Assembly: GCF_900103345.1 (NCBI RefSeq)
Contig: NZ_LT629702.1
Span: 6,115,501 to 6,179,500 of the forward strand
DNA length: 64,000 nucleotides
Source: Pseudomonas azotoformans
Lineage (GTDB): Bacteria > Pseudomonadota > Gammaproteobacteria > Pseudomonadales > Pseudomonadaceae
Reading direction: 5' to 3'
Shown here: positions 1 through 64,000 of the stretch, one piece after another
Position numbering within the stretch: position 1 is the first letter of the stretch
How the letters are laid out: the number at the start of each line of letters is the position of its first letter
The notes under the pieces: model-generated
Database searches by the model: none
What the model was told of the DNA's origin: nothing
Seen by the model: only the letters and a program-made list of their open reading frames with translations
Program-made: the position numbers and the translations under genes

Positions 1-295
1 CCTTGGGGTGCTTCTCGCGGTAGAACCACGCCGCCGACAATCCGCTCAAGCCGCCGCCCACGACCACCAGGTCATAGTGCTCGGTGATCGGCAGTTTGTC
101 GGTGTCGAACACCTTCTTTTCCCAGCCCATCTGGTGCGCTACTTCGAACGAGCCGGCGTGGCTGCCGCGCAGGCCGGTCAGGGCAGGAGGGTAGTAACGA
201 CCGTCGGGGGCGGCTTGCAGGATTTGCAGTGGGGTCATGCCGGCGGCGAGGGTGATAGCGACGCCGTTGAGGAAGTCGCGGCGGGTGATATCCAT
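1..295 (-). CDS. FAD-dependent polyamine dehydrogenase, N-terminal part (spermidine dehydrogenase-like)
   Basis: Only the first 98 codons are in the window; the gene runs off the left edge. Residues 4-9 (TRRDFL) followed by a hydrophobic stretch to about residue 28 form a twin-arginine export signal, so the flavoprotein is folded with its cofactor before export to the periplasm. A Rossmann FAD-binding glycine motif (VVGGGLSGLSAA, about residues 78-89) follows. Its position directly after a putrescine/spermidine-type importer and aminobutyraldehyde dehydrogenases suggests the periplasmic spermidine dehydrogenase SpdH of pseudomonads, which cleaves spermidine to diaminopropane and 4-aminobutyraldehyde. 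The substrate is inferred from context and memory of the family; another amine oxidase remains possible. Confidence 0.75.
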   Translation of the reverse strand, partial: MDITRRDFLNGVAITLAAGMTPLQILQAAPDGRYYPPALTGLRGSHAGSFEVAHQMGWEKKVFDTDKLPITEHYDLVVVGGGLSGLSAAWFYREKHPK

Positions 296-332
296 GGGGG
301 ACCTACGAATATTTATTGTTATAGGGAGATCC

Positions 333-425
333 CCTGTGGGAGCGGGCTTGCCCGCGAATACGGTGTGTCAGTCGACATAGGTATGTCCGATGTCATGCAT
401 TCGCGAGCAAGCCCGCTCCCACAGG
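333..425. repeat. REPIN (paired inverted REP), GAGCGGGCTTG class
   Basis: Two REP arms face each other: the left begins CCTGTGGGAGCGGGCTTGCC and the right is its near reverse complement ending CTCCCACAGG, separated by a less conserved loop. It lies between the FAD dehydrogenase and aldehyde dehydrogenase genes. This is the common mobile repeat of fluorescent pseudomonads, mobilised in trans by RAYT transposases; no RAYT gene is visible here. Confidence 0.92.
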
Positions 426-434
426 GGGGGCGGA

Positions 435-1859
435 TCAGTGCTTGAACATCACATGCCGCACGGTGGTGTAGTCCTCCAGCCCGTACATGGACATGTCCTT
501 GCCATAGCCGGACAGTTTCTGACCGCCGTGAGGCATTTCGCTGACCAGCATGAAGTGGGTGTTCACCCAGGTGCAGCCGTACTGCAGACGTGCGGCCAAG
601 CGATGGGCGCGTCCTACGTCGGCGGTCCACACGGACGAGGCCAGCCCGTAGTCCGAATCGTTGGCCCAGTCCAGCACCTGAGCTTCGTCGCTGAACTTGG
701 TCACTGATACCACCGGCCCGAAGACTTCGCGGCGCACGATCTCGTCGTCCTGCTGTGCGTCAGCCAGCACGGTCGGTTCAAAGAAGAAACCATTGCCTTC
801 CACGGCCTTGCCACCCGTGATCAGGCGAATGTGCGGCTGTGCCACGGCGCGCTCGACGAAACCCGCGACACGGTCGCGATGCTGCGCGGTGATCAATGGC
901 CCCAACTCGGTGGCCGGGTCATCCTGCAATCCATACTTGATGCTGGCGACCGCCGCACCGAGCTTCTCGACAAACGCATCGTAGATATCGGCCTGTGCAT
1001 AAATACGGCACGCCGCCGTGCAATCCTGGCCAGCGTTATAGAAGCCGAAGGTGCGGATGCCCTCGACGGCGGCGTCGATATCCGCATCGTTGAAGATGAT
1101 CACCGGCGCCTTGCCACCCAACTCCATGTGCATGCGCTTCACGCTGTCGGCGGTGCTGGAGATGATGTTTGCGCCGGTGGCGATGGAACCGGTCAGCGAC
1201 ACCATGCGCACTTTAGGGTGGCTCACCAGCGGGCTGCCCACGGTAGGCCCACGGCCGAACACCAGGTTGAGCACGCCGGCCGGGAAGATATCAGCGGCCA
1301 GTTCGACCATGCGCAAGGCCGTCAGCGGGGTTTGCTCCGACGGCTTGAGCACCACGGTATTACCGGCGGCGAGGGCCGGGGCGATTTTCCAGGCGACCAT
1401 CATCAGCGGGTAGTTCCACGGCGCGATGGACGCGATCACGCCCACCGGGTCGCGGCGAATCATCGAGGTATGGCCGGGCAAATATTCACCGCCGGCCGAA
1501 CCGCTCATGCAGCGGCTGGCGCCGGCAAAGAAACGGAACACGTCGGCAATCGCCGGGATTTCATCGTTGAGCGCGGCGCTGTAGGGCTTGCCGCAGTTGT
1601 CCGATTCCAGCTTGGCCAGTTCTTCGCCGTGGGCCTCGATCACGTCCGCCAGTTTCAGCAGCAGCAGCGAACGATCCTTGGGTGCGGTTTGCGACCAGCC
1701 TTCGAAGGCCGCATCGGCGGCGCGCACGGCGGCGTCGACCTGGGCTTCGCTGGCTTCCTTGATTTCTACCAGTACGCGGCCGAGCGCCGGGTTGAATACA
1801 GCCTGCGCCGGGCCTTCGCCTTCGACCAGGTGGCCGTTGATCAGTAGTTTGGTTTGCAT
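435..1859 (-). CDS. patD: Gamma-aminobutyraldehyde dehydrogenase (PatD/YdcW type)
   Basis: This NAD-dependent aldehyde dehydrogenase oxidises 4-aminobutyraldehyde, formed from putrescine or spermidine, to GABA in the cytoplasm. The 474-aa length equals E. coli PatD as I remember it. The catalytic cysteine is in GQDC (about C280), the general base in MELGGK (about E246), and the oxyanion/Asn region PWNYPL at 147-152 is present. It is the last gene before the FAD dehydrogenase in a ydcSTUV-patD-like order. A paralogue with the same motifs opens the operon at 6221-7708, so the two may differ in substrate chain length. The start is supported by a GAGGAG-type ribosome site just upstream. Confidence 0.88.
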
Positions 1860-1906
1860 GGTCTTCTCCTCAAATTTATTGTTGTTTCCCTGAAAAAACC
1901 GGCTCT

Positions 1907-2001
1907 AAATGTGGGAGCGGGCTTGCTCGCGAATGCAGTGTGTCAGTCGAAGCATGTGTGTCTGATGGACCGCATTCGCGAGCAAGCCCGCTCCCACATT
2001 T
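1907..2001. repeat. REPIN, GAGCGGGCTTG class
   Basis: Inverted pair with arms AAATGTGGGAGCGGGCTTGC and its reverse complement, about 95 bp in all. It sits between the stop of the ydcV-like permease gene and the start of the patD-like gene, so it falls inside the predicted polycistronic transcript and could form a large mRNA hairpin there. Confidence 0.92.
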
Positions 2002-2026
2002 GAATCGCGTTTCTCCAGTCGCAAAG

Positions 2027-2836
2027 CTATTTACCGCCACTCCCGGCCACGCTTTCACCGCCGCGGGTCAGGTAGTAGGCACCGAGAATCGGGAACATCG
2101 TCACCAGCATCACCAGCATCGCCACCACGTTGGTCACCGGCACGTCGCGTGGGCGGCTCAGTTGGTTGAGCAGCCACAGCGGCAAGGTGCGTTCGTGGCC
2201 GGCGGTGAAGGTGGTGACGATGATTTCGTCGAACGACAGCGCAAAGGCGAGCATGCCGCCGGCCAGCAGTGCCGAGCCCAGGTTGGGCATGATGATGTAG
2301 CGGAAGGTCTGCCAGCCGTCGGCGCCCAGGTCCATCGAGGCCTCGATCAGGCTGTGGGAGGTGCGGCGCAGGCGGGCGATGACGTTGTTGTAGACGATCA
2401 CCACGCAGAAGGTCGCGTGGCCGACGATGATGGTGAACATCCCCGGCTCGATGCCCAGCGTCTTGAACGTCGCCAGCAGCGCGATACCGGTGATGATCCC
2501 CGGCAGCGCAATCGGCAGGATCAACATCAGCGACACGCCTTGCTTGCCGAAGAACTCGCGGCGATACAGCGCCGCCGAGGCCAGGGTGCCGAGGACCATG
2601 GCGATCAGCGTGGCGATGGCGGCGATCTGCAGCGACAGCTTGATCGCCTCCAGTACGTCCGGCCGTGCGAACGCCACGCTGAACCACTTCAGGGTGAAGC
2701 CCTGGGGCGGAAAGCTGAACGCGGCTTCTTCGGTGTTGAAGGCATAGAGGAAGATGATCAGGATCGGGAAGTGCAGAAACACCAACCCGCCCCAGGCGGC
2801 GATCTTCAGGCCTAGTGAGGATTTTTCAGAGTGCAT
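2027..2836 (-). CDS. ydcV: Polyamine ABC transporter permease (YdcV/PotC type)
   Basis: A 269-aa inner-membrane permease with about six hydrophobic segments, starting at [19 protein letters not shown] near residue 15. The coupling loop for the ATPase is the EAA motif at [20 protein letters not shown]. With its partner permease at 2826-3755 it forms the channel of a putrescine/spermidine-type importer. Its start overlaps the end of the partner gene by 11 bases, so translation is probably coupled. The assignment to YdcV rather than PotC rests on the ydcSTUV-patD gene order and on similar length (E. coli YdcV is about 264 aa). Confidence 0.88.
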
Positions 2837-3755
2837 CGAAGGCCCCCAGGCGTTTGACGATGGACAGGTAAACCGCGATCAGCACGATCGGCACCAGGGT
2901 GAACGCTGCGGCCATGGGCATGTTGCCGATGGCGCCTTGCTGGGCGTAGACCATGCCGCCGACGAAGTAGCCGGGCGGGCCGACCAGTTGCGGCACGATG
3001 AAATCGCCCAGGGTCAGCGAGAAGGTGAAGATGGAACCGGCGGCAATCCCTGGCACCGACAGCGGCAATATCACCTGCATGAAGGTCTGGCGCGGTTTGG
3101 CGCCCAGGTCGGCCGAGGCTTGCAGCAGCGAGGGCGGCAAGCGTTCCAGGGACGCCTGGATCGGCAGGATCATGAACGGCAGCCAGATATAGACGAACAC
3201 CATGAACCGCCCCAGGTGCGAGGTGCTCAAGGTACTGCCGCCCACGCCGGGAATGCCCAGCACGAACTGCAACACCGGCTCCAGGCCCAGGTGCTGCACG
3301 AACCACTGCGCCACGCCGCCCTTGGCCAGCAGCAAGGTCCAGGCATAAGCCTTGACGATATAACTGGCCCACATCGGCATCATCACCGCGATGTAGAAGA
3401 ACGCCTTGGTCTTGCCCGTGGTGTAGCGTGCCATGTAGTAGGCGATGGGGAAGGCCACGATGGCGCTGGCGATCGACACCACGATCGCCATGCTCAGGGT
3501 GCGCACGATGATGTCGAAGTTCGACGGCTGGAACAGCGCGGCGAAGTTGGCCAGGGTCAGGTCTGGCGTGACCGCCATGGTGAAGTCGTCGAAGGTGTAG
3601 AAACCCTGCCACAGCAGGGTCAGCAACGAACCCAGGTAGATCGCGCCGAACCAGATCAGCGGCGGCACCAGCAGCATCGCCAGGTACAGGTTGGGCTTGC
3701 GGTACAGCAGGTTGGAAAACCTGCGCATCGGCGGGTGGGAAATAGCCAGGCTCAT
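2826..3755 (-). CDS. ydcU: Polyamine ABC transporter permease (YdcU/PotB type)
   Basis: A 309-aa inner-membrane permease. Residues 25-65 hold the first membrane span and a periplasmic loop, and the EAA-type coupling motif appears as [20 protein letters not shown]. It pairs with the YdcV-like permease downstream (11-base overlap) and lies one base from the ATPase gene upstream, so all are one transcript. In the family, a PotB-like and a PotC-like subunit make the heterodimeric channel energised by the ATPase and fed by the periplasmic binding protein. Confidence 0.88.
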
Positions 3756-3756
3756 G

Positions 3757-4791
3757 TCACACCTCGCCTGCTCTGTCGGTCAGCGGGGTCATGGCTTCCC
3801 GCGCCCAACGGGCGGTGATGGACTGGCCGACCTGGTGGCCGCTGCTGATGTCCAGCCACTGGTTGTTGGCCTGGCTGATGTTCAACGCCTGGCCGTTTTC
3901 CAGTTTCAGCTCATAGCGGGTGGCGCTGCCCTGGTACTGGATATCGTGGAGCAAACCGCTGATTTCCACTTCGCCGACGCCCAGCGGGCCCTCGGCAAAC
4001 CGCACGTGTTCCGGACGGATCGAAAACGGCTGCGCGCTGCCGCTGAGGCGCTGGGCCAACTCGCCACGAATCACGTTGGAGGTGCCGACGAACTCGGCGA
4101 CGAACGCGGTGGCGGGTTTCATGTAGAGGTTGCGCGGGGTGTCGACCTGTTCGATGCGACCTTTGTTGAAGACTGCGACGCGGTCGGACATCGACAGCGC
4201 TTCGGTCTGGTCGTGGGTCACGAAGATAAAGGTGATACCCAGTTGGCGTTGCAGCTTTTTCAGCTCGCTTTGCATCTGTTCGCGCAGCTTGAGGTCGAGG
4301 GCACCCAGGGGTTCATCCAGCAGCAACACCCGTGGACGATTGACCAGGGCGCGGGCCAGGGCGACCCGTTGGCGTTGGCCACCGGAGAGCTGCACCGGCT
4401 TGCGCTCGCCGTAGCCGCCGAGGGCGACCATGGCCAGGGCTTCTTCGGCGCGGTTGAGGCGCTCGGTCTTGCCCACGCCCTTGACCTTGAGGCCGTAGGC
4501 GACGTTGTCGCGCACATTCATATGGGGGAACAGCGCGTAATCCTGGAACACGGTGTTCACGTCGCGCTGGTACGGCGGCAAGCCGGCGGCTTCTTCGCCA
4601 TGGATACGGATCGAGCCTGCGCTCGGCTGCTCGAACCCGGCGATCAGGCGCAGGCAGGTGGTCTTACCCGAGCCGGAAGGGCCGAGCATGGAAAAGAACT
4701 CGCCGTCCTGGATATCGATGGAAACCCGGTCAACGGCTTTCACTTCGCCGAACTGACGGGAAACGTGGGTGAATTGGACTGCAAGCGTCAT
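3757..4791 (-). CDS. ydcT: Polyamine ABC transporter ATP-binding protein (YdcT/PotA type)
   Basis: A 344-aa ATPase that powers the importer from the cytoplasmic face. Walker A is GPSGSGKT (37-44), the signature LSGGQ is at 135-139, and Walker B LLLDEP is at 156-161. The C-terminal third (from about 270) is the TOBE-like regulatory domain of the PotA/MalK subfamily. An open frame extends far upstream, but the start MTLAVQF at 4791 is chosen because family homology begins there and the upstream part reads through a REPIN. Confidence 0.9.
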   Translation of the reverse strand: MTLAVQFTHVSRQFGEVKAVDRVSIDIQDGEFFSMLGPSGSGKTTCLRLIAGFEQPSAGSIRIHGEEAAGLPPYQRDVNTVFQDYALFPHMNVRDNVAYGLKVKGVGKTERLNRAEEALAMVALGGYGERKPVQLSGGQRQRVALARALVNRPRVLLLDEPLGALDLKLREQMQSELKKLQRQLGITFIFVTHDQTEALSMSDRVAVFNKGRIEQVDTPRNLYMKPATAFVAEFVGTSNVIRGELAQRLSGSAQPFSIRPEHVRFAEGPLGVGEVEISGLLHDIQYQGSATRYELKLENGQALNISQANNQWLDISSGHQVGQSITARWAREAMTPLTDRAGEV

Positions 4792-4882
4792 GGTGCGGTG
4801 CTCCGAAAAGGCGCGGGTCGTCGCAGCGGCCCGGCCTGGACTTCTGAAAAAACAATGCGGTACTGAGATGTACTCGGCCCAG

Positions 4883-4971
4883 TGTGGGAGGGGGCTTGCC
4901 CCCGATGACTGTGCACCAGTCGACACAAGTGTGTCTGATGTACCGCTATCGGGAGCAAGCCCCCTCCCACA
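4883..4971. repeat. REPIN, GAGGGGGCTTG class
   Basis: Inverted arms TGTGGGAGGGGGCTTGCCCC and reverse complement, with a loop containing the frequent CAGTCGACA/TGTCTGAT stretch. It sits between the binding-protein and ATPase genes of the polyamine operon, a common position for mRNA hairpins that leave the upstream binding-protein message more abundant; that effect is inference. Confidence 0.92.
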
Positions 4972-4996
4972 GGAGACCTCTGTTGTCTGGGAGACC

Positions 4997-6148
4997 TTAG
5001 CGGCCACCCATGATCGCGATGTAATCCTGTGTCCAGCGGCTGTACGGCACGAACTTGCCGCCTTCCGCCTGCGGGGTTTTCCAGAAGGCGATCTTGTCGA
5101 ATTGGTCGAACCCGTTGGTCTTGCAACCTTCGGCGCCGAGCAATTCGCTTGCCTGGCACGCCGCCGGCACCGCCGGCAGGGAGCCGAACCAGGCGGCCAC
5201 ATCACCCTGGACCTTTGGTTGCAGCGACCAGTCCATCCACTTGTAGGCGCAGTTCGGGTGCTTGGCCTCGGCGTGCAACATGGTGGTGTCGGCCCAACCG
5301 GTGGCGCCTTCCTTCGGAATGGTCGAGGCAATCGGCTGCTTCTCGTTCTGCAGGCCGTTGACCTGATACGGCCAGGCGCTGGAGGCCACCACGCCTTCGT
5401 TCTTGAAGTCACTCATTTGCACGGTGGTGTCGTGCCAGTAGCGGTGGATCAGCGGTTGCTGGGCGCGCAGCAATTCGAGCACGGCCTTGTACTGGGTTTC
5501 GGTCAGTTCATAGGGGTTCTGGATGCCCAACTCCGGCTTGGTCGACTTGAGGTACAGCGCCGCGTCGGCGATGTAGATCGGGCCGTCGTACGCCTGCACG
5601 CGGCCTTTGTTCGGCTTGCCGTCCGGCAGGTTCTGCGGCTCGAACAGCACATTCCAGCTGATGGGCGCGGTCTTGAATACATTGGTGTTGTACATCAGCA
5701 CGTTTGGGCCCCACTGGTACGGGGTGCCGTAGGTTTGCTGGCCGACCACGTACCACGGCGCGTCTTTCAGGCGGGGGTCGATGTTCTTCCAGTTGGGGAT
5801 CAGTGCGGTATTGATTGGCTGCACCCGTTTGCCGACGATCAGCCGCAGCGAAGCATCGCCGGACGCGGTCACCAGGTCATACCCGCCCTTGGCCATCAGG
5901 CTGACCATTTCGTCAGAGGTGGCGGCGGTTTTCACGTTGACCTTGCAGCCGGTTTCCTTCTCGAAACCGCTGACCCAATCGTAGGCCTTGTCGCTTTCGC
6001 CGCGTTCGATATAGCCGGGCCAGGCGACGATATCCAGCTGGCCTTCACCGGCACCCACCGCCTTGAGCGGTTCGGCGGCCTGGAGGCTGGCGCTGGCCAG
6101 CAGCGCGGTAGTCAAAGCACTGAGCAGTGCGGTCTTGTGCGCAGACAT
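4997..6148 (-). CDS. ydcS: Periplasmic polyamine-binding protein (YdcS type)
   Basis: A 383-aa solute-binding protein with a Sec signal peptide (hydrophobic segment about 6-24, cleavage near LQAAE). The mature part starts with a stretch (LDIVAWPGYIERG) that I recall as very close to E. coli YdcS, and the C-terminus ends SRWTQDYIAIMGG as there. It captures the polyamine and delivers it to the YdcUV-like permeases. Six cysteines (GCKV, NCAYK, ACQAS, GCKT) may form periplasmic disulfides. The gene follows the second aldehyde dehydrogenase by 72 bases with a GAGGGAA ribosome site. Confidence 0.9.
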   Translation of the reverse strand: MSAHKTALLSALTTALLASASLQAAEPLKAVGAGEGQLDIVAWPGYIERGESDKAYDWVSGFEKETGCKVNVKTAATSDEMVSLMAKGGYDLVTASGDASLRLIVGKRVQPINTALIPNWKNIDPRLKDAPWYVVGQQTYGTPYQWGPNVLMYNTNVFKTAPISWNVLFEPQNLPDGKPNKGRVQAYDGPIYIADAALYLKSTKPELGIQNPYELTETQYKAVLELLRAQQPLIHRYWHDTTVQMSDFKNEGVVASSAWPYQVNGLQNEKQPIASTIPKEGATGWADTTMLHAEAKHPNCAYKWMDWSLQPKVQGDVAAWFGSLPAVPAACQASELLGAEGCKTNGFDQFDKIAFWKTPQAEGGKFVPYSRWTQDYIAIMGGR

Positions 6149-6220
6149 GGGGGTTCCCTCTTCTTTAATTATGGTCGGGGCAGTTGTTTGAACCGGTAAC
6201 GCAAGAGCTTAGTTGTTGTT

Positions 6221-7708
6221 TTAAAGATGCTGGCCATGGCGCGCCATGATGTGCCGCACCACGCTGTAGTCCTGCAGCGAATCGCTGGACAGATCCTTGC
6301 CATACCCCGAGCGCTTCAAGCCGCCGTGGGGCATTTCGCTGACCAGCATGAAATGACTGTTGATCCAGGTGCAGCCGTATTGCAGGCGCGAGGCTACTTG
6401 CATGGCCTTGTCCAGGTTCTGGGTCCACACCGACGAGGCCAGGCCGTATTCGGAGTCGTTGGCCCAGTCCACCGCCTGTTCCAGCTCGTCGAAACGCGTC
6501 ACTGTGACCACTGGGCCGAATACTTCACGCTGCACGATTTCATCGTTCTGTTTGCAGCCGGCCAGCAGCGTCGGCTGGTAATAGAAGCCCGCGCCGGAAT
6601 GCACGGCGGCGCCGGTGATGCGTTCGATATGCGGCTGGCCGAGGGCGCGTTCGACAAAACTGGCCACGCGGTCGCGCTGGCGAGTGCTGATCAGCGGGCC
6701 CAACTCGTTGTCGGCGTCGCGCTTGCCGGCAAAGCGCAGACTGCTCACGGCGGCGCCAAGCTCGGCGACCAGTTTGTCGTGGATACCGGCCTGGGCGTAG
6801 ATGCGGCATGCGGCGGTGCAGTCCTGGCCGGCGTTGTAGTAACCATAGGCGCGCACGCCTTCGACCACGGCTTGCAGGTCGGCGTCGTTGCACACGATCA
6901 CCGGCGCCTTACCGCCCAGTTCCAGGTGCGTGCGTTTCAGGGTCTTGGAGGCGGCCTGCAGAATCTTCTGCCCGGTGACGATATCGCCGGTCAGCGAGAC
7001 CATGCGCACCTTGGGGTGGCTGACCAGATGGCTGCCGACGCCTTCACCGCCGCCACACAGAATGTTGATCACGCCGCGTGGCAACAGGTCTTTGAGCACT
7101 GGGGCAAGGGCGAGGATCGACAGCGGCGTGTGTTCCGACGGCTTGAACACCAGCGTATTGCCAGCGGCCAGGGCGGGGGCGATTTTCCACGCGGCCATCA
7201 TCAGAGGGTAGTTCCACGGCGCAATCGAGGCCACCACGCCAATCGGATCACGGCGCACCATGCTGGTGTAGCCCGGCAGGTATTCACCGCTGAGTTGCCC
7301 GGTCTGGCAACGCACCGCCCCGGCGAAAAAGCGGAACACATCGACGGTGGCACTCAAGTCGTCCTGACGCGCCAGGTGCAACGGCTTGCCGCAGTTCAGG
7401 GATTCCAGGCGGGCCAGGTAATCGGCTTGCTTTTCGATGGCATCGGCAATGCCCAGCAGGATGTTCGAGCGTTGCTGCGGCGTGGTGCGCGACCAGCCGG
7501 CAAAGGCGCGGTGGGCGGCAAGGATCGTGCTCTCGACCTGCTCGGTGCTGGCTTCGGCGATCTGGGTGAGGACTTCACCGGTGGCCGGGTTGAGGATCGG
7601 CTCGGCAAAACCCTGGCCCTGGACCAGTTCGCCGTCGATCAGCAACGCAGTAAGCAGCGGGGTGGGCGCGCCGGACATTTTTCGCGATCTCTTTTCTTGT
7701 GTGGCCAT
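6221..7708 (-). CDS. Aminobutyraldehyde-type aldehyde dehydrogenase, operon-leading paralogue
   Basis: A 495-aa (or 485-aa) NAD-dependent aldehyde dehydrogenase, paralogous to the enzyme at 435-1859. The two share the block [16 protein letters not shown] (catalytic cysteine about C297) and [10 protein letters not shown] (about E263). It is the first gene downstream of the LysR regulator and leads the importer operon. Two starts are possible: ATG at 7708 with AAGAGAA upstream, or ATG at 7678 where family homology (LLIDGEL) begins soon after. Likely substrate is 4-aminobutyraldehyde or a related aminoaldehyde (3-aminopropanal, from diaminopropane); which paralogue takes which cannot be told from sequence. 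Confidence 0.85.
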
Positions 7709-7751
7709 GGGCGTTCTCTTACAAGGCGCCCGGCCTTCTCTTATGGATTAG

Positions 7752-7808
7752 CTGAGAGTAGAGGCCAGGCGCGAGGTCAACAAATACTAAATACTGAATG
7801 CAGCATTC
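7752..7808 (-). promoter_or_regulatory. Candidate LysR-dependent promoter of the polyamine operon
   Basis: In the 102-base gap between lysR and the first dehydrogenase gene, a perfect 13-bp palindrome GAATGCAGCATTC lies at 7796-7808. On the minus strand a good -35 (TTGACC, 7780-7775) follows, but at 17-bp spacing the -10 is poor (TCTCAG), the pattern of an activator-dependent promoter. Binding by the adjacent LysR protein is inference. Confidence 0.4.
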
Positions 7809-7810
7809 GA

Positions 7811-8722
7811 TTAAATAGATGGCTTGCGCGGGTGCGGCTGTTCACGGGCGACTGTCAGGAACGGGTCCACCAGCGCCGGGCGCGCCGTGCCACGGCGCCA
7901 GGCCAGGCCCACGTCGAGGGTCTGGCTGAGGTCGGCAATGGGCCGTGCTTCGATAATGTCGCCCTCCAGCGACCACGGGCGGTAGGTCATGTCCGGTTGG
8001 ATCGACACGCCGAGGCCTGCTGCCACCAGGCTTCGCACCGCTTCGGTGGAGGCGGTGCGCAGGGTGACGCGCGGTTGCAGCCCCGCGCTGGTCCACAGGC
8101 GTTGGGCGTTTTGGCCCATTTCGTCAACGTTCAGCTGGATCAACGGCTCGCGCGCCACGTCGGCCAGGTTGATGCTGTCGTGCTCCAGCAACGGATGCTG
8201 TGCCGGCAGCCAAAGCCGGTGAGGGGAGTGGGTGAGCACTTCGGTCTGCAGCGCGTGGCGGTCTTCGAGGTTGGAGAGGATCAGTACGCCCACGTCGATT
8301 TCACCGCTGACCAGCAAATGCTCGATGTACGGGCGTTCATCCTCCATCACGCGGATTTCCACGTTGGGGTAGGCGCGCTGGAAGCGGGTCAGCAAGTCGG
8401 CGAGGTAGTAACCCGCCACCAGGCTGGTCACACCGATGATCAACTGCCCGGCGACCTGGTCGGTGCTCTGCTGCAGGCTGCGCTTGGCGTTGTCGACGGT
8501 GGCGAGAATCAAGTGCGCCTGGCGCAGGAACTGATGGCCCTGGTGGGTGAGGGTCATGCCCTTGGCGTGACGGTTGAACAGGTTGACGCCGATTTCCTGC
8601 TCCAATTGCTGGATCGCCAGGGTCAGCGTCGACTGGGAGATAAACGCCGTCTGCGCGGCAGCGGAGATCGAGCCGGTCTCGGCCACGGCAATAAAGTGCC
8701 GGATTTGACGCAAGGTCATCAT
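7811..8722 (-). CDS. LysR-family transcriptional regulator
   Basis: A 303-aa regulator with an N-terminal winged helix-turn-helix (about residues 4-62, with recognition helix around SQSTLTLAIQQLEQEIGVNLFNR) and a type 2 periplasmic-binding-protein effector domain from about residue 90. It is transcribed in the same direction as, and directly upstream of, the polyamine operon, so it probably controls that operon in response to a polyamine or its aldehyde. The start could be either of two adjacent ATG codons (8722 or 8719). The intergenic region to its right (8723-8890) is AT-rich and holds no other gene. Confidence 0.9.
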   Translation of the reverse strand: MMTLRQIRHFIAVAETGSISAAAQTAFISQSTLTLAIQQLEQEIGVNLFNRHAKGMTLTHQGHQFLRQAHLILATVDNAKRSLQQSTDQVAGQLIIGVTSLVAGYYLADLLTRFQRAYPNVEIRVMEDERPYIEHLLVSGEIDVGVLILSNLEDRHALQTEVLTHSPHRLWLPAQHPLLEHDSINLADVAREPLIQLNVDEMGQNAQRLWTSAGLQPRVTLRTASTEAVRSLVAAGLGVSIQPDMTYRPWSLEGDIIEARPIADLSQTLDVGLAWRRGTARPALVDPFLTVAREQPHPRKPSI

Positions 8723-8890
8723 GCTGGAATTACCGGTGGGGTGTTTTTATAGATTTACCCGAGTGTATATCGATTTAAGTGAAGGGCGGCCGCGTTACAT
8801 CTGGAAGCACTCTAGATCAGGGCTTTTTGGCACTTAGTTTTACGCTGGGGGCCTATTGGTCCTATGAACCCAAGTGTCTGGAGGCTGCGA

Positions 8891-9598
8891 ATGAATACCC
8901 GTGGATTGCTCGATCAGTTGCTCAAGTCTGGCCAGGACATGCTGCAAAACAAGGCTGGCGGCCAGCGTAAACAGGACGACAAAGGTGCGCTGGGCGGTCT
9001 GCTCGGCGGTGGCGGCCTGGGCAGCCTGCTCGGTGGTGCCGGTGGCGGCGCGCTGGCGGCGGGAGCCATGGGCCTGCTGCTGGGCAACAAGAAGGCGCGC
9101 AAATTCGGCGGCAAGGCATTGACCTACGGCGGTTTGGCGGCCTTGGGCGTTATCGCGTACAAGGCCTACGGCAACTGGCAGGCCAATCAGGCCAGCGCAC
9201 CCCAGGGCGAGCCACAGACCATCGACCGCTTGCCACCGGCCCAGGTCGAACAACACAGCCAGGCCATCCTGAAGGCGCTGGTCGCGGCGGCCAAGGCCGA
9301 TGGCCATGTGGACGAGCGCGAGCGTGCGCTGATCGAATGTGAATTCACCAAGCTGGATAACGACCGCGAGCTGCAAAGCTGGCTCCATACCGAGCTCAAC
9401 AAACCCCTCGACCCGGCCGATGTGGCTCGCGCGGCAGGCACCCCGGAAATGGCGGCCGAGATGTACATCGCTAGCGTGATGCTGGTGGATGAGGAGAACT
9501 TCATGGAGAAGGCCTACCTTGACGAACTGGCCCGCCAACTGAAGCTTGAGCCCGGCTTGAAGCTGGAACTGGAAAAACAGGTGCGGCTGAACGCGTAA
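8891..9598 (+). CDS. DUF533 / TerB-like protein (YebE family)
   Basis: A 235-aa protein of the DUF533 family, whose C-terminal half resembles the TerB fold of tellurite-resistance proteins. The N-terminal half is glycine-rich and hydrophobic (about residues 35-95), giving probable membrane association. The C-terminal helical domain (from about 105) contains the acidic stretch DGHVDERERALIE, which in TerB-like proteins can bind metal. The start at 8891 is chosen for the GGAGG site 7 bases before it. Biological role is unknown; the gene stands alone between the polyamine operon and wsp. Confidence 0.85.
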   Translation: MNTRGLLDQLLKSGQDMLQNKAGGQRKQDDKGALGGLLGGGGLGSLLGGAGGGALAAGAMGLLLGNKKARKFGGKALTYGGLAALGVIAYKAYGNWQANQASAPQGEPQTIDRLPPAQVEQHSQAILKALVAAAKADGHVDERERALIECEFTKLDNDRELQSWLHTELNKPLDPADVARAAGTPEMAAEMYIASVMLVDEENFMEKAYLDELARQLKLEPGLKLELEKQVRLNA

Positions 9599-9619
9599 AG
9601 ACGGGGCGTGCAGCGATCA

Positions 9620-9717
9620 AAATGTGCGAGGGGGGCTTGCCCCTCCGATAGTGGTGTTTCAGTCTATTTACAGTTGGCTGGCACACCGCCATCGGGGGCA
9701 AGCCCCCTCGCACATTT
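9620..9717. repeat. REPIN, variant arm GCGAGGGGGGCTTG
   Basis: Inverted arms AAATGTGCGAGGGGGGCTTG and reverse complement, about 98 bp. The usual GTGGGAG has become GTGCGAG on both arms, so the change is compensated and the stem is kept. It occupies most of the gap between the DUF533 gene and wspA. Confidence 0.88.
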
Positions 9718-9772
9718 GCATTCTGTGGACGCTACATCAAAACCTGTTGATAAATGAGGTCTTCTGCTCAGC

Positions 9773-9778
9773 TATACT
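9773..9778 (+). promoter_or_regulatory. Possible -10 box of the wsp operon promoter
   Basis: TATACT lies 34 bases before the wspA start. The best upstream -35-like hexamer, TTGATA at 9747-9752, is 20 bases away, longer than optimal, so this is a weak assignment. Confidence 0.35.
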
Positions 9779-9812
9779 CCCCTCCATTTGAATGGCCCTC
9801 CGAGGAATTACT

Positions 9813-11435
9813 GTGAAGAACTGGACCTTGCGCCAACGCATCCTGGCAAGTTTTGCGGTCATTATCGCCATCATGCTGTTAATGGTCGTGGTCTCCTATT
9901 CACGGTTACTGAAGATCGAAACCAGTGAAGTCGCGGTGCGCGACGATGCTGTGCCCGGGGTCTACCTCAGTTCCATGATCCGCAGCGCGTGGGTCGACAG
10001 TTACCTGCAGACTCTGGAGTTGATCGGCCTGCGTGAAGACAAGGGCCTGACCGATACCGACAAGGCCGACTTCAAGTCCTATGAAGCGCGCATCATGCAG
10101 CAGATGGCCAACTACCAGGCGACCATCAATGGCGGCGACGACCAGGCCGAGTTCGATAAATTCGAAGCCCAGCACCAGGCCTACAACAAGGCGTTGGCTG
10201 CCGTGATAGAGCGCCTGCAGAACAAGGACATAGCCGGCGCACGCAAGCTGTTCGACACGCAGATGACGCCCAGTTGGGTCGCCGGCCGCATGAAGCTCAA
10301 CGACATCATTACCGAGAACAAGAACGTCGCCGACCGTGCGACCAACGCGATCGATGATGCCGTATCCGCCGCGAAAATCAGCATGTTCGTATCGCTGGCC
10401 CTGGCCATCCTCGCCGCCGGTTTGTGCGGCCTGCTGCTGATGCGCGCGATCATGGCGCCCATGCAGCGCATCGTCGATATCCTCGAAACCATGCGCGACG
10501 GCGACCTGAGCAAGCGCTTGAACCTGGAACGCAAGGACGAGTTCGGCGCGGTCGAAACCGGCTTCAACGACATGATGACCGAGCTCACGGCCCTGGTGTC
10601 CCAGGCTCAGCGCTCGTCGGTGCAGGTCACCACCTCGGTGACCGAGATTGCCGCCACCTCCAAGCAGCAACAGGCCACCGCCACCGAAACGGCCGCCACC
10701 ACCACCGAGATCGGCGCTACCTCCCGCGAGATCGCGGCCACCTCCAAGGACCTGGTGCGCACCATGACCGAAGTGTCCACCGCTGCCGACCAGGCGTCGG
10801 TTGCCGCCGGTTCCGGCCAGCAAGGCCTGGCACGCATGGAAGAAACCATGCACTCGGTGATGGGCGCCGCCGACCTGGTCAACGCCAAGCTGGCGATCCT
10901 CAATGAGAAGGCTGGCAACATCAACCAAGTGGTGGTGACCATCGTCAAGGTCGCCGACCAGACCAACCTGTTGTCGCTGAATGCCGCCATCGAAGCCGAG
11001 AAGGCCGGTGAATACGGCCGCGGTTTTGCCGTGGTCGCCACCGAAGTGCGCCGTCTCGCCGACCAGACCGCCGTGGCCACCTACGACATCGAACAGATGG
11101 TGCGCGAGATTCAGTCGGCAGTGTCGGCGGGTGTGATGGGCATGGACAAGTTCTCCGAAGAAGTGCGCCGTGGCATGTTTGAAGTGCAGCAAGTGGGCGA
11201 GCAACTGTCGCAGATCATCCACCAGGTACAGGCGCTGGCGCCGCGGGTGTTGATGGTCAATGAAGGCATGCAGGCCCAGGCCACCGGTGCCGAGCAGATC
11301 AACCACGCCCTCGTGCAACTGGGCGATGCCAGCAGCCAGACCGTCGAGTCCCTGCGCCAGGCCAGCTTTGCCATCGATGAGCTGAGCCAGGTGGCGGTCG
11401 GTCTGCGCAGCGGCGTGTCGCGTTTCAAAGTCTGA
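9813..11435 (+). CDS. wspA: WspA, surface-sensing methyl-accepting chemoreceptor
   Basis: Receptor that senses surface contact and drives the Wsp relay to c-di-GMP. Membrane spans lie at about 10-30 and 186-206, flanking a four-helix periplasmic domain; a HAMP linker follows, then a long signalling coiled coil whose hairpin tip is [20 protein letters not shown]. Reversible methylation by WspC and WspF adjusts its output. GTG at 9813 is chosen over ATG at 9792 because GAGGAAT lies 7 bases before it and the protein then starts [11 protein letters not shown], as I remember the family. The result is 540 aa. The stop overlaps the wspB start (TGATG). Confidence 0.95.
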
Positions 11436-11947
11436 TGAGCGACCTCGCGGCTAAACGCGGCGCCGTCCCGGCAGCGAAAAAGGCGTTGTTCCTGGTGTTT
11501 CACATCGGCAACGAACGTTATGCCCTCAAGGCCACGGAAGTGGCCGAGGTACTGCCGCGCCTGCCGTTGAAACCGATTGCCCATGCCCCGCTGTGGGTGG
11601 CGGGCATCTTTGCCCATCGCGGCGCGCTGGTGCCGGTGATCGACCTCAGCGCCCTGACCTTCGGCACCGCCGCCCAGGCGCGCACCAGCACCCGGCTGGT
11701 GCTGGTCAATTACCAGCCCGAGCCCTGGCGCGAGCCACGTTGGCTGGGGTTGATCCTGGAACAGGCCACCGACACCCTGCGCTGCGACCCGGCGGAGTTC
11801 CAGCCCTATGGCCTGGACAACCGCCAGGCGCCGTACCTGGGACCGGTGCGCGAAGATGCGCGGGGCCTGATGCAATGGATCGGTGTGAATGACCTGTTGA
11901 CCGACGACGTGCGCGCCGTGCTGTTTTGCCCCGAGTTGAGCCTATGA
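11435..11947 (+). CDS. wspB: WspB, CheW-like coupling protein
   Basis: A 170-aa CheW-domain protein that links receptor WspA to kinase WspE. The CheW fold begins at about residue 16 (FLVFHIGNERYALKATEVAEV) and includes the AGIFAHRGALVPVIDL strand pair typical of CheW. The start codon overlaps the wspA stop and its own end overlaps the wspC start (ATGA), so the whole operon is translationally coupled. Pseudomonas wsp operons carry two CheW paralogues, this and WspD. Confidence 0.93.
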   Translation: MSDLAAKRGAVPAAKKALFLVFHIGNERYALKATEVAEVLPRLPLKPIAHAPLWVAGIFAHRGALVPVIDLSALTFGTAAQARTSTRLVLVNYQPEPWREPRWLGLILEQATDTLRCDPAEFQPYGLDNRQAPYLGPVREDARGLMQWIGVNDLLTDDVRAVLFCPELSL

Positions 11948-13203
11948 GCCACGACCCGCGTTTCTTTGCCTTCCTGAAAGAGCGCATCGGCCTGGACGTT
12001 GCCTCGGTCGGCGAAGCCATTATCGAGCGCGCGGTGCGCCAACGCACTCAGGCGGTCAACGCGCAGACCCCCGGCGAATATTGGCAGTACCTGCAAAGCT
12101 CCCAGGATGAACAGCAAGCGCTGATCGAAGCGGTGATCGTCCCGGAAACCTGGTTTTTCCGTTACCCCGAATCCTTTGCGACCCTGGCCCGCCTGGCCAA
12201 GGCGCGCCTGGCCGAAATCAAGCAGATGCGTGCGCTGCGTATCCTCAGCCTGCCGTGCTCCACCGGTGAAGAACCTTACTCGATCGCCATGGCGTTGCTG
12301 GATGCCGGGTTGGCGCCGCATCAGTTCAAGGTGCAGGGCCTGGATGTCAGCCCGTTGTCGGTGGAGCGCGCGCGGCGTGGGGTGTATGGCAAAAACTCCT
12401 TTCGCGGCGGCGATATCGCCTTCCGTGACCGCCATTTCACCGAACACAGCGACGGTTATCACATTGCCGAGCGCGTGCGCGAACAGGTGCGCCTGCAAGT
12501 CGGCAACCTGCTCGATCCGACACTGCTGGCCAATGAGGCGAGCTACGACTTCGTGTTCTGCCGCAACCTGCTGATCTACTTCGACCAGCCGACCCAGAAA
12601 CAAGTGTTCGACGTGCTCAAGGGCCTGACCCATGTGGACGGCGTGCTGTTTATCGGCCCGGCCGAGGGCAGCCTGCTGGGGCGCCATGGCATGCGCTCGA
12701 TTGGTGTGCCGCAGTCCTTTGCGTTCAGTCGGCATGCCGCGCCGGTCAAGCCCGAGCCGGTGTTTGTGCCCGTGCCTGCACCGGTTCCACAGCGCAGTGC
12801 CGCGCCGATTCCGGTCAAGCCGAGGCCGTTCAGTAGCGTCGGTGCCCAAGTGCTGCCGATCAAAACGCCGCACACCGATGCGGGCGACTTGCTCAGCCGC
12901 ATCGCCACCTTGGCCAACGAAGGCAAAAGCGCTGACGCCCGTGCTGCATGCGAACAGTATTTGAGTCACCATCCGCCGGCCGCCCAGGTGTTCTACTGGC
13001 TGGGGTTGCTCAGCGACGTGGCCGGCAGTGCCCTGGAAGCCCAGGGTTATTATCGAAAAGCCTTGTACCTGGAACCCCAGCACCCGCAGGCCTTGATGCA
13101 CCTGGCCGCGTTGCTCGAATCCCAGGGCGACAGTGCGGGGGCGCGCCGCTTGCAGGCGCGGGCCGCGCGCAGTGAGCGAGCTGACAGTGAGTCCAAACGA
13201 TGA
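11944..13203 (+). CDS. wspC: WspC, CheR-type receptor methyltransferase with TPR tail
   Basis: A 419-aa S-adenosylmethionine-dependent methyltransferase that methylates glutamates of WspA. The CheR N-domain covers about 1-80, the SAM-binding domain has the motif SLPCSTGEEPYSIAM, and CRNLLIYF is the conserved CheR strand. After a proline-rich linker (about 265-310) a TPR-like region (QGYYRKALYLEPQHPQALMHLAALLE) closes the protein, as in known WspC. ATG at 11944 overlaps the wspB stop. Confidence 0.93.
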   Translation: MSHDPRFFAFLKERIGLDVASVGEAIIERAVRQRTQAVNAQTPGEYWQYLQSSQDEQQALIEAVIVPETWFFRYPESFATLARLAKARLAEIKQMRALRILSLPCSTGEEPYSIAMALLDAGLAPHQFKVQGLDVSPLSVERARRGVYGKNSFRGGDIAFRDRHFTEHSDGYHIAERVREQVRLQVGNLLDPTLLANEASYDFVFCRNLLIYFDQPTQKQVFDVLKGLTHVDGVLFIGPAEGSLLGRHGMRSIGVPQSFAFSRHAAPVKPEPVFVPVPAPVPQRSAAPIPVKPRPFSSVGAQVLPIKTPHTDAGDLLSRIATLANEGKSADARAACEQYLSHHPPAAQVFYWLGLLSDVAGSALEAQGYYRKALYLEPQHPQALMHLAALLESQGDSAGARRLQARAARSERADSESKR

Positions 13204-13901
13204 GTAACACCGACGCGCTCGATACCGCAGGGCTGGACCTGACCCTGGCCGATACCCAGGCCATCGACGACTGCTGGAACCGCATCGGCATCCACGGCGA
13301 CAAGTCCTGCCCGTTGCTGGCGGACCATATTCACTGCCGCAACTGCTCGGTGTACTCCGCAGCGGCCACACGCTTGCTGGACCGCTACGCCTTGCAGCAG
13401 GACGCGCATCGCCCGCATGCCGTCGTGGAACTGGGCGAAGACGTGGTCACCCGCTCCCTGCTGATGTTTCGCCTCGGTGAGGAGTGGCTGGGCATTGCCA
13501 CCCGCTGCCTGGTGGAAGTCGCGCCGCTGCAACCGATTCACTCGCTGCCGCACCAACGTTCCCGCGCCTTGCTCGGCGTGGCCAATGTCCGTGGTGCGCT
13601 GGTGGCGTGCCTGTCGCTGGTGGAACTGCTGGGCCTGGATGCCACCAGTAACGGCGCCAGCGGTGGGCGCATCATGCCGCGCATGTTGATCATCGCTGCG
13701 CAGGATGGTCCGGTGGTGGTGCCGGTGGATGAAGTCGATGGCATCCATGCCATCGATGAGCGCACCTTGAAGGCCGCCTCGGCCTCGGGCACCCAGGCCA
13801 GTGCGCGCTACACCCAAGGCGTGTTGCAGTGGAAAGGCCGCAGCCTGCGTTGGCTGGACGAGGCGCAATTGTTGTCTGCCGTGACCCGGAGCCTCACATG
13901 A
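13200..13901 (+). CDS. wspD: WspD, CheW-like coupling protein
   Basis: A 233-aa protein with an N-terminal extension of about 85 residues containing a cysteine pair (CRNC) and then a CheW domain (MFRLGEEWLGIATRCLVEVA onward, with GVANVRGALVACLSLVELLG). It acts with WspB as scaffold between WspA and WspE. ATGA overlaps on both sides couple it to wspC and wspE. Confidence 0.92.
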   Translation: MSNTDALDTAGLDLTLADTQAIDDCWNRIGIHGDKSCPLLADHIHCRNCSVYSAAATRLLDRYALQQDAHRPHAVVELGEDVVTRSLLMFRLGEEWLGIATRCLVEVAPLQPIHSLPHQRSRALLGVANVRGALVACLSLVELLGLDATSNGASGGRIMPRMLIIAAQDGPVVVPVDEVDGIHAIDERTLKAASASGTQASARYTQGVLQWKGRSLRWLDEAQLLSAVTRSLT

Positions 13902-16171
13902 CCCCCGACCAGATGCGCGATGCCTCGCTGCTGGAACTGTTCAGCCTGGAAGCCGACGCCCAGACCCAGGTATTGAGCGCGGGCCTGCTGGCCCTGGAAC
14001 GCAACCCGACCCAGGCCGACCAGCTTGAAGCGTGCATGCGCGCCGCGCACTCGCTCAAAGGCGCGGCGCGCATTGTTGGAGTGGACGCCGGGGTCAGCGT
14101 GTCCCACGTCATGGAGGACTGCCTGGTCAGCGCCCAGGAAAGCCGCCTGTATCTGCAACCCGAACATATCGATGCGCTGTTGCAAGGCACCGACCTGCTG
14201 ATGCGCATCGCCACGCCGGGCAATGATGTGGGGCCGGCGGATATCGAGGCCTATGTGGCGCTGATGGAGCGTTTGCTCGACCCGTCCCAGGCGCCTGTCA
14301 ACGCTGCACCTGTGCCAGAACCGGCGCCCCTTGTCGAAGCACTGCTGCCTGAGCCCGAACCCGAGCCTGCGCCGCCGGTGGTCGCCGAGCCGCCACGCCA
14401 GAACAAGCGTATGACCGAAGGCGGCGAGCGCGTACTGCGGGTGACCGCCGAGCGTTTGAACAGCCTGCTCGACCTTTCGAGCAAATCCCTGGTGGAGACC
14501 CAGCGGCTCAAGCCCTACCTGGCCAGCCTGCAACGCCTCAAGCGCATTCAGAGCCAGAGCGTGCGCGCGCTGGATACCCTGGACGGGCAACTCAAGACTC
14601 AACAACTGCCCCTCGAAGCCCAGGAAGCCCTGGCCGACACCCGCCGCCTGCTCAGCGAAGCCCAGGCCCTGCTCGCGGAAAAAACCGCCGAGCTGGACGA
14701 GTTCGGCTGGCAGGCCGGCCAGCGTGCGCAAGTGCTGTATGACACCGCGCTGGCCTGTCGCATGCGCCCGTTTGCCGATGTGCTGGCCGGGCAAGTGCGC
14801 ATGGTGCGCGACCTCGGCCGCAGCCTCGGCAAGCAAGTGCGCCTGGAGATCGAAGGCGAAAAGACCCAGGTTGACCGCGACGTGCTGGAAAAGCTCGAAG
14901 CGCCGCTCACTCATTTATTGCGCAACGCTGTCGACCACGGCATCGAAATGCCTGAGCAACGCCTGCTGGCGGGCAAGCCGGCGGAAGGCTTGATACGCCT
15001 GCGCGCCTCCCATCAGGCCGGGTTGCTGGTACTGGAACTGAGCGATGACGGCAACGGCGTCGACCTGGAGCGCCTGCGCGGCACCATCGTCGATCGGCAC
15101 CTCTCGCCGCTGGAAACCGCCCTGCGCCTGAGCGAAGAAGAGCTCCTGACGTTTCTGTTCCTGCCGGGGTTCAGCCTGCGCGACAAGGTCACCGAAGTGT
15201 CAGGGCGCGGCGTCGGCCTGGATGCGGTGCAGCATATGGTTCGCCAACTGCGCGGTGCGGTGGTGCTGGAGCAGACGGCGGGGCAGGGCAGTCGTTTCCA
15301 CCTGGAAGTGCCGCTGACCCTGTCGGTGGTGCGCAGTCTGGTGGTGGAAGTCGGCGAAGAAGCCTATGCGTTCCCGCTGGCCCATATCGAACGCATGTGC
15401 GACCTGGCGCCTGACGACATCGTGCAATTGGAAGGCCGCCAGCATTTCTGGCACGAGGGCCGGCATGTCGGGCTGGTCGCCGCCAGCCAGTTGTTGCAAC
15501 GCCCGGCGGGGCAGAGTCAGTCGGACACCCTGAAAGTGGTGGTGATTCGCGAGCGCGATGCCGTGTACGGGATTGCCGTGGAGCGTTTTATCGGCGAGCG
15601 TACGCTGGTGGTGCTGCCGCTGGATGATCGCCTGGGCAAGGTCCAGGATATTTCTGCCGGTGCCTTGCTGGACGACGGCTCGGTGGTGTTGATCGTCGAC
15701 GTCGAAGATATGCTGCGTTCGGTGGACAAGTTGCTCAACACCGGCCGCTTGGAACGCATTGCCCGGCGCAGCCAGCAAACCACCGAGGCGCCGCGCAAGC
15801 GGGTGCTGGTGGTGGACGATTCGCTGACCGTGCGCGAACTGCAACGCAAATTGCTGCTTAATCGTGGTTATGAAGTGGCCGTGGCGGTCGATGGCATGGA
15901 CGGCTGGAACGCCTTGCGCTCCGAAGACTTTGACCTGTTGATCACTGATATTGATATGCCTCGTATGGACGGTATTGAATTGGTCACACTCTTGCGCCGT
16001 GACAGTCGCCTGCAATCGTTGCCGGTGATGGTGGTGTCCTACAAAGACCGTGAAGAAGACCGACGTCGTGGACTGGACGCCGGCGCCGACTATTATTTAG
16101 CCAAAGCCAGTTTCCACGATGACGCCCTGCTGGACGCCGTGGTGGAACTGATCGGAGGCGCACGGGCATGA
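13898..16171 (+). CDS. wspE: WspE, hybrid CheA-type histidine kinase with receiver
   Basis: A 757-aa kinase that phosphorylates WspR and WspF. The N-terminal phosphotransfer domain has its histidine in RAAHSLKGAAR (H51). A proline/glutamate-rich linker (about 130-165) leads to the catalytic ATPase domain with N-box LRNAVDHGIE and G-boxes SDDGNGVD and GRGVGLD. A CheW-like domain follows, and a C-terminal receiver (RVLVVDDSLTVRE onward) has phospho-acceptor D684 in LITDIDMP. ATG at 13898 overlaps wspD; an upstream in-frame extension lies inside wspD and is ignored. Confidence 0.95.
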   Translation: MTPDQMRDASLLELFSLEADAQTQVLSAGLLALERNPTQADQLEACMRAAHSLKGAARIVGVDAGVSVSHVMEDCLVSAQESRLYLQPEHIDALLQGTDLLMRIATPGNDVGPADIEAYVALMERLLDPSQAPVNAAPVPEPAPLVEALLPEPEPEPAPPVVAEPPRQNKRMTEGGERVLRVTAERLNSLLDLSSKSLVETQRLKPYLASLQRLKRIQSQSVRALDTLDGQLKTQQLPLEAQEALADTRRLLSEAQALLAEKTAELDEFGWQAGQRAQVLYDTALACRMRPFADVLAGQVRMVRDLGRSLGKQVRLEIEGEKTQVDRDVLEKLEAPLTHLLRNAVDHGIEMPEQRLLAGKPAEGLIRLRASHQAGLLVLELSDDGNGVDLERLRGTIVDRHLSPLETALRLSEEELLTFLFLPGFSLRDKVTEVSGRGVGLDAVQHMVRQLRGAVVLEQTAGQGSRFHLEVPLTLSVVRSLVVEVGEEAYAFPLAHIERMCDLAPDDIVQLEGRQHFWHEGRHVGLVAASQLLQRPAGQSQSDTLKVVVIRERDAVYGIAVERFIGERTLVVLPLDDRLGKVQDISAGALLDDGSVVLIVDVEDMLRSVDKLLNTGRLERIARRSQQTTEAPRKRVLVVDDSLTVRELQRKLLLNRGYEVAVAVDGMDGWNALRSEDFDLLITDIDMPRMDGIELVTLLRRDSRLQSLPVMVVSYKDREEDRRRGLDAGADYYLAKASFHDDALLDAVVELIGGARA

Positions 16172-17178
16172 GGATTGCGATCGTCAATGACATGCCCCTG
16201 GCGGTGGAGGCCTTGCGCCGCGCCTTGAGCTTCGAGCCCGCGCACGAAGTGGTGTGGGTGGCCAGCAACGGCCTGGAGGCGGTGCAGCGCTGCGCCGAAC
16301 TGACCCCGGACCTGATCCTGATGGACCTGATCATGCCGGTGATGGACGGCGTGGAGGCCACGCGCCAGATCATGGCCGAGACCCCGTGCGCCATCGTCAT
16401 CGTGACCGTCGACCGCCAGGCCAATGTCAGCCGGGTGTTCGAAGCCATGGGCCATGGCGCCCTGGACGTGGTGGACACGCCGACCCTGGGCGTGGGCAAC
16501 CCCAAGGATGCAGCGGCGCCGCTGCTGCGCAAGATCCTCAATATCGGCTGGCTGATCGGCCAGCGTGGCAGCCGTGTACGCGCCGAAACCGTCGCGCCGC
16601 GCATGACCGGCAAGCGCCAGAGCCTGGTGGCCATTGGGTCTTCGGCGGGTGGCCCGGCTGCCCTGGAAATCCTGCTCAAGGGCTTGCCCCGGGACTTTCC
16701 CGCCGCCATCGTGCTGGTGCAGCATGTGGACCAGGTGTTCGCCGCCGGTATGGCCGAATGGCTGAGCAGCGCCTCCGGCCTGCCGGTACGCCTGGCCCGT
16801 GAAGGTGAGCCGCCACAAAGCGGCGTGGTCCTGCTGGCCGGCACCAACCATCACATTCGTTTATTGAAGAATGGCACGCTAGCCTATACCGCTGAACCGG
16901 TGAACGAGATTTACCGGCCTTCGATCGACGTGTTTTTCGAAAGCGTGGCCAGCCACTGGAATGGCGATGCCGTCGGCGTACTGCTGACCGGCATGGGGCG
17001 CGACGGGGCCCAGGGCCTCAAATTGCTGCGTGAACAAGGTTATTTGACCATCGCCCAGGATCAGCACAGCTCGGCGGTGTACGGCATGCCCAAAGCGGCG
17101 GCGGCGATTGATGCTGCTGTTGAAATTCGCCCACTGGATAGAATTGCGCCCCGACTGTTGGAGGTCTTTGCCAAATGA
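16168..17178 (+). CDS. wspF: WspF, CheB-type methylesterase (negative regulator)
   Basis: A 336-aa response regulator and esterase that removes methyl groups from WspA and so damps the pathway. The receiver has D53 in LILMDLIMP. The esterase triad is visible as the serine of IGSSAGG, the histidine of LVQHVD and the aspartate of GMGRDGA. The frame is intact, as expected for a smooth wild-type cell: loss-of-function changes in wspF are a well-known cause of the wrinkly-spreader phenotype in P. fluorescens SBW25. Confidence 0.95.
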   Translation: MRIAIVNDMPLAVEALRRALSFEPAHEVVWVASNGLEAVQRCAELTPDLILMDLIMPVMDGVEATRQIMAETPCAIVIVTVDRQANVSRVFEAMGHGALDVVDTPTLGVGNPKDAAAPLLRKILNIGWLIGQRGSRVRAETVAPRMTGKRQSLVAIGSSAGGPAALEILLKGLPRDFPAAIVLVQHVDQVFAAGMAEWLSSASGLPVRLAREGEPPQSGVVLLAGTNHHIRLLKNGTLAYTAEPVNEIYRPSIDVFFESVASHWNGDAVGVLLTGMGRDGAQGLKLLREQGYLTIAQDQHSSAVYGMPKAAAAIDAAVEIRPLDRIAPRLLEVFAK

Positions 17179-17229
17179 ACAAGGCCTCTCGCGGTGCTGG
17201 CTTGCAGGTAGTAATTCAGGTGACTGCAG

Positions 17230-18231
17230 ATGAATGATTTACAGATCGACGACATCAAGACCGACGAAAATGCCGCCATGGTGTTGCTGGTCGACGACCA
17301 GGCCATGATCGGCGAAGCCGTGCGGCGTGGCCTGGCCCATGAGGAGAACATCGATTTCCACTTCTGCGCCGATCCGCACCAGGCGATTGCCCAGGCGATC
17401 CGCATCAAGCCGACCGTTATCCTGCAAGACCTGGTAATGCCCGGCCTCGACGGCTTGACCCTGGTGCGCGAATACCGCAACCACCCGGCCACGCAGAACA
17501 TCCCGATCATCGTGCTTTCGACCAAGGAAGACCCGTTGATCAAGAGTGCGGCGTTTTCGGCCGGGGCCAATGATTACCTGGTCAAGTTGCCGGATAACAT
17601 CGAGCTGGTGGCGCGTATCCGCTATCACTCGCGCTCGTACATGACGTTGTTGCAACGGGACGCGGCCTATCGTGCGTTGCGGGTCAGCCAGCAGCAACTG
17701 TTGGACACCAATCTGGTGCTGCAACGGTTGATGAACTCCGACGGCCTGACGGGGCTTTCCAATCGTCGTCACTTTGATGAATACCTGGAGCTGGAGTGGC
17801 GGCGTGCCATGCGTGACCAGACCCAGTTGTCGTTGTTGATGATTGATGTGGATTTCTTCAAGACCTACAACGATAGTTTTGGGCATGTTGAAGGTGACGA
17901 GGCGTTGCGCAAGGTTGCGGCGACCATCCGTGAGGCCAGCAGTCGGCCTTCGGATTTGCCGGCGCGCTATGGGGGGGAGGAGTTTGCCCTGGTGCTGCCT
18001 AATACTTCGCCGGGCGGGGCGCGGTTGGTGGCTGAGAAGCTGCGGATGGCGGTGGCTGCGCTGAAAATTCCGCACATTGCGCCGACCGAGGGGTCCAGCC
18101 TTACGATTAGCATTGGGCTGTCAACTATGACGCCGCAGCAGGGGACGGATTGTCGGCAGGTGATTGTGGCGGCGGACAAGGGGTTGTATACGGCCAAGCA
18201 TAATGGGCGCAATCAGGTGGGGATTGAGTAG
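17230..18231 (+). CDS. wspR: WspR, receiver-GGDEF diguanylate cyclase
   Basis: A 333-aa output protein of the Wsp system that makes c-di-GMP from two GTP when phosphorylated, raising cellulose/exopolysaccharide production. The receiver acceptor is D67 in VILQDLVMP. The cyclase active site is GGEEF (248-252), and the inhibitory RxxD site is intact as RPSD (239-242), five residues before it, so product inhibition is retained. The gene is separated from wspF by 51 bases with an AGGTGAC site, the only non-overlapping junction of the operon. Confidence 0.95.
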
Positions 18232-18420
18232 GGCTTTGCATTGCTGTGTACATATCCGTTTTTTGGGTCATGGCAGCTATTGGTTCCGCTCTTACAGCGG
18301 GTCACTTTTTGAAGAGCGCTGTACGGACCGGACACATGGTTGACGGGGCGCCCCAGATCAAAAGCAAGAGCGCGGCGGCCTTAGAGCCGACCGGATTGTA
18401 TGGCCGGTACTCGGTCAAAG

Positions 18421-18509
18421 TGTGGGAGGGGGCTTGCCCCCGATGGCAGTGGGTCAGTCACTGATGAGTTGGCTGACACACCGCCATCGGGGGCAAGCCC
18501 CCTCCCACA
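18421..18509. repeat. REPIN, GAGGGGGCTTG class
   Basis: Inverted arms TGTGGGAGGGGGCTTGCCCC and reverse complement, 89 bp, in the interval between wspR and prfB. Confidence 0.92.
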
Positions 18510-18543
18510 GTTTGATCTTCATGTATCAGTTGAAGGGGGGCTT

Positions 18544-18586
<43 letters not shown>

Positions 18587-18633
18587 CTTTTGATTTTGAT
18601 CTAAGGCAGCCCCCCAAATCACTGTCGGATTAC

Positions 18634-18746
18634 GGGCACACCGAGCCTAGGCGAGGTGCCGAGTGTTGGGGCAAGAGCGTTTTGCTTACTTTTGACTGGG
18701 CCGGCATTCCGGCTTTTCAAAAATGAGCCGCCGTAAGGGCGGAACC
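18634..18746. repeat. Probable dispersed Pseudomonas repeat with two short hairpins
   Basis: The segment contains AAGAGCGTTTTGCTTACTTT and two short stem-loops (CCGGCATTCCGG; CCGCCGTAAGGGCGG). From memory, very similar stretches are scattered between genes in many P. fluorescens-group genomes. I could not check copy number here because only one copy is in the window. Confidence 0.5.
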
Positions 18747-18836
18747 ATAGGTGGCCGTTACCCAAATAACGGATATGCCCACCACCAACCCCACGCCTTT
18801 TCGCCCAGCGGGCTGCCGTTCCCCCCCATTTGCCGT

Positions 18837-18842
18837 TATACT
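18837..18842 (+). promoter_or_regulatory. Possible -10 box for prfB
   Basis: TATACT lies 40 bases before the prfB start codon. No good -35 hexamer is found at 16-18 bases upstream, so this is only a candidate. Confidence 0.35.
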
Positions 18843-18881
18843 CGCCGGCTTTCAAAAGTTCGCCAACGAGTGCTGCCCGCC

Positions 18882-19977
18882 ATGGAAATCAACCCGATCC
18901 TTAACACCATCAAGGACCTGTCCGAGCGCTCCGAAACTATTCGGGGGTATCTTTGACTACGATCAAAAGCATGAGCGTCTGACCGAAGTCAATCGCGAGC
19001 TTGAAGATCCTGCTGTCTGGAACAAACCTGAATATGCCCAGGAACTGGGCCGCGAGCGCGCTGCGCTGGCGCAGATCGTCGACACCCTCGACGAACTGAA
19101 CACCGGTCTGGCCGATTGCCGTGACCTGCTGGACATGGCCGTCGAAGAAAACGACGAAGGCGCAGTGGGCGATGTCGTCGCCGAGTTGGCCCGTCTCGAG
19201 GAAAACCTCGCCAAGCTCGAATTCCGCCGCATGTTCAGCCATGAAATGGACCCGAACAACGCCTACCTGGACATCCAGGCCGGTTCCGGTGGCACCGAGG
19301 CTCAGGACTGGGCCAACATCCTGCTGCGCATGTACCTGCGCTGGGCGGACAAGCGCGGTTTCGAAGCGACGATCATGGAGCTGTCCGCCGGTGAAGTCGC
19401 CGGCATCAAGGGCGCGACCGTGCACATCAAGGGTGAGTACGCCTTTGGCTGGCTGCGGACCGAAATCGGCGTGCACCGCCTGGTGCGCAAGAGCCCGTTC
19501 GACTCCGGCAACCGTCGCCACACCTCGTTCTCCGCCGTTTTCGTCTCGCCAGAGATCGACGACAAAGTGGAAATCGAGATCAACCCGGCCGACCTGCGCA
19601 TCGACACCTACCGCTCCTCCGGTGCCGGTGGCCAGCACGTAAACACCACCGATTCGGCCGTACGGATCACCCACGTACCGACCAACACCGTGGTCAGCTG
19701 CCAGAACGAACGTTCCCAGCACGCCAACAAGGACACCGCCATGAAAATGCTGCGGGCCAAGTTGTACGAGCAGGAAATGCAGAAGCGCAACGCCGCTTCC
19801 CAGGCGCTGGAAGACACCAAGTCGGACATCGGCTGGGGTCATCAGATCCGCTCTTATGTGCTCGATGCGTCGCGGATCAAGGATCTGCGCACTAACATCG
19901 AACGCAGCGACTGTGACAAGGTGCTCGACGGCGATATCGACGAATACCTGGAAGCCAGCCTGAAATCTGGCCTGTAA
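18882..19977 (+). CDS. prfB: Peptide chain release factor 2 (RF2), with programmed +1 frameshift
   Basis: RF2 ends translation at UGA and UAA. The reading frame is joined: codons 1-24 run from ATG at 18882 to CTT at 18951-18953, an in-frame TGA follows at 18954, and translation continues one base later from GAC at 18955, giving 364 aa. The peptidyl-tRNA hydrolysis motif GGQ (in [10 protein letters not shown]) and the stop-recognition motif SPF (RKSPFDSG) are present. The frame break is normal regulation rather than a pseudogene. lysS follows 109 bases later, the usual prfB-lysS pair. Confidence 0.97.
18943..18957 (+). promoter_or_regulatory. prfB programmed +1 frameshift site
   Basis: A Shine-Dalgarno-like GGGGG (18943-18947), three bases, then CTT-TGA-C. 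When RF2 is scarce the ribosome pauses at the UGA and slips +1 on CUU, so RF2 autoregulates its own synthesis. The arrangement matches the classical bacterial site. Confidence 0.95.
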
Positions 19978-20015
19978 CACATGCAATGCGGGATTGCCTG
20001 GCACCCCTCGACCCT

Positions 20016-20058
20016 TGTGGGAGCGGGCTTGCCCGCGATCCCCAGCCGCAGGCTGGGG
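20016..20058. repeat. Single REP arm plus adjacent hairpin before lysS
   Basis: A lone REP (TTGTGGGAGCGGGCTTGCCC, 20016-20035) without its facing partner runs into a strong hairpin CCCCAGCC-GCA-GGCTGGGG (20040-20058). It is in the prfB-lysS gap, 29 bases before lysS, so it may affect read-through between the two genes. Confidence 0.8.
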
Positions 20059-20086
20059 CAACGAACCTGATGGAAAATCTAAAGAC

Positions 20087-21589
20087 ATGAGCGACCAACA
20101 ACTCGACCCGCAAGCCCTGCAACAGGAAGAAAACTCCCTGATCGCCCTGCGCAAGGAAAAGCTTGCTGCCGAGCGCGCCAAGGGCAATGCCTTCCCCAAC
20201 GACTTCCGCCGCGAAAACTACTGCGATGCCTTGCAGAAACAGTACGCGGACAAGACCAAGGAAGAACTGGCAGAGGCAGCGATCCCGGTCAAGGTGGCGG
20301 GTCGCATCATGCTCAACCGTGGCTCGTTCATGGTGATCCAGGACATGACCGGGCGTATCCAGGTCTACGTCAACCGCAAGACGCTTTCGGAAGAAACCCT
20401 GGCCTCGGTGAAAACCTGGGACATGGGCGACATCATCGCCGCCGAAGGCACCCTGGCCCGTTCCGGCAAGGGCGACCTGTACGTCGAAATGACCAATGTG
20501 CGCCTGCTGACCAAGTCCTTGCGCCCGCTGCCGGACAAGCATCACGGCCTGACCGACACCGAGCAGCGCTACCGTCAGCGCTACGTTGACCTGATCGTCA
20601 ACGAAGAGGTGCGCCAGACCTTCCGCGTGCGTTCGCAAGTGATCGCGCACATCCGCAGCTTCCTGATGAAGCGCGACTTCCTCGAAGTCGAAACGCCGAT
20701 GCTGCAGACCATTCCTGGCGGCGCCGCGGCCAAGCCGTTCGAGACCCACCACAACGCGCTGGACATGGAAATGTTCCTGCGCATCGCGCCGGAGCTGTAC
20801 CTCAAGCGCCTGGTGGTGGGGGGCTTTGAAAAAGTCTTCGAGATCAACCGCAACTTCCGTAACGAAGGCGTTTCGACCCGTCACAACCCTGAATTCACCA
20901 TGTTGGAGTTCTACCAGGCCTACGCCGACTACGAAGACAACATGGACCTGACCGAAGAACTGTTCCGCGAACTGGCGCAGCTGGTCCTGGGCAGCACCGA
21001 CGTGCCGTACGGCGACAAGGTGTTCCACTTCGGCGAGCCGTTCGTGCGCCTGTCGGTGTTCGATTCGATCCTCAAGTACAACCCTGAGCTGACGGCCGAC
21101 GATCTGAACGACATCGACAAGGCCCGCGCCATCGCCAAGAAAGCCGGCGCCAAGGTGCTGGGCTTCGAAGGCCTGGGCAAATTGCAGGTGATGATTTTCG
21201 AAGAGCTGGTCGAGCACAAACTCGAACAGCCGCACTTCATTACCCAGTACCCGTTCGAAGTGTCGCCGCTGGCCCGTCGCAACGACGACAACCCGAACGT
21301 CACTGACCGTTTCGAGCTGTTCATCGGTGGCCGTGAGATCGCCAACGCCTACTCCGAGTTGAACGACGCGGAAGACCAGGCCGAGCGCTTCATGGCCCAG
21401 GTGGCGGACAAGGACGCTGGCGACGATGAAGCCATGCACTACGACGCCGACTTCGTCCGCGCCCTGGAGTACGGCATGCCGCCGACCGCCGGTGAAGGCA
21501 TCGGCATCGACCGCCTGGTGATGCTGTTGACCAACTCGCCGTCGATCCGCGACGTGATCTTGTTCCCGCACATGCGGCCACAAGCGTAA
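20087..21589 (+). CDS. lysS: Lysyl-tRNA synthetase, class II
   Basis: A 500-aa cytoplasmic enzyme that charges tRNA-Lys. The N-terminal OB-fold (about 60-170) binds the anticodon. Class II motif 2 is seen at [19 protein letters not shown] and motif 3 at [12 protein letters not shown] near the C-terminus. The start MSDQQLDPQ at 20087 is preferred over upstream in-frame codons, which read through the REP hairpin. A terminator follows directly. Confidence 0.97.
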
Positions 21590-21605
21590 CCGTAGCGAAA
21601 TCCGA

Positions 21606-21632
21606 AGCCGCCTTTTATAAGGCGGCTTTTTT
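21606..21632 (+). terminator. Rho-independent terminator of lysS
   Basis: Stem AGCCGCC/GGCGGCT with an 8-base loop and six following T residues, 17 bases past the lysS stop. Confidence 0.93.
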
Positions 21633-21670
21633 ATGTGGCGTTAATAAGCGTCAAGCAAACAGCGCCAGGA

Positions 21671-21721
21671 GATCGTTCCCACGCTCGGCGTGGTAACGCA
21701 TACCGTGACGCTCCGCGTCAC
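21671..21721. repeat. Double-hairpin intergenic repeat ahead of the TetR gene
   Basis: Two perfect small hairpins in tandem: CCACGC-TCG-GCGTGG (21679-21693) and GTGACGC-TCC-GCGTCAC (21705-21721). Sequences of this kind (GTTCCCACGCTC...GTGACGCTC...) recur between genes in P. fluorescens and P. syringae genomes as I remember. The element ends 18 bases before the downstream start codon. Confidence 0.7.
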
Positions 21722-21739
21722 CTAATAAGGAAATCTGTC

Positions 21740-22456
21740 GTGAACCGCGTAACCGCTCAAGAAGGCGCCGCCGGCATTGCCGCTGCCGTGGCTGAAAGCG
21801 TCCAGTACCAGGGCCGCAAGGCCAGTCGTCGGGGCAGCGAGCAACGCAGGCAAGACATTCTCGATGCGGCCATGCGCATCGTGGTACGTGACGGCGTGCG
21901 GGCCGTGCGCCATCGAGCGGTGGCGGCGGAGGCGGGCGTGCCCCTGTCGGCCACCACCTATTACTTCAAGGATATCGATGACCTGCTCACCGATACCTTC
22001 GCCCAATACGTCGAACGCAGCGCCGCGTTCATGGGCAAGCTGTGGGTGCGTAACGAAGGCCTGTTGCGTGAAATGGTCGCCTATGGTGATGGCAGCCCCG
22101 AATCCCGTTCACAACTGGCCGATGACATTGCACGGCTGACCGCTGATTACGTCTTGCGCCAATTGACCAACCGCCGTGAACACCTGATGGCCGAGCAGGC
22201 GTTTCGCCAGGAAGCCTTGCTCAACCCGCGCCTGGCGGAGTTGGTGCGCTCCCACCAGCAAATTCTGTTGCAGGGTACCGGGCAGTTTTTCCAGGTATTG
22301 GGCTCCCGCGAGCCGCAACAGGATGCCAAAGTGTTGACGGCGATAATCAGTCGGATGGAATATCAGGGCCTGCTGGGCAGCGCAGAGCCTCTGACCGGTG
22401 AAGAGATGCTTGAGATCCTCAAGCGCTATATGCATTTGGTGTTGGCCTCGGTCTGA
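21740..22456 (+). CDS. TetR-family transcriptional regulator
   Basis: A 238-aa regulator. After a 30-residue N-terminal extension a TetR helix-turn-helix spans about residues 37-83 (ILDAAMRIVVRDGVRAVRHRAVAAEAGVPLSATTYYFKD in outline). GTG at 21740 is chosen because AAGGAAA lies 7 bases upstream. The all-helical C-terminal ligand domain is not assignable to a known ligand. Its target is unknown; the gene is followed after a REPIN by a lipoprotein gene in the same direction. Confidence 0.88.
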   Translation: MNRVTAQEGAAGIAAAVAESVQYQGRKASRRGSEQRRQDILDAAMRIVVRDGVRAVRHRAVAAEAGVPLSATTYYFKDIDDLLTDTFAQYVERSAAFMGKLWVRNEGLLREMVAYGDGSPESRSQLADDIARLTADYVLRQLTNRREHLMAEQAFRQEALLNPRLAELVRSHQQILLQGTGQFFQVLGSREPQQDAKVLTAIISRMEYQGLLGSAEPLTGEEMLEILKRYMHLVLASV

Positions 22457-22468
22457 CACCGCCCACTT

Positions 22469-22568
22469 TGTAGGAGCGAGCTTGCTCGCGAAGGTCGTTA
22501 ACGATGGCGCGGGCATTTTGAATGTACGCGGTGTTTGTGAGTTCTTCGCGAGCAAGCTCGCTCCTACA
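22469..22568. repeat. REPIN, TAGGAGCGAGCTTG class
   Basis: Inverted arms TGTAGGAGCGAGCTTGCTCG and reverse complement, about 100 bp. It belongs to a third sequence class, distinct from the GTGGGAG classes, shared with the element at 24457-24558. Confidence 0.92.
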
Positions 22569-22595
22569 GGGATGTGTTTTGATTGGGAGCTCTCC

Positions 22596-23144
22596 ATGAA
22601 TCGCTGGCGTATTGTGCTAACCGCCTTGTCGTTCCTGCTGCTCAGCGGTTGCCTGGTGACCTTCAAGGACCCGCTGCCGGCCCATGACGCCGCGCTGCCA
22701 GCCCTGCTGGGCCAATGGGCGAGCAAAAACGCCTGGGGCGAGCCGCTCAACCTGCATATCAGCGCCGTCGGTGAACACCGCTATAAAGCCGTGAGCTACC
22801 CTACAGCCAAGCCCGGCCAGCGTGACGAATACCGGTTTACCGTTTCGCGCCATGGCAGCCGCTGGTATTTGTCGGCGCCGCTGCCGGCCAAGCTCGGTGG
22901 GCATTTCATCCTGGCGGGATTCGAGATCAACGAAAAGCACGAATTAGTGGTCTACACCCTCGACCTTGAGCAGATCCATCAAGCCATAGGCCAACAGGCA
23001 TTGCACGGCAGCACCGTGGACACCGTTGAGGGCGCCGGCGTGTTGGTGGACAGCCCCTTGGACCAGGTGTTTGCGTACCTGGATGACCCGGCCAATGCCG
23101 ATGTATTCGTGGAAGCCGTGCGCTATCAGCACACGGGCAAATAA
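22596..23144 (+). CDS. Predicted lipoprotein of unknown function
   Basis: A 182-aa protein with a short signal and lipobox (LLLSGC, lipidated cysteine about residue 19), so it is anchored in a membrane facing the periplasm. The residue after Cys is Leu, not Asp, which favours outer-membrane sorting. The rest is a soluble domain with many beta-strand-like segments and no motif I recognise. It lies 22 bases ahead of the QEGLA-motif gene, so the two are probably cotranscribed. The start has GGGAGC 9 bases upstream. Confidence 0.8.
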   Translation: MNRWRIVLTALSFLLLSGCLVTFKDPLPAHDAALPALLGQWASKNAWGEPLNLHISAVGEHRYKAVSYPTAKPGQRDEYRFTVSRHGSRWYLSAPLPAKLGGHFILAGFEINEKHELVVYTLDLEQIHQAIGQQALHGSTVDTVEGAGVLVDSPLDQVFAYLDDPANADVFVEAVRYQHTGK

Positions 23145-23166
23145 CGTTTAAAAGAGGAAGCACCGG

Positions 23167-24444
23167 GTGGACGATTACCAGCAGACGATACGCACCTTGT
23201 CTGATCGCATTGTGCTGGCGCAAACACCGATTCGCGTCCTCGACGCCGTGAAATGGGACGAGAACATTCGCCAGGGATTCCTCAAGGCCAAGGGCAGGGA
23301 AATGCCGGCGGTGAGCCGTGACTACTACCTCAATCGGCCACTGTCATTCGACTCCAGCGCGGTGAAGCTGGAGTTCCAGAACATCGAGCGCGACATCACC
23401 CGCCGCCTTGGCCAGTTCAGCCCGGTGGGGCAGATCATGCGCCGCATGTGCAAGGAATACCGCATGGTGGTGCGCATGCTCGAAGCGCGTGGTACCGAGG
23501 ATTTCGGCCTGATCTCCCAGGAATTGTACGGCGCTGCCTCCGATGCGTTTCACGCCGGCGATCCGACCCTGGCTGACCTGGGGCTGATGCTCTCCGATTA
23601 CCTGAACAATATAGACGGCCGAGGCGACTTGAAGGACGAGGCCAAGACCCTCACCGCCAAGGACGCCGTCGCCCTGCTGCAAACCCGCCTGAACAAGGTA
23701 TTTGGCGAGGCCGAAGAGACCATCCGGGTGTTCGAGTCCGACGGTATTGTCGCTGACGCCGCAGCGGGCGCCGACTACATCAAGATCCGCGCCGACGCGA
23801 TGTTCAACGACCGCGACGTGCGCGCCCTGGAAGTGCATGAAGGCCTGGTGCATGTGGGCACCACCCTCAATGGCCAGAACCAGCCGATCTGCACCTTCCT
23901 GTCCAAGGGCCCGCCCTCGTCCACCGTGACCCAGGAAGGCCTGGCGATTTTGATGGAGATCATCACCTTCGCCTCCTACCCGAGTCGCCTGCGCAAGCTG
24001 ACCAACCGCACGCGCGCCATCCATATGGTGGAAGAGGGCGCAGACTTCCTGCAGGTGTTCGAGTTCTTCCGCGAGCAAGGCTTCGAGATGGCTGAAAGCT
24101 ACGGTAACGCCAGTCGCGTCTTCCGTGGTTCGGTGCCGACCGGTCTGCCGTTCACCAAGGACCTGTCCTACCTCAAGGGCTTTATCATGGTCTACAACTA
24201 CATTCAGCTGGCCGTGCGCAAAGGCAAGCTGGAACAAGTGCCGCTGTTGTTCTGCGGCAAGACCACCCTGGAAGACATGCGCACCCTGCGCCAACTGGTC
24301 GACGAAGGCCTGGTGGTGCCGCCCAAGTACCTGCCGGAGCAATTCCGCGACATGAACGCGCTGGCGGCCTGGATGTGCTTCTCCAACTTCCTCAACCACC
24401 TGAGCCTGGATCGGATCGAGGCGGATTACTCCAATATCCTATAA
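23167..24444 (+). CDS. QEGLA-motif DUF1704 protein, probable zinc metallopeptidase
   Basis: A 425-aa protein of the family named flavohemoglobin expression-modulating QEGLA motif protein (DUF1704). It carries H224-E225-G-L-V-H229 and, 28 residues later, E257 in TQEGLA. HExxxH plus a downstream Glu is the zinc site of the eukaryotic MATCAP tubulin carboxypeptidases, which belong to the same domain family as I recall, so a metallopeptidase role is likely. The start is GTG with AGAGGA 9 bases upstream. No signal peptide, so cytoplasmic. Substrate unknown. Confidence 0.85.
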   Translation: MDDYQQTIRTLSDRIVLAQTPIRVLDAVKWDENIRQGFLKAKGREMPAVSRDYYLNRPLSFDSSAVKLEFQNIERDITRRLGQFSPVGQIMRRMCKEYRMVVRMLEARGTEDFGLISQELYGAASDAFHAGDPTLADLGLMLSDYLNNIDGRGDLKDEAKTLTAKDAVALLQTRLNKVFGEAEETIRVFESDGIVADAAAGADYIKIRADAMFNDRDVRALEVHEGLVHVGTTLNGQNQPICTFLSKGPPSSTVTQEGLAILMEIITFASYPSRLRKLTNRTRAIHMVEEGADFLQVFEFFREQGFEMAESYGNASRVFRGSVPTGLPFTKDLSYLKGFIMVYNYIQLAVRKGKLEQVPLLFCGKTTLEDMRTLRQLVDEGLVVPPKYLPEQFRDMNALAAWMCFSNFLNHLSLDRIEADYSNIL

Positions 24445-24456
24445 CTAGCGTCTTCT

Positions 24457-24558
24457 CTGTAGGAGCGAGCGTGCTCGCGAAAAACCTGAGCACGCTGCGT
24501 GCTTCCAGGAGGCCCGCGTCATCGTTGATGTTTTTCGCGAGCAAGCTCGCTCCTACAG
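24457..24558. repeat. REPIN, TAGGAGCGAGCTTG class
   Basis: Inverted arms CTGTAGGAGCGAGC and reverse complement, about 102 bp, with one G-for-T change in the left arm (GAGCGTGCTCGC). It separates the QEGLA gene from the hydrolase gene. Confidence 0.9.
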
Positions 24559-24590
24559 AATGGGCGCCATTGATGATGAGGCTTCAACGG

Positions 24591-25496
24591 ATGAGAATCC
24601 TCGGCATTCTGTGCCTGCTACTCACATTGAACGGCTGCAGTTCCCTGCTGTTCTACCCCGAGCCCGGCCTGCCGTTCACGCCGGAAAAAGCTCACCTTCA
24701 ATACCGTGATGTCACCCTCACCACTGCCGACGGTGTAAAGCTCCACGCCTGGTGGCTACCGGCCAAACCCGGCGTGCCACTCAAGGGGACGGTGCTGCAC
24801 CTGCATGGCAACGGCGGCAACCTGGCCTGGCACCTGGGGGGGAGTTGGTGGCTGCCGGAACAGGGGTATCAAGTGCTGTTGCTGGATTATCGCGGCTATG
24901 GGCTGTCGCAAGGCAAACCGTCGTTGCCGGCGATCTATCAGGATGTGGACGCGGCGTTCCAATGGATCGACAAGGCACCCGAAACCCAGGGCCAGCCGTT
25001 GATCGTGCTGGGGCAGAGCTTGGGGGGCGCGTTGGCAGTGCACTACCTGGCCGCCCACCCTGAGCGCCAATCGCGGCTCAAGGCGTTGGTGCTGGACGGC
25101 GTGCCCGCCAGTTATCGTGACGTAGGACAATTCGCCCTGAGCACCTCCTGGTTAACATGGCCATTTCAGGTGCCTTTGTCCTGGCTGGTCCCGGACGCCG
25201 ACAGTGCCATCTACGCCATGCCCCGGCTGACGGGTGTACCCAAACTGCTGTTCCACAGCCTGGATGACCCGATTGTGCCGGTGGCCAACGGGATCCGCCT
25301 GTACCAGGCCGCACCGCCACCCAGGGTGTTACAGCTGACCCGAGGCGGCCATGTGCAGACCTTTGCCGACAAGACCTGGCAAACCGTGATGCTGCGTTAC
25401 CTGGATGACCCCCGGCACTTCAACGGTCTGCGTCGCCTGGGCGAAATTCCGAATTACCCGATTCCTAAAATTGACTCATCAGAGAGCCCGCAATGA
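24591..25496 (+). CDS. Alpha/beta-hydrolase lipoprotein
   Basis: A 301-aa serine hydrolase anchored as a lipoprotein: signal and lipobox LTLNGC give a lipidated cysteine near residue 17. The oxyanion motif LHGNGGN, nucleophile elbow G-Q-S-L-G, acid in HSLDDPIVP and histidine in GGHVQTF complete a catalytic set. It resembles the YfhR/BEM46-like periplasmic hydrolases; the substrate is unknown. ATG at 24591 is chosen for GATGAGG nine bases upstream; two in-frame ATGs at 24573 and 24576 are alternatives. The stop overlaps the next gene (ATGA). Confidence 0.87.
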   Translation: MRILGILCLLLTLNGCSSLLFYPEPGLPFTPEKAHLQYRDVTLTTADGVKLHAWWLPAKPGVPLKGTVLHLHGNGGNLAWHLGGSWWLPEQGYQVLLLDYRGYGLSQGKPSLPAIYQDVDAAFQWIDKAPETQGQPLIVLGQSLGGALAVHYLAAHPERQSRLKALVLDGVPASYRDVGQFALSTSWLTWPFQVPLSWLVPDADSAIYAMPRLTGVPKLLFHSLDDPIVPVANGIRLYQAAPPPRVLQLTRGGHVQTFADKTWQTVMLRYLDDPRHFNGLRRLGEIPNYPIPKIDSSESPQ

Positions 25497-25819
25497 GCGA
25501 AGAACGCAACATGATCCCGCTGATCCTCACCGGTATCGGCACCATCATCGGTACTGTCGGTTGCCTGTGGTACTACGGCTACCTGCACTTTGCCAAGCCA
25601 GAAGATGCGTTGCTGCTCAGTGATTTCACCATGCTCAAGACGGTGCCGGGCGAGGACTACAAGATTTCCCTGACCCCGGCCGCGCAAGTGGCGCAGTGCG
25701 TGGATGGCGTGCTGGTGATGTTCGACACCGAACAGAAAGGCCTCAGCGGTGTGCTGGTGAACAACAAAAAGCAGGCCGTGCGTTGCATGGGGCAGGAAAC
25801 CCCGCAATTGCAGGAGTGA
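25493..25819 (+). CDS. Small single-span membrane protein, conserved hypothetical
   Basis: A 108-aa protein with one N-terminal hydrophobic segment (about residues 8-30, LILTGIGTIIGTVGCLWYYG) and a small soluble domain with two cysteines (QCVD, VRCMG). Its start overlaps the hydrolase stop by four bases, so it is translationally coupled to that gene. I do not recognise the family. Confidence 0.75.
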   Translation: MSEERNMIPLILTGIGTIIGTVGCLWYYGYLHFAKPEDALLLSDFTMLKTVPGEDYKISLTPAAQVAQCVDGVLVMFDTEQKGLSGVLVNNKKQAVRCMGQETPQLQE

Positions 25820-25899
25820 ATACTCTTTTTGACGGTGTGGGAAAGTTCGGTTTTGCGTAGCGACTAATTATTTAACGAACGTCAGGTGTTCTGCCGGCC

Positions 25900-25927
25900 G
25901 GAACCAGTCTCGCTTGCTTACCACTCA
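25900..25927 (+). promoter_or_regulatory. hrp box 1 (HrpL-type sigma-factor promoter)
   Basis: GGAACC at 25900-25905, exactly 15 bases, then CCACTCA at 25921-25927. This fits the consensus GGAACC-N15/16-CCACNNA recognised by the ECF sigma factor HrpL of Pseudomonas type III secretion regulons with no mismatch. It lies 58 bases before the start of the 106-aa gene, a normal distance. Confidence 0.9.
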
Positions 25928-25985
25928 TCATGGGCTGATCGGCAATGCTGATCGGTCCATTTTTATTAGTCTGGAGTGAGCATAT

Positions 25986-26306
25986 ATGGCGGGTATAAAC
26001 GGAATGTCGGGCATAGGGAGCACGGGCAATGTTGGAAATGTCGGCGGTGACGCTCCGTCAAGCCAAGGCGTTGATCAGCAGATCCAGGACCTTCAAAATA
26101 AAATTAAAGACTTGCAGTCACAGGGTGCCCAAGGCGGTCAGGGCAGCCAAGGCGGAAGTGAGCTTGAAGAATTGATGAGGCTGCTGGAAAAGCTGCTTAA
26201 ACAAAAAAATGATCAAGGCGGGCAGGGGGCACAGGGTGATCAGGGTGGCGGTCAGGGGCAGATCCAAATGCCGGAGACCCAGGGCTCAGGCAAAGTCGGC
26301 GGTTAA
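25986..26306 (+). CDS. Glycine-rich, harpin-like candidate type III secreted protein
   Basis: A 106-aa protein behind a perfect hrp box with GGAG ten bases before the start. About a quarter of the residues are glycine (27 by my count); cysteine and aromatic residues are absent. The first acidic residue is D22 and Ile is at position 4, both typical of type III secretion signals. Two heptad-like helices (QQIQDLQNKIKDLQSQ at 31-46 and ELEELMRLLEKLLKQK at 59-74) are separated by Gly-Gln-rich linkers. Size and composition resemble small harpins such as Hpa1 of Xanthomonas. It could also be a pilus or needle-associated protein. No close relative is recognised. Confidence 0.75.
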   Translation: MAGINGMSGIGSTGNVGNVGGDAPSSQGVDQQIQDLQNKIKDLQSQGAQGGQGSQGGSELEELMRLLEKLLKQKNDQGGQGAQGDQGGGQGQIQMPETQGSGKVGG

Positions 26307-26318
26307 ACGGCACCTCTC

Positions 26319-26346
26319 AAAAAACGCCCTTTCAGGGCGTTTTTTT
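26319..26346 (+). terminator. Rho-independent terminator of the glycine-rich gene
   Basis: Stem ACGCCCT-TTC-AGGGCGT flanked by A-rich sequence and followed by seven T residues. It separates the two hrp-box genes into single-gene transcripts. Confidence 0.94.
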
Positions 26347-26431
26347 ATGCTCAATCTGCTGTTCAGACTTTCACGACGTGTGTGGCGTAACACAGGATGC
26401 CGAACGTCATGCAGCTGAAATTGAAATGTCT

Positions 26432-26459
26432 GGAACCGTTTCGACTTAAATGCCACATA
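26432..26459 (+). promoter_or_regulatory. hrp box 2 (HrpL-type sigma-factor promoter)
   Basis: GGAACC at 26432-26437, exactly 15 bases, then CCACATA at 26453-26459: again a perfect match to GGAACC-N15/16-CCACNNA. It lies 32 bases before the 64-aa gene. Two perfect boxes within 560 bases make chance unlikely. Confidence 0.9.
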
Positions 26460-26491
26460 AAATGCGGCTACCTATATAGATCGGGTCGAGG

Positions 26492-26686
26492 ATGAAAATA
26501 CATATTCCTGTATTGGAAAACATGTTGGCCATGGCAAGGCAGCATGTGGCGCTGGAACATGACGCCGCTCGCAGGAACAAGCGCGATCAAGGGATGGATA
26601 AGCAGGCGAGCGCGAAGATTGAAATGCCCGTCGAGGACATGAGTCGCACTATTCAGTTTGATGAGCCAAAAAAAAACCCACCGTGA
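26492..26686 (+). CDS. 64-aa orphan protein under an hrp box
   Basis: A small, charged, helical protein with no signal peptide and no cysteine. It is accepted as a gene mainly because a perfect hrp box lies 32 bases upstream and a terminator overlaps its end; the ribosome site is weak (GGGTCGAGG running into the ATG). The N-terminal third (IPVLENMLAMARQHVALEHDAARR) is a possible amphipathic helix; the C-terminus is proline/lysine-rich. It could be a secreted effector, a chaperone or a regulator of type III secretion. The TGA stop falls in the terminator loop. Confidence 0.6.
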   Translation: MKIHIPVLENMLAMARQHVALEHDAARRNKRDQGMDKQASAKIEMPVEDMSRTIQFDEPKKNPP

Positions 26687-26698
26687 GGTGGGTTTTCT
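26671..26698. terminator. Bidirectional terminator between the orphan gene and the OmpA-like gene
   Basis: Stem AACCCACC-GTGA-GGTGGGTT with an A-run on the left and a T-run on the right, so it can stop transcription arriving from both sides. It serves the 64-aa gene on the plus strand and the OmpA-like lipoprotein gene on the minus strand. Confidence 0.9.
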
Positions 26699-26715
26699 TA
26701 TCCAATGCCAATCAA

Positions 26716-27501
26716 TCAGTTAGCAACGGAAGACCGTGGCTTGACCGGCTGGTTGTCGTTGGAGATGGTCACCTCAACGCGGCGGTTCATGGCGCGGCCC
26801 GAGACGCTGCCGTTGTCGGCAACCGGGTATTCCTTGCCATAGCCCTGGGTCACGATGCGCGAGATATCCACGCCCTGTTGTGCCAGTGCACGTTGTACGG
26901 AGGCCGCACGACGCTCGGACAGGCTCTGGTTGTACGAATCGGAGCCGGTGCTGTCGGTGTAGCCTTCGACGATCACTTTACGGTCCGGGTTGTCGCGCAG
27001 GAACTGCGCCAGTTTGGTGATGTTCACCAGGCCGCTGGATTTCAAGTCGGACTTGTTGGTGGCGAACAGCACGTCACCGAAAGTCACCAGGGTGCCGCGA
27101 TCAGTCTGCTTGGCGTTCAAGCTGTCCTGCAGCTGCTTGATCTGCGCATCACGGGCGTCGAGCAGGGCGCGGGCGCGTTCGTCACCGGCGTTTTTCAGCT
27201 TGGCTTCGGATTCGCGCAGCACGATGGTGTCTTTGGCTACTTCAACGCGCTGGTTGGTCAGGTAAGCCAGTTGGTCGACTTTCTTCTGATCTTCCTTGTC
27301 GCGGTAGGCCTTGTCAGCCTTGTCCAGCCAGTCGCTGGCGTCCTTGGTTTCCAGCGCCGCGAGCTTGGTGGCCTGCGGGTTGGTCTGCAGGGACGAGAAG
27401 TTGGTCCGTGCGTTTTCCAGGTTCGCGTTCGGCGGGGTGGAGCAGGCCGCCAGGGCAACGCTCATCGCCAGCAGGGCAGGGATCATCAATTGTTTACGCA
27501 T
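26716..27501 (-). CDS. OmpA-domain outer-membrane lipoprotein
   Basis: A 261-aa lipoprotein: signal with lipobox (ALAAC, cysteine at residue 20), a coiled helical region with DUF4398-like repeats (about 25-130), and a C-terminal OmpA peptidoglycan-binding domain (VIVEGYTDSTGSDSYNQSLS followed by RAASVQRALAQQGVD and NRRVEVTI). It links the outer membrane to the cell wall. By position near ppc and by size it matches P. aeruginosa PA3692 (LptF, lipotoxin F) as I remember; this is not the LPS-transport LptF. A smaller DUF4398 lipoprotein gene lies directly upstream, so the two form an operon. Confidence 0.9.
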   Translation of the reverse strand: MRKQLMIPALLAMSVALAACSTPPNANLENARTNFSSLQTNPQATKLAALETKDASDWLDKADKAYRDKEDQKKVDQLAYLTNQRVEVAKDTIVLRESEAKLKNAGDERARALLDARDAQIKQLQDSLNAKQTDRGTLVTFGDVLFATNKSDLKSSGLVNITKLAQFLRDNPDRKVIVEGYTDSTGSDSYNQSLSERRAASVQRALAQQGVDISRIVTQGYGKEYPVADNGSVSGRAMNRRVEVTISNDNQPVKPRSSVAN

Positions 27502-27556
27502 AGTCGTGTCGTCCTTTCAATTCGATATCGGGTGCAATGCAATCAGGGGCGGCGGC

Positions 27557-27982
27557 TTATTTCTGCTGGATAGCAGCCGGGCGCATGCCTTCCTGACGCA
27601 GCTCCTGAACAGCTTTCTGGGAGTCCTTCACAGCCTGTTCGGCCTTGGCGGCCTGGGATTTGCGCTCAGCGACACGAGCGTCCCACTCGGCTTGTTCAGC
27701 CAGGCGACGGGCTTCGTCGTAGTTCTTGTCGTGCATGGCAATCTCGGCTTGCTTGAGCTTGTCCTGAGCCGACTTCATTTCTACCGCTGCGTACTCGGTG
27801 CCGCCGGCGCTGACAGCGCTGTTCACCGCAGATTGGGTAACGGCGTACTGCTCTGTCGGAGGGTTGCCGGCGCAGCCCGCCAGAACGAAGCTGGTGCCGA
27901 TTGCCAGCGCGGCCAATTTGAGCCCGCGCAGGTGGTTAAACGAGGATTTGGCAGTGCTGGTCTTCATCGTCTTCAACTCCAT
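27557..27982 (-). CDS. DUF4398 lipoprotein
   Basis: A 141-aa predicted lipoprotein with lipobox VLAGC and a long alanine/lysine/glutamate-rich coiled coil (EYAAVEMKSAQDKLKQAEIA onward), typical of DUF4398. It shares the helical module of the OmpA-domain lipoprotein 55 bases downstream and probably acts with it at the cell wall. ATG at 27982 is chosen for AGGAG seven bases upstream; ATG at 27967, with GGAG nine bases before it, is a real alternative (136 aa). Confidence 0.82.
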   Translation of the reverse strand: MELKTMKTSTAKSSFNHLRGLKLAALAIGTSFVLAGCAGNPPTEQYAVTQSAVNSAVSAGGTEYAAVEMKSAQDKLKQAEIAMHDKNYDEARRLAEQAEWDARVAERKSQAAKAEQAVKDSQKAVQELRQEGMRPAAIQQK

Positions 27983-28208
27983 TGGATAACTCCTGAAAAA
28001 CATCAAAATCCATGTCACTGGTCTGCGGCTGGGGGCTTGGTACTCACGCACAAATTGCCCTTTAAAACGGCCGTTCCAAGTGATGGCTTACTGGCTGTGA
28101 CCGGAGGCTTTTTTCAAAAGTTCAGAGAAGATGGCGATTTGCCTAAAAAAATATCTGACTGTTCGGTCAGCGAAAAAACTTGGAACTTCTGCGTTGCGCA
28201 GCGGTACG

Positions 28209-28229
28209 CCGGGCTCGTAAAGAGCCCGG
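28209..28229. other. Hairpin in the gap between two minus-strand genes
   Basis: CCGGGCTC-GTAAA-GAGCCCGG forms a perfect 8-bp stem 25 bases past the stop of the pilin-assembly-type gene. There is no T-run on the minus strand, so it may slow or process the transcript rather than end it. The rest of 27983-28254 shows nothing else. Confidence 0.4.
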
Positions 28230-28254
28230 AATACAAGGGGTTTGCCCTAGGGTT

Positions 28255-28599
28255 TCAGTGTTTCGGTTTGTCGCCGCTCGCTGCTAAGTCATGCAGATAG
28301 CGACGCGACAGCGTCAGAAAACGCGGGGTAGGGCCGACGTCTTCATAGAGCGGGTCGCCCTCTTCATCAGTGGCGATCACCTGCTGCCCCTTGATGTACG
28401 GAAAGCTGGCTTCCAGCTCTTCCAGTGCGGCGCCGATCAGTTCGCCGAGCAGTTCTTCGGTGCTGCGCTTGGGGTACATCTCGGCGATCGCTGCCAGGCG
28501 TGCCGCAGCTTCCACATCCAGGTGGATGGCGTACTCGGTCTTGGTCAGGCGACCCTTGGCGTTCTCTTCCCAATGCTGGGCCAGTTCTCGGATTTTCAT
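28255..28599 (-). CDS. Small conserved protein annotated as type 1 pili tip component in pseudomonads
   Basis: A 114-aa cytoplasmic-looking acidic protein (MKIRELAQHWEENAK start, EEGDPLYEDVGPTPRF near the C-terminus). I remember this family beside ppc in many Pseudomonas genomes under the names type 1 pili tip component or pilin assembly protein, but nothing in the sequence (no signal peptide, no pilin motif) supports a pilus role. The region EAAARLAAIAEMYPKRSTEELLGELIGAALEE looks helical. ATG at 28599 is chosen for GAGG six bases upstream. Confidence 0.8.
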   Translation of the reverse strand: MKIRELAQHWEENAKGRLTKTEYAIHLDVEAAARLAAIAEMYPKRSTEELLGELIGAALEELEASFPYIKGQQVIATDEEGDPLYEDVGPTPRFLTLSRRYLHDLAASGDKPKH

Positions 28600-28783
28600 G
28601 GCAACCTCAATAAAGCCCGCGATAGCAGGCGGTGATGAGTGACCCGTCGCCCGCACGGACAAACGCGACGACTTAGTGTTGAGACTAGCTGCAACTCACA
28701 AGGTTTAAAGTCTTGTCATAAATGGGCGCTGGCGGCACTCTGGCAAACCTGCGCGTCCCGGATTTCTGGCTGGAGATTGGCTG

Positions 28784-31411
28784 ATGAGTGATATCGATGC
28801 ACGCTTGCGTGAGGATGTTCACCTGTTGGGTGAGCTGTTGGGCAACACCATTCGAGAGCAGTACGGCGATGATTTCCTCGACAAGATCGAGCAGATCCGC
28901 AAGGGCGCCAAGGCCGACCGCCGTGGCGCAGGCGATGAACTGAGCACCAGCCTCAACCAGTTGCAGGAAGATGAACTGCTGCCCGTGGCCCGTGCTTTCA
29001 ACCAGTTCCTCAACCTGGCCAACATAGCCGAGCAATACCAACTGATTCACCGCCGCGACGAGTCGCAACCGGCGCCTTTCGAAGCCCGTGTATTGCCTGA
29101 GTTGCTGGCGCGGCTGCAAGCCGAAGGCCACAGCAACGAATCCCTGGCGCGCCAATTGGGGCGCCTGGAGATTGAACTGGTCCTCACCGCCCACCCCACC
29201 GAAGTGGCGCGCCGCACCCTGATCCAGAAGTACGACGCCATCGCCGCCCAATTGGCCCTGCAGGATCACCGCGACCTCACCACGGCCGAGCGTGAGCAGA
29301 TCCGCCAACGCCTGCAACGCTTGATCGCCGAGGCCTGGCACACCGAGGAAATCCGCCGCACCCGGCCCACGCCGGTGGACGAAGCCAAGTGGGGCTTTGC
29401 GGTCATCGAACATTCGCTGTGGCACGCGATTCCCAATTACCTGCGCAAGGCCGACCAGGCCCTGCACGCCGCCACCGGCCTGCGCTTGCCGCTGGAGGCG
29501 GCGCCGATCCGCTTTGCGTCGTGGATGGGCGGCGACCGTGACGGCAACCCGAATGTCACTGCACCGGTCACCCGTGAAGTCTTGCTGCTGGCGCGCTGGA
29601 TGGCTGCCGATCTGTACCTGCGCGATATCGATCACCTGGCCTCCGAACTGTCGATGCAGCGCGCCAGCCCGGCGTTGCAGGCCAAGGTCGGCGATAGCGT
29701 CGAACCCTATCGCGCCTTGCTCAAGCAATTGCGTGAACGCCTGCGTGCCACGCGCCAATGGGCGCATACGGCGTTGAGCAGTAGCACGCCGGCACCTGCC
29801 GAGGTGTTGCAGAACAACCGCGATCTGCTGGAGCCGCTGGAGCTGTGCTACCAGTCGCTGCACGAATGCGGTATGGGCGTGATCGCCGATGGGCCGTTGC
29901 TTGATTGCCTGCGGCGTGCGGTGACGTTCGGCCTGTTCCTGGTGCGGTTGGATGTCCGCCAGGATTCCAGTCGCCACACGGCGGCGATGACCGAAATCAC
30001 CGATTACCTGGGGCTTGGGCGTTACGAAGACTGGAACGAAGAGATGCGCATCAGCTTCCTGATGAAGGAGCTGGCCAACCGTCGACCGTTGCTGCCGGGT
30101 TATTTCAAACCGTCGGCGGATACCGCCGAAGTGCTCAACACCTGCAAGGAAATTGCCGCCGCGCCTGCGGCGTCCCTGGGTTCGTATGTCATCTCCATGG
30201 CCGGCGCTGCGTCGGACGTGCTGGCGGTGCAGTTGCTGCTTAAAGAGTCGGGCGTGCAACGGCCGATGCGCGTGGTGCCGCTGTTCGAAACCCTGGCCGA
30301 CCTGGATAACGCAGGCCCGGTGATCGAGCAACTGTTGCTGCTGCCCGGGTACCGCGCGCGGCTGCAAGGCCCGCAGGAAGTGATGATCGGCTACTCGGAC
30401 TCGGCCAAGGACGCCGGCACCACCGCCGCTGCCTGGGCGCAATACAGGGCGCAGGAACGCCTGGTGGATATCTGCCGTGAACAGCAAGTGGAACTGCTGT
30501 TGTTCCACGGCCGTGGTGGCACCGTTGGCCGTGGCGGCGGCCCGGCCCACGCGGCGATCCTGTCGCAACCGCCGGGCTCGGTGGCGGGACGCTTCCGTAC
30601 CACCGAACAGGGCGAGATGATCCGCTTCAAGTTCGGCCTGCCGGATATTGCCGAGCAGAACCTCAACCTTTACCTGGCCGCCGTGTTGGAAGCGACCCTG
30701 TTGCCACCGCCGCCACCCGAGCCAGCCTGGCGCCATTTGATGGACGAATTGGCGGCAGACGGTGTCAGCGCTTACCGCGCCGTGGTGCGCGAGAATCCGC
30801 AGTTCGTCGAGTATTTCCGCCAGTCCACGCCGGAACAGGAATTGGGCCGCTTGCCGTTGGGCAGCCGCCCGGCCAAGCGCCGTGCGGGCGGCATTGAAAG
30901 CCTGCGTGCGATTCCGTGGATCTTCGGCTGGACCCAGACCCGCCTCATGCTGCCCGCCTGGCTGGGTTGGGAAGCGGCGCTGAGCAAGGCCCTGGAACGT
31001 GGCGAAGGCGACTTGCTGGGGCAGATGCGTGAGCAGTGGCCGTTCTTCCGTACCCGCATCGACATGCTGGAAATGGTGCTGGCCAAGGCCGATGCCGATA
31101 TCGCCCGCCTGTATGACGAGCGTCTTGTGCAGCCGGACCTGTTGCCATTGGGTGCGCATCTGCGCGACCTATTGTCGCAGGCCTGCAAGGTGGTGCTTGG
31201 CCTGACTGGCCAGTCGCAGCTGCTGGCCCATAGCCCGGACACCCTGGAGTTCATCCGCCTGCGCAACACCTACCTCGACCCGTTGCACCTGTTGCAGGCC
31301 GAGTTGCTGGCGCGTTCGCGCCAACAGGAAGCGGCACAGGACAGCCCTCTGGAACAGGCGCTGCTGGTCTCCGTGGCCGGTATTGCCGCCGGTTTGCGTA
31401 ACACCGGCTAA
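28784..31411 (+). CDS. ppc: Phosphoenolpyruvate carboxylase
   Basis: An 875-aa cytoplasmic enzyme that adds bicarbonate to PEP to make oxaloacetate, refilling the TCA cycle. The active-site signature [12 protein letters not shown] with its catalytic histidine, the second signature [10 protein letters not shown], the glycine loop [14 protein letters not shown], and the C-terminal RNTG that ends all members of the family are present. Length is normal. GGAG lies eight bases before the ATG. A long open frame on the opposite strand is a high-G+C shadow. Confidence 0.97.
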
Positions 31412-31454
31412 GGTTTTTTGCGTGTTCTCAACGGCTTGCAGATAAACCATGGCG

Positions 31455-31474
31455 GCCGCCCTGAAACGGGCGGC
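31455..31474 (+). terminator. Possible terminator after ppc
   Basis: Stem GCCGCCC-TGAAAC-GGGCGGC, 43 bases past the ppc stop. It lacks a clear T-run (TGGCGTTTG follows), so termination is uncertain. The remaining 31475-31690 before adk contains only an AT-rich stretch near 31618-31632. Confidence 0.4.
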
Positions 31475-31588
31475 TGGCGTTTGTGGGGCCAGGTTGCACC
31501 CAGGCGCACCCTACCTATGACGTAGAGGCAGCACGGGTTCCTGCGACTTTTGGCGGCTTGTGTGCTTAAGGCCTGCTGTGTATCTTGA

Positions 31589-32338
<750 letters not shown>

Positions 32339-32360
32339 TCTCTCGACCGGCTTCACGGAT

Positions 32361-32387
32361 AACGGCCCGCTTGCGGGCCGTTGTTGT
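32361..32387 (+). terminator. Terminator after adk
   Basis: Perfect 10-bp stem AACGGCCCGC-TT-GCGGGCCGTT followed by GTTGTTTA, 22 bases past the adk stop and ahead of tsaB. Confidence 0.8.
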
Positions 32388-32427
32388 TTATACTGGCGCA
32401 CTTTTTTCGACTTGGACACCTACACCG

Positions 32428-33114
32428 ATGAGCACCCTGCTGGCCCTGGACACCGCGACTGAAGCTTGCTCCGTTGCCTTGCTGCACGATGGCAAGGTAA
32501 CGAGCCACTACGAGGTGATCCCGCGCCTGCACGCGCAGAAGCTGTTGCCGATGATCAAGCAACTGCTGGAAGACGCCGGCACCACGCTGGCCGCGGTCGA
32601 TGCAATCGCTTTCGGTCGCGGCCCGGGTGCGTTTACCGGCGTGCGCATCGCCATCGGCGTGGTGCAGGGCCTGGCGTTTGCGCTGGAGCGTCCGGTGTTG
32701 CCGGTGTCCAACCTGGCCGTGCTGGCCCAGCGCGCCTTGCGTGAACATGGCGCCCGGCAGGTGGCGGCCGCTATCGATGCGCGCATGGATGAAGTGTATT
32801 GGGGTTGCTACCGCGAAACGGCGGGCGAGATGCGTCTGGTCGGCGTGGAAGCCGTGCAGCCGCCGGAGTCATCGCAACTGCCTGCTGACGCCAGCGGCGA
32901 TTGGTTCGGTGCTGGCACCGGTTGGGGGTATGGGGAGCGCATCGTTGTGCCGTTGGTGGGCCAGGACGCGACGATGTTGCCTCACGCCGAGGACTTGCTG
33001 ACACTGGCACGTTTTGCTTTTGAGCGTGGCGAGGCGATTCCGGCGGACCAGGCGGCGCCGGTCTATCTGCGCGATAAAGTGGCGCAGACCAAGGCAGAGC
33101 GCGGGATTATTTGA
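32428..33114 (+). CDS. tsaB: tRNA t6A synthesis factor TsaB
   Basis: A 228-aa protein of the ASKHA fold (YeaZ family). It pairs with TsaD, with TsaE and TsaC, to make threonylcarbamoyladenosine at position 37 of ANN-decoding tRNAs. The N-terminal phosphate strand LLALDTATEACSVAL and the motif GRGPGAFTGVRI are characteristic. ATG at 32428 is chosen because family homology starts there. It may connect functionally with tcdA at 56263, which cyclises t6A. Confidence 0.94.
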   Translation: MSTLLALDTATEACSVALLHDGKVTSHYEVIPRLHAQKLLPMIKQLLEDAGTTLAAVDAIAFGRGPGAFTGVRIAIGVVQGLAFALERPVLPVSNLAVLAQRALREHGARQVAAAIDARMDEVYWGCYRETAGEMRLVGVEAVQPPESSQLPADASGDWFGAGTGWGYGERIVVPLVGQDATMLPHAEDLLTLARFAFERGEAIPADQAAPVYLRDKVAQTKAERGII

Positions 33115-33274
33115 CGCCAAAAATGATGGCAGTTTGGGGCTAAATTCACCAATCGTCAGAATTTGCCCCTGGTTTTAAACCTTTTTCAAATTATGTGTTC
33201 TAGTTATCACCAGAGCATTTGCGCGCTACGGATTGCGCCACTAAAATGCCATTACTGATAGCGAGTTCGCGCCC

Positions 33275-33565
33275 ATGCGTATTGATGGCTTTTCCTCACA
33301 GTCTTACCCAATCAAGCGCAAGCCGCGTAAGGCGAACGTCACGGTGGACGACTCCGTCGAGGACTCGCCGGATTTCATCGACGTCCAAGCCGATGCACAG
33401 GCCAATGCCCAAGCGCGTATCAGCGGTCTTCCCGCCCGTCAGCAAGATATGGTCTTCCCACGCTCCATGAGCAAAAGCGTTGCCACCGCCCTGGCCAGCT
33501 ACCTGACCACTGCCGGCTTTGTCGAATGGGATATGGAAGTGCTGGGTCTCGATATCCACATCTGA
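33275..33565 (+). CDS. Conserved hypothetical protein, 96 aa
   Basis: A small hydrophilic protein, acidic in the middle (VTVDDSVEDSPDFIDVQADAQ) with a helical C-terminal part ending EVLGLDIHI. No motif recognised. It overlaps the start of the DUF72 gene (TGATG), which supports it as a real, coupled gene. The 160 bases before it are AT-rich and probably hold its promoter, but I see no clear hexamer pair. Confidence 0.7.
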   Translation: MRIDGFSSQSYPIKRKPRKANVTVDDSVEDSPDFIDVQADAQANAQARISGLPARQQDMVFPRSMSKSVATALASYLTTAGFVEWDMEVLGLDIHI

Positions 33566-34425
33566 TGCGTCTGCCTTATTACCTCGGTTGCCCGTCCTGG
33601 AGTGAAAACGCCTGGCGTGAATACCTGTACCCCGCCGATGCCCGTTCCAGCGACTACCTCGCGCTCTACTCCCAAGTCTTCAACGCCGTCGAAGGCAACA
33701 CCACGTTTTATGCCCGCCCCTCAGCCGCCACCGTGCAGCGCTGGGCCGAAATCATGCCTGACGACTTCCGCTTCACGGCCAAATTTCCCGGTGACATCAG
33801 CCACAGCGGCAACCTGATCGAGCAACTACCGGCAGCGGAAAGCTTCGTGGGCCTGATGAGCCCGTTGGGCGAGCGGGTATCGCCCCTGTGGTTGCAACTG
33901 CCCGCGACGTTCACCCCGCAGCGCCTGGGGGAGTTGGCAGGTTTCATCGATGGCCTGGAGCGGCCGATGGCGGTGGAAGTGCGTCATTCGGAATTCTTCG
34001 CCAAAGGCGACGCCGAGCGCATGCTTAACCGCTTGCTACGGGATCGGGGCGTTGAGCGCATCTGCCTGGACCCCCGCGCATTGTTCAGTTGCACGTCCAC
34101 GTCAGCCGCCGTGCTGCACGCCCAATCGAAAAAGCCCAAGGTGCCAACCCGGCCGGCGGCCCTGACGCAGTTTCCCCAAGTGCGTTTTATCGGGCATCCC
34201 GAATTGGAAGCCAACGACCCGTTCCTGGTGCCGTGGGTGGAAAAAGTCGCCGGTTGGATTGAAGAAGGCCGCACACCCTACGTGTTCCTGCACACTTCGG
34301 ATAATCGCCTTGCCGCCCAACTGGCGCTGCGTTTCCATGATCAGTTGATGGCCCGCCTGCCGGGTTTGCCCGCATTGCCAGTGTTGGATCGTGCCCCCGC
34401 CGTGGAGCAACTGGGGTTACTCTAG
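33565..34425 (+). CDS. DUF72 family protein (YecE-like)
   Basis: A 286-aa TIM-barrel-like protein of the DUF72/YecE family. The start GCPSW and the segment VFNAVEGNTTFYARPS, where the Asn/Thr pair is conserved, are characteristic; the C-terminus has YVFLHTSDN. Function of the family is unknown. ATG at 33565 overlaps the stop of the upstream small gene, so translation is coupled; an upstream in-frame start is rejected. Confidence 0.87.
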   Translation: MRLPYYLGCPSWSENAWREYLYPADARSSDYLALYSQVFNAVEGNTTFYARPSAATVQRWAEIMPDDFRFTAKFPGDISHSGNLIEQLPAAESFVGLMSPLGERVSPLWLQLPATFTPQRLGELAGFIDGLERPMAVEVRHSEFFAKGDAERMLNRLLRDRGVERICLDPRALFSCTSTSAAVLHAQSKKPKVPTRPAALTQFPQVRFIGHPELEANDPFLVPWVEKVAGWIEEGRTPYVFLHTSDNRLAAQLALRFHDQLMARLPGLPALPVLDRAPAVEQLGLL

Positions 34426-34452
34426 GGTTCCTTTTTCCGCCAGGAGCCCGAC

Positions 34453-35280
34453 ATGGATGCCCAAACCCTTCGCGCCGAAACCTTCAAAGCCTTGCATGAG
34501 CGCGACCGTGCGTTCGTGATGCCCAACCCGTGGGACGCAGGCTCCGCGGTGATGCTGGCCAGCCTGGGTTTTGAAGCGCTGGCCACCACCAGTGCGGGGT
34601 ACGCGTTCAGCCTGGGGCGCACGGATGCGGAAGGAGCGTTATCCCTGGAAGACACCTTGATCAACGCCGGCATGATTGCCAATGCCACGGCGTTGCCGGT
34701 AGCGGCGGACCTGGAAAACGGCTTCAGCGACACTCCCGAAGGCTGCGCCCAGACCATCCTGCGTGCCGCCGCCACCGGTATCATCGGCGGCTCCATCGAA
34801 GACGCCACGGGCATTGCTGCTGATCCGATCTATCCTTTCGATCTGTCCGTCGAGCGCGTCGAAGCCGCGGTGGCTGCCGCGCGCAGCCTGCCATTCCCGT
34901 TCACCCTGACGGCCCGTGCGGAAAACCTCCTGCATGGCCGCCTGGATTTGCCCGACACCATCCGCCGCCTGCAAGCCTACGCCGAAGCCGGTGCCGACGT
35001 GCTGTATGCCCCGGCCCTGCGCAGTGCCGAGGAAGTGCTGGCGGTGGTCAAGGCGGTGGCGCCCAAACCGGTGAATGTGCTGATGTCCGGCGGCTTGAAC
35101 CTGAGTGTCGCGCAGTTGAGCGAGATGGGCGTGCGGCGGATCAGCGTCGGCTCGGCCCTGGCGTTGGCGGCCTACGGCGAGTTCTACCGCGCCGCGCAGG
35201 AAGTGTATGAGTTGGGCACGTTTACCTTCACCGAGCGCAAGATGCCGTTCAGCCAGGCCAACCAATTCTTCAAGGGCTAA
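34453..35280 (+). CDS. Isocitrate lyase / PEP mutase superfamily protein
   Basis: A 275-aa TIM-barrel enzyme. The N-terminal motif FVMPNPWDAGSAVML, the loop ADLENGFSD, the GGSIEDATG segment carrying the Glu-Asp metal ligands, and TARAENLL match the PEP-mutase/isocitrate-lyase superfamily. Members cleave or form C-C or P-C bonds alpha to a carboxylate (2-methylisocitrate lyase, oxaloacetate decarboxylase). No lyase-specific KKCGH motif is visible, so the reaction cannot be named. It is 4 bases from the extensin-like gene. Confidence 0.85.
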   Translation: MDAQTLRAETFKALHERDRAFVMPNPWDAGSAVMLASLGFEALATTSAGYAFSLGRTDAEGALSLEDTLINAGMIANATALPVAADLENGFSDTPEGCAQTILRAAATGIIGGSIEDATGIAADPIYPFDLSVERVEAAVAAARSLPFPFTLTARAENLLHGRLDLPDTIRRLQAYAEAGADVLYAPALRSAEEVLAVVKAVAPKPVNVLMSGGLNLSVAQLSEMGVRRISVGSALALAAYGEFYRAAQEVYELGTFTFTERKMPFSQANQFFKG

Positions 35281-35283
35281 GCG

Positions 35284-35982
35284 GTGCGTTTTTTCAAAGT
35301 GCTGGGCCTGCTGCTGATCCTGGCGGGTGCCGTTGCCGTGGGGGTCTGGCGTGGATGGGTGCCACTACCGGCCGATTGGAACCCGTGGGCACCGCTGGAC
35401 GTACGCGCCAACCCGAACTTCTTGACTCGCTACAAGCTGGGCCGTCTACAGGATGACCCGGCATTGTGCGAACAGGTGCTGGAAACCTCGGGCCTGCGCG
35501 TCAGTCATCAGGCGGATTCGCCGGCAGATGCCGCTTGCCCCTTGCGCAATACCTTGCGCGTACAGAGTGCGGCGGTTGGGCTGAGCAGTAGCTTTCTCGC
35601 CAGTTGCCCACTGGCGGTGGCGTTCGCCCTGTTTGAGCGGCACAGCTTGCAACCGGCGGCCCAGGCGGTATTCGGCCAGGCAGTGACGCGGGTCGATCAC
35701 CTGGGCAGCTTTGCCTGTCGCACTATCTATAACCGTGCCGAAGGGCGACTCAGCCAGCATGCGTCAGCCAACGCGCTCGACATCGCCGGTTTTCGCCTGG
35801 CGGATGGGCGCAGCATCAGCGTGCTCAAGGACTGGCCAGGGGAGGGCGATAAGGCACGGTTCCTGCGTCAGGTCCGCGATAGCGCCTGTGATGATTTCAA
35901 TGTCGTGCTCAGCCCTGACTACAACGCCGCGCACCGCAACCATTTCCATCTGGATATGGGGCGTTGGTGGGTGTGTCGCTGA
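35284..35982 (+). CDS. Extensin-like domain protein, probable cell-wall hydrolase fold
   Basis: A 232-aa protein anchored by one N-terminal membrane span (about 5-22). The C-terminal half is the bacterial extensin-like domain: SQHASANALDIAGF and AHRNHFHLD hold the His/Asp/His set that in related M15-type peptidases binds zinc, so a periplasmic peptidoglycan peptidase is plausible. Cysteines at CPLA, CRTI and CDDF may be disulfide-bonded. The start is GTG with AAGGG ten bases upstream. Confidence 0.85.
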   Translation: MRFFKVLGLLLILAGAVAVGVWRGWVPLPADWNPWAPLDVRANPNFLTRYKLGRLQDDPALCEQVLETSGLRVSHQADSPADAACPLRNTLRVQSAAVGLSSSFLASCPLAVAFALFERHSLQPAAQAVFGQAVTRVDHLGSFACRTIYNRAEGRLSQHASANALDIAGFRLADGRSISVLKDWPGEGDKARFLRQVRDSACDDFNVVLSPDYNAAHRNHFHLDMGRWWVCR

Positions 35983-35985
35983 GGC

Positions 35986-36606
35986 TTAGGCGGCCAGGCG
36001 CAGGTTCTGGGTGACCAGTGGGCGAGCCCAGTAGTAGTCGAAGTCCAGGGCTTTTTGTTGCGCGACCAGTTCTTCGGTTGGGTACGGCGTGGCGGCTGGA
36101 GGCAGCAGGTCCAGTTCGAATTCTGCGATGGGCAGGTGCAGAGGGCGCGGCTCCGGGGCTGGACCCGGTTCCGGCAACGGCTGGCCGGCCGTCAGTACGA
36201 TGGGGCGGACCCATCCGCTTTCGAAGTTCTGCTGGCGTTGCTGGGCGACGATTTCTTCTTCCGGGAACGGTGTGGCGGCCGGTGGCAACAGGTCGGTCTC
36301 GAACTCGGCAATCGGCAGGAACAGCGGCTCCGGTGGAGCAATCTCGGTGTCTTTCACGTCGCACTCACGCTGGGTGAGAATCTGCGACAGCAGGTCGGCA
36401 CCGGCGCTGGGCTCTACCGCTGGGTCCGCCGGTGCTGGCGTCTGCACGGTGAGTGCGTCGGGCGTATCGCCGAGCTGTTCGGCCAGTGCTCGGGCGAAGA
36501 AGTCCTGCCACACATGACTCACCCCGGCCAGCGCTTGAGTATTGCGCAGGCCGTAGTGGTTGTGGGTCGGCAGTACACCGATGGTTAGGGGAAGAATGTC
36601 TGACAT
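35986..36606 (-). CDS. Protein with two 43-residue repeats, unknown function
   Basis: A 206-aa acidic, proline-rich protein without signal peptide or membrane span. Residues 95-137 and 156-198 are copies of one unit: LPIAEFE-x-DLLPPAATP-x-P at the head and ARPLV or VRPIV at the tail. The N-terminal part (NHYGLRNTQALAGVSHVWQDFFARAL) differs from the repeats. ATG at 36606 is chosen because upstream codons lie inside rsmJ on the other strand. The gene is convergent with the extensin-like gene. Function unknown. Confidence 0.75.
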   Translation of the reverse strand: MSDILPLTIGVLPTHNHYGLRNTQALAGVSHVWQDFFARALAEQLGDTPDALTVQTPAPADPAVEPSAGADLLSQILTQRECDVKDTEIAPPEPLFLPIAEFETDLLPPAATPFPEEEIVAQQRQQNFESGWVRPIVLTAGQPLPEPGPAPEPRPLHLPIAEFELDLLPPAATPYPTEELVAQQKALDFDYYWARPLVTQNLRLAA

Positions 36607-36702
36607 TTTTCTCGGTCGACGCTCAGCTCTGGCAAAATACCTGACTGTTGTTTTTATCGGCCGCTGTTTGCCGATCCTTAATATTTTTGAGCGTAGCGAT
36701 TG

Positions 36703-37485
36703 ATGAGCGAACAACCAGCGGCCAGCCGCATCCAGGTCGAGGCCTTGGGCGAGGTTTTCCAGGCCCGCGCCGAGCAATGGGCGCAGCGGCTTGGCTTGCC
36801 TTTGCAGCAGGCAGATGCGGACTTTTCCCTGCAAGTGGGGGAGCATGGCCTGCAATTGCAACAGCTCGGGGCTGACGCGCCAGGGCCGGTGCGCGTGGAT
36901 TTTGTCGAAGGCGGCGCGGCGCATCGGCGCCTCTATGGTGGCGGTAGCGGGCAGATGATCGCCAAGGCCGTGGGCATCGCTCAAGGCGTGCGCCCACGAG
37001 TGCTCGACGCTACGGCCGGCCTGGGCAAGGACGCTTTTGTACTGGCCAGCCTGGGGTGCGAGATGAGCCTGATCGAGCGCCAGCCGCTGATCGGCGCCTT
37101 GCTCGAAGATGGCCTGGCGCGCGGCGCGGATGATTTTGAAGTGGCACCGATCGTGGCGCGCATGAAGCTGCTCAAGGGCAACTCCATCGACGTAATGCGC
37201 AACTGGGAAGGCGAGCCGCCCCAGGTGATCTACCTCGACCCGATGTTCCCGCACCGTGAGAAAACTGCCCTGGTGAAGAAGGAAATGCGCCTGTTCCGGC
37301 CGTTGGTGGGGGATGATCCCGATGCGCCGGCGCTGCTGGCTGCCGCCCTGGCCCTGGCCAGCCACCGCGTGGTGGTCAAGCGCCCGCGCAAGGCGCCGTG
37401 CATCGAGGGACCCAAGCCGAGTCATGCGCTGGATGGCAAATCCAGTCGCTATGACATCTACCCTAAAAAAGCGCTCAAGCCCTAA
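36703..37485 (+). CDS. rsmJ: 16S rRNA (guanine1516-N2)-methyltransferase RsmJ
   Basis: A 260-aa SAM-dependent methyltransferase. SAM motif I is [19 protein letters not shown] and the catalytic strand is YLDPMFPHR (DPMFP in place of NPPY), both typical of RsmJ/YhiQ, which methylates G1516 in helix 45 of 16S rRNA. ATG at 36703 is chosen over the adjacent TTG. It is divergent from the repeat protein gene, with an AT-rich 96-base region between. Confidence 0.92.
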
Positions 37486-37522
37486 GACTGAAAATGCCCT
37501 GTGGTGAGCCACAGAGAATGGG

Positions 37523-38158
37523 TTACGGCCTGTAGGCCCGCATAAACAACCCCACCACCTCTTGCACATGGGCTTCGGCGGCCTCTTCACTCAGTTGCCC
37601 GCCGCAGCCATACAGCAAGCAGAAATTCGCCGTGCCCTTGAGCAGGCAGAAGAAATGCTCGGCCGCCGTAAAGGGCTTGTCGATGCTCAGCGCGCCGCTC
37701 TGGTCGATCTTGCCGAGCAGGCGTTCCATGCCCTGCAGCATGCGCATGGGGCCGGCCTCGAAGAAGATCTGCGAGAGTTTCACGTCCTGGTTGCCGGTGG
37801 TCATCATCAGGCGATGCAGGTTGACCGACTCTTCACTGTTGATCAGCCGATGGAACCCCCGCGCGATATTCAACAGCACAGTTTGTACGGGTATGCCCTC
37901 GGGCAACTCGAAGTACATCACCGGCAGTTGTTCTTCGCACTTGGCCACCACGGCGGCGGTGAACAAGGTCTCTTTATCGTTGAAGTGGCTATAGACGGTC
38001 AGTTTCGACACGCCGGCTTCCAGTGCCACCGCGTCCATGCTGGTACTGGCGTAGCCATTGCTCAAAAACAGGATTTTCGCTGCTTCGAGGATTGCCTGGC
38101 GTTTTGCCATGTCCTTGGGGCGCCCGGGGCTATTGGTGTTCAGAGGATTGTCGGACAT
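37523..38158 (-). CDS. mexL: TetR-family repressor MexL of the mexJK efflux operon
   Basis: A 211-aa TetR regulator. The helix-turn-helix (about 20-65) has MDAVALEAGVSKLTVYSHFNDKE; the C-terminal part is the ligand domain. It is divergent from an RND efflux operon, and its size and position next to rsmJ match P. aeruginosa MexL (PA3678), the repressor of mexJK, as I remember. Upstream in-frame codons are rejected because they read through the operator region. It probably represses both itself and mexJK. Confidence 0.8.
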   Translation of the reverse strand: MSDNPLNTNSPGRPKDMAKRQAILEAAKILFLSNGYASTSMDAVALEAGVSKLTVYSHFNDKETLFTAAVVAKCEEQLPVMYFELPEGIPVQTVLLNIARGFHRLINSEESVNLHRLMMTTGNQDVKLSQIFFEAGPMRMLQGMERLLGKIDQSGALSIDKPFTAAEHFFCLLKGTANFCLLYGCGGQLSEEAAEAHVQEVVGLFMRAYRP

Positions 38159-38170
38159 TTTCACCTTTAA

Positions 38171-38213
38171 TACTGGACTGGTGAGTTTGGTATTAATACC
38201 ATACCCGCCAGTA
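38171..38213. promoter_or_regulatory. Candidate MexL operator
   Basis: A perfect palindrome GGTATTAATACC (38189-38200) is nested in a wider inverted repeat TACTGG (38171-38176) / CCAGTA (38208-38213), sharing nearly the same centre. It fills the middle of the 93-base gap between the divergent mexL and mexJ. Repressor binding is inferred from position and symmetry. Confidence 0.55.
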
Positions 38214-38251
38214 TAATTATTCCTAGCTCTACTTGCGAAAGGTCCTACAGC

Positions 38252-39352
38252 ATGCGCAGTACTTTCCTGCCCTTTGCTTTGCCTGTCAGTTTGGTCGTGC
38301 TGTTGGCCGCCTGCGGCCATGAAGAAGCGGCCCAGATTACCATCCGCCCGGCCATGGTGGTGCAGCCACAGCCTTCTTCGCAATCGACGGACAGCTACCC
38401 CGGCGAAGTGCGTGCGCGCTATGAACCGGATCTGGCCTTTCGCATCGGTGGCAAAGTCAGCAAGCGCTGGGTGGAGGAGGGCGAACGGGTCAAGGCCAAC
38501 CAGCCGCTGGCGGAACTCGACCCTCAGGACGTGCGCCTGCAGCTGGAAGCGACCCGTGCCCAAGTCGCCGCCGCCGAAGCCAACCTGAGCCTGGTCCGCG
38601 CCGAGCGCGACCGCTACAAGACCCTGATGGACCGTCAGATGGTCAGCCGTTCCCAGTACGACAACTCCGAAAACCTCTACCGATCCGGTGAAGCACGCCT
38701 CAAGCAGATCAAGGCCGAGTTCGACGTGGCCAGCAACCAGGCCGGCTATGCCGTTCTACGTGCGCCTCAGGACGGGGTGGTGGCCAAGCGTGCGGTGGAA
38801 GTCGGCCAAGTGGTGTCCGCCGGGCAAACCGTGTTCACCCTGGCTACCGATGGCGAGCGCGAAGTGCTGATCAGTCTGCCGGAACAAGGTTTTGGCCGCT
38901 TCAAGATCGGCCAGCCGGTGTCGGTAGAGCTGTGGAGCCAGCCGGATCAGCGTTTTACCGGGCGTATTCGCGAGCTGTCACCGGCGGCCGACCCCAAGTC
39001 GCGGACGTTTGCGGCTCGCGTGGCATTTACCGGCGGCAAGGTCCCGGCTGAACTGGGCCAGAGCGCGCGCGTATTCATACAGGTCGACGGCGATGTTCCG
39101 TTGTCGGTGCCGCTGTCTGCCCTCAGTGCGGAGAACGGTGCGTCCTACGTCTGGCGCGTGCAGCCCGACAACACGCTCAAGCGCACGCCGGTGCGCATTG
39201 GTGCCTTCGGTGAAAAAACCGTCCCGGTCCTGGAAGGCCTGGCCCCGACAGATTGGGTGATCGCTGCCGGTGTACACGTGCTTCACGAGGGCCAGCAAGT
39301 ACGCCCGGTGGACCGCTCCAACCGTGTGGTGAATCTGGCGGCCAAGGAGTAG
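38252..39352 (+). CDS. mexJ: RND efflux membrane-fusion lipoprotein MexJ
   Basis: A 366-aa periplasmic adaptor attached by a lipid (lipobox LAAC, cysteine about residue 23). Lipoyl halves (EGERVKANQPLAELDP and APQDGVVAKRAVEVGQVV) flank a short alpha-helical hairpin (about 90-155), followed by beta-barrel and membrane-proximal domains. It joins the MexK pump to an outer-membrane channel that is encoded elsewhere, since no such gene follows here. This absence also fits MexJK, which borrows OprM or OpmH in P. aeruginosa. Confidence 0.85.
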   Translation: MRSTFLPFALPVSLVVLLAACGHEEAAQITIRPAMVVQPQPSSQSTDSYPGEVRARYEPDLAFRIGGKVSKRWVEEGERVKANQPLAELDPQDVRLQLEATRAQVAAAEANLSLVRAERDRYKTLMDRQMVSRSQYDNSENLYRSGEARLKQIKAEFDVASNQAGYAVLRAPQDGVVAKRAVEVGQVVSAGQTVFTLATDGEREVLISLPEQGFGRFKIGQPVSVELWSQPDQRFTGRIRELSPAADPKSRTFAARVAFTGGKVPAELGQSARVFIQVDGDVPLSVPLSALSAENGASYVWRVQPDNTLKRTPVRIGAFGEKTVPVLEGLAPTDWVIAAGVHVLHEGQQVRPVDRSNRVVNLAAKE

Positions 39353-39358
39353 TCCCCG

Positions 39359-42300
39359 ATGGGTTTCAATCTTTCCGAATGGGCGTTGCGCAATCGCCAG
39401 ATCGTACTGTTCCTGATGATCCTGCTGGCAGTGGTCGGCACCTTGTCCTACTCCAAGCTGGGGCAAAGTGAAGACCCGCCGTTCACCTTCAAGGCCATGG
39501 TCATCAAGACCAACTGGCCTGGCGCAACGGCGCAGGAAGTCTCGCGGCAGGTCACCGAACGCATCGAGAAAAAACTCATGGAGACCGGCGAGTACGAACG
39601 CATCGTCTCTTTTTCTCGCCCAGGTGAGTCCACTGTCACCTTCATTGCTCGCGACTCCATGCACTCTGTGCAGATTCCCGAACTGTGGTACCAGGTGCGC
39701 AAGAAGATCAGCGACATCCGCCAGACCTTGCCGCCGGACATTCAGGGGCCGTTTTTCAACGATGAATTCGGCACCACCTTCGGCAATATCTACGCCCTGA
39801 CCGGCGACGGTTTCGACTACGCCGTGCTTAAGGACTATGCCGACCGCATCCAGATTCAACTGCAGCGCGTGGCTGATGTGGGCAAGGTCGAGCTGCTCGG
39901 CCTGCAGGACGAAAAAATCTGGATCGAGCTGTCCAACCTCAAGCTGGCCACCCTCGGTTTGCCTTTGGCAGCGGTGCAACAAGCGTTGCAAGAGCAGAAC
40001 GCGGTCTCCACTGCGGGCTTCTTCGAAACCCCGAGTGAACGTGTGCAACTGCGTGTATCGGGCAACTTCAAGAGCGTGGAAGAGATCCGCAATTTCCCGA
40101 TTCGCGTGGGTGACCGCACCTTCCGCATCGGCGATGTGGCCGACATCCACCGGGGTTTCAACGACCCACCGGCACCACGCATGCGCTACATGGGCGCAGA
40201 CGCGATTGGCCTGGCCGTGGCGATGCGCGACGGCGGAGACATCCTGGTATTGGGTAAAGCCCTGGAAGGTGAATTCGCACGCCTGCAGAAGAACCTCCCT
40301 GCGGGTATGGAGTTGCGCAAGGTGTCGGACCAACCGGCGGCGGTGAAAACCAGCGTCGGCGAATTCGTGCAGGTACTGGCCGAGGCGCTGGCCATCGTGT
40401 TGCTGGTGAGTTTCTTCTCTCTCGGCGTGCGCACCGGCATGGTGGTGGCCCTGGCGATTCCGCTGGTGCTGGCGATGACGTTTGCCACCATGTATTACCT
40501 CGGCATCGGCCTGCACAAGATTTCCCTGGGCGCACTGGTGTTGGCGTTGGGCCTGCTGGTGGACGACGCGATCATCGCCGTGGAGATGATGGCGATCAAA
40601 ATGGAGCAGGGCTACGACCGGCTCAAGGCCGCCAGCTTTGCCTGGACCAGCACCGCGTTCCCGATGCTCACCGGTACGTTGATCACCGCCGCCGGCTTCC
40701 TGCCGATTGCCACCGCGCAGTCGAGCACCGGCGAATACACCCGTTCGATCTTCCAGGTGGTGACCATTGCGCTGCTCGCCTCGTGGGTTGCCGCTGTGGT
40801 GTTTGTGCCCTACCTGGGGGAAAAGCTCCTGCCGGACCTGGCGAAAATTCACGCAGCCAAACATGGCACCGATGGTCCTGATCCCTACGGCACACCGTTC
40901 TACCAGCGCGTAAGACGTTTGGTGGAGTGGTGCGTGCGTCGCCGCAAAACCGTGATCGTCCTGACCCTGTTGCTGTTTATCGGCTCGGTCGCGCTGTTCC
41001 GTTTTGTGCCACAGCAGTTCTTCCCGGCCTCCGGTCGCCTGGAATTGATGGTCGACCTGAAACTGGCCGAAGGCGCCTCGCTGAGCAACACCGCTGACCA
41101 GGTCAAACGCTTGGAAAAGCTGCTCAAGGATCACGCTGGCATCGACAACTACGTGGCCTATGTCGGTACTGGATCGCCGCGTTTCTACCTGCCGCTGGAT
41201 CAACAACTGCCGGCCGCCAGTTTTGCCCAGTTCGTGGTGCTGGCCAAAACCATCGAAGAGCGCGAAAGCCTGCGCACCTGGCTGATCGAAACCCTCAACG
41301 AACAATTCCCCGACCTGCGTTCACGGGTTACCCGCCTGGAAAACGGCCCGCCCGTGGGTTACCCGGTGCAGTTCCGGGTGACCGGCGAACATATCGAAGA
41401 GGTCCGCGCGCTCGCCCGTAAAGTGGCGGCCAAGGTTCGTGAAAACCCTCACGTGGTCAACGTGCACCTGGACTGGGAAGAGCCGAGCAAGATCGTCTAC
41501 CTCAATATCGACCAGGACCGCGCCCGTGCCCTTGGCGTGAGTACGGCCAACCTGTCGAAATTTCTGCAGAGTTCGTTGACCGGCTCCAGCGTCAGCCAAT
41601 ACCGCGAGGACAACGAGTTGATCGAAATCCTGCTGCGCGGCACCGTCCACGAACGCACCGAACTCTCGTTGCTGCCGAGCCTGGCTGTGCCGACGGACAA
41701 CGGCAAAAGCGTCGCGCTGTCGCAGATCGCCACCCTCGAATACGGCTTCGAAGAAGGCATCATCTGGCACCGCAACCGCCTCCCGACGGTGACCGTACGC
41801 GCCGATATCTATGGCAAGGAACAGCCCGCGACATTGGTCCAGCAGATCCTGCCGACCCTGGAAGGCGTGCGTGCCGAACTGCCGGATGGCTACCTGCTCG
41901 ACGTGGGCGGGACCGTGGAGGATTCCGCTCGAGGACAGAACTCGGTGAAAGCCGGGGTGCCGCTGTTTATCGTGGTCGTGCTGACCTTGTTGATGCTGCA
42001 GTTGCGCAGTTTCTCACGCACCGCGATGGTGTTTCTGACGGCACCGCTGGGCTTGATCGGGGTGACTTTGTTCCTGCTGGTATTCCGCCAGCCCTTCGGT
42101 TTCGTTGCCATGCTCGGCACCATCGCCCTGTCGGGGATGATCATGCGTAACTCGGTGATCCTGGTGGACCAGATCGAGCAGGACATCAAGGCCGGCCTGG
42201 CGCCATGGCAAGCAATCATTGAAGCCACCGTCCGGCGCTTCCGTCCGATTGTGCTGACAGCCCTCGCGGCGGTATTGGCGATGATCCCGTTGTCGCGCAG

Positions 42301-42424
42301 TGTGTTCTTCGGGCCAATGGCCGTGGCGATCATGGGCGGGTTGATTGTGGCGACTGCGTTGACGTTGCTGTTTTTGCCCGCACTTTACGCGGCCTGGTTC
42401 AGGGTCAGGAAGCCAGTGCATTAA
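39359..42424 (+). CDS. mexK: RND efflux pump MexK
   Basis: A 1021-aa inner-membrane proton-driven exporter with 12 predicted spans and two large periplasmic loops. The proton-relay aspartate pair is seen in GLLVDDAIIAVE in TM4, and the repeat half has GMIMRNSVILVDQIEQ in TM11. It follows mexJ by six bases. P. aeruginosa MexJK exports triclosan and, with OprM, erythromycin; the substrates here are inferred from that. The long open frame on the opposite strand is a shadow. Confidence 0.87.
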   Translation: MGFNLSEWALRNRQIVLFLMILLAVVGTLSYSKLGQSEDPPFTFKAMVIKTNWPGATAQEVSRQVTERIEKKLMETGEYERIVSFSRPGESTVTFIARDSMHSVQIPELWYQVRKKISDIRQTLPPDIQGPFFNDEFGTTFGNIYALTGDGFDYAVLKDYADRIQIQLQRVADVGKVELLGLQDEKIWIELSNLKLATLGLPLAAVQQALQEQNAVSTAGFFETPSERVQLRVSGNFKSVEEIRNFPIRVGDRTFRIGDVADIHRGFNDPPAPRMRYMGADAIGLAVAMRDGGDILVLGKALEGEFARLQKNLPAGMELRKVSDQPAAVKTSVGEFVQVLAEALAIVLLVSFFSLGVRTGMVVALAIPLVLAMTFATMYYLGIGLHKISLGALVLALGLLVDDAIIAVEMMAIKMEQGYDRLKAASFAWTSTAFPMLTGTLITAAGFLPIATAQSSTGEYTRSIFQVVTIALLASWVAAVVFVPYLGEKLLPDLAKIHAAKHGTDGPDPYGTPFYQRVRRLVEWCVRRRKTVIVLTLLLFIGSVALFRFVPQQFFPASGRLELMVDLKLAEGASLSNTADQVKRLEKLLKDHAGIDNYVAYVGTGSPRFYLPLDQQLPAASFAQFVVLAKTIEERESLRTWLIETLNEQFPDLRSRVTRLENGPPVGYPVQFRVTGEHIEEVRALARKVAAKVRENPHVVNVHLDWEEPSKIVYLNIDQDRARALGVSTANLSKFLQSSLTGSSVSQYREDNELIEILLRGTVHERTELSLLPSLAVPTDNGKSVALSQIATLEYGFEEGIIWHRNRLPTVTVRADIYGKEQPATLVQQILPTLEGVRAELPDGYLLDVGGTVEDSARGQNSVKAGVPLFIVVVLTLLMLQLRSFSRTAMVFLTAPLGLIGVTLFLLVFRQPFGFVAMLGTIALSGMIMRNSVILVDQIEQDIKAGLAPWQAIIEATVRRFRPIVLTALAAVLAMIPLSRSVFFGPMAVAIMGGLIVATALTLLFLPALYAAWFRVRKPVH

Positions 42425-42443
42425 CGTATTGTCGGGCGTGTGT

Positions 42444-42464
42444 GTTATCGCCGCGCCCGATAAC
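42444..42464. terminator. Hairpin between convergent mexK and Lrp gene
   Basis: Perfect 7-bp arms GTTATCG/CGATAAC with a 7-base loop, overlapping a second possible stem TCGGGCG/CGCCCGA (42432-42438 and 42454-42460). No T-run follows, so termination efficiency is doubtful. It marks the left edge of the halogenase cassette. Confidence 0.35.
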
Positions 42465-42536
42465 GACTGGATAAAGTGGGAAAAGCCTGAGATCCGATAA
42501 CTGCTGTTAAAGCCTGAATATCTCCCACCGGTTTAC

Positions 42537-42992
42537 TTAAAGGGCAGGTAGTTTCTTGTCGACAGTTTTTATAATTGACGTATTGGTGTCGGCCAGCGGG
42601 GCGATTTTTTGTAGTGTCAAATCCAGGTGGCTGACGGAGTCGGTATAGAGATGACAGACGAAACTGTCGTCTCCGGTGATTTTGTAACAAACCACACATT
42701 CCGCCATCGTAGCGAGTAACAGTTCAACCTCTTGGAATTGCCCGGTCAGGGGTTTGACTCTGACTAATGCCTGAAGTGCATAGCCCAGCGCCTCGGCGCC
42801 CAGTTCTACGCTAAACCCGCATATAACACCCGCCATCTCCAGGCGCTTAAGGCGTTCGCTGCAACCCGGCGCAGACAAACCTACCTCTCGACTCAGCGCG
42901 CGGATAGACGTGCGGGCATTCTGGTGAAGGGCAACAATCAGAGCGCGGTCGATCGGGTCTAGTTTGTGGCCGCTCTTTGTAAGCTTTTTCAT
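42537..42992 (-). CDS. Lrp/AsnC-family regulator of the halogenase cassette
   Basis: A 151-aa regulator. The N-terminal helix-turn-helix (about 12-60; IRALSREVGLSAPGCSERLKRLE) and the C-terminal RAM ligand-binding domain (from about 70) match Lrp/AsnC proteins, which sense amino acids and often sit divergently from LysE-type exporters. Here it is divergent from the halogenase and two LysE/RhtB genes, so it probably senses the substrate or product amino acid. ATG at 42992 has AAGG ten bases upstream; 44 further upstream codons are rejected because they lie in AT-rich promoter DNA. Confidence 0.88.
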   Translation of the reverse strand: MKKLTKSGHKLDPIDRALIVALHQNARTSIRALSREVGLSAPGCSERLKRLEMAGVICGFSVELGAEALGYALQALVRVKPLTGQFQEVELLLATMAECVVCYKITGDDSFVCHLYTDSVSHLDLTLQKIAPLADTNTSIIKTVDKKLPAL

Positions 42993-43042
42993 TAGATGGA
43001 CCTTACGAACATTGATGAAACAGCATGAAAATCTTACATACC

Positions 43043-43052
43043 ATAGATCTAT
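43043..43052. promoter_or_regulatory. AT-rich palindrome in the divergent Lrp-halogenase region
   Basis: ATAGATCTAT is a perfect 10-bp palindrome inside a stretch with 17 G/C in 60 bases (43021-43080). AT-rich palindromes in such gaps are often Lrp-type binding sites; this is suggestion only. Confidence 0.3.
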
Positions 43053-43100
43053 AAAAAAAGAATGGATTTTTTCAATCGCTCTGCCTATTGTTTTTTTTGC

Positions 43101-43124
43101 GTGCAGTGATACGTAGTACTGCAC
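43101..43124. promoter_or_regulatory. 24-bp near-perfect dyad upstream of the halogenase gene
   Basis: Arms GTGCAGT (43101-43107) and ACTGCAC (43118-43124) surround a central palindrome TACGTA (43110-43115) with the same centre; only two base pairs of the 12-bp half-site break symmetry. It ends 37 bases before the start codon. It is a candidate operator for the Lrp/AsnC regulator, or a hairpin in the leader RNA. Confidence 0.6.
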
Positions 43125-43161
43125 GGTTATTTAAACGTGATCTATTTATCGAGGGATTGAA

Positions 43162-43926
43162 ATGAACTACGTACTTGATGAGGCCCGCCTGCAACAACAT
43201 CACCATAATAATTTTACCGAAGAGAAACTGTTTTCCTTGCGTCATGAGTTTTCTCGCGACGGCTTTATAAAACTGCGTAATATCGTCGATGATGAGCTGC
43301 GCAACTTCATCACGGCAGAAGTTAACAGTTTGATTGATCATCAACTTGAACGTCGCGACTTGCATCTGGCAACTACCGATAACACACCGCGCTACATGAG
43401 CGTGGTGCGCAGCGAGTTCATTGCTGAAAACAGTCCGTTGATCAACGCGCTGTCGAAGTCCGAAGTACTGCTCGGTACTTTGTCCCTGATTGCAGGCACG
43501 CCAATCGTGGCATCCGTCTCCAAGGACGAGGAATTCCTGATCACCAAACAGGAACGCAAGGGGGATACCCACGGCTGGCACTGGGGCGATTACAGTTTTG
43601 CCCTGATCTGGATTATCGAAACACCCCCGATTGCCAAGGGCGGGATGCTGCAATGTGTGCCTCACACCTCTTGGGACAAATCCAACCCGCGGATCCACGA
43701 ACTGCTGTGCAGTAATCCGATTGCGACCTACGGCTTCAAGACGGGAGATATCTATTTCCTGCGCACCGACACCACCCTGCACCGCACCATTCCGCTGAAT
43801 GAAGATGCCACGCGGATCATCCTCAATATGACGTGGGCCGCAGAAAAAGATCTTGCCCGAAACCTTCACGGCAATGACCGCTGGTGGGAAGACAAGCACG
43901 CCGAGGCCGCAAAAAGCCTGACGTAG
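43162..43926 (+). CDS. Radical Fe(II)/2-oxoglutarate amino-acid halogenase (BesD/Hal family)
   Basis: A 254-aa enzyme predicted to chlorinate an unactivated carbon of a free amino acid. The iron site reads H140-W-G142 with second histidine H207: the carboxylate ligand of ordinary dioxygenases is replaced by glycine, which opens the chloride site and defines radical halogenases. At a constant +3 offset it keeps residues I recall from the BesD structure: R77, E123, H137, D143, N222, T224 and W242. R218 is a likely 2-oxoglutarate anchor. Keeping E123 and D143 suggests a cationic substrate such as lysine or ornithine. The first 120 coding bases from 43201 are 43% G+C by my count, below the neighbours, which suggests transfer. 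The start has GAGGG upstream. Confidence 0.88.
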   Translation: MNYVLDEARLQQHHHNNFTEEKLFSLRHEFSRDGFIKLRNIVDDELRNFITAEVNSLIDHQLERRDLHLATTDNTPRYMSVVRSEFIAENSPLINALSKSEVLLGTLSLIAGTPIVASVSKDEEFLITKQERKGDTHGWHWGDYSFALIWIIETPPIAKGGMLQCVPHTSWDKSNPRIHELLCSNPIATYGFKTGDIYFLRTDTTLHRTIPLNEDATRIILNMTWAAEKDLARNLHGNDRWWEDKHAEAAKSLT

Positions 43927-43971
43927 GACACGTCTGCCTGGTTGTCAGTTGAACCCATGGGATGCACGATC

Positions 43972-45288
43972 ATGCACGATATCCAATGTCTCCAACGCGC
44001 CAATGCCTTGCTTGCACAGGCGCACTCTCATGCAGCCATGGCTGACCTGGTCCGGGCGGCCGTGGCTCGAAATGACCAGTGGCGCGGGCAACAGTGCATC
44101 AATCTCGTGGCTGCCGAGTCTCCAACCAGTCCCTCTGTGCGCGCGTTGCTGTCCAGTGAAGTCGGCACGCGCGCCTCAGGTGGGCACATTGGGCGTGACA
44201 ACCGGTTTTTCTCTGGCATGAAGAATATCGACGAACTGGAATCGCTGTGTGTGGAGCTGTTGAAAACCACCTTGCGCGTCCGGCATGCCGATCATCGATT
44301 GCTGGGCGGTATGGCCGCTGTGCTGGCGGCTTACACGGCATTGGCCCGTCCAGGCGACAATGTCATGACCGTTCCGGTGATCAGGGGCGGTGATACCAGC
44401 AACCGAACCAATGGACCTCCCGGGGTACGCGGGCTCAAGGTCTGGGATATTCCCTTCGTACACAAGACTGCGGATATCGATCTCAACCGCTTCAGCGAGG
44501 TTGCCCAGGCCTTGAAACCTGCCGTCATCGGGCTGGGCATGACGTTGACCCTGTTCCCCCTGCCCGTGGCAGACATCAAGGGGATCGTCTCGCCCTGGGG
44601 AGGCAAGGTCTATTTTGACGCCGCCCATCAACTGGGCTTGATCAGCGCCGGGTTGTTCCAAGACCCACTGGCCGAAGGGGCGGACCTGATGACCGGCTCT
44701 TCCGGAAAGACCTTCAGTGGCCCTCAGGGCGGCGTGATGGTGTGGAACGATGACGCGTTGACGGCACCTGTGCATGAGGCGATTTTCCCCACCCTGACCG
44801 GCAGCCATCAGATCAACCGGGTTGCGGCGCTCGCGGTGGCGGCGACCGAGATGCTGGCGTATGGGCCGGCCTATATGAAGCAAGTGGTGAGCAACGCACA
44901 GGCGTTGGCCCGGCACTTGGACCTGCGGGGCGTGACGGCCTTTTATCGAGACCAGGGCTACACCCGAACCCATCAGATCGTGATCGATTCAAAACCCTTC
45001 GCCAGCGGCCGCGAGGCGGTGCAGCGCCTGGAGGCGGCGAACATCATCGCCAATGAAATGCCGCTGCCTTGGGACGCCAATCCCTACAAGGAAACGGGCA
45101 TTCGATTGGGCACTGTAGAAGTCACCCGGCTAGGGATGAAAGAGCGGGAGATGGCGTGGATAGCCGAACAGATTGCCAAGGTGCTGTTGCATAGGGAGGA
45201 CCCCATGGCGGTCGCCAACGGTGTGATCGATTTCATGAAGAACCACAGGACGGTCTACTTCTGCCATGAAAATGGGCTGCCGCGCTAA
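43972..45288 (+). CDS. Divergent serine-hydroxymethyltransferase-like PLP enzyme
   Basis: A 438-aa fold-type I PLP enzyme. Lysine K246 (SSGKTFSGPQGG) aligns with the Schiff-base lysine of SHMT, D216 and H219 (YFDAAHQLGLISAG) with the ring-binding Asp/His, and R378 (GIRLGT) with the carboxylate-binding Arg. However, the SHMT loop ASENYTSP is AAESPTSP here, and the GYPGKRYYGG segment is changed too, so both active-site tyrosines are missing; the histidine before the lysine is Gly. A normal folate-dependent SHMT reaction is therefore unlikely; a retro-aldol, transaldol, racemase or elimination reaction on the halogenated amino acid is possible. Start may instead be ATG 43957. It follows the halogenase by 45 bases. 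Confidence 0.8.
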   Translation: MHDIQCLQRANALLAQAHSHAAMADLVRAAVARNDQWRGQQCINLVAAESPTSPSVRALLSSEVGTRASGGHIGRDNRFFSGMKNIDELESLCVELLKTTLRVRHADHRLLGGMAAVLAAYTALARPGDNVMTVPVIRGGDTSNRTNGPPGVRGLKVWDIPFVHKTADIDLNRFSEVAQALKPAVIGLGMTLTLFPLPVADIKGIVSPWGGKVYFDAAHQLGLISAGLFQDPLAEGADLMTGSSGKTFSGPQGGVMVWNDDALTAPVHEAIFPTLTGSHQINRVAALAVAATEMLAYGPAYMKQVVSNAQALARHLDLRGVTAFYRDQGYTRTHQIVIDSKPFASGREAVQRLEAANIIANEMPLPWDANPYKETGIRLGTVEVTRLGMKEREMAWIAEQIAKVLLHREDPMAVANGVIDFMKNHRTVYFCHENGLPR

Positions 45289-45310
45289 GTCATTAACCCA
45301 GGACACTTGT

Positions 45311-45928
45311 ATGCCCGACACGGTTGTTTCCATTTACCAGGCGACGCTGACATTCGCGGTCGCTGCCATCGCCCTGCTGGCCAGCCCAGGTCCGGCCACG
45401 CTGGCGCTCGCGGCGAGCGGTGCCGCTTATGGCATGAAGCGTTCGGTTGCGTTTTTCCTGGGCATTACGTTGGGCCTGGTGGTTGCCATGACAGTGGTGG
45501 GCACGGGCCTGTATGTGGTGCTGCACAGCTTTCCGGTAGTGGCGACGGTACTGACCGGTATTTCCATTCTGTATATTTTGTCGCTGGCCTATCGCATTGG
45601 CACGGCGCCGCCCATCAAGGATGAACAGGCTGTCGTTTCGCCTGGCTGGGGCGCGGGGTTTGTGCTGGGAGCCGCCAACATCAAGGCGTATGCAGCGTTT
45701 GCGGCGTTGTTGGGCAGTTTCACCCTGGGCACTGCGCCAGCCTGGGAGCAAGCTGCCAAGGCATCGATCTGCCTGTTGGTCTGTGTGGTGTTCGACTTCT
45801 TGTGGCTATTGGTGGGCAGCAAGTTGCGCAAGTTGTTCATCCATCCCACTTGGAGTCGTGTACTTAACGTAAGCTTCGCGCTTTTGATGATAGCGACGGT
45901 CGCCTGGTCGTTCACGCTGACGCAGTAG
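45311..45928 (+). CDS. LysE/RhtB-family amino-acid exporter 1
   Basis: A 205-aa inner-membrane protein with about six spans. The first span ends in the family motif ALLASPGPATLALAASGAAYG, followed by GITLGLVVAMTVVGTGLYVV. It exports amino acids or analogues. It lies 22 bases behind the PLP gene with AGGA nine bases before the ATG, so it is in the halogenase operon. The best inference is export of the halogenated or processed amino acid, giving self-protection. Confidence 0.88.
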   Translation: MPDTVVSIYQATLTFAVAAIALLASPGPATLALAASGAAYGMKRSVAFFLGITLGLVVAMTVVGTGLYVVLHSFPVVATVLTGISILYILSLAYRIGTAPPIKDEQAVVSPGWGAGFVLGAANIKAYAAFAALLGSFTLGTAPAWEQAAKASICLLVCVVFDFLWLLVGSKLRKLFIHPTWSRVLNVSFALLMIATVAWSFTLTQ

Positions 45929-45976
45929 CGCTATCGGTGGAAAGACGTTTGATCATTTCCGACCGAGGATAAACCC

Positions 45977-46570
45977 ATGTTAGGGACCGTTTCTGCATTG
46001 GTGTTGCTGCTGGTAGTGCCCGGCCCGACCAACACCCTGTTACTGCGCGCAGGGGTGTTGTTTGGCTTCGCAGCCTCCTGGCGCCTGGCACTCATCGAGT
46101 GCCTGGCCTATCTGCTTCAAGTGTCGGTGTGGGGCGGTGCTCTGCTCTATATTGCCGCCTGGTCGCCATGGGCTGTCAAAGCCACGCAACTGGTCGCAGC
46201 CGCTTACCTGCTGTATCTCTCCTGCATGCTGTGGCAGCGCAAGAACAGCGTGGCCAGCCCGACCTGTGACCGTTTTTCAGGGCCCTATTTCTTTTTGCTG
46301 ACGGTGATGAATCCCAAAGGCTTGCTGATTGTTTCGTTTATCGCGCCGATGGATGCTTTCGTGACGCTACAGGGTTATGTGGCTTTCATGAGTACGCTGG
46401 CGTTGGTCATCTTACCCGTGGGGGCTGCGTGGATTCTGTTCGGCAGTCGGTTCGCGGGAATTCGAGGAAACTGGCTGACCCCGCTGAAGATCAATCGGGC
46501 AACCTCCATCGCGATTGGCTGTTTTGCGGCGATCATGGTGGGGCGGCTTGCGGATTCAGTGATGCATTAG
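45977..46570 (+). CDS. LysE/RhtB-family amino-acid exporter 2
   Basis: A 197-aa inner-membrane protein with five to six spans, starting directly with the motif region LVVPGPTNTLLLRAG, so its N-terminus is about ten residues shorter than exporter 1. The later segment LLTVMNPKGLLIVSF is also typical of the family. A good GAGGATAA site lies seven bases before the ATG. It is divergent from exporter 1, so the pair is not a recent duplication; they may handle different amino acids or form a heteromeric pair. A terminator follows. Confidence 0.86.
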   Translation: MLGTVSALVLLLVVPGPTNTLLLRAGVLFGFAASWRLALIECLAYLLQVSVWGGALLYIAAWSPWAVKATQLVAAAYLLYLSCMLWQRKNSVASPTCDRFSGPYFFLLTVMNPKGLLIVSFIAPMDAFVTLQGYVAFMSTLALVILPVGAAWILFGSRFAGIRGNWLTPLKINRATSIAIGCFAAIMVGRLADSVMH

Positions 46571-46602
46571 GATCGCTCCCCATTGCAGGGAACGATCCTT
46601 TC
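46570..46602 (+). terminator. Terminator closing the halogenase operon
   Basis: Stem GGATCGCTCCC / GGGAACGATCC (one G-T pair) with a 7-base loop CATTGCA-like and TTTC after it, beginning at the last base of the exporter 2 stop codon. Confidence 0.75.
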
Positions 46603-46608
46603 AGGGCA

Positions 46609-47298
46609 TTACAATGCGCCGAACACCTTCTTCGCCAGGCTGGTGGCCGCCGCCGCCGGGTTCTCACGAATGGTTTCTTCCTGCTTGGCAATCATCTTGA
46701 ACAGGCCGTCCAGTGCCTGCTCGGTCACATAGTTCTCGACATTGGCGCTCTTGGCGTCCACCGCACCGAAAGCCGCAGCCTTGCCGGCCAGGGCATTGTA
46801 CTGCTGAGCTACGCCGACCTTGTCGGTAGCGGCCTTGACGATGGGCAGGAACTTGGCGCGGATCTGTTCACGGCTGCTTTTGTTCAGGTACTGGGTGGCG
46901 GAATCCTGGCCGCCGCTGAGGATGCCCTTGGCGTCGGTCACGCTCATGTTCTTCACGGCGTTGACCAGAATCGGCTGGGCCTGGGTCACGGCGGTTTCAG
47001 CGGCCTTGTTCATGCTGGTTTCCAGCTGCGTGACCTGGTCACCCATGCCGAACATTTTCAGCTTGTCGGCGACTTTGCCCAGCTTGCCTGGCAGGCCGAT
47101 CTTCACTTCCGGGTTGTTGCTGAAACCACCAGGTACACCCAGTTGCTTCACGGCGATCTGCGCGCCTTGGGTCAGGGCGTCCTTGAGGCCGCCGCTGGCA
47201 TCGCCCTGGGACAGGCTGCTGAGGTCCAGGGCCATGGCGTTGGCACCGAGCAGCAGGCCGGCACACAGGGCAGTCAGGCGAAGGGAGTTACGGAGCAT
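46609..47298 (-). CDS. DUF4197 periplasmic protein
   Basis: A 229-aa protein with a Sec signal peptide (about 1-23, ending ANAMA) and a helical mature domain typical of DUF4197: SQGDASGGLKDALTQGA at the start and a C-terminal tail ENPAAAATSLAKKVFGAL. Family function unknown. It is followed to the left by the halogenase terminator and preceded by the YbaY lipoprotein gene 22 bases away, probably one operon with it. Confidence 0.88.
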   Translation of the reverse strand: MLRNSLRLTALCAGLLLGANAMALDLSSLSQGDASGGLKDALTQGAQIAVKQLGVPGGFSNNPEVKIGLPGKLGKVADKLKMFGMGDQVTQLETSMNKAAETAVTQAQPILVNAVKNMSVTDAKGILSGGQDSATQYLNKSSREQIRAKFLPIVKAATDKVGVAQQYNALAGKAAAFGAVDAKSANVENYVTEQALDGLFKMIAKQEETIRENPAAAATSLAKKVFGAL

Positions 47299-47320
47299 GG
47301 ACGCTTCCTTTTTATCGAAT

Positions 47321-47722
47321 TCAGTGGGCCACCGCGTCAACGCGCAGACGCAATGGTTGAGGATCCTGACCATTGAGCTGCACAGCGTGCCGCTCGGTGG
47401 TGATAAACAGTAGCTTGCCATCCACTTCGATGCGAGCGCTCACCGAGTAGGTGTGGCCGGGTTTGACGTGCGCCGGGTCGTAGTTCAGGTGAAACGGCAG
47501 CGGCACCTGGCCTTTGACCGGGCCTTTCTGCTCGGCCAGGGTCACGGCCGGTGCATCTGCCAGGGAAACGTCTTGCAGGCTGACACTCAAGGTCGCGGTC
47601 GGCGGCAGGGCGATGCGTTGCAGGTAGAACACTTCGCCATCGAGGCTGGCCTTGGGCGTGGGGCTCATGGACTGGCAGGCTCCGAGCAGGGCGGTAAGGC
47701 CCAGGAGGATGATCTTTTTCAT
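47321..47722 (-). CDS. YbaY-family lipoprotein
   Basis: A 133-aa lipoprotein with lipobox LLGAC and a beta-sandwich domain of the YbaY/YscW type (SLDGEVFYLQRIALPPTATLSVSL; VPLPFHLNYDPAHVKPGHTYSV). Such pilotin-like folds can assist outer-membrane assembly, though YbaY itself is of unknown role. ATG at 47722 has a strong AGGAG site upstream. Located between plsB and the DUF4197 gene, all on the minus strand. Confidence 0.82.
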   Translation of the reverse strand: MKKIILLGLTALLGACQSMSPTPKASLDGEVFYLQRIALPPTATLSVSLQDVSLADAPAVTLAEQKGPVKGQVPLPFHLNYDPAHVKPGHTYSVSARIEVDGKLLFITTERHAVQLNGQDPQPLRLRVDAVAH

Positions 47723-47773
47723 GGTACAGCTCCTTTTCAGCGGCGCCGGCATCCAACCGGCGCCTTCTTAAAT

Positions 47774-50278
47774 CTAGCGGCTTTCTTCAGGTTCGACAGG
47801 TGCATCCGCTGCGCCATCCACACGATGCAACGCCACCTGGCGGATCGACAGGCGAATCTCCGCCGGCAATACGCGCTTGGCTGCGCCCTCGGCCAGTTCG
47901 CCGAGCAGGTCGTGGTAGCTCAACTTGCCAGCTTCATCACGGCGCAGCACATCTTGCTCCAGCAAGGTCTGGATGAAATGTCGGAAAAGGCTCTTGTCAA
48001 AGAATTCCGGGGCGTTGAGGCCATGCAGGATCGACAGGCGCTGGGCCATGATCGTGCACAGGTCTTCCAGCTCTTCGGCGCTGATGCTGTTCTGGCCGCT
48101 GTTGAGCAGCAGCGAAATCGCCATGTAGAAGCGTTGCAGGGTCTGGGCGATGCTCTTGGACAGCAACGTCAGCAACACAAAGTGCCGCGAACTCGGCGCC
48201 GGGCGCAGGTACACGTTGTTTTCGAAACGCAGCAGGCCTTGTTCGACAAAGGCTTCCAGCCACTGGTCGATCACGCTGTCGAGTTCTTCCAGCGACCAGC
48301 GGATAAACAGCTCCGATTGCAGGTACGGGTACAGCGCGTGGGTGTAGCGCTGGATCTGCTCGCGGCTCATCCGCGAGCTGCTCTGGAAGAAACTCGCCAG
48401 CAGCGCCGGCAGGGCGAAGATGTGCAGCACGTTGTTACGGTAGTAGGTCATCAGGACGGCATTCTGCTCGTCCAGGTACAGAATCTTGCCCAGGGCATCA
48501 CTCTGCTCCGACAGCAGGTCCATGTCTTTGACGTGCTTGATCAGCGCCAGGCCATCGCCCTCGGGCAGCGTAGTGTGCGGCGAATACGGCACGCGGCGCA
48601 GCAGCGCCAGGTACAGGTCCAACTGGCGTGCCATGGCTTGTTCGTCCAGGGCCAGGCGCGTGGTGGACAGCAGCGCGAGGGCGACCAGGTTCACCGGGTT
48701 CACGGCGGCGGCTTCATTCAAGTGACGCGCCACCTGTTCGCCGAGGCGGTTGGTGGTCTCGTTGAGCCAGGCTGGCTTGTAGTTCGGGCCCAGTTCCTGG
48801 GCGCGCCAGTCCGGTTGTTCGCTGTCGAGGAATTCGGCCAGCTTGATCGGCTCGCCGAAGTTGACCGCGACCTGGCCAAAGCGCTGCTTGAGCGCGCCGA
48901 CCACCTTGAAAATATCGAAGATCGACTCTTTCTTCTTGCTCGCACCGCGCAGCTCGCCGAGGTAGGTGCGACCTTCGAGCACGCGCTCATAGCCGATGTA
49001 CACCGGCACGAACACGATCGGCATGCGCGAGGAGCGCAGGAAGCTGCGCAGGGTGATCGCCAGCATCCCGGTCTTCGGTTGCAACATGCGCCCGGTGCGC
49101 GAGCGCCCGCCTTCGACGAAGTACTCCACCGGGAAGCCTTTGGTGAACAGAGTGTGCAGGTATTCGTTGAACACCGAGGTGTACAGCGGGTTTCCCTTGA
49201 AGGTGCGGCGCATGAAAAACGCACCGCCACGACGCAGCAGGCTGCCGATTACCGGCATGTTCAGGTTGATCCCGGCGGCGATGTGCGGTGGGGTCAGGCC
49301 ATTCTTGAACAGCAAATAGGACAGCAACAGGTAGTCGATATGGCTGCGGTGGCAAGGCACGTAGATCACCTCGTAGCCCTGGGCGACCTTCTGCACACCT
49401 TCGATGTTATTGACCTTGATGCCGTCGTAGATCTTGTTCCAGAACCAGCTCAGCACCACTTCGAGAAAGCGGATCGCGGTGTAGGTGTAGTCCGAGGCGA
49501 TTTCGTTGCCGTAGCGCAACGCCTGGGCCTTGGCTTTTTCCGGGCTGATCTTTTCCCGTTCGGCCTCGTCGATGATGGCCTGGCGCACCAGCGGCATGTT
49601 GACCAGGCCCTTCACCAGATTGCGCCGGTGGGACAGATCGGGACCGATCACCGCCGTCTTCAGGTTACGAAAGTGCACACGCAGGATGCGCTGGGCCATG
49701 CGCACCGTGCGTTCGTGCCCTTTATTGTGCTCGATCAATTCACGCAGGTTGATTGGCGCAGAGAATTGCACGCGGGTCTTGCGACCCAGAATCAGGATGC
49801 TCAACAGGCGACGTAGACGCCCGGTGACCGCCCAACTGTCGGCAAACAACAGCTTCCACGGGCTGGACTCGCTTTCGGGGGACTGGCCCCAGAACACGCT
49901 GACCGGAATGATTTGTGCATTCTCTTCGGCGTGTTCGCTGAGGGTATCCACCAGGCGGGTCAGCGTGGGCGGTGCGCCGCGCTTGTCCTGGCGGCCGAGC
50001 CAGTCCGGCTCCGGGGTGAGGTAGAAGAATGCCGCCGGTTCCATCAGCGGGCCGACCGACACCGGCAGCACCGGGCGTGGCAGGCCGGCCTTGGTGCACT
50101 CGGCATCGACCACGGCCAATTCGGTGAGGGAGGGCGATTGCAGGACGTAGAACACCGGCCGGCTGCGGTCCAGGTTAAGGGTTAGGGACGACTGGTTGAT
50201 CGTCTCCGAGCGAACCCAGAGGTACAACAGTCGGCGCAAGGTGCCAAACACTAGACGGCGGAACGGGGAGCGGGTCAT
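47774..50278 (-). CDS. plsB: Glycerol-3-phosphate 1-O-acyltransferase PlsB
   Basis: An 834-aa peripheral inner-membrane enzyme that starts phospholipid synthesis by acylating glycerol-3-phosphate. The catalytic H-x4-D box is in [11 protein letters not shown], box II is [10 protein letters not shown], box III is [11 protein letters not shown] and box IV is [10 protein letters not shown], in the correct order. Length is normal for long-type PlsB. It is divergent from the cold-shock gene. The long frame on the other strand is a shadow. Confidence 0.97.
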
Positions 50279-50378
50279 AGGCGTGCTGCTTCAAGTGGAA
50301 AAAACCGAGCAGGCGCTCGGGTGGGTAGTGTGCCGTATTCGCCGAAAATCGGCAAAAAAGCAGCGAAGTAAACTTGAG

Positions 50379-50406
50379 TTGATCGTTTTTGAGCCTGTCT
50401 TATACT
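50379..50406 (+). promoter_or_regulatory. Sigma-70-type promoter of the cold-shock gene
   Basis: TTGATC (50379-50384), 16 bases, TATACT (50401-50406), leaving a leader of about 45-50 bases before the ATG. It is the best-formed sigma-70 promoter I found in the window. Confidence 0.6.
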
Positions 50407-50460
50407 CGGCAGTTCAATGCGACTGACTCAACAATAAAAAACAGTGGGAGCAAAAACAGA

Positions 50461-50670
50461 ATGGCAACGCGTGAAACCGGCAATGTGAAGTGGTTCAACG
50501 ATGCAAAGGGCTATGGCTTCATTCAACGCGAAGACGGCAAGGATGTGTTTGTGCATTACCGTGCCATTCGCGGCGAAGGCCACCGCTCCCTGGCCGAGGG
50601 CCAGCAGGTGGAATACGCCGTGGTGACCGGCGAGAAGGGGTTGCAGGCGGAGGATGTGGTGGGGCTTTAG
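50461..50670 (+). CDS. Cold-shock domain protein
   Basis: A 69-aa single-domain nucleic-acid chaperone. RNP-1 is KGYGFI and RNP-2 is VFVHYRAI, with NVKWFNDAK at the start of the OB fold. It binds single-stranded RNA and prevents secondary structure. The variant VHY (instead of VHF) and the acidic linker place it in the CspA-like subgroup seen as PA1159 in P. aeruginosa, from memory. The start at 50461 follows GGGAG eleven bases upstream. Confidence 0.93.
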
Positions 50671-50684
50671 GACCACGCAAAACC

Positions 50685-50777
50685 AATGTGGGAGGGGGCT
50701 TGCCCCCGATTGCAGTGTGTCAGTCAGCTAATCTGTTGCTGATATACCGCTATCGGGAGCAAGCCCCCTCCCACATT
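50685..50777. repeat. REPIN, GAGGGGGCTTG class
   Basis: Inverted arms AATGTGGGAGGGGGCTTGCC and reverse complement, 93 bp, between the convergent cold-shock and hypothetical genes. Confidence 0.92.
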
Positions 50778-50801
50778 TTGATTGGGTTCGCACATCAAGG
50801 G

Positions 50802-51179
50802 TTATGCGGTTTTCCAGGTGATCTGCTCTTCACCGTCCACGCTGATCCGAATCCAGGTGTCGGCGCTTTCTTCGCCTTCTTCCTCGACCCAGGTCCCCGG
50901 TGCACAACGCACTTCCACATTCAGTGCAGCAAAGGCAGCACGGGCGCAGGCAATGTCGTCGTCCCACGGCGTCTGGTCACTTTCCAGGTACAGGCTGTTC
51001 CATTTGCCGACGGCTTTGGGCAGCCAGGTGACCGGCACGTTGCCGGCCTTGCATTTGTAGGTCTGGCCTTTCTGGACCCAGTCGGTGCACGGGCCAAGGG
51101 CAGCGCCCAGCCAGGCGGCAATGGCCTTGTGGTCGACGTCGGCGTCCTTCAGGTAAATCTCGATATCGGGTTGGCGCAT
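50802..51179 (-). CDS. Conserved hypothetical protein, 125 aa
   Basis: A small acidic cytoplasmic protein (MRQPDIEIYLKDADVDHKAI start). Cysteines occur at PCTDW, KCKAG, ACARA and RCAPG. The first part (AIAAWLGAALGPC, VPVTWLPKAVGKWNSLYLE) looks like a mixed alpha/beta domain; I do not recognise the family. It is close to rlmA on the same strand (54 bases), so probably cotranscribed with rlmA and dapE. ATG at 51179 is chosen because GAGGAAC lies seven bases upstream. Confidence 0.75.
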   Translation of the reverse strand: MRQPDIEIYLKDADVDHKAIAAWLGAALGPCTDWVQKGQTYKCKAGNVPVTWLPKAVGKWNSLYLESDQTPWDDDIACARAAFAALNVEVRCAPGTWVEEEGEESADTWIRISVDGEEQITWKTA

Positions 51180-51233
51180 GGATGTTCCTCGTTGCGGGAT
51201 TCGAAAATCCATTCGCGGATACTGGAAAGTTGT

Positions 51234-52043
51234 TTATTGAAGCACGAAATAGTCGTAGCGCATCGACACCGTGACCACCAGCGGCTCGGCCGCCTCGATC
51301 ACGTGTGTACGGCGCTCGGCGCTGGCACGCCAGCCATGGGGCGTCATCGCCAGCAGGTTGGCGCGGTCCTGGGGCTCGGCCAGGCTCAGGGTGAATTCCA
51401 GCGTTTCGCTGTGCGCCAGGCTCATGCCGTCCGGCACCAGGGCCAGGTGTTTATCGTCGGTGTATTCACGCACTTCGTCGTACAGGCGCTCGCGCAGTTC
51501 CATCAGGTGGCCGCTGGTCGGGCCGACCTTCATCAAACCGCCGCCGGGGCTGAGCAGGCGCTTGGCCTCTTCCCAGTCCAGTGGGCTGAACACGCTGGCG
51601 AGAAACTGGCAGCTACCTGACGCCAATGGCACGCGGGCCATGCTGGCGATCAACCAGGTCAGCGCCGGGTTGCGCTTGCACGCACGCTTGACCGCTTCCT
51701 TGGAGATATCCAGTGCGTAGCCGTCGGCGTGGGGCAGGGCTTCAGCGATCTGTGCGGTGTAGTAGCCCTCGCCACAGCCGATATCGACCCAGCGCTGCGG
51801 CGCGCGCTCAGCGGCGAGTTCGGCCAGGCGCTTGGCCACCGGGGCGTAGTGCCCGGCGTTGAGGAAGTCGCGGCGCGCTTCGACCATGGCCAGGTTATCG
51901 CCCGGGTCGCGGCTGTTCTTGTGCTGCACCGGCAACAGGTTCAGATAACCCTGGCGCGCACGGTCGAAACGATGCCCGGCCGGGCACGCGACGCCATTGT
52001 CCACCGCATTGAGCGGGGCATTGCAAAGGGGGCAAGCGAGCAT
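51234..52043 (-). CDS. rlmA: 23S rRNA (guanine745-N1)-methyltransferase RlmA
   Basis: A 269-aa SAM-dependent methyltransferase acting on G745 of 23S rRNA. An N-terminal zinc finger (CPLC, then C and H in ACPAGHRF) and the SAM motif VDIGCGEGYYT are characteristic of RlmA(I)/RrmA. Its ATG overlaps the dapE stop (TGATG), so translation is coupled. Confidence 0.9.
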   Translation of the reverse strand: MLACPLCNAPLNAVDNGVACPAGHRFDRARQGYLNLLPVQHKNSRDPGDNLAMVEARRDFLNAGHYAPVAKRLAELAAERAPQRWVDIGCGEGYYTAQIAEALPHADGYALDISKEAVKRACKRNPALTWLIASMARVPLASGSCQFLASVFSPLDWEEAKRLLSPGGGLMKVGPTSGHLMELRERLYDEVREYTDDKHLALVPDGMSLAHSETLEFTLSLAEPQDRANLLAMTPHGWRASAERRTHVIEAAEPLVVTVSMRYDYFVLQ

Positions 52044-53194
52044 CAGGCGAGCAACTTGATCAGGGTCTGGTAGTAGATTTCGGTCAGCACATCGAGGTCG
52101 CTGGCGAGGATGCGCTCGTTGACCTGGTGGATGGTTGCATTGACCGGGCCCAGCTCGACCACTTGGGTGCCCAACGTGGCGATGAACCGTCCATCGGAGG
52201 TGCCACCGCTGGTGGACGCCTGGGTCTCACGCCCGGTGATCGCCTTGATGCTGGCGGATACCGCATCCAGCAGCGCGCCGGGTTCGGTGAGGAACGGCAG
52301 GCCCGACAACGCCCACTCCACGTGCCAATCCAGGCCGTGCTTGTCGAGAATCTGTGCAACGCGCTGCTGTAGACCTTCAACGGTGGACTCGGTGGAGAAA
52401 CGGAAGTTGAACACCGCCGTCAGGTCACCCGGGATCACGTTGGTCGCGCCGGTGCCGGAATTGAGGTTGGAGATCTGGAAGCTGGTCGGCGGGAAGAAGG
52501 TGTTGCCGTCATCCCAGTGCTCGGCGGCCAGTTCGGCCAGGGCCGGCGCGGCCAGGTGGATCGGGTTCTTTGCCAGGTGTGGATAGGCTACGTGGCCTTG
52601 CACACCGCGTACGGTCAGGGTGGCGCCGAGGGAGCCGCGACGGCCGTTCTTGACCACATCGCCCACCAACGTGGTGCTCGACGGTTCGCCGACGATGCAC
52701 CAGTCCAGGCGTTCCTTGCGTGCAGCCAGGCGTTCGATCACAGCCTTGGTGCCGTGGTGCGCCGGGCCTTCTTCATCGCTGGTGATCAGGAAGGCGACTG
52801 AGCCCTTGTGGTCCGGGTAGTCGGCGACAAAACGCTCCGAGGCTACCAGCATGGCGGCCAGGCTGCCTTTCATGTCCGCCGCACCACGGCCGCAGAGCAT
52901 GCCGTTTTCGTCGATCAACGCGTCGAACGGGTCGTTCTGCCACGCCTGCACCGGGCCGGTCGGTACCACGTCGGTGTGACCGGCAAAGCACAGCACCGGG
53001 CCATCGTGCTTGCCATGGGTGGCCCAGAAGTTGTCCACGTCTTCGATGCGCATCGGCTCAAGCGCAAAACCGGCGTCGCCCAGGCGCTGCATCATCAGCT
53101 TCTGGCAATCGGCGTCGATCGGCGTCACCGAGGGGCGACGGATCAGGTCGATGGCAAGTTGAAGGGTCGGCGAAAGGTCGGCATGGGCCGTCAT
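52043..53194 (-). CDS. dapE: Succinyl-diaminopimelate desuccinylase
   Basis: A 383-aa dinuclear zinc hydrolase of the M20 family. It removes succinate from N-succinyl-L,L-diaminopimelate in the lysine and cell-wall pathway, in which dapD at 58869 acts earlier. Zinc ligands and catalytic residues are visible in [16 protein letters not shown] and [10 protein letters not shown]; the dimerisation domain (about 180-295) follows. ATG at 53194 is chosen; 57 upstream in-frame codons run through a REPIN and are rejected. Confidence 0.96.
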
Positions 53195-53267
53195 GGGGGA
53201 ACTCCGGAATGCGTGTAATGGGCGCAGGGCGAATGTGGAATACAGAACTTGAAATGGCGAAATCCTA

Positions 53268-53358
53268 ATGTGGGAGCGGGCTTGCTCGCGAATGCGGAGT
53301 GTCAGCTGCGCATGTATTGGCTGATACACCGCATTCGCGAGCAAGCCCGCTCCCACAT
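53268..53358. repeat. REPIN, GAGCGGGCTTG class
   Basis: Inverted arms ATGTGGGAGCGGGCTTGCTC and reverse complement, 91 bp, between ndvB and dapE. Confidence 0.92.
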
Positions 53359-53408
53359 AAGGCAATCGGCGCTTGCCTGATCCAACAAAACGGCCGTTAT
53401 CTTATAGC

Positions 53409-53434
53409 AAAACGGCGGCCAGAGGCCGCCGTTT
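53409..53434 (-). terminator. Rho-independent terminator of ndvB
   Basis: Stem AAACGGCGGCC/GGCCGCCGTTT with a 3-base loop; on the minus strand it is followed by TTTTGC. It lies 19 bases past the ndvB stop. Confidence 0.8.
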
Positions 53435-53452
53435 AGTGCATTGCGCAAGTTT

Positions 53453-56044
53453 TTACGCAGCCGGTGCGGGTTCCGCTGCCGCCGCCGGTTTCGGCAGCGA
53501 AGACAGGAACGCCATGACCAGCGCCGCCACATACGGTAGGGACTGCACCAGCAACATCACCACCCAGAAGCGGATGTCATTGCTCGGCAGGCCCTGCACC
53601 AGGTAGATCCCCAGCGCCGCGCCCCACAACAGCAGCATGATGAACATTTCTTCGCGGGCTTCGGAAATCGCCACCCAGAAGCCGTGGTTATCGGCGTTTT
53701 TCGGTGTACGGAAGAACGGAATACTGGTGGTGAAGAAGCCATACAGCACCGCCTTGGCGATGGTGTGGGACAACGCCAGGCCGGCCAGCGCCGCGCAGAA
53801 TGCGTCCTTCAAGTTCACGCCTACCGCACGACGGTACAGGAAGATGATCTTGCCCACCTTGAACACGAACAGCGCCAACGGCGGGATCGCGAAAATCAGC
53901 AGCGGCGGATCGACCCGCGTCGGCACGATGATCATCGCCGCCGACCACAGCAGCGCGCCCACGGTAAAGAAGATGTTCATGCCGTCCGCCACCCACGGCA
54001 GCCAGCCCGCCAGGAAGTGGTAGCGCTGGCCACGGGTCAGCTCGGTGTCCTTGCCGCGCAACAGGCTTGCGGTGTGACGCTTGATGATCTGGATCGCGCC
54101 GTAGGCCCAGCGGAAACGCTGTTTCTTGAAGTCGATAAAGGTATCCGGCATCAGGCCCTTGCCGTAGCTGTCGTGGTAATACGCCGCCGACAGGCCTTTC
54201 TCGAACACCCGCAGGCCCAGTTCGGCGTCTTCGCAGATGCACCAGTCGGCCCAGCCCAGTTCTTCGAGCACCGAGCGACGGGTCATGGTCATGGTGCCAT
54301 GCTGGATGATCGCGTCGCGGTCGTTGCGGGTGACCATGCCGATGTGGAAGAAGCCTTTATATTCCGCGTAGCAGAGCTTCTTGAAGGTGCTTTCGTTCTG
54401 GTCGCGGTAGTCCTGCGGTGACTGCACCACCGCGATTTTCGGGTCGGCGAAGTGCGGCACCATGTGCTTGAGCCAATTTGGCGAGACGCAGTAATCGGAG
54501 TCGATCACCGCGATCACTTCGGCATCCTTGGCGGTGTGCGGGATCAGGTAGTTCAGTGCGCCGCCCTTGAAACCGGCCAGGGGCGCGACATGGAAGAACT
54601 TGAAGCGCGGTCCCAGGGTTTCACAGTAATCGCGCACCGGCTCCCACACCGCCGGGTCCTTGGTGTTGTTGTCGATGATCAGGACTTCGTAATCCGGGTA
54701 ATCGAGGGCAGCCAGGGCGTCGAGGGTCTGTTTGACCATCTCCGGTGGCTCGTTGTAGCACGGCACATGGATCGACACTTTCGGGCGGTAGTCCGAATCC
54801 CCCTCGACCGGCAGGAATTCACGCCGACGCTTGTGGGTCCAGACCGCTTCCGCCAGTTCATGGGCTTCAGTCAGCAGCACGATAAACACGCCCAGGGCGC
54901 CGAGGGCCAGGAGAATGCCCACGGTCACGCTGAACCAGGTGCTGTATTGCTGGCTGTAGTCGTAGCCGATCCACACCAGTACCGAGCCGCACAGGAATGC
55001 GATAAAGGTCAGGAAGGTACGGCCACGCTGGCGCAGGGCCGAGCCGTCAATCATCAGCAGGGTCAGCGACAGCAGCGCGAGCACCACTGAGCCGATGGCC
55101 AGCACGCGCCATTGCGGGATCGCGACAACTGGGCCTTCAAAGTTGAATTTCTGCTGGCGCGCGGCGTTGTACACGCCCCAGTAAGCGCCCGCCGAGCCTT
55201 CGTCGCTGACTTTCCACGGCTGATCGAACGCCTCGATCACGAAGTAGTTGTAGCCCTGGCGGTTCAGCTTGTTCACCAGCGTGCGCAGGTAAATCGCCTG
55301 GTCGGCCGGTGAGGTTTCGTTACCCCCGCGCATGCGGCCGTTACTCGGCCAGCCCACTTCCGACAGCAGCAGCGGCTTTTTCGGGAACAGTTTCTTCAAG
55401 TCCCTGGCACGGTCGAGTACGTATTGGCCGGCCTTGTCCATCGGGATGTATTCCCAGAATGGCAGGATGTGCGCAGCAATCAGGTCGACGTGCTTGGCCA
55501 GTTGCGGGTTCTTTTCCCAGATGTGCCACTGCTCGGAGGTCGTCACCGGTACTTTCACGGCGGCGCGCACCCGGTCCAGCAGCACAATCAGCGCCTCAGG
55601 GGTGATTTCTTCCCGGAACAGCGCTTCGTTACCCACCACTACCCGCACCACACTGCGCGAGCTGTTGGCGATTTCGATGGCGCGCTGGATTTCCCGCTCG
55701 TTGCGTTCCAGGTCCGGGCTGATCCAGATCCCCAGCGTCACGCGCAGGCCGAACTCTTCCGCCAGCTTGGGGATGTCCCCCAGGGTGCCGTCGACCGAGT
55801 AGGTGCGGATGTTGTCCGTCAGCTTGCTCATGATTGCAAGGTCTTGACGCATCTGGTCGTCGGTTGGGTACTGGTCTTTCTGTGGGAACTGGCCTTGTTG
55901 GAACGGCGAGTAGGAAAAACCGGAGATCTGTTCAGGCCAGTTGGGGGTGGTGACGGGGCGGTTGATCAGCGCCCAGAAGCCGGTGAACAGCGCGGCAATT
56001 GCCAGCACGATCACCAGGTTGAGTCCAAATTTACGCGATGCCAT
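53453..56044 (-). CDS. ndvB: Cyclic beta-1,3-glucan synthase NdvB (GH17-GT2 fusion)
   Basis: An 863-aa inner-membrane protein. After one N-terminal span (about 9-28) a periplasmic GH17-like domain covers about 40-310 (EVGWPSNGR holds its catalytic glutamate). Further spans lead to a cytoplasmic GT2 domain with IDSDYCV (DxD), CEDAELGLR and QRFRWAYG, then several C-terminal spans. It makes cyclic or branched glucans in the periplasm, linked to biofilm antibiotic tolerance in P. aeruginosa (PA1163). ATG at 56044 is chosen; upstream codons belong to the promoter region. Confidence 0.9.
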   Translation of the reverse strand: MASRKFGLNLVIVLAIAALFTGFWALINRPVTTPNWPEQISGFSYSPFQQGQFPQKDQYPTDDQMRQDLAIMSKLTDNIRTYSVDGTLGDIPKLAEEFGLRVTLGIWISPDLERNEREIQRAIEIANSSRSVVRVVVGNEALFREEITPEALIVLLDRVRAAVKVPVTTSEQWHIWEKNPQLAKHVDLIAAHILPFWEYIPMDKAGQYVLDRARDLKKLFPKKPLLLSEVGWPSNGRMRGGNETSPADQAIYLRTLVNKLNRQGYNYFVIEAFDQPWKVSDEGSAGAYWGVYNAARQQKFNFEGPVVAIPQWRVLAIGSVVLALLSLTLLMIDGSALRQRGRTFLTFIAFLCGSVLVWIGYDYSQQYSTWFSVTVGILLALGALGVFIVLLTEAHELAEAVWTHKRRREFLPVEGDSDYRPKVSIHVPCYNEPPEMVKQTLDALAALDYPDYEVLIIDNNTKDPAVWEPVRDYCETLGPRFKFFHVAPLAGFKGGALNYLIPHTAKDAEVIAVIDSDYCVSPNWLKHMVPHFADPKIAVVQSPQDYRDQNESTFKKLCYAEYKGFFHIGMVTRNDRDAIIQHGTMTMTRRSVLEELGWADWCICEDAELGLRVFEKGLSAAYYHDSYGKGLMPDTFIDFKKQRFRWAYGAIQIIKRHTASLLRGKDTELTRGQRYHFLAGWLPWVADGMNIFFTVGALLWSAAMIIVPTRVDPPLLIFAIPPLALFVFKVGKIIFLYRRAVGVNLKDAFCAALAGLALSHTIAKAVLYGFFTTSIPFFRTPKNADNHGFWVAISEAREEMFIMLLLWGAALGIYLVQGLPSNDIRFWVVMLLVQSLPYVAALVMAFLSSLPKPAAAAEPAPAA

Positions 56045-56262
56045 GGCTATTTCGGGTTCCAAAAGGTGTGGAACGAAAAGAGGTGTCGGCCTGCGCCGAA
56101 CGGCGCGCATCCTACACCGGCCCTTCCCTGACCGTACAGCAAGCAGAGAAAAACCGGACATTAGTCAGCGAAAGGCCATCTTAGTTCTTAACTTGTAGCT
56201 TGAGGCTTCGAACTTGTCGCTGCGTAGCCCTATAATGCGCGCCGGTTTTTGGGGTAAAGGTC

Positions 56263-57072
56263 ATGAGCACAGAAGATCCGCGGTTTGCAGGCGTTGCCCG
56301 CTTGTATGGCATTGAAGGCCTGGAACGCTTGAAAGCGGCCCATGTGGCGATCGTCGGCGTCGGCGGCGTGGGCTCCTGGGCGGCCGAAGCCATGGCCCGT
56401 TGCGGGGTGGGCGAGGTTTCGCTGTTTGACCTGGACGATGTCTGCGTCAGCAACAGCAACCGCCAGTTGCATGCCCTGGACAGCACCGTAGGCAAACCCA
56501 AGGTCGAGGTGATGGCCGAGCGCCTGCGCGGCATCAACCCGGACTGCACGGTGCATGCGGTGGCCGACTTCGTAACCCGCGACACCATGGCCGAATACAT
56601 CACCCCCAACATCGATTGCGTGATCGACTGCATCGACGCGGTTAACGCCAAGGCCGCGCTGATTGCCTGGTGCAAGCGCCGCAAGATCCAGATCATCACC
56701 ACTGGCGGCGCGGGCGGGCAGATTGACCCGACGCTGATCCAGGTGTGCGACTTGAACCGTACATTCAACGACCCGCTGGCCTCGAAAGTGCGCTCAACAT
56801 TGCGTCGCGACTACGGTTTTTCGCGCACAGTGACCCGCCACTACAGCGTGCCGTGCGTGTTCTCCACCGAACAGCTTCGTTATCCCAAGCCGGACGGCAG
56901 CATTTGCCTGCAGAAGAGTTTTGTCGGGGATGGCGTGAAGCTGGACTGCGCGGGTGGGTTTGGCGCGGTGATGATGGTGACCGCCACGTTCGGCATGGTG
57001 GCGGCGACCAAGGCGGTGGACAAGATTGTGGCCGGGGTGCGTAGGCCGTCGGAGCGAGTCAAGCCCACTTAA
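56263..57072 (+). CDS. tcdA: tRNA threonylcarbamoyladenosine dehydratase TcdA
   Basis: A 269-aa E1-like, ATP-dependent enzyme that converts t6A37 in tRNA to its cyclic form. The nucleotide loop is VGVGGVGSWAAEA, with DLDDVCVSNSNRQ and the TTGGAGGQIDPT segment typical of CsdL/TcdA. Cysteine desulfurase CsdA and its partner CsdE, which in E. coli are encoded next to it and support it, follow on the opposite strand. Confidence 0.95.
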   Translation: MSTEDPRFAGVARLYGIEGLERLKAAHVAIVGVGGVGSWAAEAMARCGVGEVSLFDLDDVCVSNSNRQLHALDSTVGKPKVEVMAERLRGINPDCTVHAVADFVTRDTMAEYITPNIDCVIDCIDAVNAKAALIAWCKRRKIQIITTGGAGGQIDPTLIQVCDLNRTFNDPLASKVRSTLRRDYGFSRTVTRHYSVPCVFSTEQLRYPKPDGSICLQKSFVGDGVKLDCAGGFGAVMMVTATFGMVAATKAVDKIVAGVRRPSERVKPT

Positions 57073-57094
57073 ATCTCGGAACCCTACACAATTC

Positions 57095-57190
57095 AAATGT
57101 GGGAGGGGGCTTGCCCCCGATAGCGGTGGATCAGCCAACTTGTTCAGTGACTGACACCCTGCAATCGGGGGCAAGCCCCCTCCCACATTT
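57095..57190. repeat. REPIN, GAGGGGGCTTG class
   Basis: Inverted arms AAATGTGGGAGGGGGCTTGC and reverse complement, 96 bp. Its right end supplies two bases of the csdE stop codon, so the csdE C-terminus abuts the element. Confidence 0.92.
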
Positions 57191-57602
57191 AGCTTTGTGT
57201 ATGGCTGATTTCGCGCATGCGTTGCAGCACCGCGTTGAGGCCATTGCTGCGCGACGGTGACAGTTGACGGGAAAGCCCCAATTGATTGAACCAGTCGGGC
57301 AAGTCCACGGCCAGCAGCTCGGCAGCAGAAAGCCCATTGACCCGCGTCAGCAGCAGCGCCACCAACCCACGAATCATCCGTGCATCGCTGCTGGCGGCGA
57401 ACTGCCAGTGGCCGTCCTGCAAACGCCCCACCAACCACACCAGGCTTTCACAGCCCTGTACCAGGTTGGCGTCGACTTTGTCCTCGGCGGCCAGGGCAGG
57501 CAGCCGTTCGCCCCACTGCATCAGCATCCGCGCGCGTTGTTCCCAACTGCCGACGGACTGAAAGGCTTCCAGCGCAGCAACCGCCTCCATCGGCAGGCTC
57601 AT
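57189..57602 (-). CDS. csdE: SufE/CsdE-type sulfur acceptor protein
   Basis: A 137-aa protein that takes persulfide sulfur from CsdA. The acceptor cysteine is in VQGCESLVWLV, the conserved SufE loop. The start overlaps the csdA stop (ATGA), so the two are coupled. The REPIN directly downstream forms the end of the gene: its TAA stop overlaps the REP arm. Confidence 0.9.
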   Translation of the reverse strand: MSLPMEAVAALEAFQSVGSWEQRARMLMQWGERLPALAAEDKVDANLVQGCESLVWLVGRLQDGHWQFAASSDARMIRGLVALLLTRVNGLSAAELLAVDLPDWFNQLGLSRQLSPSRSNGLNAVLQRMREISHTQS

Positions 57603-58804
57603 CGCAGCATATCCAGCGCCTGGTCCAGCGCTTCAAAGAAGCGTTCCAGGTCATCCGAATCGTTGTACAGCGCCAGAGACACACGGATCGCCCCTGACAA
57701 GTGCATCGCCTTGAGCAACGGCATGGCGCAGTGATGCCCGGCGCGCACGGCAATGCCTTGCTCGGTGAGCAAGTGCGCAAGATCAGCGTTATGCACGCCG
57801 TCGACGACGAAGCTGACCAACGCCACCAGCGGGGAGCCCAGCACCTGCACGCCATTACGCGCTTTGAGCCCACGCAACAGGTAGTCATGCAACGCCGCTT
57901 CATGGGCCACTACCGCCTGTTGGTCCAGCGAACTCAGGTAATCCAGGCTCGCCCCCAGGCCGATCACACTGGCAATCGGCGGGGTGCCGGCCTCGAAACC
58001 CAGCGGTGCCGGACGGAAACTGGCGCTGTGGTAGTCGGCCTGTTGCACCATCTCGCCGCCAAACTGCCAGTGGCGCAGGTGGTGCAGGGCTTCGTTGCGG
58101 CCAAACAGCACGCCGACGCCGTCCGGGCCGTACAACTTGTGGCTGGAAAACACGTAGAAGTCGCAGCCCAGGGCCTGCACGTCGTGGCGGCCGTGGACGA
58201 TGCCCTGGGCGCCATCGACCACGGTCAGTGCGCCGTGGGCCTTGGCCGTGGTGATCAGCGCTTCCAGAGGCTGCCAGGCGCCGAGCACGTTGGATAACTG
58301 GCTCACCGCCAACAGGCGTGTGCGCGGGCCGATCAGCGCGGCGGCGGCTTGCAGGTCGATCACGCCGTCATCATTCAACGGCAGCACCACCAGCGTGGCG
58401 GCGCGGCGTTTGGCCAGTTGCTGCCACGGCAGCAGGTTGGCGTGGTGTTCCAGGGCGCTGACCACAATCTCATCGCCCGCATTGAATAAATGCTCAAGGC
58501 CGTAGGCCAAGAGGTTCAGCGCAGAAGTCGCGCCGTGGGTGAACACGATCTGCCCACTGTCGCCTGCATTCAACCACTGCGCGACCTTGCTGCGGCTGTC
58601 TTCGAACGCCTGGGTCGCATGGGCGCCGGGCAAGTGCTGGGCACGGTGCACATTGGCTGCGCCATTGGCGTAGTAATGGCTGATGGCATCCAACAGGGCC
58701 TGGGGCTTTTGTGTGGTGGCGGCGTTGTCCAGGTACGTCTGGTCTTGCCGTTGCAGGGTGGCGATGGCCGGGAAATCGGCGCGCCAGGGGGAGGGCACTA
58801 GCAT
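57599..58804 (-). CDS. csdA: Cysteine desulfurase CsdA (group II)
   Basis: A 401-aa PLP enzyme that releases sulfur from cysteine as an enzyme persulfide. The PLP lysine is in FSSHKLYGPDG, the catalytic cysteine in AGHHCAMPLL, and the start LDNAATTQKP is typical. CsdA passes sulfur to CsdE and supports TcdA activity. ATG at 58804 is preferred over an in-frame TTG nine bases upstream. Confidence 0.93.
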   Translation of the reverse strand: MLVPSPWRADFPAIATLQRQDQTYLDNAATTQKPQALLDAISHYYANGAANVHRAQHLPGAHATQAFEDSRSKVAQWLNAGDSGQIVFTHGATSALNLLAYGLEHLFNAGDEIVVSALEHHANLLPWQQLAKRRAATLVVLPLNDDGVIDLQAAAALIGPRTRLLAVSQLSNVLGAWQPLEALITTAKAHGALTVVDGAQGIVHGRHDVQALGCDFYVFSSHKLYGPDGVGVLFGRNEALHHLRHWQFGGEMVQQADYHSASFRPAPLGFEAGTPPIASVIGLGASLDYLSSLDQQAVVAHEAALHDYLLRGLKARNGVQVLGSPLVALVSFVVDGVHNADLAHLLTEQGIAVRAGHHCAMPLLKAMHLSGAIRVSLALYNDSDDLERFFEALDQALDMLR

Positions 58805-58868
58805 GGGGTTCAAGACTCGTATAAGCGAGCCCCAGGGGCGGGGCCCGCTAGTGGCATCGAGTGGCTGC

Positions 58869-59903
58869 TTAGTTGTGAGCGTGCAGCGCTTCGTTCAGTT
58901 CGATGGCCGATTTGTGGGTTTTGCACTCCACGGCACCGGTCTCGGAGTTGCGACGGAACAACAGGTCCGGCTGGCCGGCCAGTTCACGCGCCTTGACCAC
59001 TTTGACCAGTTGGTTCTTTTCGTCCAGCAGCGCGACCTTGGTGCCGGCGGTGACGTACAGGCCAGATTCCACGGTGTTGCGGTCGCCCAACGGGATACCG
59101 ATACCGGCGTTGGCGCCGATCAGGCAGCCTTCGCCGACCTTGATCACAATGTTGCCGCCACCCGACAGGGTGCCCATGGTGGAGCAACCGCCACCCAGGT
59201 CCGAGCCCTTGCCGACGAATACGCCCGCTGATACACGGCCTTCGATCATGCCCGGGCCTTCGGTGCCGGCGTTGAAGTTGACGAAACCTTCGTGCATCAC
59301 GGTGGTGCCTTCGCCCACGTAGGCACCCAGGCGCAGACGCGCGGCATCCGCGATACGCACGCCGCTCGGCACTACGTAGTCGGTCATTTTCGGGAACTTG
59401 TCCACCGAGAACACTTCCAGCAACTCGCCGCGCAGGCGGGCTTCGAGCTGGCGTTCGGCCAGTTCGTTGATGTCGATCGCGCCCTGGCTGGTCCAGGCCA
59501 CGTTCGGCAACTGCGGGAACACACCGGCCAGGCTCAGGCCGTGGGGCTTGACCAGGCGATGGGACAACAGGTGCAGCTTGAGGTAGGCCTCAGGCGTGGA
59601 GGTCAGTGCGGCGTCTTCTGCCAGCAGGGTGGCAACCAGCGGGGTGTGGCTTTCAGCCAGGCGGTTGAGCAGCGCGGCTTGGGTGGCGTCGACATTCTTG
59701 AGGGCATCGGCCAGTTGCAGCGCTTGGCTGATGGTGAAGGTGATGGCCTGGTTGCCTTCGGTGTAACCGAGGATCGGCGCGATGGCCGCGACGATTTCAG
59801 CCGATGGGTTGAGCAGCGGCTGTGCGTAAAACACTTCCAGCCAAGCACCTTGGCGGTTCTGAGTGCCGACGCCGAAGCCCAGGCTGAACAGGGAATTGGA
59901 CAT
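58869..59903 (-). CDS. dapD: Tetrahydrodipicolinate N-succinyltransferase
   Basis: A 344-aa enzyme of the left-handed beta-helix type using succinyl-CoA in the diaminopimelate/lysine pathway. The hexapeptide-repeat region (GAYVGEGTTVMHEGFVNF, GRVSAGVFVGKGSDLGGGCS, GEGCLIGANAGIGIPLGDR) covers about 195-290. It is the long form found in pseudomonads and actinobacteria, larger than the 274-aa E. coli enzyme. Its partner dapE is at 52043. Confidence 0.95.
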   Translation of the reverse strand: MSNSLFSLGFGVGTQNRQGAWLEVFYAQPLLNPSAEIVAAIAPILGYTEGNQAITFTISQALQLADALKNVDATQAALLNRLAESHTPLVATLLAEDAALTSTPEAYLKLHLLSHRLVKPHGLSLAGVFPQLPNVAWTSQGAIDINELAERQLEARLRGELLEVFSVDKFPKMTDYVVPSGVRIADAARLRLGAYVGEGTTVMHEGFVNFNAGTEGPGMIEGRVSAGVFVGKGSDLGGGCSTMGTLSGGGNIVIKVGEGCLIGANAGIGIPLGDRNTVESGLYVTAGTKVALLDEKNQLVKVVKARELAGQPDLLFRRNSETGAVECKTHKSAIELNEALHAHN

Positions 59904-59936
59904 GCTGTTACCTCTACAAAAATGGAAAGGGCTGGC

Positions 59937-60299
59937 CTACTTGAGGGCCGCCGAATATGTGTCTGGCTTGAAGCCAATCAGGGTTCTGTCACCGAGATCG
60001 AGCACCGGGCGCTTGATCATCGAAGGTTGTGCGAGCATCAATTCAATGGCTTTCGACTGATCGAGATCGGCTTTGCGTTCGTCTTCGAGTTTGCGAAAGG
60101 TGGTGCCCGCACGGTTCAAAACCACCTGCCAACCGTGCTCATTGCACCATTGGGTCAAGTGTTCGCGGTCGATTCCGGCCGTTTTGTAGTCGTGGAACTC
60201 ATAGTTGACGCCTTGCTCATCGAGCCAGGTGCGCGCCTTTTTCATGGTGTCGCAGGCTTTGATGCCGAAAAGGTGCAACGTTTTGCTTGAAGCGGTCAA
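59937..60299 (-). CDS. ArsC/Spx-family reductase-like protein (YffB type)
   Basis: A 120-aa thioredoxin-fold protein. A single active-site cysteine is in GIKACDTMKKA, followed by FHDYKTAGI and the RKLEDE and MIKRPVLD segments of the YffB branch of the ArsC family. Likely a glutathione-dependent thiol reductase, not a true arsenate reductase. The start codon is TTG at 60299, supported by GGGGGG seven bases upstream and no other good start. It lies 33 bases before dapD, probably one operon. Confidence 0.86.
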   Translation of the reverse strand: MTASSKTLHLFGIKACDTMKKARTWLDEQGVNYEFHDYKTAGIDREHLTQWCNEHGWQVVLNRAGTTFRKLEDERKADLDQSKAIELMLAQPSMIKRPVLDLGDRTLIGFKPDTYSAALK

Positions 60300-60513
60300 G
60301 GAATTGCCCCCCTTTGGACCAAGTGAAAATTAAAGGTCACGGATTATGCCACGACCAGCGGGACCGTGCCCCTCGTCATGCTGGCGTGCGACTTATGTGC
60401 AAAGGCCGGCCGGCAGCATAGGCGGTTAACATAGCCGGGTAATATGGCACTTCAACGGCCAGGTGTTGCCTGATGTGTGTCGTTGCAAGTCGATTGTCCG
60501 GGAAACCCGCTTT

Positions 60514-62157
60514 ATGCAAACCGCCTACACCGTTCTTATCCTGCTGATGCTGGTCAGCGTTTCGCGTCTGGTCGGGCGTGTCATTCCTCTGCCGTTGCCC
60601 CTGGTGCAGATCGCCGCCGGTGCCTTGCTGGCCTGGCCGACGCTGGGCCTGCACGTGGCGCTGGACCCGGAGTTGTTCCTGTTTCTGTTCCTGCCGCCGC
60701 TGCTGTTTTCGGATGGCTGGCGCATGCCAAAGCGTGAGTTGTGGCGGTTGCGTGGGCCGATCCTGACGTTGGCGGTGGGGTTGGTGCTGTTCACGGTGGT
60801 GGGGGCGGGTTATTTCATTCACTGGATATTGCCTACGATCCCACTGCCGGTGGCCTTCGCCTTGGCAGCTGTTTTGTCGCCGACGGATGCCGTGGCGGTG
60901 TCGGCGATTTCCCAGAACCGTCTACCTACGCCGCTGATGCACATGTTGCAGGGCGAGGCCCTGATGAACGATGCGTCGGGCCTGGTGACGTTCAAGTTTG
61001 CCTTGGCGGCGGCGTTGACCGGGGTGTTTTCCCTGGCGGATGCCAGCCTGACCTTTGTGTTGGTCGCCGTCGGTGGCTTGGCCGTTGGCGTGGCCCTGAG
61101 CTGGCTGGTCGGCCGATTGCGCGCGTGGATGATCGCCCGTGGTTGGGACGACCCGGCGACCCACGTGGTGTTCATGTTGTTGCTGCCATTCGCCGCCTAC
61201 GTGCTGGCCGAGCGCCTGGGCGCCTCGGGCATCTTGTCGGCGGTCGCCGCAGGCATGATGCAAAGCTGGCTCGACCTGCTACCGCGCCAGACCAGCACGC
61301 GCTTGCTCAATCGCAGCGTCTGGTCGCTGCTGGAGTTTGCCTTCAACGGCCTGATCTTCCTGCTGCTGGGCCTGCAACTGCCGGACATCATCAAGGCCGT
61401 GGTCAGCCACGAGACAACGCTATGGCCGACCTTGTTTTATCGCTGCCTGGATGTGATCGCGATCTTCCTGGTGTTGGTGGTGCTGCGTTTTATCTGGGTG
61501 CAAAGCATCTGGCGGCTGTCAGGCCTGTTACGCAGAGTTCGTGGGAAAAGCGAACTGACGCTGGTGCCAACCGCCCGTTCCTGCTGGCTGCTGACCGTCG
61601 GCGGTGTGCGCGGTGCCGTGACGTTGGCCGGTGTCATGTCGGTGCCGTTGCTGCTGGCGCCGGGCCAGGACTTTCCCGAGCGTGATCTGCTGATCTTCAT
61701 CGCGGCAGGCGTGATCCTCCTGTCGCTGATCGCCGCCTGTATCGCCTTGCCGTTGTTGTTACGCGGCATTGAAAAGAGCCCGGACGAGAAACGCCACAAA
61801 GAGGTCCGTGAGGCCTGGAAAAAAACGGCTGTGGCTGCGATCCATGCGCTGGAAGCAGAAGAACCCGCTGAGCCCGAAAGCCAGGATGCCGCCCAGGCGG
61901 CACTTGCCACTGAGCTCAAGGCACGGCTGATGTCGGAATATCGCCATCAATTGGAGGTGTTCAACGACTCGGCTGAGGCCCAGGCGCTGGCGCAGCAGAT
62001 GGACCTGCTCGAGCGCAAACTGCGGCTCAAGGCGCTGCGGGCGCAGCGCCTGGAGTTATACAGCCTGAGTCGTCATCACCAGATTGGTGATGACGTTCTG
62101 AGGGAGGTGTTGGCGGATCTGGATATGAGTGAGGCTAATCTGGGCCTCAAGAAATAG
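60514..62157 (+). CDS. CPA1-family Na+/H+ antiporter
   Basis: A 547-aa membrane protein with about 12 spans and a cytoplasmic helical tail (about 430-547). The transport motif is LSPTDAVAVSAI and the essential acidic pair lies in GEALMNDASGLV; GGVRGAVTLAG is also typical of NhaP/CPA1 proteins. Start at 60514; 17 upstream codons are less likely. The last 90 codons recur as a separate copy at 63041-63324 with many silent differences, so the 3' end has been replaced or duplicated. The stop overlaps the convergent protease gene by 11 bases. Confidence 0.9.
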   Translation: MQTAYTVLILLMLVSVSRLVGRVIPLPLPLVQIAAGALLAWPTLGLHVALDPELFLFLFLPPLLFSDGWRMPKRELWRLRGPILTLAVGLVLFTVVGAGYFIHWILPTIPLPVAFALAAVLSPTDAVAVSAISQNRLPTPLMHMLQGEALMNDASGLVTFKFALAAALTGVFSLADASLTFVLVAVGGLAVGVALSWLVGRLRAWMIARGWDDPATHVVFMLLLPFAAYVLAERLGASGILSAVAAGMMQSWLDLLPRQTSTRLLNRSVWSLLEFAFNGLIFLLLGLQLPDIIKAVVSHETTLWPTLFYRCLDVIAIFLVLVVLRFIWVQSIWRLSGLLRRVRGKSELTLVPTARSCWLLTVGGVRGAVTLAGVMSVPLLLAPGQDFPERDLLIFIAAGVILLSLIAACIALPLLLRGIEKSPDEKRHKEVREAWKKTAVAAIHALEAEEPAEPESQDAAQAALATELKARLMSEYRHQLEVFNDSAEAQALAQQMDLLERKLRLKALRAQRLELYSLSRHHQIGDDVLREVLADLDMSEANLGLKK

Positions 62158-62881
62158 CGGGGGCGGTCTTGGGGTAGGCTTTTTTTGCCCAGGCGATATC
62201 TCCGTCGCTCAGGGACCATGTCTCGGATTGGCCCCAGCCGCCTTGGGTCAGGTAAGGGCTGACTGCATAGTGCGTGACTGAGTCGCCATCGTAGTCCATG
62301 AAGTCGTAAGTGCTGGACCGAGGCAGAGGGAGCACGTTGGCTTGCACCCCTGACCGGTCCAACCCTGCGATACGGTTGAAGCCCTCATAGACCTTGTCCA
62401 TGTCCCACGGAATGTTGGCATCCGGGTGTTGATGGGCATGATGAGCGCCGAGCATGTGCGCGAACTCGTGCATTACCACGTAGGCGAATCGGGGATGCGT
62501 GTGGTCCTTTGGTAGCGACATCGTAGGGGCGCTGGGAGACACGTCAAGTGCTTGCGTGCCTATGGCTGATTGGCCTCCATCGCTGTTGCCAATATTCTGT
62601 GTAATGCGAACATCGCCTTCTTCTCCTGATACAAACTCAAACTTGAGATTGATGTGGGGCAGCCATTCGCTGGCGGCTTCTTTGACGGCGAGTACGTATT
62701 CATCATCCGTGTCGTACTCGTACGTGGCGATTCTGATAGTGGTGTTCTGGGGCCAGTATCTATCCGGTTCGCCGATGTTGCGACGGCTTCTGGAAAGAGT
62801 TTGCGTAGAGTCCGTGGCAGTTTCGACGGAGAGGTTGGTCGGTTGGTACTGAAAGCTGGTTTTAGGCGTGATACTTGGCAT
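62147..62881 (-). CDS. Astacin-like metzincin metalloprotease, copy 1
   Basis: A 244-aa zinc protease. The zinc site is HEFAHMLGAHH (HExxHxxGxxH). Two family hallmarks are altered: the Glu that normally follows the third His is Ala, and the Met-turn reads SVTHY instead of SIMNY as in copy 2, so the methionine is missing. There is no Sec signal; the N-terminus is rich in Ser, Thr and Pro with no acidic residue before E20, so export by another route is possible. An AGGTAAG site precedes the ATG. Paralogous to the protease at 63362. Confidence 0.82.
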   Translation of the reverse strand: MPSITPKTSFQYQPTNLSVETATDSTQTLSRSRRNIGEPDRYWPQNTTIRIATYEYDTDDEYVLAVKEAASEWLPHINLKFEFVSGEEGDVRITQNIGNSDGGQSAIGTQALDVSPSAPTMSLPKDHTHPRFAYVVMHEFAHMLGAHHAHQHPDANIPWDMDKVYEGFNRIAGLDRSGVQANVLPLPRSSTYDFMDYDGDSVTHYAVSPYLTQGGWGQSETWSLSDGDIAWAKKAYPKTAPAIS

Positions 62882-63040
62882 GGGTTCTTACCTGTGATAG
62901 GTGGGCGAATGTAATGGTTTATTCGTCCAGATCGTAGGAAGGTTCCGGTTCGACCGCCTGAGTGTGTAAGCCCGCGTTCACCTGATGTGGGCGCGGGCAG
63001 GGTGTTCAGCGGCGACGCTGAACAACATCGCGAATCCGTT

Positions 63041-63324
63041 CCGCCGCCCTGGAGGCAGCCCAAGCCGCACTCGCCACCGAACTGAAGGCGCGGTTGATGT
63101 CGGAATATCGTCATCAACTGGGGGTATTCAACGACTCGGCCAAGGCCCAGGCGCTGGCGCAACAGATGGACCTACTTGAACGCAAGTTGCGTCTCAAGGC
63201 CCTGCGGGCGCAGCGGTTGGAGTTGTATAGCCCGAGCCGTCATCACCAGATTGGTGATGACGTGTTGATGGAAGTGTTGGCGGAGCTGGATATGAGTGAG
63301 GCTCACTTGGTGCTTGCCAAGTGA
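63041..63324 (+). pseudogene. Displaced 3' fragment of the antiporter gene
   Basis: The frame reads AAQAALATELKARLMSEYRH and on to a TGA, matching the C-terminal residues of the antiporter at 60514-62157 with about 8 differences in the last 76 residues but many more silent base changes. There is no start codon or ribosome site at the beginning, and homology starts abruptly near 63041. It is a gene remnant, probably the old antiporter tail displaced when the new tail plus protease 1 entered. The upstream 62882-63040 holds nothing else recognised. Confidence 0.85.
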
Positions 63325-63361
63325 AGGCTAACGTGGGTTTGAGCAAATGTTGAGGTCGGGG

Positions 63362-64000
63362 TCAGCGACTTTGGTCCAAGGTTTTTATCTTGGACTTAGG
63401 GTAGATAAACTCCGCAAACTCTTTATCACCTTTCGATAGATCATTACCCCTAGGGATTGCGCCGCGATTTCTTATTGTACCTTCGGCAAAGCCGTAGTTC
63501 ATTATTGAGTCTTTGTCGTAACCTAAAAATATCAAGTTTTCGCGATTAAGTGGATTGAGGACAAACGCATCCGTTTCCTCCCTTGTGAGGCCGTGCTTGG
63601 CGTACTCTTGATACACTCTCTCTCTGTCGAAGTCGAGTGTGTTGTCTGGATGTTGATGTTCATGCTGCAAGCCTAAGGCATGCCCGAATTCATGCATTAT
63701 GGTGCCGGCTGTATAGTTATCATTCTCTCCTCCAAATCCAATGACCATGGTGGGCTCACTTTTTGGAATGTCATTTGCCTGTCTGCCAATTGCAGAGTTT
63801 CCGCCGGTTTGGTTATTAGCGGCTATTCTAATATCCCCGTCTGGTCCGTCGACGAACTCAAGTTTCAAATTTATGTGGGGTGCCCATTTGTTGATGCTGT
63901 CTTTCGTAAGTTCTTTTTGTTTGTCAGTCATGTTGAGGAGCGAAATTTTTATCGTCGAGTGTTGTGGCCATAGGTCAGCATTATAGGTTGCGCCCCGTTT
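63362..64000 (-). CDS. Astacin-like metzincin metalloprotease, copy 2 (5' end outside window)
   Basis: At least 212 codons; the frame is open to the right edge. Codons upstream of the first visible ATG (63931) still match copy 1 (LWPQHSTIKIS versus YWPQNTTIRIA), so the true start lies beyond 64000. The zinc site HEFGHALGLQHEH and the Met-turn SIMNYG are both complete, so this copy looks active. Base composition is low: 47 G/C of 120 at 63421-63540 by my count (39%), unlike the neighbours, suggesting recent acquisition. It sits 37 bases from the antiporter remnant, the same arrangement as copy 1 and the intact antiporter. Confidence 0.85.
   Translation of the reverse strand, partial: KRGATYNADLWPQHSTIKISLLNMTDKQKELTKDSINKWAPHINLKLEFVDGPDGDIRIAANNQTGGNSAIGRQANDIPKSEPTMVIGFGGENDNYTAGTIMHEFGHALGLQHEHQHPDNTLDFDRERVYQEYAKHGLTREETDAFVLNPLNRENLIFLGYDKDSIMNYGFAEGTIRNRGAIPRGNDLSKGDKEFAEFIYPKSKIKTLDQSR

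What the first reader, a model, noticed from the sequence alone, without database searches (positions are those of the whole stretch)
43162..43926. BesD-type radical amino-acid halogenase in a Pseudomonas housekeeping region
The protein has H140-W-G142 and H207: glycine in place of the iron-binding carboxylate, the diagnostic change of Fe/2-oxoglutarate halogenases. Seven further residues (R77, E123, H137, D143, N222, T224, W242) coincide, at a constant +3 shift, with the pocket residues I recall for the free-lysine halogenase BesD. Free-amino-acid halogenases of this kind are rare; some Pseudomonas members were described with the family, so the enzyme class is known, but its product here and its partner genes are not clear to me.
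Basis: partly seen in the sequence, partly recalled or inferred. Interest (0 to 1): 0.95.

Follow-up and report, generated by a model that had tools for sequence, protein, structure and literature searches.

The report
Chlorinate-then-cyclise lysine genes in Pseudomonas
A Pseudomonas chromosome carries a small gene cluster in which one enzyme is predicted to put a chlorine on free lysine and its neighbour would likely use that chlorine as a leaving group to close a three-membered ring, which is probably a new copy of a pathway already published for a related species rather than a new kind of chemistry.

Summary
The 254-aa ORF at 43162-43926 is a HalD/BesD-family Fe/2-oxoglutarate halogenase with H140-W-G142, H207 and every BesD lysine-pocket residue I checked. 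In a tree it falls in the BesD/HalA branch, away from HalB and HalD and not beside the solved lysine hydroxylase. In 398 genomes of the genus the PLP gene occurs in exactly the 7 with a close intact halogenase. It keeps the PLP lysine but lacks the catalytic glutamate of SHMT. All 17 halogenase-linked copies examined have Asp141 and lack Glu70; 75 of the 120 best-listed relatives keep the Glu/His pair. The triad (halogenase, this PLP enzyme, LysE exporter) also occurs in Paraburkholderia, Actinomadura and Legionella. Best reading: lysine C4 chlorination, chloride displacement to a cyclopropane amino acid, export. That is the pazamine pathway (PazA/PazB; recalled from Sosa et al. 2024, paper and sequences not held). 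Class and probably pathway are known; new here are the partner's signature, its wider range and decayed copies that keep exporters.

The parts
42537..42992 (-). divergent Lrp/AsnC-family regulator (likely start Met at 42992, my count; the listed ORF runs to 43124)
   Evidence: Pfam HTH_AsnC-type and AsnC_trans_reg; matched in 9 of 9 named Pseudomonas/Paraburkholderia loci with the SHMT-like gene, in L024 over only 96 aa; start codon region in the upstream alignment
43162..43926 (+). HalD/BesD-family Fe/2-oxoglutarate halogenase, predicted free L-lysine C4 chlorinase
43972..45288 (+). SHMT-fold PLP enzyme with altered active site (G70, D141, G245 before PLP-Lys246), predicted chloride-displacing cyclase (PazB-like); start inferred, ORF opens at 43942 TTG
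   Evidence: Pfam SHMT 133.6 bits; alignment with own GlyA and MjSHMT; model pLDDT 90.7, best PDB match MjSHMT 4uqv
45311..45928 (+). LysE-family exporter 1 (start inferred)
   Evidence: Pfam LysE 42.8 bits; matched in 9 of 9 named Pseudomonas/Paraburkholderia loci with the SHMT-like gene
45977..46570 (+). LysE-like gene 2; may be a flanking gene rather than part of the set
   Evidence: No Pfam hit at 1e-3; weak NCBIfam LeuE match, 20 bits against a 165-bit cut-off; homologues named LysE family translocator / threonine transporter RhtB; matched in only 5 of those 9 loci and at the site in G004, which lacks the halogenase

Best explanation
The window carries a close-set, likely co-transcribed gene cluster (BesD-family halogenase, SHMT-fold PLP enzyme, LysE exporter and a second LysE-like gene) with a divergent Lrp-type regulator, in which the halogenase is predicted to chlorinate free L-lysine at C4 and the PLP enzyme would likely displace that chloride from the alpha-carbanion to make a cyclopropane amino acid, probably for export. 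Shown here: the gene set, the halogenase iron site and lysine pocket, the strict pairing of the two enzymes in the genomes surveyed, and the loss of SHMT catalytic residues in the partner. Inferred: C4 regiochemistry (from the BesD/HalA branch and the DRWW lid), ring closure (from the recalled PazA/PazB precedent), the product 1-amino-2-(2-aminoethyl)cyclopropane-1-carboxylate (pazamine), and export by LysE proteins. The window pair would then be the orthologue of pazA/pazB.
For: Halogenase: G142 in place of the carboxylate. All 16 columns checked (iron site, lysine contacts, lid) are identical in the window's 10-row group, 12 BesD-clade rows, 7 cyanobacterial and 6 Legionella rows; the lid is not DRWW in the HalB-side (9), HalD (3) and other-Pseudomonas (7) rows I read, two of which end before it. 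Tree: a 10-row Pseudomonas/Paraburkholderia clade (100/98) inside a 44-row clade with BesD and HalA (100/99); HalB and HalD lie outside. Partner: in 398 genomes of the genus the SHMT-like gene is in 7, the same 7 that have an intact halogenase at 83-100% identity; 0 of the 15 other halogenase-bearing genomes have it at 1e-60. It lies next to the halogenase, or one gene away in L045, in 16 of 80 named halogenase loci. Pair identities co-vary: r = 0.969 over 17 pairs, 0 of 2000 permutations as high; 9 Pseudomonas alone r = 0.951. Partner keeps D216, H219, K246 and R378 but has A48, A68, G70, F80 and G245 where both own GlyA copies have S35, Y55, E57, Y65 and H228 (those residues are in the PLP-site list of PMC7916883, passage seen), and D141 for a further His (129 by my count). 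LysE exporters by Pfam also in Paraburkholderia L028, Actinomadura L045 and Legionella L039.
Against: No PazA or PazB sequence could be compared: paper not held and no paper on PazB found, so identity with paz rests on memory of the abstract. The halogenase scores 329 bits against a 450-bit cut-off for the BesD equivalog model, so it is not BesD proper. The SHMT-linked label needs 3 changes on the halogenase tree and is not one clade, so the pairing may have moved or arisen more than once, or products may differ between groups. L043 has S at 70 and L041 has R at 245. LysE2 is missing from 4 of 9 named loci of the group (L024 is a short contig). Co-transcription is judged from spacing only. No activity data.
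Confidence: 0.72

Rival explanations
1. The halogenase chlorinates lysine, but the SHMT-fold partner does aldol, retro-aldol or transaldolase chemistry on the chlorinated amino acid, giving a beta-hydroxy or chain-shortened chloro amino acid, so chlorine is kept in the product.
For: The partner's best NCBIfam profiles are SHMT and fluorothreonine transaldolase, and the fold matches SHMT and L-threonine transaldolase 7k34.
Against: S35, Y55, E57, Y65 and H228 of SHMT are all replaced, and the curated cut-offs of both NCBIfam models are missed (292 against 335 and 216 against 650 bits).
Confidence: 0.14
2. The halogenase acts on ornithine, leucine or another free amino acid, and the cluster makes a different strained or chlorinated amino acid.
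For: Relatives in the family act on ornithine (PkHalD) and leucine, isoleucine and norleucine (PrHalE), by the review PMC8407142 (passages seen).
Against: All six BesD lysine contacts are kept. Pseudomonas sp. Root562 L086 (the source of PrHalE by recall) lies in a clade with D at 123 and no DRWW.
Confidence: 0.1
3. It is a hydroxylase, or a silent or decaying locus with no product.
For: Two relatives (G208, G349) hold truncated halogenase genes with the PLP gene gone.
Against: G142, I149 and N222, the halogenase-side residues of the Hydrox-3R variant in PMC13244439 (passages seen), are present; the window ORFs are intact and the regulator-halogenase-PLP-LysE set is conserved across species.
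Confidence: 0.04

Closest known systems
BesD (Streptomyces cattleya lysine 4-chlorinase, 6nie)
   Same: Fold, iron site, lysine pocket, DRWW lid; 55.7% identity over 230 columns
   Different: Below the BesD equivalog cut-off. In the mapped loci the branch's cyanobacterial and a few other members (one Streptomyces, L049) have a haem-oxygenase-like neighbour instead of an SHMT-like one (one representative checked by Pfam)
PazA/PazB pazamine pathway of Pseudomonas azotoformans (Sosa et al. 2024, 10.1002/anie.202319344; content recalled, seen only as a reference-list entry and one mention of pazamine)
   Same: Lysine C4 halogenase plus PLP enzyme in Pseudomonas
   Different: Sequences not compared; whether PazB has the SHMT fold is inferred here
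HalA (9oer and related entries), lysine halogenase
   Same: 58.1% identity over 241 columns; same branch of the tree
   Different: Different subclade, next to Streptomyces/Catenulispora sequences and the lysine hydroxylase. Whether it is the PfHalA that makes chlorolysine in PMC8407142 was not established
HalB (7u6i) and HalD (7u6h)
   Same: Same family and iron site
   Different: 43-45% identity, other clades, no DRWW lid in the clade members read
Serine hydroxymethyltransferase (MjSHMT 4uqv; own GlyA)
   Same: Fold and PLP lysine, aspartate, histidine, arginine; 38.9% identity to MjSHMT over 406 columns
   Different: Catalytic glutamate, two tyrosines, a serine and a histidine replaced

Membership tests
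HalD/BesD halogenase family (Pfam PF23169) | profile match above curated cut-off | tested here: met
   307.3 bits against 26
Fe/2OG halogenase | HxG...H site with no carboxylate ligand | tested here: met
   H140, G142, H207; the solved lysine hydroxylase has D at 142
Fe/2OG halogenase | chlorination activity | not testable with these tools
   needs enzyme assay
BesD equivalog (NF042920) | score at or above 450 bits | tested here: not met
   328.9 bits; so a BesD-like enzyme, not BesD
Free-lysine C4 chlorinase branch | lysine contacts and DRWW lid of BesD/HalA | tested here: met
   all residues identical; tree
PazA/PazB pathway | lysine halogenase next to a PLP-dependent enzyme (recalled) | tested here: met
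PazA/PazB pathway | orthology to the published sequences | not testable with these tools
   paper and sequences not held
PazA/PazB pathway | cyclopropane product | not testable with these tools
   needs enzyme assay
Serine hydroxymethyltransferase | Glu57, Tyr55, Tyr65, His228 of the active site | tested here: not met
   G70, A68, F80, G245 in the window; both own GlyA copies and MjSHMT keep all four
Serine hydroxymethyltransferase | Lys229, Asp200, His203, Arg363 of the PLP site | tested here: met
   K246, D216, H219, R378

The most novel reading that the evidence does not exclude
A widespread family of SHMT-derived cyclases, marked by loss of the catalytic Glu (position 70) and a His-to-Asp change (141), has been paired with lysine chlorinases and LysE exporters in Pseudomonas, Burkholderia relatives, Actinomadura and Legionella. 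Each pair uses a throw-away chlorine to make a strained amino acid, with different ring products in the divergent Legionella and Actinomadura branches. Some strains keep only the exporters as immunity.
Probability: 0.35. Interest if true: 0.62.

Novelty: new member of a known kind. Interest (0 to 1): 0.36.

Why it matters
It shows which gene goes with this halogenase and gives a residue signature that separates halogenase-linked SHMT-fold enzymes from ordinary SHMT and from a large sister group. That would make the chlorinate-then-cyclise route findable in genomes by sequence, well outside Pseudomonas. If the product is as recalled, an ACC-like cyclopropane amino acid that may disturb ethylene formation in plants, these clusters are candidates for chemical signalling between plant-associated bacteria and their hosts.

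Tried and rejected
Naming the host species: the closest hits are Pseudomonas allii (halogenase 96%) and Pseudomonas sp. MAFF 301514 (LysE2 97%). That MAFF 301514 is the P. allii type strain is recalled. Finding SHMT-like Glu/His-type genes without a halogenase by a phylum search: only the own genome matched, 1 of 398 at 1e-85, so absence of linkage for that group is unproven. Literature for PazB: 7 papers hold the word, none on the subject by title; some searches gave only citing or side papers. One paper came from the Glu57 search. Two paper searches were of little use (mostly noise; one search gave 2 papers, 1 relevant). Hydroxylase reading rejected on residue and tree evidence. Rows dropped: L095 (broken halogenase ORF, 52-aa piece) from the tree; the neighbour map kept 55 of 80 named loci because my ORF filter missed the halogenase in the rest; one partner hit (P0219) and one halogenase hit (P0060) without a contig length were left out. 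Both protein searches list 120 of more hits (491 and 2434), so signature counts hold for the listed 120 only. My first extraction of own GlyA took wrong ORFs and was redone. G303 and the named locus L063 have matching coordinates, so unnamed and named counts are not added.

Full report
OBSERVATION. The ORF at 43162-43926 is real and is the only match in its 6.73-Mb genome. All named residues are present. Pfam calls it HalD (307 bits). NCBIfam's BesD model scores 329 bits, under its 450-bit cut-off. The nearest solved proteins are HalA (9oer and variants), BesD (6nie) and a lysine hydroxylase. The AlphaFold model (pLDDT 79.8, low at residues 69-72 and near the C-terminus from 236 on) is nearest to BesD and HalA structures (entry titles name HalA with lysine and chloride).

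LYSINE POCKET. Passages of PMC13244439 give BesD lysine contacts R77, E123, H137, D143, D239 and W241, and the halogenase-side residues of an engineered hydroxylase. The window has all six contacts and G142, I149 and N222. On my alignment of 85 rows I read 16 columns: all are identical in the window's 10-row group, 12 BesD-clade rows, 7 cyanobacterial rows, 6 Legionella rows, L045 and L033. The lid is not DRWW in the HalB-side (9), HalD (3), other-Pseudomonas (7) and HWD (5) rows read; the HalB and HalD reference rows end before it. D stands at 142 in two rows of the HalA/hydroxylase group and in the five HWD rows.

TREE. 85 rows: 79 of 80 named loci, the window and five solved chains (midpoint root, for drawing only). 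The window is in a 10-row clade (100/98) of Pseudomonas and Paraburkholderia, all with the SHMT-like partner. This lies in a 44-row clade (100/99) with BesD, HalA and the lysine hydroxylase. HalB falls with S. wuyuanensis L078. The hydroxylase sits in a separate 5-row subclade. The tool warns that several long branches meet, among them Legionella with the HalA group.

GENE CLUSTER. Downstream on the same strand, with gaps of 45, 22 and 48 bases, are the SHMT-like gene, LysE1 and LysE2; a Lrp/AsnC regulator is divergent. G+C falls to 0.486 in the regulator ORF and 0.524 in the halogenase, against 0.611 for the window. In three relatives without the halogenase (L125, L128, L129) the flanking RND pump and DUF4197 genes are in the same order with no match to halogenase, SHMT-like gene, regulator or LysE1 between them; L125 has a 60% LysE2 match there. 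Pseudomonas orientalis L059 has regulator, halogenase, SHMT-like gene and LysE1, but no LysE2, RND or DUF4197 match on its 16.8-kb locus. The set thus sits at more than one site, and LysE2 (5 of 9 named loci of this group) may be a flanking gene.

CO-OCCURRENCE. Genus survey: 22 of 398 genomes have a halogenase match at 1e-20. Seven (own included) are full length at 83-100%, two are truncated, and 13 are distant, about 33-46%. The SHMT-like protein occurs at 1e-90 in 7 of 398, the same seven. The other 15 halogenase-bearing genomes have none at 1e-60 (0 of 15; one search is the positive control for the query). Family survey 2 of 298 at 1e-80, both in the genus; phylum survey 1 of 398 at 1e-85, own only. 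Among 80 named halogenase loci (the best 80 of 202 found) the SHMT-like gene is linked in 16: nine Pseudomonas or Paraburkholderia loci (L023-L029, L059, L063), Actinomadura L045 (with a LysE gene between) and six Legionella loci (L039-L043, L102). Some of the 80 loci are short contigs, so absence there is weaker. Pair identities correlate at 0.969.

OTHER PARTNERS. In the 55 of 80 loci my ORF filter kept, 13 have a haem-oxygenase-like neighbour (cyanobacteria, one Streptomyces, one Frankia, two Marinobacter and others; one checked by Pfam). Eight Pseudomonas loci of another halogenase clade share a different haem-oxygenase-like protein and an ATP-grasp protein. In one of them, L090, all seven mapped neighbours were scanned: glyoxalase-like, DUF3291, haem-oxygenase-like, ATP-grasp with an L-amino acid ligase C-terminal domain, Na/H exchanger, Mg-chelatase-like and one without a match; no PLP enzyme. 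The SHMT-like gene is therefore not a generic neighbour. The six Legionella loci have a LysR regulator and a LysE exporter: six of six cluster, one of six checked by Pfam.

PLP PARTNER. Its model (pLDDT 90.7) matches MjSHMT best. The own genome has two ordinary GlyA copies scoring 583 and 578 bits on the SHMT profile; the partner scores 134. Aligned to them it keeps the PLP lysine, aspartate, histidine and arginine, but has A, A, G, F and G for S35, Y55, E57, Y65 and H228 (PLP-site list in PMC7916883, passage seen). H126 and R235 differ too, but MjSHMT also differs there, so they are not diagnostic. Among the 120 listed of 2434 relatives the family splits cleanly: 44 have G70/D141, one more is truncated but has D141, and 75 have E70/H141. 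All 17 halogenase-linked proteins have D141 and lack E70 (16 G, one S). As a rough linkage check, 12 of 45 G/D-type but 1 of 74 E/H-type clusters share the length of their longest contig with a listed halogenase hit; equal lengths are suggestive, not proof. All 120 have Gly for H228, so the Glu/His sister group is itself probably not ordinary SHMT.

MECHANISM. Shown: gene set, iron site, lysine pocket, pairing, lost SHMT residues. Inferred: a chloroferryl takes a C4 hydrogen of lysine and returns chlorine; the PLP enzyme forms the aldimine, K246 removes the alpha proton, and the carbanion displaces chloride at C4 to give a cyclopropane; LysE proteins export it. The ring step rests on the recalled abstract of Sosa et al. 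2024 (PazA, PazB, pazamine, P. azotoformans). The paper is not held and was seen only as citations. That PazB is this SHMT-fold enzyme is my inference: it is the only PLP-type partner I met next to a Pseudomonas halogenase, and the other Pseudomonas clade was scanned by Pfam in one locus only.

DECAY. G208 keeps the regulator and full-length matches to both exporters while the halogenase is cut short and the PLP gene is missing; G349 keeps a halogenase fragment, part of LysE1 and full LysE2. Keeping exporters after losing synthesis would fit immunity to neighbours' product; this is conjecture.

VERDICT. With the partner genes found, the locus most likely belongs to a published pathway; interest is moderate.

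Noticed in passing
P0161-P0242, most members: A large sister group of SHMT-fold proteins (75 of the 120 listed hits; Chloroflexota and others by source names) keeps the Glu and His of SHMT but has Gly before the PLP lysine; function unknown and probably not ordinary SHMT.
   Followed up: partly
L126 (G208), L127 (G349): Decayed copies in which the PLP gene is gone and the halogenase truncated while LysE2 (and in G208 also LysE1 and the regulator) remains.
   Followed up: partly
L039-L043, L102: Six Legionella species carry a halogenase next to a divergent SHMT-like gene (about 40% identity) and a LysE-type gene, with a divergent LysR regulator in place of Lrp.
   Followed up: partly
L090 9658-11762 and the same genes in seven other Pseudomonas loci: The other Pseudomonas halogenase clade sits with a haem-oxygenase-like protein and an ATP-grasp protein with an L-amino acid ligase C-terminal domain, so its product may end up in a dipeptide.
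   Followed up: partly
L041 SHMT-like protein: Arg instead of Gly before the PLP lysine, unlike its close relative L040.
   Followed up: no
L095 (Pseudomonas frederiksbergensis AS1): Halogenase reading frame of the other Pseudomonas clade holds a stop codon.
   Followed up: no
P0003, P0016, P0019: Public records name close homologues 'ArpA protein', which does not fit the halogenase profile.
   Followed up: no
L056, L081, L089, L093, L099, L100: Relatives with HWD at the iron site, so predicted hydroxylases inside the same family.
   Followed up: no
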